A stretch of DNA of 23,836 nt. Source: a virus. The stretch covers positions 1-23,836 of the IMG/VR virus record IMGVR_UViG_3300025645_000447; one strand, written 5' to 3'. A model generated the notes under the pieces. That model was not told the DNA's origin, ran no database searches, and saw nothing but the letters and a program-made list of their open reading frames with translations. This document shows, one piece after another, positions 1 to 23,836 of this stretch; position 1 is the first letter of the stretch, and each line of letters begins with the position of its first letter. A program made the position numbers and the translations under genes.

Positions 1-70
1 GGACGGAGGGCGCGCAGAAATCGCCTATTTTTTACCAAAAAAGGTTGACCGATAAGTCAGCGAGGCAGAA
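1..70. other. Leader before terS; possible end of a junction-spanning peptide
   Basis: There is no complete gene here. The frame starting at base 1 is open for 15 codons, is Arg/Lys-rich, and stops with TGA at 46-48. It is exactly in register with the start codon at 23819 if the two window ends are joined. The position just before the small terminase gene is where lambda-like phages carry cos and terminase-binding sites. I see a GC-rich stretch (GGGCGCGC, 8-15) but no convincing cohesive-end or terminase-binding repeat. A purine-rich GCGAGGCAG lies just ahead of the terS start. Confidence 0.3.
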
Positions 71-601
71 ATGACGCAAGAAAGATTAATGACGTTTGAC
101 GGCATAACGTGCAACGCAGATGCGCTGGGTGAGTTGCTAGGCGTGACGCGAGAAACCATTGCACGCTTTGCAAAGGTTGACGGAATGCCTAAAGGCGGGC
201 GCGGTGTTTACCCGGTTGCCGATTGCGTGAATTGGTGTATCGACCGCGAGCGCAACAAGGGCAGCAACGAGAGCCCAGCGGATAAGCAGGCGCGGATTGA
301 TTTAAACGAGCAGCAAACGCTTAAAATCAAACTGCAAAACCAGCAGAGCTTGTTGGAAATGTTGCCGGTTGATATGGTCCGGGGCGCGTTGTTCAGGGCC
401 GTATCATCATTAGCCAGCGAGCTAGAAGGCGTGGCCGCAAGAATCGCGCCAGAATTAATTGACATTGACCAACCAGCGGAAATGCAAGGCAGGCTACGCG
501 ATGAGCTTAGACAAATTCGAGACACTTACGCCACAACGCTTGGCACTATCGCAGGCGATATTGTCAGCGGCAACGATAGTAAGGCCGCCGCCAAATCGTA
601 A
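71..601 (+). CDS. terS: Terminase small subunit, Nu1-like
   Basis: This 176-residue protein is the DNA-recognition subunit of the packaging motor: it binds the packaging site and brings in the large subunit. The N-terminal part (about residues 14-55) reads as a winged helix-turn-helix of the Nu1 type (LGVTRETIARFAKVDGMP, then GRGVYPVADCVNWCIDRE). A charged, helical, Gln-rich segment (about 70-110) follows, as expected for oligomerisation. Length is close to lambda Nu1 (181 residues). It lies directly upstream of the large subunit and its 3' end overlaps that gene by about 100 bases in another frame. The ATG at 71 follows a purine-rich stretch. The family is assigned from the HTH pattern and from gene order. 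Confidence 0.85.
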   Translation: MTQERLMTFDGITCNADALGELLGVTRETIARFAKVDGMPKGGRGVYPVADCVNWCIDRERNKGSNESPADKQARIDLNEQQTLKIKLQNQQSLLEMLPVDMVRGALFRAVSSLASELEGVAARIAPELIDIDQPAEMQGRLRDELRQIRDTYATTLGTIAGDIVSGNDSKAAAKS

Positions 602-2453
602 CGCTGGACAGTGGGCAGACGCAGAAAGAGTGTTACCAAACTCAGCGCCCGAGCCTGGCAAGTGGCGAACAGACCGCGCACCGTTTTGGTGGCCTATATA
701 CGAGGCATTCAGCGCCCCCAATATTGAAGACATTAGCGTAGTTTGCGGTGCCCAGATGGGCAAGACCGAGGCAATTTTTAACGTTATAGGTCATCGCATG
801 GACGATGGCCCGTATTGCCCGGCGTTGTATATCGGCCCAACCGAGAAAAACGTTAAGTCAATGTCGAAGGACCGCGTTAGTACGATGCTAGAAACCAGCG
901 AAAGCCTAAGCGGTAAGTTGGAAAAAGGGCAGCGCAACGGCGTTTTTGAAAAGTGGATTGCAGGCGTAAGGCTTGGCTTTGCCTGGGCAGGCAGTGCTAC
1001 CGAGCTTGCAAGCCATCCGGCGGGGCTTGTAATGATTGACGAAGTGGACCGCATGGGCCGCGATACAGGCGGCGAAGGCGATCCGATCTCACTAGCCGAG
1101 GCCAGAACAAAGAACTACGCCAATAGAAAGCGCGGCAAATTCTCAACGCCAACGATAGAAGGCGGCAGCGCGATATGGGACTTGCTAGAATCCAGCGCGA
1201 TGTTTTTTTGGGCTTGGCATTGCAAGCATTGTAAGGCAGCGTTTGTGCCTCAGTTATCGTTGCTGATATGGCCAGAAGGCAGCAACATCGAGAAAGCAGC
1301 AGACGCAGCGCAAGTGGTTTGCCCGCATTGCGGCGGCGTGCATGACACTAAAGACAAAAACAAACTAAATGCAGGCGGGCGCTATTTGCGTATGCGCAGG
1401 CTTGGCGACCGCGAGGCAGTGCCCGAAGGGCGGCAAGTTGTGCTTGATTATTACGTTGAGGCCGACGAAAACGAGCCAGCGAAGGCCGTTGGCTTTTGGA
1501 TTAGCGGGCTTGCATCGCCCTGGGCGTCGTTTTATGACATAGCCAGCCAGGTATTGAAGGCCGAAAAGTCCGGCGATCCGAACAAAATACAAGCCATTGT
1601 TAATACCTACGGCGGTGAAGTTTACCGATTAAAAGGCGACGCACCAGATTGGGAAGAAGTTGCGGCGTGCAAACGCGAGTATCCGCCAAAGGTTATGCCA
1701 GATCAGCAGTGCCAGTTAATCACCATTGGGGCCGACGTGCAAAAAAATGGCATATATTACGTGGTGCGGGGGTGGGGCGCTGATAATACGAGTTGGCTAA
1801 TAGATCACGATTACCTTGCAGGCGACACCGAGTACGATAATGTTTGGCTTGCGTTAAACTCAATATTACAGCGCGAGTACAGCGGCAAGGCGGTATTTCG
1901 GGCGTTTATCGACTCAGGATATAGGCCCGGCGACGTTCACGTGAGGCCCGACCATGCCGTTTATACGTTTTGCCGTAACCTTGGAATAGGAAAAGCATTC
2001 CCAACTAAGGGCCGGCAGACGATGGAAACGCCAATAAGTAACCGAGACATCGACTACAGCTACGGCGGCAAGCTAGTTAAGCGCGGAGTCAAGTTATTTA
2101 ACATCAATACCGACTATTTCAAGCGATGGGTGCACGCCCGCATCAAGTGGCCAAGCGATGCAGAGAGCGGCGGGTGGTTTTTGCACAACGAAACCAGCGA
2201 AGAATATTGCCGCCAAGTTGTCGCAGAGGAATTGGTGATAACCGAGCAAGGCCGGGCAATATGGGTGGCACGCGAGAAGGATAACCACTATTTTGATTGC
2301 GAAGTGCTCGCAGCAGCGGCGGCATATAGTCTGAATAGCCACACGTTGCGCAAGGTGGTTGGCAAGGTTGAGCGCAAGGTTCAGCAGGGGCAGGCCAAGA
2401 TGGCCCGCAGACCGGTGCAAAATTCAAGCTACCAGCGCAAATCGTTGTTTTAA
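501..2453 (+). CDS. terL: Terminase large subunit, lambda gpA family
   Basis: This is the ATPase and nuclease that cuts concatemeric DNA and pumps it into the prohead through the portal. With the ATG at 501 it has 650 residues, close to lambda gpA (641). The N-terminal block (WADAERVLPNSAPEPGKWRT) is typical of gpA. A Walker A-like loop CGAQMGKTE is at about 82-90 and a Walker B LVMIDEVD at about 176-182. A zinc-finger-like pair CKHC...CPHC follows in the middle. The C-terminal nuclease region has IGADVQ, an FIDSGYR block and the closing NHYFDCEVLAAAAAY. The frame is open back to 459 with a non-ATG start, but MSLDKFETLTPQRLA looks like the true beginning. The overlap with terS (501-601) is unusually long and suggests translational coupling. 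Confidence 0.93.
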   Translation: MSLDKFETLTPQRLALSQAILSAATIVRPPPNRNAGQWADAERVLPNSAPEPGKWRTDRAPFWWPIYEAFSAPNIEDISVVCGAQMGKTEAIFNVIGHRMDDGPYCPALYIGPTEKNVKSMSKDRVSTMLETSESLSGKLEKGQRNGVFEKWIAGVRLGFAWAGSATELASHPAGLVMIDEVDRMGRDTGGEGDPISLAEARTKNYANRKRGKFSTPTIEGGSAIWDLLESSAMFFWAWHCKHCKAAFVPQLSLLIWPEGSNIEKAADAAQVVCPHCGGVHDTKDKNKLNAGGRYLRMRRLGDREAVPEGRQVVLDYYVEADENEPAKAVGFWISGLASPWASFYDIASQVLKAEKSGDPNKIQAIVNTYGGEVYRLKGDAPDWEEVAACKREYPPKVMPDQQCQLITIGADVQKNGIYYVVRGWGADNTSWLIDHDYLAGDTEYDNVWLALNSILQREYSGKAVFRAFIDSGYRPGDVHVRPDHAVYTFCRNLGIGKAFPTKGRQTMETPISNRDIDYSYGGKLVKRGVKLFNINTDYFKRWVHARIKWPSDAESGGWFLHNETSEEYCRQVVAEELVITEQGRAIWVAREKDNHYFDCEVLAAAAAYSLNSHTLRKVVGKVERKVQQGQAKMARRPVQNSSYQRKSLF

Positions 2454-2497
2454 TCAGTAGCTTTCAGAGCAGATAACTACCGTTCGTTTTTGAAAAT

Positions 2498-2530
2498 GTG
2501 ACAGTGACAGTTGTGACAGTTGTGACAGTG
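2498..2530 (+). repeat. Tandem 9-base repeat GTGACAGTT
   Basis: The unit GTGACAGTT occurs at 2504-2512 and 2513-2521, with GTGACAGTG at 2522-2530. A partial copy, GTGACA, precedes them at 2498. The 9-base period keeps a reading frame open (Val-Thr-Val). Tandem 9-mers of this sort can be protein-binding sites, but no protein is identified for this one. A second, unrelated 9-base array is present at about 22.04-22.18 kb. Confidence 0.8.
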
Positions 2531-2540
2531 CGCGCAAATT

Positions 2541-2589
2541 GGTATTACTCCGGTTTTCTTTACTCACTCCTTAGGGAGTGGGTAATGCC
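2541..2589 (+). other. Two-tier hairpin in the terL-gpW gap
   Basis: The inner stem is CACTCC (2565-2570) with GGAGTG (2575-2580) around a TTAG loop. It can extend outward to 10 pairs (2561-2570 with 2575-2584, one G-U). An alternative outer stem pairs GGTATTAC (2541-2548) with GTAATGCC (2582-2589), with one G-U. No U-tract follows, so it is not a standard intrinsic terminator. It could be an RNA processing or stability element, or a DNA-level binding site. Confidence 0.55.
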
Positions 2590-2635
2590 CAGACATAACT
2601 ACACCGAGTTAATTCTGGGGTACAAAAACCGGCTT

Positions 2636-2657
2636 TTGTGATATGGGCCTATCACAA
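2636..2657. promoter_or_regulatory. 8-bp inverted repeat, possible operator
   Basis: TTGTGATA (2636-2643) and TATCACAA (2650-2657) are perfect inverted copies around a 6-base spacer. The 22-base span, with half-sites on one face of the helix, is the size of a typical dimeric regulator site. It lies about 45 bases upstream of the promoter-like TGCTATAAC. No matching regulator gene is identified, so the role is inferred from geometry only. Confidence 0.4.
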
Positions 2658-2702
2658 GCTAAAAACACAAAGTTATAAAAACAAGCAAAGCCTATTCCTT
2701 TT

Positions 2703-2711
2703 TGCTATAAC
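2703..2711 (+). promoter_or_regulatory. Possible extended -10 promoter for the head genes
   Basis: TG-C-TATAAC matches the extended -10 consensus (TGnTATAAT) with one mismatch in the hexamer. No good -35 hexamer lies about 17 bases upstream. It is 27 bases before the ATG of the gpW-like gene, whose ribosome site AGAGGT is at 2725-2730. It would serve the portal and capsid operon separately from the terminase genes. The evidence is sequence match and position only. Confidence 0.3.
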
Positions 2712-2737
2712 GTAAACTCAGACCAGAGGTGCGTTAT

Positions 2738-2962
2738 ATGGCTCAGACATTGGCCGGAATTCAGGCGAAGATTGCGGAAGTTGAAACCGCAATATCTAAA
2801 ACCGTCACAGCGCAAAGCTACGGCAAGGGCGACAAGTCAGTACAGCGCGCCCAGCTTGCCGAGCTTCAAACGATGTTATCGAGCCTAAGACGCGACGAAG
2901 CGATATTCGAGGCAAGGGCCAACGGCAGCAAGACGGGCCTATTGACGGCGGCTTTTCATTGA
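2738..2962 (+). CDS. Head-tail joining protein, gpW-like
   Basis: This 74-residue mostly helical protein lies between terL and portal, the exact position of lambda gpW (68 residues), which closes the portal after packaging so the tail can attach. The pattern is LAGIQAKIAEVETAI...SYGKGDKSVQRAQLAELQTMLSSLRRDE, as in gpW-like joining proteins. The ATG at 2738 follows AGAGGT with 7-base spacing, so I prefer it to the in-frame GTG at 2729. Its TGA (2960-2962) overlaps the portal ATG by one base (TGATG). Assignment rests on size, helical pattern and order. Confidence 0.75.
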   Translation: MAQTLAGIQAKIAEVETAISKTVTAQSYGKGDKSVQRAQLAELQTMLSSLRRDEAIFEARANGSKTGLLTAAFH

Positions 2963-4494
2963 TGAAGGGTTTGGACTTTGTCGCCAAGATTGCGCCAGGC
3001 TACGCAGCCAAGCGCGCAAAAAGCCACCGCGAGTACCAGCTACAGAGCGCAATGAATGAGGCCGCCAGGCTTTACGACGCAGCAACCAACACGCAATATC
3101 GCAAGCCAGTTGTCGGCGCAGGAATGTCGCCCAATGCGATCGTTGATAATGCAGGCACTAGGCTGCGCGATTTAGCGCGCTATCTTGAAGAAAATCACGA
3201 TCTAACCAACGCCATATTCGATGACTTATTAAACAATATCATCGGCGCAGGCGCATCTAAAGTTCCACAAATTAAACTAGCCAACGGCGAACTAGCCACA
3301 GATGTTAATAACCGGGCGCTGGAGTTGTACGACGAGTGGGCGCAGTGCCCGGACACAACAGGCGAGTTTGGTTTCGAGCAGATGGAGCGCATGGTTGCGC
3401 GTCACGTATTCCGCGACGGTGAGATATTCTTGCGACCGATTATCAATAACGCGGGCTTTGCATATAAGACGCAAGTGCCCTATGCCGTTGATATGCTTGA
3501 TGCTGATTATTGCCCGCTCGATTTATTAGTGACTGGCAATAACGTCATTCAGGGCATCGAGTGCAACGAGTGGGGCGCACCGACAGCGTACTATTTTTAC
3601 AGATCGCATCCTGGCGAAGTTATTAGCACGACAGTAACGATGTTGAGCGAAACCCAGCGCATTGAGGCGGCAGGCGTTTACCATCTTAAATACGTCAAGC
3701 GACTACGCCAGCGCCGAGGCGTGCCATTGATTCACAGCGTCATCGACCGAATGCGCGACATTAAAGACTACGAAGAAAGCGAGCGCATAGCGGCTAAGGT
3801 TGCAGCGAGCATGACGTTTGCAATCACCAAAAGCGGTGAGGCGTCAGCACCAACCGCAGTGAATACAGACGGCAATCGCGAGTTTGGAATGGCACCGGGC
3901 ATGGGCTTTGAACTAATGCCAGGCGAAGGCGTGACGACTATCGACAGCAACAGGCCAAACACTGGCTTAAACGAGTTCAGAAACGCAATGCTACGCGCAG
4001 TAGCAGGCGGCACCGGCACGCGATTTAGCTCAATCAGCAAAGACTATAACGGCACATATTCTGCACAAAGACAAGAATTGGTTGAAGGGTCAATAGCTTA
4101 CAGAGCACACTTCAATTATTTCGTGCGCAAATTCTATAAACCAATTTGGTCGGACTTTATAACGGCGGCGGCGTTGTCCGGGGCATTAGGGAGCTTACGC
4201 GGCGTAGATCAATCAACGCTAACGCGTTGCGAGTTCCGGCCGCCGTCGTTGCCTTGGATTGATCCAGCGAAAGAGGCGAAAGCCTGGCGCGAATTGGTCG
4301 ATGCCAAACTGGAATCACGCAAAGAGGTAATGCGACAGCGGGGCCGCGATCCGGCAAAGGTTATGGAAGAAATGACCGAAGAAAGCGAGAACGAGCTATT
4401 CGCGTCAACGATTAATCTTGCCGAGCCCGAAACACTAATCGAAGACATCAACGAAGACATCAACGAAGACGAAAACGAGGCAGGGGCAGCATGA
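2962..4494 (+). CDS. Portal protein, lambda gpB family
   Basis: This 510-residue protein forms the dodecameric ring at one capsid vertex through which DNA passes, and it nucleates prohead assembly. Family features include the early R-DLARYLEENHDLTNAIFDDLLNNIIGAG block, FGFEQMERMVARHVFRDGEIFLRPI, the central YHLKYVKRLRQRRGVPLIHSVIDRM, and FSSISKDYNGTYSAQRQELVEG, all close to lambda-type portals. Size matches lambda gpB (533). The C-terminal tail is acidic and low in complexity, encoded by a 12-base unit (GAAGACATCAAC at 4441-4452 and 4453-4464, then a variant). Its stop overlaps the next ATG by four bases (ATGA). Confidence 0.92.
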   Translation: MKGLDFVAKIAPGYAAKRAKSHREYQLQSAMNEAARLYDAATNTQYRKPVVGAGMSPNAIVDNAGTRLRDLARYLEENHDLTNAIFDDLLNNIIGAGASKVPQIKLANGELATDVNNRALELYDEWAQCPDTTGEFGFEQMERMVARHVFRDGEIFLRPIINNAGFAYKTQVPYAVDMLDADYCPLDLLVTGNNVIQGIECNEWGAPTAYYFYRSHPGEVISTTVTMLSETQRIEAAGVYHLKYVKRLRQRRGVPLIHSVIDRMRDIKDYEESERIAAKVAASMTFAITKSGEASAPTAVNTDGNREFGMAPGMGFELMPGEGVTTIDSNRPNTGLNEFRNAMLRAVAGGTGTRFSSISKDYNGTYSAQRQELVEGSIAYRAHFNYFVRKFYKPIWSDFITAAALSGALGSLRGVDQSTLTRCEFRPPSLPWIDPAKEAKAWRELVDAKLESRKEVMRQRGRDPAKVMEEMTEESENELFASTINLAEPETLIEDINEDINEDENEAGAA

Positions 4495-4742
4495 AGGTAT
4501 TTTTGATTTTGACGGCATCATTATTATCAGCGTCGGCATTAGGCCAAAGCCTAGAGCAGACCGGCACACTTCACCGATGGGATTACGTCGATTTATTTAT
4601 GGGCATCCTATCGACAATGGGCGGCGGCGCAGCACTAGCGGCGTGGGTTCCGATGAAGATACAGAAAGCCATACCAGGTGTGCGCATGTTGATAAATTTA
4701 GTTGCCCAGAACTTCCGCAACGCATCGAACAAAGATGATTAA
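4491..4742 (+). CDS. Small membrane protein with N-terminal hydrophobic segment; holin candidate
   Basis: This 83-residue protein has an N-terminal hydrophobic stretch (KVFLILTASLLSASALGQ, about residues 2-19) that looks like a signal peptide or signal-anchor. A second hydrophobic segment (FMGILSTMGGGAALAAWVP, about 37-55) and a basic, polar tail follow. Two membrane passes and small size fit a holin-type protein, but I recognise no family. It starts by ATGA overlap with the portal stop, and its 3' end overlaps the next gene by eight bases. It therefore forms a coupled trio with the two genes after it, an odd insertion between portal and capsid genes. Confidence 0.6.
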   Translation: MKVFLILTASLLSASALGQSLEQTGTLHRWDYVDLFMGILSTMGGGAALAAWVPMKIQKAIPGVRMLINLVAQNFRNASNKDD

Positions 4743-4983
4743 AGCGATGGAAGACAATTTGCTAGAAGTAGCCAGCGCAATTGTGATGGCATTAGCGGCA
4801 GGCATGGTTGCTTTGTGGAAAACTAACCAGATGACCATGAGCCAAAGAATAGAACACGCCGAGCAAAAGCTAGACGAATGCGAGGCCAACCACAAAGAGG
4901 CCAACGCGACTTTGATTAAATTGTCAGAGCGCGTTGGCAATTTAGAAGGCGCAGCGAATAGATTGCGGTCGGTAGATGATTGA
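4735..4983 (+). CDS. Small protein with one membrane segment and a coiled coil
   Basis: This 82-residue protein begins with a hydrophobic helix (LLEVASAIVMALAAGMVALW, about residues 8-27). The rest is a charged coiled-coil-like region (MSQRIEHAEQKLDECEANHKEANATLIKLSERVGNLEGAANRL). The topology resembles inner-membrane spanins or XhlA-like lysis accessory proteins, but no family motif is decisive. An alternative in-frame ATG is at 4747. It overlaps the previous gene by eight bases, and its TGA overlaps the next ATG (TGATG). A lysis role is inferred from the pairing of two small membrane proteins. Confidence 0.6.
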   Translation: MIKAMEDNLLEVASAIVMALAAGMVALWKTNQMTMSQRIEHAEQKLDECEANHKEANATLIKLSERVGNLEGAANRLRSVDD

Positions 4984-5366
4984 TGCGAAAGAATTTGCAA
5001 AACAGGTGGACCAGATACGCGACGACCGCGAGTTGGCTATGCGTCGCAGTTATCACAGCATCGCCGTTGCAGGCATCAAACGCGGCGAGCTTGATATTTA
5101 CCTATACAGCGCCGACAACGCGAACAGACGGCACGACACTAGCAGCAAGCGAGATATCAGGCTACCAGCTAACCGGCAGCGGGCTAACGATTGATGTTAG
5201 CGCAAATGTCAGCGAATACATTGCAGAAGGTTACGAGATAGCACCGGGCGCAAATTGTTTTGATCTTGTAACCATAGACACAAACGGCAGGCGAAGCGAG
5301 CCAGCGCAAACATGTTTGCCAGCAGCACCGAATGCGCCTAGCAGTTTTACAGTTATTTTTAAGTAG
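4983..5366 (+). CDS. Exported protein with a fibronectin type III-like domain
   Basis: This 127-residue protein has a basic start (MRKNLQNRWTRY), a hydrophobic stretch (TASWLCVAVITASPLQA, about 15-31) and a likely signal cleavage near ASNA-AS. A single beta-sandwich domain follows with the FN3-like pattern LIFTYTAPTTRTDGTTL...ISGYQL...CFDLVTIDTNGRRSEPAQTC. Two Cys in the domain could form a disulphide. Such domains bind surfaces or carbohydrate, or are carried as virion decorations. The ATG at 4983 overlaps the upstream TGA. An alternative frame from 4976 (ending 5194) also looks gene-like for its first 25 codons, so the N-terminus is the least certain part. Confidence 0.6.
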   Translation: MRKNLQNRWTRYATTASWLCVAVITASPLQASNAASLIFTYTAPTTRTDGTTLAASEISGYQLTGSGLTIDVSANVSEYIAEGYEIAPGANCFDLVTIDTNGRRSEPAQTCLPAAPNAPSSFTVIFK

Positions 5367-5368
5367 GT
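5354..5368. repeat. Left boundary sequence flanking the spike gene
   Basis: TATTTTT, three variable bases, then TAGGT. The same 7+3+5 arrangement recurs at 7442-7456 on the other side of the spike gene. Each copy covers the last codons and stop of one gene and the ribosome site of the next. It may mark a recombination seam, though similar gene-end sequences could arise by chance. Confidence 0.45.
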
Positions 5369-5375
5369 AGTAAGA

Positions 5376-7454
5376 ATGGCAAATTATTATGTAGACGGCT
5401 CTTTAGTAGGGGCAGGTACAGGAACAGAGACAGACCCTTGGAACACGCTTGCCCTTGCAGAAGCTACAGCAACTATTGGCGACGTAGTTTATGTAGCTGG
5501 CGGAGAGTACAACGAGACTATTGCATCAGGCGGGGCGCGTGATGTCACTTGGCATGCAAGAAGTGGGGACGTTGTACTTGATGGTTCAGGTTTAGGAAAT
5601 GTAGACGGTATCATACACTCGTCTGGACAAGATACAGTATTAGATGCAGACGCTGGCTCTCGTTGGATCATACGGAACTTTGGAACCACATCATCGGACT
5701 ACGGTATATTAGTAGGCGGGACTGCTGGATTAACAATCAACTGTGATGTACTTATCTATAAATGCGGTTCTGGTTTGTTACTTTCAGGTAGTGGTTCAGT
5801 AAGCGGGACAGGTAGGTTGGTCATTGCTTCCACTATTAACGCTCACGGTATAGTGACTTCAGGCGGTGCCTTATTAAATGTAACGCTAGCTGAAGTAGTG
5901 ATCGTAGGTGCTAAAAGGAGGGGTATAGATTCAAATAACTCAAACGCTTCCTCTGTATTTAATATAACTACTCTAAGGGTTGTAGGCTGCGGTGAAGAAG
6001 GTGTTAAGTTTAGCTCGGCTTGGGCGGGATCAGCTATTTTTACAACCGCATATGTTGGCGGGAATGTAAACCCTAACCAAGCTAGTAAGCAAGTATTAAC
6101 AACAGGTATTGCAGGTACGGTAGAGATAACAAATTTCTATGTTACAGGTAAGAATATTAACTCTGATGAACTAGTTGGCGGTACAGTAACCTCCACAGTT
6201 CTTGTTGAGAATGAACCTATCTTTGCTGAATCCGTAGGTAGGGGTAGTGTCTCGTTGATGGTAGATGACACTGCCAACACAAACTCCGCAGATATAATGA
6301 TTGCTAAAGGAAACCAGTACGGTTTCCCTGTTTGTCATTGCCTTGATTTTACAGAGCCAAATAACGGTCTGCCTATCAATATTACAGATTGGACACGTTT
6401 CAGTAATATGGTTTCTCAAGGTCACGAGGTATCGCTACACACTCGCCAAGAAGCCAACCTTAGCGACATCACCGCTATGCGTCTTAAACATGACGGTGCG
6501 GGCAGCACAGTAACAATAGCTCTTAACAAATTAAACACCACTATATCTGGTGGAACTGGTGCTAACATTGTTGATCTTGATTTAACAGCTTACGACACTG
6601 TAGCTGACTTGGTTACATACTTAGACGGCCTTACAGGGTATAGCGCAGAGACTTATGACAACCTTATTGCAAGGGTTGGCACTAACTTAGGTATGACTGC
6701 CTTACAGTTTGCTGGTAGACCTAAAGCTAAACTCCTTGAGGCCACTATTGCTCAGGATATAACAGGAGCCAATGGATTAGAAATCAGCTATAACCAAGAG
6801 CAATACTTTGATGAAAACATTGGTAATAACATATTAGACATATCTAATAACATAAGCTATGTACCGACTACAGCAGTCTATCCGGGCGGTTGGTTTGCAG
6901 ATGCTTTTGCCATCGAACTAGAAGATCGGGGTGTCGCAGGAGCTAGGGGTGCGCCTAACAGTACAAAGGTGAGTTGGTATCTTTCTAGTTGCTACCCCTA
7001 TGCTTCAGAGGCTTGGCATATGGTGGATATATGGCCGCCAGAACTTACCGATCCAGCGTACACTGAAGCAAGGCGCAGAGAAGCTGTTATAGCTTTTTGC
7101 GAGTGGGTAAAGACTAGCGGTGCTTGTGTTCAGTTGTATATACATGGAGTAAATGGCGTTAATTACACAACTAGAGAGATTGAGGTGACGCTAGATGCTG
7201 TTGCAGAAAGCGGTGTGCGGGTTAAGAAATACAAAGAACAGATAGCCGATATGAAAAGCGGAACATCTGATGCAGGAACCAGCCCTAATTACACTCAAGA
7301 TTTATGGCCTGAGCAGATAAGCTGGCAAGGTGCGTTACTAAGTGACAACAATGGCTCTGCTATAGTACCTAACAGCATAGGCACAACAGGCAGCACTTTT
7401 AAAATTATCGACTCACTCAGCGACGATGCAGCATTCGCCGCTATTTTTGATTAG
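5376..7454 (+). CDS. Tail spike-like protein: beta-helix plus NodB-like polysaccharide deacetylase domain
   Basis: This 692-residue protein probably binds and modifies host surface polysaccharide. Residues 1-280 are a Gly/Val/Ile-rich right-handed beta-helix type region, opening with YYVDGSLVGAGTGTETDPWNTLA as in phage pectate-lyase-like spikes. Residues 290-625 follow the NodB/CE4 deacetylase plan: SLMVDDT (291-299, metal-binding Asp pair), GHEVSLHTRQEANL (349-362), VYPGG (501-505) and QLYIHG (586-591) before a helix and the GVRV strand. A separate insert with the SGGTG...TVADLVTYLDGLTGYS pattern lies at about 380-425. The usual H-x3-H reads H355-T-R-Q-E359, so the second His is Glu. It is visibly richer in A+T, with different codon choice from its neighbours. 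Function is inferred; the fold assignment is fairly good. Confidence 0.72.
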   Translation: MANYYVDGSLVGAGTGTETDPWNTLALAEATATIGDVVYVAGGEYNETIASGGARDVTWHARSGDVVLDGSGLGNVDGIIHSSGQDTVLDADAGSRWIIRNFGTTSSDYGILVGGTAGLTINCDVLIYKCGSGLLLSGSGSVSGTGRLVIASTINAHGIVTSGGALLNVTLAEVVIVGAKRRGIDSNNSNASSVFNITTLRVVGCGEEGVKFSSAWAGSAIFTTAYVGGNVNPNQASKQVLTTGIAGTVEITNFYVTGKNINSDELVGGTVTSTVLVENEPIFAESVGRGSVSLMVDDTANTNSADIMIAKGNQYGFPVCHCLDFTEPNNGLPINITDWTRFSNMVSQGHEVSLHTRQEANLSDITAMRLKHDGAGSTVTIALNKLNTTISGGTGANIVDLDLTAYDTVADLVTYLDGLTGYSAETYDNLIARVGTNLGMTALQFAGRPKAKLLEATIAQDITGANGLEISYNQEQYFDENIGNNILDISNNISYVPTTAVYPGGWFADAFAIELEDRGVAGARGAPNSTKVSWYLSSCYPYASEAWHMVDIWPPELTDPAYTEARRREAVIAFCEWVKTSGACVQLYIHGVNGVNYTTREIEVTLDAVAESGVRVKKYKEQIADMKSGTSDAGTSPNYTQDLWPEQISWQGALLSDNNGSAIVPNSIGTTGSTFKIIDSLSDDAAFAAIFD

Positions 7455-7456
7455 GT
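7442..7456. repeat. Right boundary sequence flanking the spike gene
   Basis: TATTTTT (7442-7448), GAT, then TAGGT (7452-7456). It mirrors the left copy at 5354-5368. The TAGGT includes the stop of the spike gene and serves as the ribosome site of the protease-capsid gene. Confidence 0.45.
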
Positions 7457-7462
7457 GAAACC

Positions 7463-9478
7463 ATGACAATCAAAACACAAAACAGAACAGCGCGCATTGA
7501 ATCGCGCAAGCAAGACGGGCGAACAGTTTACAGCGCATCGTTAAGCAGTGAGCTACCAGTGCGCCGACAGGGCTATACCGAGATACTCAGGCACGATGCC
7601 GACTCGATCAATATGGAGCGCGCCGACAATGGGCTAGTGCTTTTATTTAATCACGATACCGACCAACCAATCGGCAGGGTTAATGGCATACGACTACGCG
7701 AGGATGGCAAGCTAGTTGGTGATCTAACGTTTAGCAATAGTGCAGCGGGCAAAGAGCGCCAGGGCCAAGTAGACGACGGCACACTAACCGACATTAGCAT
7801 ACGCTACAGCATCGACGACGAAGAACGAAGTCAAGGCGAAGATGGCGAAACAGTTTATACAGTGACAAGATTCACACCGATGGAAGCGTCGGTAGTTGCG
7901 GTCCCGGCCGATAGTTCGGTCGGCATAGGGCGCAATCAAGAATTACCAACCGGCGAGCGCGAGCACGCCACAACAACAGCAAACCAAGAGGCTACACCAA
8001 TGAGCAAAGACACAACGCCAAAAGGCGATAACGCTAACGATGGCGTTGTTGCAAATTTTGAATCGGCACGCAAGGCCGGTGCAAGCGAAGGCATCAAGCG
8101 AGAGCGCGAGCGCCAAGCAGACATCAACGCATTATTTGCCGAGCCTAAGTTCGACCAAGAAGTTTATCAGGCTTTACGCAATGCGTGCCTAGACGATGGC
8201 AGCACTATCGAGCAGGCGCAGCGCAAGTTGTTAGGCTTGATCGGAAACGAATCAGACAGCGATTATATTGCACCACAACCAAAAACCGAAGCGGGCGCGC
8301 AGCGTTCACAGGTTCGGATTAAGGAAGCAGCCGAGGACAAACAAGCAGACGGTATGCGCAGCGCATTAGAGGCGCGCTTGCAGATCGTTACAGGCGACGA
8401 GGCCCGATCAGTATTAGCGGGTAACGAATTTGCCGGTATGACTATGGCAGAAATGGCGCGGCACTCGCTAACGCTTATGGGCGTTGAGAACGTCAACAAG
8501 TTCGACTTGCGCAGTGCAGTTGGTTACGCATTAAACCCGGCAGCATTGCCTCACAGCGCAGTGCGTTCGTTTGTCGGCAACGGCAGCAGCGTTTTTACCG
8601 CGTTGGTTGAGAACATCGCCAACAAGCAAATGCAAAAAGGTTTTATGGAAGCAGCCGAAACCTGGCGCGGCTTTTGTAACGTTGGCAGTGTATCGAGTTT
8701 TCGCCAAGAATCACGCGTAGACCTTTCAACGTTTAGCGACCTGGCCGAAGTACCTGAGAATGGCGAGTACGAGCATGGTCAAATGAGCGACTCGAAAGAA
8801 TATATTCAGGCCCAGAAATACGGCCGTTTATTCTCGATCACGCGTGAGGTCATTATCAACGAAGACTTAAACGCATTGGCGCGCATCCCGGCAGAAATGG
8901 GCCGAGCAGCAGAGCGCAAGACGGGCGACTTAGTCTACGCAATTTTAACCGGAAACCCAGCAATGCAAGATGGCAACAACCTATTCTCGGCGGCACACGC
9001 CAACCAAGCAGCGGTTGCGGGCACGCCTAGCGTATCAACGTTAGATGAGTTGAAGGTGTTGATGGCCAAGCAGAAAGGTTTGGGGTCAAACGCACACGGC
9101 CAGAACATTCGCATAGCGCGAGTGATTGTGCCGGTTGCACTTGAAACTCAGGCGATGATTTTGCAATCAGCGACAGCCGATCCAGACCAGCAGTCAACAG
9201 GCAAGGCCGGTGGCGGTACTAGACCGAATCCATTTAACGGTACTTTCGAGACTATCAGCGACGCACGACTTGATGCAGCCAGCGCAACTAAGTGGTACGC
9301 GGCAGGCGATCCAACGTTGCACGATACGATTGAAGTGGCGTATCTCAATGGCCAGCAAGCACCAACGCTGGAAAGCGAGAACGGCTTTACCACCGACGGC
9401 ATCACCTACAAGGTGCGCTTGGAAGTTGGTGTTAAGGCTATCAGCCATCGCGCACTAGCGGAAAACGCTGGAGCATAA
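7463..9478 (+). CDS. Prohead protease fused to major capsid protein
   Basis: This 671-residue fusion combines capsid maturation and shell. Residues 1-155 are an S78/U35-type prohead protease: likely catalytic His in LFNHD (H64), Ser in DISIRYS (S112), and the closing EASVVAVPAD block. Residues 180-350 are charged and helical, as expected for a scaffold or delta domain (GIKRERERQADINALF). Residues from about 365 match the Mu gpT-like major head family (SSVFTALVENIANKQMQKG, YIQAQKYGRLFSITREVIINEDL, LFSAAHAN). Such fusions are known in phages. An internal in-frame ATG at 8000 (residue 180) has AGAGG 8 bases upstream and looks like a retained gene start. The main ATG follows TAGGTGA. Confidence 0.9.
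   Translation: MTIKTQNRTARIESRKQDGRTVYSASLSSELPVRRQGYTEILRHDADSINMERADNGLVLLFNHDTDQPIGRVNGIRLREDGKLVGDLTFSNSAAGKERQGQVDDGTLTDISIRYSIDDEERSQGEDGETVYTVTRFTPMEASVVAVPADSSVGIGRNQELPTGEREHATTTANQEATPMSKDTTPKGDNANDGVVANFESARKAGASEGIKRERERQADINALFAEPKFDQEVYQALRNACLDDGSTIEQAQRKLLGLIGNESDSDYIAPQPKTEAGAQRSQVRIKEAAEDKQADGMRSALEARLQIVTGDEARSVLAGNEFAGMTMAEMARHSLTLMGVENVNKFDLRSAVGYALNPAALPHSAVRSFVGNGSSVFTALVENIANKQMQKGFMEAAETWRGFCNVGSVSSFRQESRVDLSTFSDLAEVPENGEYEHGQMSDSKEYIQAQKYGRLFSITREVIINEDLNALARIPAEMGRAAERKTGDLVYAILTGNPAMQDGNNLFSAAHANQAAVAGTPSVSTLDELKVLMAKQKGLGSNAHGQNIRIARVIVPVALETQAMILQSATADPDQQSTGKAGGGTRPNPFNGTFETISDARLDAASATKWYAAGDPTLHDTIEVAYLNGQQAPTLESENGFTTDGITYKVRLEVGVKAISHRALAENAGA
7987..8002 (+). 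promoter_or_regulatory. Internal ribosome site and start in the protease-capsid gene
   Basis: AGAGG (7987-7991) lies 8 bases before an in-frame ATG (8000-8002), at the join between the protease and the scaffold-capsid part. Translation here would give a 492-residue protease-free capsid precursor in addition to the full fusion, similar in logic to nested protease/scaffold starts in lambda. The site is seen in sequence; its use is inferred. Confidence 0.5.
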
Positions 9479-9486
9479 AACACAGC

Positions 9487-9504
9487 GGGCACAGGGAAGT
9501 GCCC
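9487..9504 (+). terminator. Hairpin after the capsid gene; weak terminator or stabiliser
   Basis: GGGCAC (9487-9492) pairs perfectly with GTGCCC (9499-9504) around a 6-base loop, 9 bases after the capsid stop. The following bases are AT-rich but have no clean U-tract. It may act as a partial terminator or protect the 3' end of abundant capsid mRNA, with the cement gene just downstream. Confidence 0.45.
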
Positions 9505-9535
9505 AATCATTTATTAAATTATTGAGGTTCAAATC

Positions 9536-9868
9536 ATGACAAACAAATACGTTTCAAGCGGCGACAAGCAAAGCATCGTCGTCACAGGTGGCCCAGTAAC
9601 ACAAGGCACAGTTTATATCGGCACAAGCAGAGCTGGTGTTTATTTAGAAAGCGGAGCGGTTGGCGATTTAGTTGCAGTGGCTTTTCGCGGCGTTTTTACA
9701 TTGACCAAAACAGCATCGCAAGCATGGACTAACGGCCAAGCCATTTATGCGACATCGGCAGGCGTTGCCACAGTTACAGTCGGCAGCAATACGTTTTTAG
9801 GTTATGCCTGGGGCGCAGTTGATAACGCAGCGTCGTCAGTGACTGGCGCAGTTGACGTGCGCAGCTAA
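9536..9868 (+). CDS. Capsid cement/decoration protein, DUF2190-like
   Basis: This 110-residue beta-rich protein follows the capsid gene, the usual place for cement proteins that stabilise the expanded shell. The pattern GDLVAVAFRGVFTLTKTASQAWTNGQAIYAT...NTFLGYAWGAV matches DUF2190-type decoration proteins in layout and length. The ATG follows a TTGAGG ribosome site at 9521-9527. Its TAA overlaps the next ATG (TAATG). The last bases, TGCGCAGCTAATG, are repeated exactly at the end of the next gene. Confidence 0.75.
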   Translation: MTNKYVSSGDKQSIVVTGGPVTQGTVYIGTSRAGVYLESGAVGDLVAVAFRGVFTLTKTASQAWTNGQAIYATSAGVATVTVGSNTFLGYAWGAVDNAASSVTGAVDVRS

Positions 9869-9870
9869 TG
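9858..9870 (+). repeat. 13-base junction repeat, first copy
   Basis: TGCGCAGCTAATG covers the stop of the cement gene and the start of the joiner gene. An identical copy is at 10586-10598, again at a stop-start junction. The pair brackets the whole head-tail joiner gene including its extra C-terminal domain. Confidence 0.6.
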
Positions 9871-10596
9871 TCGCTACGCGATGACATGGCTACCGACATC
9901 GGTGGCGATTCCGTTTTTTATGACATACAAAGCGGGTGGGCAGAATCAGCGACGGTTTATTCAACGTCGTTGGTTGTGCCTATTTTATTTGATTTAGAGT
10001 ATTACGATTCAGAAACTGGCGATCTTGTAATGGGCACGCGTGCGCCGCGTTGTTGGATTAGATCAAGCGATGCGCCGGTGGTTGGTGATTCGCTAACTAT
10101 CCGCAGCGTGCAGTACCAGGTAACGCACACAGAGCCAAACGGCGACGGCGAAAGCTATTTGTATTTGCAAAAAGTAACTAATCCATTGCCGCCGATTGTT
10201 GGCGTTATTGATTCGTTTGTTGTGACGGTTGGAGATTTTTTCAGCACTACATATGGATTTAGCAGTATCAATTTTTTTATTGGGTCAATCAATCCGGCAA
10301 CGGTGAATATGTCAAATAACACAATTTGCATACCAGTATATGCGGCATGGGGTTTTGATACTGTATTTTTTTCGGTAGATGACCAAAGTGGGCCGCTAGA
10401 AAATAGTGATGAGAGCGCATTTAAGCAGCTTGCTATTGTTGAAAATGACGTTGATATTATAGTTTTAGAAAGAAGCGCAGCGAGTAGTTACAACGAGAAC
10501 GGTTCAGGCGTTCACGCCTGGCAGTGGTCAGGCCAAACGTTAAACCCATACGGCACAGTTGTAGGCGCAACACGAATAGTAGAGTTGCGCAGCTAA
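9868..10596 (+). CDS. Head-tail joining protein (FII-like) with an extra C-terminal beta domain
   Basis: This 242-residue protein has two parts. The first 105 residues resemble the lambda gpFII-type head-tail joiner, about 115 residues in lambda (SLRDDMATDIGG... then VPILFDLEY, APRCWIRSSDAPVVGDSLTIRSVQYQVTHTEPNGDGESYLYLQK). The remaining 135 residues form a separate Phe/Ser/Asn-rich beta domain (TTYGFSSINFFIGSINPATV...VHAWQWSGQTL), like surface domains attached to phage structural proteins. The DNA of this extension is richer in T runs than the first part. The joiner role is supported by its place between cement and tail terminator. The function of the extension is unknown; host-surface or environmental binding is a guess. 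Confidence 0.68.
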   Translation: MSLRDDMATDIGGDSVFYDIQSGWAESATVYSTSLVVPILFDLEYYDSETGDLVMGTRAPRCWIRSSDAPVVGDSLTIRSVQYQVTHTEPNGDGESYLYLQKVTNPLPPIVGVIDSFVVTVGDFFSTTYGFSSINFFIGSINPATVNMSNNTICIPVYAAWGFDTVFFSVDDQSGPLENSDESAFKQLAIVENDVDIIVLERSAASSYNENGSGVHAWQWSGQTLNPYGTVVGATRIVELRS

Positions 10597-10598
10597 TG
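10586..10598 (+). repeat. 13-base junction repeat, second copy
   Basis: TGCGCAGCTAATG, identical to 9858-9870, at the joiner stop and tail terminator start. Identical junctions could be left by recombination that brought in the C-terminal extension, or could simply be a reused coupling sequence. Confidence 0.6.
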
Positions 10599-11045
10599 GC
10601 AAGTTTAAGATTGCAAATTGTAAACGAGGCGATCACAAGGTTTTCGGCTATTTTGCCGGGCCGCGTTTTTGTTAATCGACGGTTGCCCATAGCATCAAGC
10701 GAGGGCTTTAGTATCAGCGTCGATTGGTCCGAAGATACGGCAGATTACAGCGCGGGAATGTTGTCATCAATACCGCAGCGCAATTTGACATTGGCGGTCA
10801 ATATTATTTCAAGAGCCGAGGGGATAGCCAATCCACCACAAGCCAAGTTAGACGAGTTTGCAGTAGCCGTTGAGGAGAAGATTTACAGCGACCAGACATT
10901 TACAGGCAAAGCGCTGGGCGTGGAAATATCAAGCTACACACAAGAGATCGACAACGACGGCGAAAATACCGTTGGTTCGATCAAGATGGAATTTAATATT
11001 TTTTACTACGCGGCAGAGGGTGCGCCCGAAACCGCAATAACATAG
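10596..11045 (+). CDS. Tail terminator protein, gpU-like
   Basis: This 149-residue protein fits the lambda gpU class (131 residues), a hexameric cap that stops tail tube growth and makes the head-binding face. The layout is ASLRLQIVNEAITRFSAILPGRVFVNRRLP...SISVDWSEDTADYSAG...NLTLAVNIISRAE...LDEFAVAVEEKIYSD...VGSIKMEFNIFYY. The alternating strands and closing beta strand are typical of tail terminators. The ATG overlaps the previous TAA (TAATG). Position between joiner and tail tube supports the call, which rests on pattern rather than a signature residue. Confidence 0.68.
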   Translation: MASLRLQIVNEAITRFSAILPGRVFVNRRLPIASSEGFSISVDWSEDTADYSAGMLSSIPQRNLTLAVNIISRAEGIANPPQAKLDEFAVAVEEKIYSDQTFTGKALGVEISSYTQEIDNDGENTVGSIKMEFNIFYYAAEGAPETAIT

Positions 11046-11057
11046 AGGCATAGAGAG

Positions 11058-11474
11058 ATGACTACAGCAACGCGAGGTTGTACCGGCGTATTCAAGGCAG
11101 TGACACAAGGCGGAACCGTCGCAGTTGTGGGCGGCGTTCAAGAGTGGACTTTATCGGAAGAATCCGAAGAAATCGACGCAAGCGAGATTGGCACCTGCAC
11201 AAAGGCAACGATTGCAGGCGCAACGACTCGCAGCCTAAGTTTATCGGGTTTTTGGAATGCAGCCGACGCTGGGCAGGATGATTTAGTAGTTGGCGCTATT
11301 GTTGATTTTGAGCTTTACCCAGAGGGCACAGCGTCAACGTCAACGTTTTATGAGACTAGCGCAGGCGGCGCAACAGTTACCAGTATTGAAAAAAGCGGCG
11401 GCGTTGATTCGCTTGTAACGTTTTCGGCCAGCCTAAGCATTAACGGCGCATTAACTGAAAGTGTTGTGCCTTAG
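11058..11474 (+). CDS. Major tail tube protein
   Basis: This 138-residue protein is the hexameric ring subunit of the tail tube. The pattern CTGVFKAV...GGVQEWTLSEESEEIDASEIGTCTKATIAGATTRSLSLSGFWNAADAGQDDLVVGAIVDFELYPEG, then TVTSIEKSGGVDSLVTFSASLSINGAL, follows short siphovirus tail tube proteins. Likely ribosome bases lie in GAGGCATAGAGAG before the ATG. A 6-bp stem with a long loop (11445-11450 with 11465-11470) at the gene end, followed by T-rich sequence including nine T (11485-11493), may reduce read-through into the chaperone gene. Confidence 0.82.
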   Translation: MTTATRGCTGVFKAVTQGGTVAVVGGVQEWTLSEESEEIDASEIGTCTKATIAGATTRSLSLSGFWNAADAGQDDLVVGAIVDFELYPEGTASTSTFYETSAGGATVTSIEKSGGVDSLVTFSASLSINGALTESVVP

Positions 11475-11497
11475 TTTTTAATTGTTTTTTTTTAATC

Positions 11498-11513
11498 ATT
11501 ACCGGGGGGTAAT
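11498..11513 (+). promoter_or_regulatory. Hairpin hiding the ribosome site of the tail chaperone gene
   Basis: ATTACC (11498-11503) and GGTAAT (11508-11513) pair perfectly around GGGG. The six-G ribosome site (11504-11509) therefore lies in the loop and right arm, three bases before the ATG at 11516. The stem could tune translation of the chaperone, which is needed in much smaller amounts than the tube protein. Confidence 0.5.
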
Positions 11514-11515
11514 TT

Positions 11516-11836
11516 ATGAGCGACTTTATCAAAGACGCAAAAAAAGCGTATATGAGTATTGAGCCAACAGAAGTAAACGTTGAAGGATTGCCGACGTTTT
11601 TTGTAAAACCGTTGACGATTAACCAAGCGCAAACAATGGCGAAGGAAAGCGACGACTTTATGCGAATGGCTCGCATTGTTCAGGTCAGGGCAAAAAATCA
11701 AGACGGCAGCGCGTTAATACCGCCGGGCGACTTTACAGAGTTTTGCCGTTATATGTCAGCCAATGTTATCGGCGAGGCTTGCACCGCAATACTTGCTACC
11801 GATAACAGCGAGGAAGAAAGCGAAAAAAACTCATAG
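11516..11836 (+). CDS. Tail assembly chaperone, gpG-like (zero-frame product)
   Basis: This 106-residue protein sits between tail tube and tape measure, the invariable place of the gpG chaperone that coats the tape measure during tail assembly. The sequence (IEPTEVNVEGLPTFFVKPLTINQAQTMAKES...ALIPPGDFTEFCRYMSANVIGEACTAIL) looks like small proteobacterial phage tail chaperones. It ends in an acidic tail encoded over a run of seven A, where a -1 shift would extend it. Confidence 0.75.
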   Translation: MSDFIKDAKKAYMSIEPTEVNVEGLPTFFVKPLTINQAQTMAKESDDFMRMARIVQVRAKNQDGSALIPPGDFTEFCRYMSANVIGEACTAILATDNSEEESEKNS

Positions 11837-11985
11837 AGCCGGGGCAGCAGTGGGGTAATTTATTTGCCCTGGCATTTGAGTTAAAGATGACCGTCGAGCA
11901 AGTGCAGCAAATGCGCGTCGATGAGTATCGCGGGTGGTTGTGGTTTTTGAATGAACGAGCGGAAGCGATGAAAAGGCGCAAGTAA
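11516..11985 (+). CDS. Tail assembly chaperone, frameshifted gpGT-like product
   Basis: A -1 shift at A AAA AAC (11824-11830, in the zero frame as GAA AAA AAC) moves the ribosome into a frame open to TAA 11983-11985. It adds 51 residues (about 156 in total). The extension, LIEPGQQWGNLFALAFELKM then EQVQQMRVDEYRGWLWFLNER, is typical of the T-part of gpGT, which contacts the tube protein. The stop overlaps the tape measure ATG (TAATG), so translation of the long form couples to the tape measure. The extended frame has no good start of its own. The shift itself is inferred from sequence. Confidence 0.72.
11824..11873 (+). promoter_or_regulatory. Programmed -1 frameshift signal
   Basis: The slippery heptamer A AAA AAC is at 11824-11830. 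After a 7-base spacer, GCCGGGGCA (11838-11846) pairs with TGCCCTGGC (11865-11873) in nine pairs with one G-U, around an 18-base loop. Slippery site, spacer length and stable stem are the standard parts of a bacterial -1 frameshift element. Confidence 0.75.
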
Positions 11986-13790
11986 TGGCAAGAGCAAATA
12001 TAGTATACGAAATACTAGCCAACGATAAAACAAAAGCGGCGCTCGGCAAGGTCGAAAAGAATTTTAAAAGAGCTGGCGCAGTTGGCGTTACGGCATTTGC
12101 AGGCTCAACCGCAGCATTAACAGCACTAACGGCAGCGGGCTTGAAGTCAGCCGATGCGCTGGGCAAGACGGCCGACAAGCTGGGCGTTATGCCACAGGCT
12201 TTGCAGGGCGTGCAACGCGCAGCAGCGTTGACAGGCGTCAAGCTAGAAACCGCTAACATGGCTTTACAGCGCATGGTACGGCGCACAGCCGAGGCCGCGC
12301 AGGGCACAGGCGAAGCACGCAACGCTCTAAAAGAATTAAACCTAGACGCAACAGTGCTGGCTCAGCTATCAGCAGATGAGCAGTTTGCCAAGATAGCGGG
12401 CGCAATGGAAAACGTCGCAAGCCAGGGCGACAAGGTCCGGTTGTCGATGAAGCTATTCGACAGCGAAGGCGTTGCTTTAGTTAATACGCTTGCGCTGGGC
12501 GAGGAAGGTTTAAAAGCAATATCGAAAGAAATCGACGACTACGGTATAGCACTAACGCGGGTCGATATAGCCAAGATCGAAGCAGCTAACGATTCATTAT
12601 TTAAAGCAAAAGAGGTTGTTGCAGGTTTTGGACAGCAATTAGCGGTACAGTTTTCGCCATTGTTGGAAGCCGCGTCCAATCAGTTTTTGGAAATGGCAAA
12701 GCAGGCAGGCGGCGCGGGCACAGTAGCAACGCAAGTATTTAATAGCATGATAACCGGCGCGGGTTTTGTTGCGGATGCTATCAACGGGATAAGCCTAGTA
12801 TTCCAGGCGATAAAGGTCATTGCGTTTAATGCGGTGGCGGGCGTTGTTGCGGTACTGGCAGAGCTTGAAAGCGGCGTTGTGGGCTTTGTAAATCTTATAA
12901 CAGGCTCAGAGTTCAAGGGCGCAATCACAGGTATCAGCGAGCAGTTAGTCAGCGCAGCGGTCAACGCTACCGAAGAATTCCAAGCGGCACTACTTGCGCC
13001 GCCGCCGTCAGAAAAAATACAAGCGTTTGTTGCGCCTATCATTGCAGCGGCTAACGAAGCAGCAGCGGCAGTGGCAACAGGCCAGCCAGCGGAATTTGAT
13101 CCAACGCAAACTCCGGAAATAACACAAGCGCAGTTGGTAAAAGACGAGCTTTTGCGTATTAAAAACAGCCAGAATAAAGAGCTTTTAAACATTGAGAAAA
13201 AGGCAGATGGCGCATTATTTAATTTGAAGCGTGCGGGGTTTTCGGCGTTGTCAGGTCTCGCTAAAAAGGCGCTTGGCGATAGCAAGGCCGCAGCAATAGC
13301 AGGCATCGCAATAGATGCGGCATTTGCAGGCAGTGAAATACTCGCGCAAGGTTCACGCGAAGCGGCAGCAATTAAAGCAGGACATGCCCTACAAGCGTCG
13401 TTGATTCCTGATCCAACAGGCGCAACACAGGCGGCTATACTTGCAAAGGGCACAGCACTAGCAGGCGCAGCAATAGCGACGAGTAAAACACTAGCAGCCA
13501 AAGCATTTGCAATAAAATTGGGCACCGGCTCAATAGGCGCATTGAGTGGCGGCGGTGGTGGCGGGGGTGGTGCAACAGGCAGCGGCAGTGGTTTTGGCGG
13601 GCTTGATCCAATCAGCAGCGCCGATGATGACTTTATAACCGACCGCACAACGCAGCCGACCAACGTTATTAGCATTGATTTTAGCGGTGGTATCACAGAC
13701 ACTAACGCGGTGCGCGAGTTTATCGAGAATGATTTTGCCGAAGCGTTGCGCGACGGCAGTGGCTTAGATGTTCAAGTGGTGGCGGTATGA
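11985..13790 (+). CDS. Tape measure protein
   Basis: This 601-residue protein sets tail length and enters the host envelope at infection. It is Ala/Gly-rich and mainly helical. The N-terminal part (RANIVYEILANDKTKAALGKV...LKSADALGKTADKLGVMPQALQGVQRA) is typical of tape measures. Hydrophobic segments at about 250-310 (GFVADAINGISLVFQAIKVIAFNAVAGVVAVLA) could cross the inner membrane, and a poly-Gly linker lies near 523-530. By the usual relation of about 0.15 nm per residue, the tail would be roughly 90 nm, shorter than lambda's. The ATG overlaps the end of the chaperone extension; its stop overlaps the next gene by four bases. Confidence 0.9.
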   Translation: MARANIVYEILANDKTKAALGKVEKNFKRAGAVGVTAFAGSTAALTALTAAGLKSADALGKTADKLGVMPQALQGVQRAAALTGVKLETANMALQRMVRRTAEAAQGTGEARNALKELNLDATVLAQLSADEQFAKIAGAMENVASQGDKVRLSMKLFDSEGVALVNTLALGEEGLKAISKEIDDYGIALTRVDIAKIEAANDSLFKAKEVVAGFGQQLAVQFSPLLEAASNQFLEMAKQAGGAGTVATQVFNSMITGAGFVADAINGISLVFQAIKVIAFNAVAGVVAVLAELESGVVGFVNLITGSEFKGAITGISEQLVSAAVNATEEFQAALLAPPPSEKIQAFVAPIIAAANEAAAAVATGQPAEFDPTQTPEITQAQLVKDELLRIKNSQNKELLNIEKKADGALFNLKRAGFSALSGLAKKALGDSKAAAIAGIAIDAAFAGSEILAQGSREAAAIKAGHALQASLIPDPTGATQAAILAKGTALAGAAIATSKTLAAKAFAIKLGTGSIGALSGGGGGGGGATGSGSGFGGLDPISSADDDFITDRTTQPTNVISIDFSGGITDTNAVREFIENDFAEALRDGSGLDVQVVAV

Positions 13791-14554
13791 CAGCGTATAT
13801 TAGTTATCACACATGCTTGGAAACAGCTAACGCGGGCGGCTATTTAACCAGCAGCCCACTAGCAACAGGCTACAATATCTCAAATATATTAGACTGGAAG
13901 ACGCACACTGGCATAAAGTTTGCGTCAACAGGTGGCCATTTTATTCAGGCTGGTCCTTATCCTGGCTCTGGGCCTAAGTTCCAATCGTTAGGCATGATTG
14001 GTAACATCGGCGGAATCAGTAGCGTTGAAGTATCGTACAGGGATGATCCAGCCGATGCGTGGCAACAAGCTATTTTTTACACTATACCAGCCAATCAAAA
14101 CGTTGTTTTTTTACGCTGGGATGATCCCGGCAGATTTAACTATTGGAGAATAACTTTTCAAGGTGTTGACGCGGACACGTTTATTGGCGTTTGTATTTTA
14201 GGCATTGCGCCGCTAGAGCTAAGGCCAATCGGCACAGGATTTAGACCGCCAGTTTATGAGCATTACGATTCGATAAATGCGCAAGGCAACGCGGCCAACT
14301 ATTTAGGGCGCAGCATCAAGCGCAAACCGATGGATTTAACCATCAAGCAGCAAGGCATAACGCAAGCAGACTTGCATGGCAAGTGGATCAATTTTTTAGA
14401 ACACGCAGCGCGCAAGCCGTTCTTTTTTAGTTGGGACAATGAAAACTATCCCGACGAGGCGGTTTATTGTTGGACAGAAAAACCGCAGCAGCCGGTTTAT
14501 AGTTCGCTTTGTTCAGCGTCGATAAATTTAAAAGTTAAAGCAATCAAATCGTGA
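13787..14554 (+). CDS. Minor tail protein, probable distal tail or tail-tip component
   Basis: This 255-residue protein is coupled to the tape measure by an ATGA overlap. The N-terminal half (LATGYNISNILDWKTHTGIKFASTGGHFIQ...WRITFQGVD) has the pattern of a carbohydrate-binding or discoidin-like beta-sandwich seen in tail-tip proteins. The C-terminal part (GRSIKRKPMDLTIKQQGI...WINFLEHAARKPFFFSWDNENYPDEAVYCWTE) resembles distal tail proteins. It occupies the place of lambda gpM. The role is inferred from position; I recognise no decisive signature. Confidence 0.6.
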   Translation: MTAYISYHTCLETANAGGYLTSSPLATGYNISNILDWKTHTGIKFASTGGHFIQAGPYPGSGPKFQSLGMIGNIGGISSVEVSYRDDPADAWQQAIFYTIPANQNVVFLRWDDPGRFNYWRITFQGVDADTFIGVCILGIAPLELRPIGTGFRPPVYEHYDSINAQGNAANYLGRSIKRKPMDLTIKQQGITQADLHGKWINFLEHAARKPFFFSWDNENYPDEAVYCWTEKPQQPVYSSLCSASINLKVKAIKS

Positions 14555-16335
14555 GTTTTGACGGTCAAAAAGACAAGGTCGGGCGCGAGCCAAACTATAT
14601 TGTTGAGCTTGATTTAGACCGATGTGCATGGAATTACGGCGTAGGCGCTTGCACCGCTAACGGTGGCGCAGGCGCTCAGTGTTATAACACGCTAGAAACG
14701 TGCCAAGTGCCCAGCGCTTATGCGCAACGCTTGCCAATAGGCAATGGGCCGTTAGTGGTTAGGTTTAGCAGGGCAGATGCAGCGCCGATATTTATAGACT
14801 CAAGACCAATAGCGCCAGCAGTTAAAAGCGTCAACATTGCACCAACCAAGTTAGCACCAGGGCGGGGCCTATCATCGCGCAGCCGTGTCGATATACAGTT
14901 GATCGACTTTACCGACAACGATCTGCAAACCGATCCGTATGCAGCCGACCGCAATTATATTGCCAGCGATCAAGGTACGTTTTTTGGCAAGCTATTTGCC
15001 AGAAATCCGCATTACGTTGGGCGAGCTTTGCGCGTTAAGTTGGGCTATTTCAACGACGACGGCAGCGCAGACTTAACGAATTTTGACCGAGTTTATAATT
15101 ACATTATCGACCGCATCGACGGGCCCGACGCTAATGGCGTTGTTAAGATTATCGGTAAAGATGTTTTAAGTCTAACCGAGGCGCTAAAAACTAAGATACC
15201 GGAAGCAAGCACCGGCACACTCAGCGCGCACATGGGCACAGGTTCAAGCCATTTAGACTTGCAGACTGGCGAGGGGGCGCTTTACCCAGCAACGGGCGTT
15301 GTGCGGATAGGCGACGAGCTAATGCGATACACCAGCAACAGCGGCGACCGATTATCATCAATTACGCGAGGCTATGGCGGCAGCGAGGCCAACACAGGGC
15401 AGCACGACAGCGGCGAAAGCGTGCAGTTATGCTTGGAGTATGGATTCAGCAGTACGCAGCGCGTCGATGCGGTGGTTGCCGATTTATTGACGACTTATGC
15501 AGGCATTCCGGCAAGCGCAATAACAACGGCAGATTGGACCGCAGAGGCTAACCAGTGGCTAACCAATTACAATTTGCAAAACATAATCAGCGAGCCAACC
15601 GAGCTTAACAAGCTACTCGATCAAATATGCGTCGAATGCGGCGTTGATATATGGGTGGACGACGTTGCTAACAAGATACGATTTAAGGCGCAAGTGCCAA
15701 CGACCGAAGAAAACGACTGCATCGGCGACAACGTTATACTGCGCAACAAGGCGAGCATTCAGCACCAAGTAAAAGATCGTTTGTCGCAGGTTTATTTTTA
15801 CACCGGCAAGCGAAACCAAGCAGGCGACCGCGACAAGGTCGGCAACTATACAAACGTGGTGGCCCGCGTTGATGCTAACAGCGAAGGCGTTAATGAGTAC
15901 AACCAGAAAGGCATCAAAAAAGTTTTTTGCCAATGGGTGCAAGGGTCGGCGCTAGCAGGTCAGCAGGCTACCAGGCTATTAAACCGCTACAAAGTGCCGC
16001 CGATAATGGTCAAGGCCGACATTGATATCAGTCAAACGCAGTACGCGACCGGCGACTTATTTGATATTTGCACCGAGCTTTACCAATCAGTGACGGGCGA
16101 GGCCCAGACACGCGAGATGCAAATGCTATCGACTCAGGTCGATGCAGCGCGACAGGTTATAAAGATCGAGGCGTTGCAATTTTTGTCATCGGTCGGCAGG
16201 CCCGCATTTATCACGCCAAACGGCGTAGCGGACTATACAACGGCGCTTGGCGATGCTAATCCTACTTATAGTTGGATAGCCGACAGCACGACGCAGTTAA
16301 TGCCAAACGGCGACAACGCTTATGAGATTATTTAG
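14551..16335 (+). CDS. Tail-tip/hub protein with gpL-like four-Cys motif
   Basis: This 594-residue protein starts with GTG overlapping the previous TGA. Cys25, Cys34, Cys44 and Cys51 (CAWNYGVGAC...C-YNTLET-C) have spacings of 9, 10 and 7. From memory, the Fe-S cysteines of lambda tail-tip protein gpL are spaced 9, 23 and 7, so the outer spacings match and a 4Fe-4S site is plausible. The middle part includes a hub-like domain (VNIAPTKLAPGRGLSSRSRVDIQLIDFT, DPYAADRNY, LTNFDRVYNYIIDRIDGPDANGVVKIIGKDVLSL) and GVVRIGDELMRYTS...TRGYGGSEAN, as in phage baseplate or tail proteins. It probably forms the tip that carries fibres and opens at infection. Homology to gpL over full length is not claimed. 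Confidence 0.7.
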   Translation: MSFDGQKDKVGREPNYIVELDLDRCAWNYGVGACTANGGAGAQCYNTLETCQVPSAYAQRLPIGNGPLVVRFSRADAAPIFIDSRPIAPAVKSVNIAPTKLAPGRGLSSRSRVDIQLIDFTDNDLQTDPYAADRNYIASDQGTFFGKLFARNPHYVGRALRVKLGYFNDDGSADLTNFDRVYNYIIDRIDGPDANGVVKIIGKDVLSLTEALKTKIPEASTGTLSAHMGTGSSHLDLQTGEGALYPATGVVRIGDELMRYTSNSGDRLSSITRGYGGSEANTGQHDSGESVQLCLEYGFSSTQRVDAVVADLLTTYAGIPASAITTADWTAEANQWLTNYNLQNIISEPTELNKLLDQICVECGVDIWVDDVANKIRFKAQVPTTEENDCIGDNVILRNKASIQHQVKDRLSQVYFYTGKRNQAGDRDKVGNYTNVVARVDANSEGVNEYNQKGIKKVFCQWVQGSALAGQQATRLLNRYKVPPIMVKADIDISQTQYATGDLFDICTELYQSVTGEAQTREMQMLSTQVDAARQVIKIEALQFLSSVGRPAFITPNGVADYTTALGDANPTYSWIADSTTQLMPNGDNAYEII

Positions 16336-16343
16336 GGGGAAGC

Positions 16344-16922
16344 ATGACGACTTACACACCAATAGCCAACGGATCAGTAGACGCAGGTTCGCCAGTTGAT
16401 GAAAGCCTGGTAACGGCTTTACGGGATAATCCCATCGCTATCAGCGAGGGTTCAACGGGTGCGCCTAAATTACAAACGGCGGCTTACGAAGATGGCAGCG
16501 TTACTAACGCGAAGTTGTCACAGGTTGAGCTAACAAGCGCGGCAGGCGATGTTTGTTTGGCAAGTGGCGTTGGCATGAGTAATTTTGACACAGGCGATAC
16601 AACCGAAATTGTTTTTAAAATAAACACGACAGGCACTTACCGTATACGCGCCAAAATAATAAGGATTACAGCTGGCTCCGGCACCACTTTAGTTGTAAAA
16701 ATAAAGAACGGGACTACACAGTTAGCCAGCGCAACAACAAGCACTGGCTTCGGTTCTTCTGCTACAGCTTTATATGATGGCACACTAGCAGCGGGCGATA
16801 CCATAAACATAACGGGCACGCAAACAGGCTCAGGAGCCGACGCTGGAGTTATATCAGCATCCATAGGCGTGTCGTCGGACGATGCTATTGTCGGTCGAGT
16901 ATCGCAAGGGATGGTTGTTTAA
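16344..16922 (+). CDS. Tail fibre or tail-tip accessory protein
   Basis: This 192-residue protein has an N-terminal block YTPIANGSVDAGSPVDESLVTALRDNPIAISEG...APKLQTAA of a kind common at the start of siphovirus fibre proteins, where it attaches to the tip. The C-terminal part (TTEIVFKINTTGTYRIRAKIIRI...LAAGDTINITGTQTG) is a beta-sandwich resembling collar or TNF/C1q-like receptor-binding domains. The ribosome site AGGGGGA is strong and 5-6 bases before ATG. It lies last before the M15 peptidase and overlaps it by one base. It is a likely adhesin, but short for a full fibre. Confidence 0.6.
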   Translation: MTTYTPIANGSVDAGSPVDESLVTALRDNPIAISEGSTGAPKLQTAAYEDGSVTNAKLSQVELTSAAGDVCLASGVGMSNFDTGDTTEIVFKINTTGTYRIRAKIIRITAGSGTTLVVKIKNGTTQLASATTSTGFGSSATALYDGTLAAGDTINITGTQTGSGADAGVISASIGVSSDDAIVGRVSQGMVV

Positions 16923-17254
16923 TGCTAATCATTAAAGACGATAGCGTTGAGCTAAACGGCTTAAATCCAGAGTTGGCGATGATTGTCGCGGGTACAGTGG
17001 TGCCATGCTTTGATAAATTCGGGCTTAATTGCGTGATAACGTCAGGAAGCGAGCAGGGCGTGCACCACACTACAACGTCATTGCATTACACCGGGGCAGC
17101 GTTAGATATACGCACAACGGACCAGATGACGGGCGAGCGATTCAAGGGAATGAGCCAGGTATTCAATGAGATAAAAGCGGCGCTGAATTGCGACTTCGAT
17201 TTAATAGATGAAGGGAATCATCTGCACTTAGAGTACCAACCAAAGCGCCGATAA
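16922..17254 (+). CDS. M15-family peptidase, endolysin candidate
   Basis: This 110-residue zinc peptidase probably cleaves peptidoglycan stem peptides. The metal motif SLHYTGAALDI supplies H55 and D62, and HLHLEYQ supplies H102, with E97 or D96 as the likely catalytic acid just before. The whole protein is the bare catalytic domain, without signal peptide or wall-binding domain, so release would need a holin. The ATG overlaps the fibre-like gene stop (TAATG), and the intrinsic terminator follows 12 bases after its stop. It could instead be a tail-associated enzyme, but last place in the late operon fits lysis. Confidence 0.82.
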   Translation: MLIIKDDSVELNGLNPELAMIVAGTVVPCFDKFGLNCVITSGSEQGVHHTTTSLHYTGAALDIRTTDQMTGERFKGMSQVFNEIKAALNCDFDLIDEGNHLHLEYQPKRR

Positions 17255-17265
17255 ACCCCCCCATT

Positions 17266-17288
17266 GGCCCGCGTCGCGGGTCTTTTTT
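17266..17288 (+). terminator. Intrinsic terminator of the virion/lysis operon
   Basis: GGCCCGC (17266-17272) pairs with GCGGGTC (17276-17282; one G-U) around GTC, followed by six T (17283-17288). It lies just after the M15 gene. The T-tract also contains part of the stop codon of the convergent minus-strand exonuclease gene, so the two converging operons are packed end to end. Confidence 0.88.
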
Positions 17289-17967
17289 ACACGAACAGAT
17301 TGATGCGTTTGAATATATCGCGCACTAGCGCAACATCCTGGGCGCAGTAGGCTTTGATTGCATCGTGCGCGTCGAGTTTGTAATTATCCCAAACCTCAGC
17401 ACCAGACATCCCGCCTTTTTCACCGCAGCGCAAAACAGCGCTTAGATTATCCAGGCTTATGCGTTCGCGGAATCCGGCCCAAGCAGTCATCGTGCAAAAG
17501 AAATCGCTACCGTGGCGACCATTCGCAGGAATGCGGAAGGGCGGCGGCTTGATCCCGGCGTTGATGATTGAGCGTTGCACAATGAATCGCAGATCAAATA
17601 CAACGTTGTGCCCGATGAAGTACGGTATTTGCCCATTGGCAAGCGCATCATTTAGCAGCGCGTAAAATTCCAAGAGCATCTCAAATTCGCTACGTTCAGG
17701 CTTGCGGTATACGCTGTATTCCTTGTGATCAGTGGCAAAACAGATGCAAATTATTTCGCCGCGAGTGCCGTCGAGGGCGGTTTTCCGATACGCTTCGTCA
17801 ATCTTGCGATCTTTTACACCAGTGTACTTGCCACTACCAGCGTGCCAATCAGCTATCGTTTCGGCCTTTGTCATTGACGCAGGCGGCTTGATAGTTTCGG
17901 CGATCTCAAGTTTAGCGTCGTTTTCCGGTTGCGTTGGTATTGTTTCAATGTCGATATAGATATTCAT
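17287..17967 (-). CDS. DEDDy 3'-5' exonuclease, PolB-exonuclease-like
   Basis: This 226-residue free-standing exonuclease has the full DEDDy set: YIDIET (D6, E8), GHNVVFDLRF (D125) and YCAQD (Y207, D211), in a layout like the predicted PolB-related 3'-5' exonucleases of phages. It would act in proofreading, recombination or degradation of DNA ends. No phage DNA polymerase is visible in the window, so it may serve host polymerase or recombination. The ATG overlaps the TGA of the 29-residue upstream frame by four bases (ATGA). It is the last gene of the minus-strand operon with the SSB-like gene. Confidence 0.85.
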   Translation of the reverse strand: MNIYIDIETIPTQPENDAKLEIAETIKPPASMTKAETIADWHAGSGKYTGVKDRKIDEAYRKTALDGTRGEIICICFATDHKEYSVYRKPERSEFEMLLEFYALLNDALANGQIPYFIGHNVVFDLRFIVQRSIINAGIKPPPFRIPANGRHGSDFFCTMTAWAGFRERISLDNLSAVLRCGEKGGMSGAEVWDNYKLDAHDAIKAYCAQDVALVRDIFKRINLFV

Positions 17968-18053
17968 ATGTCACCCATTAGCGAGAAAAAATAACCGCCA
18001 TACGCAAAGCACATAGCGGCCCAAGTCAAATAAAATTGGAGTTCGCTAACCAC
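17964..18053 (-). CDS. 29-residue membrane peptide between SSB-like and exonuclease genes
   Basis: On the minus strand, GTG at 18053-18051 begins in the last base of the SSB-like stop (TAGTG). The frame runs 29 codons to a TGA that overlaps the exonuclease ATG by four bases. The product starts VSELQFYLTWAAMCFAYGG and continues with YFFSLMGDI, giving one hydrophobic, aromatic-rich segment. Junction overlaps of 1 and 4 bases fit a genuine coupled gene better than a chance gap. It has no recognised family. It could be a small membrane regulator or lysis factor, or the frame may exist only to carry ribosomes between genes. Confidence 0.5.
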   Translation of the reverse strand: MVSELQFYLTWAAMCFAYGGYFFSLMGDI

Positions 18054-18676
18054 TAAAACGGGATGTCATCATCGACTAATTCGCCGGTTTTTATTTCGCC
18101 GTAAGATAAGACCGGCACTCTTTCAATAATGTTAATTTTGCCCTGGAGCCATTCAGGAAAGTCATCGTATTGAATTTGCCAATCTTTACGGTCGCCGTCC
18201 ATGTTGAACAGTTCAAGCGGTGCGGTCGGTTTTTCGACTTCCGTAAAGCCTTTAGGCAGCGAGCTAACGCTACTTATAGCGGCATAGGTGTTACCGCTCA
18301 GGCTTTGTTTGTGCGTGATAGAAAGCATTGCAGCGCGTCCCAGATAGCTACCCAGGTCGATGCCATCTTTTGCCTCGGCGTCGGTCATCGCCTTACCATT
18401 CCAACCGTCAACGATAGCACGCAGCGCAGCCTTTTCGTTGAGGCTCAACGTCACTTCACGAGAAGCATAGAAGGGCGTTCCGTCGGTTTTTTGTTCGTCG
18501 CAGAGTTCAAAAGAGAGGCGCAGCTTGCGAACGTCGCGGGCCTTTTCGCCTTGCCAATTTTGTTCGTGAAAACCAAGGTCGGTAATTGAAGTGCAAATTG
18601 CACGATACGATCCAGCAGGGCACAACTCGAAGTTACCACCGCCGCCGGTTGATTTATCTTTGATAATAAAAGTCAT
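18053..18676 (-). CDS. Phage ssDNA-binding-like protein with SSB C-terminal tip
   Basis: This 207-residue protein ends in VDDDIPF; DDDIPF is the tip by which proteobacterial SSB recruits replication and repair enzymes. The body (GGNFELCPAGSYRAICTSITDLGFHEQNW...RKLRLSFELCDEQKTDGTPFYASREVTLSLNEKAALRAIVDGW...LPKGFTEVE) follows a phage protein group often annotated as ssDNA-binding, probably OB-fold-like. It would coat ssDNA in replication while competing for host SSB partners. It is first in the minus-strand operon with the exonuclease. The ATG has AAAAAGG 8-9 bases upstream. The family call is from memory; the tip is seen directly. Confidence 0.72.
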   Translation of the reverse strand: MTFIIKDKSTGGGGNFELCPAGSYRAICTSITDLGFHEQNWQGEKARDVRKLRLSFELCDEQKTDGTPFYASREVTLSLNEKAALRAIVDGWNGKAMTDAEAKDGIDLGSYLGRAAMLSITHKQSLSGNTYAAISSVSSLPKGFTEVEKPTAPLELFNMDGDRKDWQIQYDDFPEWLQGKINIIERVPVLSYGEIKTGELVDDDIPF

Positions 18677-18692
18677 AATTTAAGCCTTTTTA

Positions 18693-18704
18693 AGTTAATT
18701 AACT
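18693..18704. promoter_or_regulatory. 12-bp palindrome, possible operator
   Basis: AGTTAATTAACT is a perfect palindrome 17 bases upstream of the SSB-like start codon. It could be a regulator or host-factor site for the leftward operon. In AT-rich DNA a palindrome of this size can also occur by chance. Confidence 0.35.
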
Positions 18705-18731
18705 ATTTACAGGTTATTTTATAAATAATAC

Positions 18732-18760
18732 TTTACAGCATCATTTACATAGATTATGGT
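18732..18760 (+). promoter_or_regulatory. Rightward early promoter candidate
   Basis: The -35 TTTACA (5 of 6 to consensus) and -10 TATGGT (4 of 6) have a 17-base spacer. It would drive the small early genes, the primase-helicase and beyond. No terminator is seen on the plus strand between it and the window end. Confidence 0.45.
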
Positions 18761-18772
18761 ACAGTCATCAAC

Positions 18773-18787
18773 AACGGGGCGCAAGCC
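18773..18787 (+). repeat. Early-gene leader repeat A, copy 1
   Basis: AACGGGGCGCAAGCC is exactly repeated at 19010-19024. Each copy is 37 bases upstream of an equivalent position: here ATC (18810), in copy 2 the ATG of the next gene (19047). Ribosome bases AAAGGGG / AAAAGGG follow both. Confidence 0.8.
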
Positions 18788-18815
18788 AATAATTTAAAGG
18801 GGTAAAAAAATCCAA

Positions 18816-19004
18816 GTGAAAGCGCAGGTTAGAAAAGTAAACGGTGACTACATAGACAGCAGTAGCAAGCAATACCGAACAGGGTGGTTTTGGGAGATTA
18901 AAGCAGAAGGCCTTGTAATACGTAGAGCTGGGAGCAAGTCTAAAAAATGGATTTTAGATCATATAAATCACAATTTTGACGTTGAAGAAATAAAGTGGTC
19001 ATAG
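18816..19004 (+). CDS. Small early protein of unknown function, basic
   Basis: This 62-residue basic protein has no recognised family (KAQVRKVNGDYIDSSS then TGWFWEIKAEGLVIRRAGSKSKKW). The first usual start is GTG 18816, 13 bases from the AAAGGGG ribosome site, which is far. The better-spaced codon, 7 bases away, is ATC at 18810 in the same frame, aligned with the ATG of the next gene's matching leader. Either AUC is used, or a former ATG was lost and GTG now serves. It is first in the rightward early operon. Aromatic and basic content allow nucleic-acid or protein binding, but nothing specific is visible. Confidence 0.6.
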   Translation: MKAQVRKVNGDYIDSSSKQYRTGWFWEIKAEGLVIRRAGSKSKKWILDHINHNFDVEEIKWS

Positions 19005-19009
19005 CATTT

Positions 19010-19024
19010 AACGGGGCGCAAGCC
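19010..19024 (+). repeat. Early-gene leader repeat A, copy 2
   Basis: AACGGGGCGCAAGCC, identical to 18773-18787. Here the following bases make GGGGC-GCAA-GCCCC, a 5-bp stem closed by a GNRA tetraloop, 22 bases before the ATG at 19047. It may be an mRNA stability or ribosome-site element. Confidence 0.8.
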
Positions 19025-19046
19025 CCATTACCAAAAGGGTTACAAA

Positions 19047-19268
19047 ATGAAAAAAACAAGCAACAAAAGCCAAACAGCTACTAGCAAACTTTTAGAGCGT
19101 TGCGCAGCGATTGGGTTAGACGCTCAGGCTATCGAAAGCAGCAAGCCAGCTACCCGGCGCTACAGCGCCAACGGCTCAACATTTGCAGCGCAAAAGGTCA
19201 TCATTATCAATTGCATTAGAATGTCGGTTGGCCAGGCAAAGCAATACATTACAGCGAGGGAGAAATAA
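19047..19268 (+). CDS. Small early protein of unknown function
   Basis: This 73-residue basic protein opens with a Lys/Ser/Thr-rich stretch (KKTSNKSQTATSKLLERCAAIGL) and has a short C-terminal helical part (MSVGQAKQYITAREK). No family is recognised. The ATG follows AAAAGGG with 7-base spacing and the hairpin-forming leader repeat A. The next gene starts two bases after its stop. Position in the early operon suggests host takeover or replication support, but there is no direct evidence. Confidence 0.65.
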   Translation: MKKTSNKSQTATSKLLERCAAIGLDAQAIESSKPATRRYSANGSTFAAQKVIIINCIRMSVGQAKQYITAREK

Positions 19269-19271
19269 AGC

Positions 19272-19517
19272 ATGAAAAAAATCAACGCAGCACAGCCGGA
19301 TTGGTCCGACGTGATCGACCAAATTGGTTTAAGCAACGAGAAAATTTTGCGCGAATTATGGGCGCTAGACATCGACTACACTTTGATGGCTTTGCATAAC
19401 TTGCGCAAAGGCATTACCAAGTCACCAGCGTATCGCGTAGGCTATGCCTTATTGCAGTTAGCAGGCGAGGCAAAGGCCGAAGGCGCAGCGCATCGCACAA
19501 CGCACACCAGAGCTTAA
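19272..19517 (+). CDS. Small early protein of unknown function, helical
   Basis: This 81-residue protein is mostly helical (AAQPDWSDVIDQIGLSNEKIL, DYTLMALHNLRKGITKSPAYRVGYALLQLAGEAKAEG). The middle has a loose helix-turn-helix look, with LSNEKILRELWALDIDY then LHNLRKG, and might bind DNA, but no canonical motif is clear. It follows the previous gene after two bases and has GGGAGAAATAAAGC before the ATG. Nothing identifies a partner or reaction. Confidence 0.65.
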   Translation: MKKINAAQPDWSDVIDQIGLSNEKILRELWALDIDYTLMALHNLRKGITKSPAYRVGYALLQLAGEAKAEGAAHRTTHTRA

Positions 19518-19530
19518 CGACAACGGGAGA
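19517..19530 (+). repeat. Early-gene leader repeat B, copy 1
   Basis: ACGACAACGGGAGA, containing the ribosome site GGGAGA for the gene at 19535. An exact copy is at 19736-19749, ahead of the gene at 19755. Upstream bases (ACAC-AGA-CT) are also similar in both copies. Confidence 0.8.
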
Positions 19531-19534
19531 ATTT

Positions 19535-19780
19535 ATGGAACTTAAATTGACAACTGTTGAAGCAGAGAGGACTGTGGGTGCTTACTGCAACCCTATAACT
19601 AAATGGCGCTACAGAATAACAACAGGCGCAAGATGCAAAGGGCTTTTGTCGCACAATATGTACACCTCTCCGATTAAGGCTTTTTTGGCTGGCGAAAGAA
19701 TGATTAAGAAACTGAAAGCTATTGAACACAGAACTACGACAACGGGAGATAGCGATGCCACACAAATTACGAGGGCATAA
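19535..19780 (+). CDS. Small early protein of unknown function
   Basis: This 81-residue basic protein (ELKLTTVEAERTVGAYCNPITKW, ITTGARCKGLLSHNMYTSPIKAFLAGERMIKKLKAIE) has a beta-rich start and a helical end. It has two Cys but no zinc-binding pattern. The strong ribosome site GGGAGA lies in leader repeat B. Its last 26 bases overlap the next gene and encode a Thr-rich tail containing the second leader copy. It has no recognised family. Confidence 0.6.
   Translation: MELKLTTVEAERTVGAYCNPITKWRYRITTGARCKGLLSHNMYTSPIKAFLAGERMIKKLKAIEHRTTTTGDSDATQITRA
19736..19749 (+). repeat. Early-gene leader repeat B, copy 2
   Basis: ACGACAACGGGAGA, identical to 19517-19530, five bases before the ATG at 19755. 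Because it lies inside the previous coding region, that gene's C-terminal residues are dictated partly by this leader. Confidence 0.8.
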
Positions 19781-19973
19781 GGCTTGGCAACGTCACAGAG
19801 TAATAGCTAGCAATGCGTTTGGCGATCCGAAGGCGATAACCTATAGCAATGCGCTGAATATGTTGACCGAAAAGAGCGATGAAGAATCGGCAATTAGCTA
19901 TATCAGCGCGTGCATTTTAGCCAATACTATGTTGGCGGATTTTATGAAGCGCGAAGGGTGGAACGATGAATAA
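19755..19973 (+). CDS. Small early protein of unknown function
   Basis: This 72-residue protein (PHKLRGHKAWQRHRVIASNAFGDPKAITYSNALN... ILANTMLADFMKREGW) has a basic, His/Arg-rich start and a helical, more acidic end. The ATG at 19755 is chosen because GGGAGA from leader repeat B sits five bases upstream; the frame is open further upstream without a good site. It overlaps the previous gene by 26 bases and the next by eight. It has no recognised family. Confidence 0.62.
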   Translation: MPHKLRGHKAWQRHRVIASNAFGDPKAITYSNALNMLTEKSDEESAISYISACILANTMLADFMKREGWNDE

Positions 19974-20157
19974 AAGCTACTATCAAGACGTGCCGGTTTT
20001 CATACAAAAGCCCAAAAAGGCGCGCAGGATGCCGAGGCCCGCAATGGTTTTTGAGATAAAAAAGGCGCGGGAGTTGCGGGGCGACGGTTTAACTTATGAG
20101 CAGATCGGCAGGCAGTTAGACCGGCACGCAAGTACAATTTACGGGTGGTTGCAATGA
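19966..20157 (+). CDS. Small helix-turn-helix protein
   Basis: This 63-residue basic protein has a C-terminal helix-turn-helix (FEIKKARELRGDGLTYEQIGRQLDRHASTIYGWLQ, about residues 29-63), like the DNA-binding arm of homeodomain-like resolvase or Trp-repressor-type proteins. The N-terminal part is Lys/Arg/Pro-rich. It overlaps the previous gene by eight bases (ATGAATAA), and its TGA overlaps the primase-helicase ATG (ATGA). It is the only obvious small DNA-binding protein in the window, so it may be a regulator or a replication-initiation helper for the nearby repeat array. That role is inferred. Confidence 0.7.
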   Translation: MNKSYYQDVPVFIQKPKKARRMPRPAMVFEIKKARELRGDGLTYEQIGRQLDRHASTIYGWLQ

Positions 20158-22034
20158 TGACAAAAAGAGCGAGCAAGATAACGCTAGAAGGTTTGGCCTA
20201 CAGGATTGATCCAAATGCCAAGATAGGACCGCCGAAGAATGGAGCGCCACAGTATAGTTGCAGGTGCCCAGTTCACCAGGGCGAGGGGCAGAGCCTAAAG
20301 ATAGGCATGGGCGAGGGTGGCGCACCGGTCTTAAATTGCATGGCGTACCAGTGCAGCAATGCGGATATATTAAGCGCGGTCGGTTTAAGTTGGGCAGATA
20401 TTTTGCCAGACAATAACGTGACACCAATAGCGCCAAGGGTGATTGAGCGGCCAGTTACTAACGATAACACGCCATACGCCGAGGCCGAGTATTTGAAAGG
20501 CTCGAGCGATGGCGAGGCTATAGCAGCGCATCCTTACTTTATAGCCAAGTTTCAGCGCACGATGGAAGACGCGTTTATTGACACTGGCGACGTCAGAGTG
20601 GGTAAGCCTGGGCGAATGGGCGGCAAGCAGTGCTTGATAGTGCCCAGGCATAGCATCGAGACAGGGGCGTTTGTTGGGGCCGAGTTTATCGCCCGGACCG
20701 GCAAAGGTGGCAAAAAGGGTTTTGGCCCGCATGGGGTGTTTTTTATCGGCAATCCAACGATCAGCGAATATATTGTTGTGAGCGAAGGTTGGGCAACAGC
20801 GGTAACGGCTTGTGTGGCGCTTAACGTTGGTTGTGCGGCCGTGTTGTTTGGTAACACTGCGACCAAGCAGAAAGAGATAGCGGCGATTGTAGCCAAATAT
20901 AGGCACGCAACGGTCGTGGAGTTATACGAGGGCAACGACGAAGGGCAACGCGAGTTTGAGGCCCACAAGCGCATACACACGCCCAACGGTGATATAAACG
21001 ACTATTATGAGCAAGGCGATGAGATACCGACAGCGGTGGAGCGCGGCGAGGTGGTCGAAGAAGATTGGAAGGCCCAATACAAGTGCACGCTAGACGAGTT
21101 TTTGGCGTTAGAGGATAGCGAGTGGATTGTAGATAATCTGATCATCAAGGGCATGATTAATGCGATCATTGCGGAGCCTGGAGCGGGCAAGACGACCGTA
21201 ATGGAGCATATCGCGATAAGGTTGGCAAAGCGCAACGACTTGCGAGTGACCTATGTTAATGCAGATATAAGCACCGGGGCGGCCAAGGACTACGCCATAC
21301 GCATGCACGAGGCGGGGGTGTTTGACCGTATTGACTACCTAGTGCCCGACTTGCGTGACGGTAAGTCAATGCGCCAGATCGTTGCCGACATTACAGAGCG
21401 GGCGGCAGCAGGCCAATCGTTCGCTGATGAGATATGGATATTTGACACGCTCAAGAAAATGACCGACGTACTTAACAAGAGCAGCGGGGCCAAACTGTAT
21501 GATATGTTGCGCAGTATGTGCGGCAAGGGGGCTACCGTTGTGCTTTTGGGGCATACAAACAAGTACGCCGACAAAGAGACAGGGTTACACGTATACGAGG
21601 GCACAGGCGATCTCAAGAGCGATTGCGACGTGTTGTTATACTTAGACATGGACCGCAAACCAGGCGAGAAGGTGGACGAGTGGCTATTAAGCACACGCGA
21701 GGAAAAGTGCCGAGGCATACGCGAGGATATTACGATAAAGATAAACGGCAAGACGCGCCAGATCGAGTTTTTAGATGAATACATTGATATAGCCCAAAAG
21801 CGCAATAACGAGAAATTTGCGCTAGAGAATGATTCGACCATTGAGGCGATATGGTTAGAGCTGGGCAAGGGGCAGGTTAAGAGCAGCGACTTGCTAAAGG
21901 CGTTGCGGGTCGATCATGGTATTAGTCGCAGGCAGGCTGAGAAGGTGCTAAAAAAGTACGCTGGCGAGCGTTTTATATTGTCGAAAGGTATGGAAAAAAA
22001 CGCTAAATTTTGGTCCAGAAACACGCAAGACTAG
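20154..22034 (+). CDS. Primase-helicase: zinc finger, TOPRIM-like and RecA-like domains
   Basis: This 626-residue replication protein starts with ATGA overlap at 20154. A CHC2-like zinc site (C36, C38, H41, C62, C67) is followed by a TOPRIM-like region: VVSEGWATAV with E211, then LYEGNDEGQREFEA and the closing PNGDINDYYE (277-286). Where TOPRIMs usually read D-x-D before a Gly, this has G260-N-D262, so the first Asp may be missing. A RecA/RepA-type ATPase follows: Walker A EPGAGKTT (341-348), Walker B EIWIFDT (D431), and VVLLGHTNK (462-470). The C-terminal part ends in a winged-helix-like segment (QVKSSDLLKALRVDHGISRRQAEKVLKKY). It should prime and unwind phage DNA; loss of priming activity is possible. 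Confidence 0.86.
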   Translation: MMTKRASKITLEGLAYRIDPNAKIGPPKNGAPQYSCRCPVHQGEGQSLKIGMGEGGAPVLNCMAYQCSNADILSAVGLSWADILPDNNVTPIAPRVIERPVTNDNTPYAEAEYLKGSSDGEAIAAHPYFIAKFQRTMEDAFIDTGDVRVGKPGRMGGKQCLIVPRHSIETGAFVGAEFIARTGKGGKKGFGPHGVFFIGNPTISEYIVVSEGWATAVTACVALNVGCAAVLFGNTATKQKEIAAIVAKYRHATVVELYEGNDEGQREFEAHKRIHTPNGDINDYYEQGDEIPTAVERGEVVEEDWKAQYKCTLDEFLALEDSEWIVDNLIIKGMINAIIAEPGAGKTTVMEHIAIRLAKRNDLRVTYVNADISTGAAKDYAIRMHEAGVFDRIDYLVPDLRDGKSMRQIVADITERAAAGQSFADEIWIFDTLKKMTDVLNKSSGAKLYDMLRSMCGKGATVVLLGHTNKYADKETGLHVYEGTGDLKSDCDVLLYLDMDRKPGEKVDEWLLSTREEKCRGIREDITIKINGKTRQIEFLDEYIDIAQKRNNEKFALENDSTIEAIWLELGKGQVKSSDLLKALRVDHGISRRQAEKVLKKYAGERFILSKGMEKNAKFWSRNTQD

Positions 22035-22037
22035 GGT

Positions 22038-22178
22038 GGGCAAACTGAACAAACAAAGCGGGCAAACTAAAAGTGGCGTACAAAGCGGGCAAACTGCGCA
22101 AACTGCGCAAACTCAACACCGGGGCGGGTTTGCGGCGGTTAATAAACAGGGGGGCAATTCAGTTTGCCCAGTTTGCTC
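22038..22178. repeat. Iteron-like 9-base array after the primase-helicase; origin candidate
   Basis: GGGCAAACT occurs at 22038-22046, 22060-22068 and 22087-22095, followed directly by GCGCAAACT at 22096-22104 and 22105-22113 (three tandem 9-mers). The second and third copies share ACAAAGC upstream. Inverted copies are AGTTTGCCC (22161-22169) and AGTTTGCTC (22170-22178). Further single copies are at 22257-22265 and, inverted, 22490-22497 inside the nuclease gene. Direct and inverted arrays beside a replication gene are typical of an origin or autoregulatory site. An open frame across the array (GTG 22073) gives Lys-Leu-Arg repeats and is not taken as coding. Confidence 0.72.
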
Positions 22179-22201
22179 AAAAAATAGGGGCGGGTATACA
22201 T

Positions 22202-22633
22202 ATGAAAATTAGACGCTATCCAGCGGACGTGCAGTTTAGCTATTGCATAAGAGAGAGGGCAAACTACCGTTGCGAGTATTGCCACAATGATTATAGGCAG
22301 CGACCACAGGGGTTGGATTGCAGTCACCTATTCAGCCGGGGAATATGGGCGCTAAGGTTCACAGCGTCAAACGCCTTTGCGCATTGTATGTCTTGCCATA
22401 TGAAGCTGGGCAACAATCCCGTTATTTTTACACAATGGGCCACTAAGAAGTTGGGCGAGGGCCAGATTGGTCTATTGTTAGAAAAGAGTGTTTGCCCTGA
22501 TCGAGCCAAGGCAGCGCGCAAGGCTAACAAGTCAGGCGAGATTGCCAGGCACTATAAGCAGCAAAACGAGTACCTCAAATTACAGCGAACGTTATATCCT
22601 ACTAAATACTTGGAGTTTATAGATTATGAATAA
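22202..22633 (+). CDS. HNH/NinG-like nuclease
   Basis: This 143-residue protein has a zinc-stabilised HNH-like core: CEYC (C24, C27), DCSH (39-42), RF-ASNAFAHC and CMSCH (N57, C62, C65, H66). The order resembles lambda NinG-type recombination nucleases and other phage HNH proteins. The C-terminal part is helical and basic (KAARKANKSGEIARHYKQQNEYLKL). The ATG at 22202 is preferred because the upstream extension only translates the repeat array; a purine-rich GGGGCGGG precedes it. It likely acts on branched or replicating DNA. Free-standing homing activity is an alternative. Confidence 0.75.
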   Translation: MKIRRYPADVQFSYCIRERANYRCEYCHNDYRQRPQGLDCSHLFSRGIWALRFTASNAFAHCMSCHMKLGNNPVIFTQWATKKLGEGQIGLLLEKSVCPDRAKAARKANKSGEIARHYKQQNEYLKLQRTLYPTKYLEFIDYE

Positions 22634-22706
22634 AATACTGATCGACATTTTGACCGGCGGAGTTATGGGCGTATTATTGGCTTTATTGATTGTCTCATTT
22701 TGGTAG
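22626..22706 (+). CDS. 26-residue single-span membrane peptide
   Basis: ATG 22626 overlaps the end of the nuclease gene by eight bases (ATGAATAA). The frame runs 26 codons to TAG 22704-22706. The peptide is NKILIDILTGG then VMGVLLALLIVSFW: one clean hydrophobic helix with almost no tail. The next gene begins six bases after its stop, so it fills the gap exactly. It could be a small holin/antiholin or membrane signalling peptide. No family is recognised, and expression is not proved. Confidence 0.55.
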   Translation: MNKILIDILTGGVMGVLLALLIVSFW

Positions 22707-22712
22707 GTGCAA

Positions 22713-23006
22713 ATGAAATTGATGGATAAGTTATACCGCAGTTATGCGGTCCGAAGGTGGTTGGATTACATCAAGGAAAACGACTACAAAGAGCGCCAGC
22801 GCGTTATAGCGCAGTGCCTTGATGATGACGCTACTTATCAATGGGTGCAGCGTGAGATCATGCGAGAGGGGCTTGTAATTGATCCAACGTTGGTTGATTT
22901 ATACAAGATCAAGGATTTAACTCGGTTTATGGTTTATTTGCCATTGGTGCCCGAAGGCATGAGCAAGTGGATTTTAGAACCGCCAGCAAATAGGGCTTTT
23001 GAATGA
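22713..23006 (+). CDS. Hypothetical helical protein
   Basis: This 97-residue helical protein (MDKLYRSYAVRRWLDYIKENDYKERQRVIAQCLDDDATYQWVQREIM...LVDLYKIKDLTRFMVYLPLVPEGMSKWIL) is rich in Arg, Tyr and Trp. ATG 22713 follows AGGTG. Its TGA overlaps the next ATG (ATGA). No family is recognised. Position between the nuclease and the tail completion gene does not indicate function. Confidence 0.65.
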   Translation: MKLMDKLYRSYAVRRWLDYIKENDYKERQRVIAQCLDDDATYQWVQREIMREGLVIDPTLVDLYKIKDLTRFMVYLPLVPEGMSKWILEPPANRAFE

Positions 23007-23218
23007 TAAGCGCAGAATATGGCGTCGTAAATGCCGATAACAACGTCATACATATGACGACGCACAGCGAGAGCGAGGCCAACCGGTTTGCGCTCAGATT
23101 ATCGCGTGATCGGCGGGCAGATTATTACGTTGTGGAAATGCGCCCAATACGGCGTATGTATTGGTGCCAAGAATGTCGAGCGAGCAAAATGGAGAATATC
23201 AGCAATGGCAGCGCCTAG
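23003..23218 (+). CDS. Hypothetical protein with a C-terminal CxxC
   Basis: This 71-residue protein has a beta-alpha start (SAEYGVVNADNNVIHMTTHSESEANRFALRL), a DRRADYYVVEMRPI strand, and YWCQECRASK with one CxxC near the end. A single CxxC could bind zinc only in a dimer or with a partner. It is coupled to the previous gene by ATGA, and overlaps the gpZ-like gene by 14 bases. No family is recognised. Confidence 0.62.
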   Translation: MISAEYGVVNADNNVIHMTTHSESEANRFALRLSRDRRADYYVVEMRPIRRMYWCQECRASKMENISNGSA

Positions 23219-23819
23219 TTTACAAGTTAATCTCGATTTAAAAGAGCTTAGATCGACAAATAAGCAGATACAGAAAGCAGCGCAAAGGGCGGCCAGATTA
23301 GCTATCAACGAAACGGCTACTAGTGCAAAAAGCGAGGCTATAAAACAGACAGCTAGAGAATATGGTTTTGCGCCTAAGTTTGTGCGCTATCGTTGGAGTT
23401 CGATGCTATCAGGCGGCAAGCCAGTAAGAAAAGGCGAGCGCATGAAGTTAATCAAGGCAAATAAAAGCAGATTATCAGCGAGTATAAACGTGCATTTGCG
23501 TGGGCTACCAGTGTCAGTGATAGCAGGGGCACAGATCAAGCAAACAAGAGGCTGGACAAAAGGGGCACAGCAACGAGGGTCAAGACAGTTTGGTGTTAAG
23601 GCTAAAGGCGGGCGCTTTTATAAGCAGGCGTTTAAGGATAGCAAGGGTCGAGTGTTTAAGCGCAGGGACAATGGCAAAGGTATTATGATGCCGAAGATTG
23701 GATTGCGTGACGACTTGATAGGTGAGTTTGATGCGTTGATATTTAGCCCAAGGGCGCAAGCACGATTCCAGTTTGTATACAATAGGATATTAAAGGCAAA
23801 TCTCAAGCCGATCGAATAA
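23205..23819 (+). CDS. Tail completion/minor tail protein, gpZ-like
   Basis: This 204-residue very basic protein resembles lambda gpZ (192 residues), needed for productive joining and DNA positioning in the tail. The early helical part (LKELRSTNKQIQKAAQRAARLAINETATSAKSEAIKQTAREYGFAPKFVRYR), the MKLIKANKSRLSASINVHLRGLPVSVI strand block, and a Lys/Arg/Gly-rich middle follow the family plan. ATG 23205 has GGAG 11 bases upstream. Unlike lambda, it is not beside the other tail genes but at the far end of the early region, next to terS if the ends join. Its TAA overlaps the ATG at 23819 (TAATG). Confidence 0.72.
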   Translation: MAAPSLQVNLDLKELRSTNKQIQKAAQRAARLAINETATSAKSEAIKQTAREYGFAPKFVRYRWSSMLSGGKPVRKGERMKLIKANKSRLSASINVHLRGLPVSVIAGAQIKQTRGWTKGAQQRGSRQFGVKAKGGRFYKQAFKDSKGRVFKRRDNGKGIMMPKIGLRDDLIGEFDALIFSPRAQARFQFVYNRILKANLKPIE

Positions 23820-23836
23820 TGAGAAAAAAGAAATGT
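23819..23836 (+). CDS. Partial start of a small basic peptide running off the window
   Basis: ATG 23819 overlaps the gpZ-like stop (TAATG) and encodes RKKKC up to the window end, which falls exactly at a codon boundary. If the window ends are joined, the frame continues with Gly-Arg-Arg-Ala-Arg-Arg and stops at TGA 46-48: 21 residues in all, strongly basic. It is called only as a coupled, incomplete frame. Confidence 0.35.

Follow-up and report, generated by a model that had tools for sequence, protein, structure and literature searches.

A putative exchangeable host-recognition spike with a NodB-like domain, encoded at a swap site between the portal and capsid genes of a probably marine phage

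A gene located between the portal and capsid genes of a phage genome probably encodes an exchangeable host-recognition spike, in which a beta-helix is joined to a NodB-like deacetylase domain, at the swap site of a lysis-plus-adhesin island. The gene (5376–7454, +) lies in an IMG/VR virus record analysed as a single stretch of 23,836 nucleotides (the window) and is an intact open reading frame of 692 amino acids with an ATG start, in exact agreement with the coordinates given in a preliminary description of this DNA. In the proposed explanation, a beta-helix stalk would carry a NodB/CE4-like polysaccharide deacetylase domain, probably metal dependent and holding a small inserted domain; the spike would be made late, together with the head proteins, then join the virion and, at adsorption, bind and probably deacetylate a surface polysaccharide of the host. 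The swap site would close the island between portal and capsid, and near-identical phages would exchange whole protein bodies there but keep the start region along with the last 21 residues, the latter perhaps acting in docking or assembly.

The window represents a nearly complete genome of ~24 kb that is circularly permuted, because its two ends adjoin each other in a sister contig (IMGVR_UViG_3300021373_002869, read as L004/L007), which spans the junction from the window's end to the window's start. A tRNA search of the window found none, no integrase was noticed among its ORFs, and bacterial genomes searched with the capsid yielded no prophage. Relatives of the tail hub in Marinomonas, Oceanospirillum, Idiomarinaceae, and Pseudoalteromonas phages indicate that the phage is probably marine. 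The first part of the gene order is TerS, TerL (GpA type), gpW-like, portal, holin-like, Rz-like, secreted FN3-like, and the spike-like gene, and the second part is a protease-capsid fusion, cement, Hc1, tail genes, hub, fibre, a small peptidase-like gene, and replication genes. The hub, distal, fibre, and peptidase-like genes were considered, and no other large spike candidate is present among the window's genes.

The spike-like gene sits inside the head module, as had been described earlier, with the lambda-type portal gene (2959–4494, +; PF05136, 6.5e-79) as the left border of the island and the protease-major capsid fusion (7463–9478, +; PF04586, 1e-12; PF25209, 2.6e-51; phrog_4523, 7.7e-145) as the right border; three small genes separate it from the portal, and it ends 8 bases before the fusion. 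The first of the three encodes a holin-like membrane protein of 83 aa (4491–4742, +) with an N-terminal hydrophobic, signal-like stretch and one hydrophobic segment, for which a family search gave no match, and the next encodes a candidate Rz-like spanin of 93 aa (4702–4983, +; phrog_89, Rz-like spanin, E = 3.8e-4). The third encodes a secreted FN3-like protein of 128 aa (4980–5366, +), with an N-terminus that resembles a signal peptide by eye and no match in family or phage searches; it is the final conserved gene ahead of the exchange boundary, with 119 of 128 residues identical in the sister contig. Together with the spike, these genes form an island of ~3 kb that is present in the sister phage too, and the island is therefore older than the present spike. 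From this comparison, the spike-like gene is not a lone intruder and is better described as the variable last gene of the island. The tail genes lie at about 9.9–16.9 kb, so the earlier statement that the gene is far from them is true of the map, and that distance is uninformative on the place of the protein in the virion.

The composition of the spike-like gene differs from that of its neighbors, with a GC content of 0.443 and a GC3 of 0.348 compared with 0.520 and 0.566 in the portal gene and 0.529 and 0.545 in the protease-capsid gene. Codon usage, expressed as the log-likelihood of codon choice given the amino acids in standard deviations from the remaining genome, gives z = −10.6, which is the extreme of 24 genes (next −6.8), and none of 352 sampled genome segments of 2,079 bases (mean GC 0.497, minimum 0.449) has a GC content as low as the gene. 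The per-gene statistics thus bear out the preliminary description, which had judged codon choice and base composition to be unlike both sides by eye. GC3 is likewise low in its two replacements in the sister contig (0.396 and 0.430), and low GC therefore tracks whatever occupies the site. A moron with its own promoter and terminator is unsupported, as promoter-like sites occur at shuffle frequency (5 vs 5.3 expected from shuffles) and no pair flanks the gene.

The exchange itself is visible from the sister contig, in which the flanks are ~94–95% identical to the window; this identity extends as far as base 5381, which is five bases inside the gene, and resumes at base 7472. At exactly the same site, the sister contig has two other ORFs, one of 259 aa and one encoding a beta-helix protein of 595 aa (PF13229, 3.3e-12; weak phage tail-spike PHROG match, 1e-4); their bodies are unrelated to the spike-like protein, and the common part is confined to the last 21 residues. 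The version found in the window is also carried by another contig (L002), where the DNA is 99.9% identical until that contig ends at base 5724. Because two different ORFs lie at the exact site in one sister contig, the site looks like a slot for exchangeable adhesins that follows a holin/spanin-like cassette. The recent gain proposed earlier fits this pattern of similar flanks around an unrelated body, and the relatives do not all carry the same gene at this place.

The conserved C-terminal peptide, GSTFKIIDSLSDDAAFAAIFD (7389–7454 including the stop, +), is identical at 20 of 21 residues to the end of the 259-aa protein of the sister contig, and the underlying DNA differs by six synonymous bases and one non-synonymous base. 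So few amino acid changes appear unlikely without selection (about 5e-4 in a binomial estimate that takes ~14 of the 66 sites as synonymous and ignores substitution bias). The conservation could also partly reflect a conserved flank, since a synonymous divergence of this size (pS 0.44) is not unusual for the flanking genes and is reached by 11–15% of 66-base windows in the portal, TerL, and capsid genes. The peptide is most simply read as a docking or assembly tag. Neither the peptide nor the sharp exchange boundary is visible to a reader of the single sequence, as the earlier reader was. Searches with the C-terminal 50 residues, a degenerate DNA pattern, and the NodB core returned nothing, the sister contig only, or a spurious match of 20 residues to a virus that is not related (L013).

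The N-terminal region of the protein (residues 1–285; 5376–6230, +) has similarity to parallel beta-helix proteins (NCBIfam PelN; LIC10774, 2.8e-4), with residues 2–49 matching the start of the pectate lyase PelN beta-helix family of NCBIfam (E = 2.4e-5), which is consistent with the beta-helix noted earlier. The beta-helix profiles PF13229 and PF07602 gave no match to the protein. The region is strand rich in a structure model of low confidence; two single-sequence models (mean pLDDT 39.9 and 32.3) were too poor for use, and no significant hit came from a PDB fold search with the first of them (probability at most 0.13). Searches with the whole 692-aa protein retrieved no homologue from Pfam, PHROGs, PDB sequences, a set of 50,697 phages, or a set of 72,556 plasmids, and an SGNH hydrolase domain has no match in Pfam, NCBIfam, and PHROGs scans.

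The NodB-like domain, which had been read by eye in the preliminary description, is now supported by a PF01522 match and by two segments of a custom profile. The PF01522 match at 6243–6494 is the sole one in a six-frame search of the whole window (E = 5e-4; 14.4 bits, below the curated cut-off of 23.1). The standard whole-protein Pfam scan misses the domain, and the claim therefore rests on fragment-level and custom-profile evidence. A custom HMM, which was built from eight NodB domains of unrelated phages collected with a self-written generic consensus, scores 17.3 bits at residues 285–375 and 10.6 bits at residues 485–645, where 200 shuffles of each segment peak at 3.2 and 2.4 bits, respectively. 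The two halves are collinear, with an insert of ~120 residues between them. The first half (residues 285–366; 6228–6473, +) contains motif 1, where D297-D298 align to the DD of the profile (base and metal ligand), and H355-T356 of motif 2, H-(S/T)-x-x-(H/D), whose fifth position is E359, so that a glutamate stands at the usual second metal-binding His/Asp. The inserted domain (about residues 370–484; 6483–6827, +) has weak similarity to Flagellin_IN (PF07196, E = 0.0018 on a fragment, below cut-off). The second half (residues 485–645; 6828–7310, +) has the later motifs in collinear order, including motif 3 (YPGG 502–505, the P-x-G loop) and motif 5 (H590), and lacks the arginine that motif 3 usually has. 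It is plausible that the protein modifies polysaccharide, with the glutamate at position 359 as a reservation.

Among known phage proteins, a NodB domain is likewise found in the "minor tail protein" gp35 of Gordonia phage Orchid, gp36 of Arthrobacter phage Gorpy, the tail fibre of Staphylococcus phage Madawaska, and CQ476_49 of a TM7 phage, all of them annotated as tail proteins or deacetylases; in the TM7 phage, the NodB gene adjoins a gene of pectate lyase type. The known proteins exceed the PF01522 cut-off, whereas the spike-like protein falls below it, and those of the known proteins that were scanned gave no family match pointing to a beta-helix in the same chain. The spike-like gene further differs in its domain split by an insert and its place in the head module. 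G7C gp63.1, Aristophanes gp41, and Possum gp66 are virion proteins that use O-deacetylation of host surface polysaccharide to adsorb; the spike-like protein would work in a similar manner, but their fold is another one (SGNH, not NodB), and it is not a member of that group.

The position between portal and capsid is rare among relatives. Among the 60 best named phages, the distance covered by portal and capsid measures 3.4–3.7 kb, i.e., the two genes are adjacent, compared with 6.5 kb in the window, and the gap is <300 bases in 68 of the 72 related viral contigs that have both genes, many of which are near-duplicates, so that these counts are not independent. This census rules out an island universal in relatives. 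Among the other four contigs, L043 encodes LtfC-like, CHB_HEX, and Big_2 proteins in the gap, L052 encodes an HNH endonuclease, and nothing convincing was seen among the domain matches of the L064 and L103 gaps. The L043 island resembles that of the window in having surface-type domains between portal and capsid but is 1.3 kb long, with lysis genes and a spike not found. The HNH endonuclease gene of L052 is located at 8046–9056, and mobile endonucleases therefore use the same portal-capsid junction. A weak match to gene 10 of Arthrobacter phages, which also lies between portal and capsid, was judged to be due to chance (E about 1), and gene 10 has a PHROG of its own.

A partial precedent for an island of lysis and surface genes may be seen in Pseudoalteromonas phage B8b, where spanin genes and two virion proteins detected by MS are encoded between the portal and the protease-capsid fusion (ORF7–ORF13). 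This interval of 2.7 kb contains an Rz-like spanin overlapped by an ORF whose N-terminus is of the lipoprotein type, together with a holin-like gene and three genes on the minus strand, and virion proteomics detected the products of the minus-strand ORF12 and ORF13 and not those of ORF7–ORF11 (PMC4294664, Table 1). The portal-capsid interval can therefore encode virion proteins, and by analogy with ORF12 and ORF13, the spike may be located in the virion. The two phages differ in that their interval genes are unrelated, the B8b virion proteins are encoded on the minus strand, and the capsids are only 25.6% identical. Idiomarinaceae phage 1N2-2, which has a tail hub homologous to that of the window, encodes a tail spike (N22_026) beside amidase, holin, and spanin genes, but its spike-lysis block comes after the tail genes and that of the window after the portal.

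Several other explanations can be weighed against a deacetylating spike. As Glu359 stands at the position of the second metal ligand and motif 3 lacks its arginine, the protein may bind without catalysis; the NodB fold would then be a catalytically dead carbohydrate-binding scaffold by which the polysaccharide is recognized and not modified, an explanation that is less likely than a deacetylating spike but far from negligible. The second-ligand position is variable in several other phage NodB domains as well, but such variation in annotated proteins does not prove those proteins dead, and the retention of D297-D298, H355, and H590 speaks against a purely binding role here. An extended form of the swap-site reading is somewhat more doubtful, namely that the portal-capsid interval of this phage type is a dedicated adhesin-exchange slot in which unrelated bodies, enzymatic or binding, would be attached to the virion by one short conserved C-terminal docking peptide. 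Such attachment would perhaps be to the head or neck, not the tail tip, and would reverse the usual layout of a fixed N-terminus and a variable C-terminus.

Two further explanations place the protein outside the virion surface. Cellular NodB enzymes frequently act on cell-wall polymers, and the spike-like gene is directly 3′ of the holin-like and Rz-like genes, which would suit a soluble, lysis-stage deacetylase of peptidoglycan or polysaccharide that partners them and stays outside the virion. This is improbable given that no signal peptide was seen by eye, that the protein has an apparent beta-helix architecture, that one of the sister replacements is a beta-helix protein resembling a tail spike, and that proteomics of the B8b virion detected two island proteins and no protein of the spanin region. 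It is more improbable still that the peptide sends unrelated cargo into the prohead for later ejection into the host, a proposal consistent with the gene lying immediately 5′ of the protease-capsid fusion and with unrelated bodies having the peptide alone in common; a beta-helix with a surface-polysaccharide enzyme fits the virion exterior, and a 692-aa spike is a large cargo for a genome of ~24 kb.

Since NodB domains in phage tail proteins and deacetylation for adsorption by SGNH spikes are already known, the kind of system proposed here is known; the novelty lies in how these elements are combined, in where the gene sits, and in an exchanged body that ends in a short conserved C-terminus. 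If the exchangeable deacetylating spike is correct, some marine phages would swap host-recognition modules at a site within the head genes, and surveys of receptor-binding proteins limited to the neighborhood of the tail genes would miss such modules. The C-terminal peptide would then represent a small, testable docking tag, and a NodB-type enzyme would join the deacetylating spikes, among which the cases with activity demonstrated in the publications considered (G7C, Aristophanes, and Possum) are of the SGNH type.

Differences between the window and the sister contig also occur elsewhere in the genome. On the adsorption side, the identities are 60% for the distal tail protein, 76% for the fibre, and 46% for the tail terminator, and the hub, portal, and capsid are 98–99% identical. 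The divergence of the distal protein (13787–14554) is in its N-terminal part (13930–14224), and the tail terminator (window 10596–11045, sister 12717–13259) stands among neighbors that are mostly about 85% identical or more. The Hc1 head-closure protein (9868–10596) has a low-GC C-terminal extension of ~136 residues from about 10186, which is absent from the 105-aa protein of the sister and may be a second surface module that was acquired, in this case at the neck. An extra ORF at 613–1359 of the sister contig, DNA methyltransferase-like by eye and located before a gpZ/Neck1-like gene, is absent from the window. In the homologous tail block of phage GJ44, a gene annotated as discoidin domain-containing adjoins the hub. 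Deviant codons are also seen in two minus-strand genes at 17287–18676 of the window, one exonuclease-like by eye and one ssb-like, with z values of −4.6 and −6.8.
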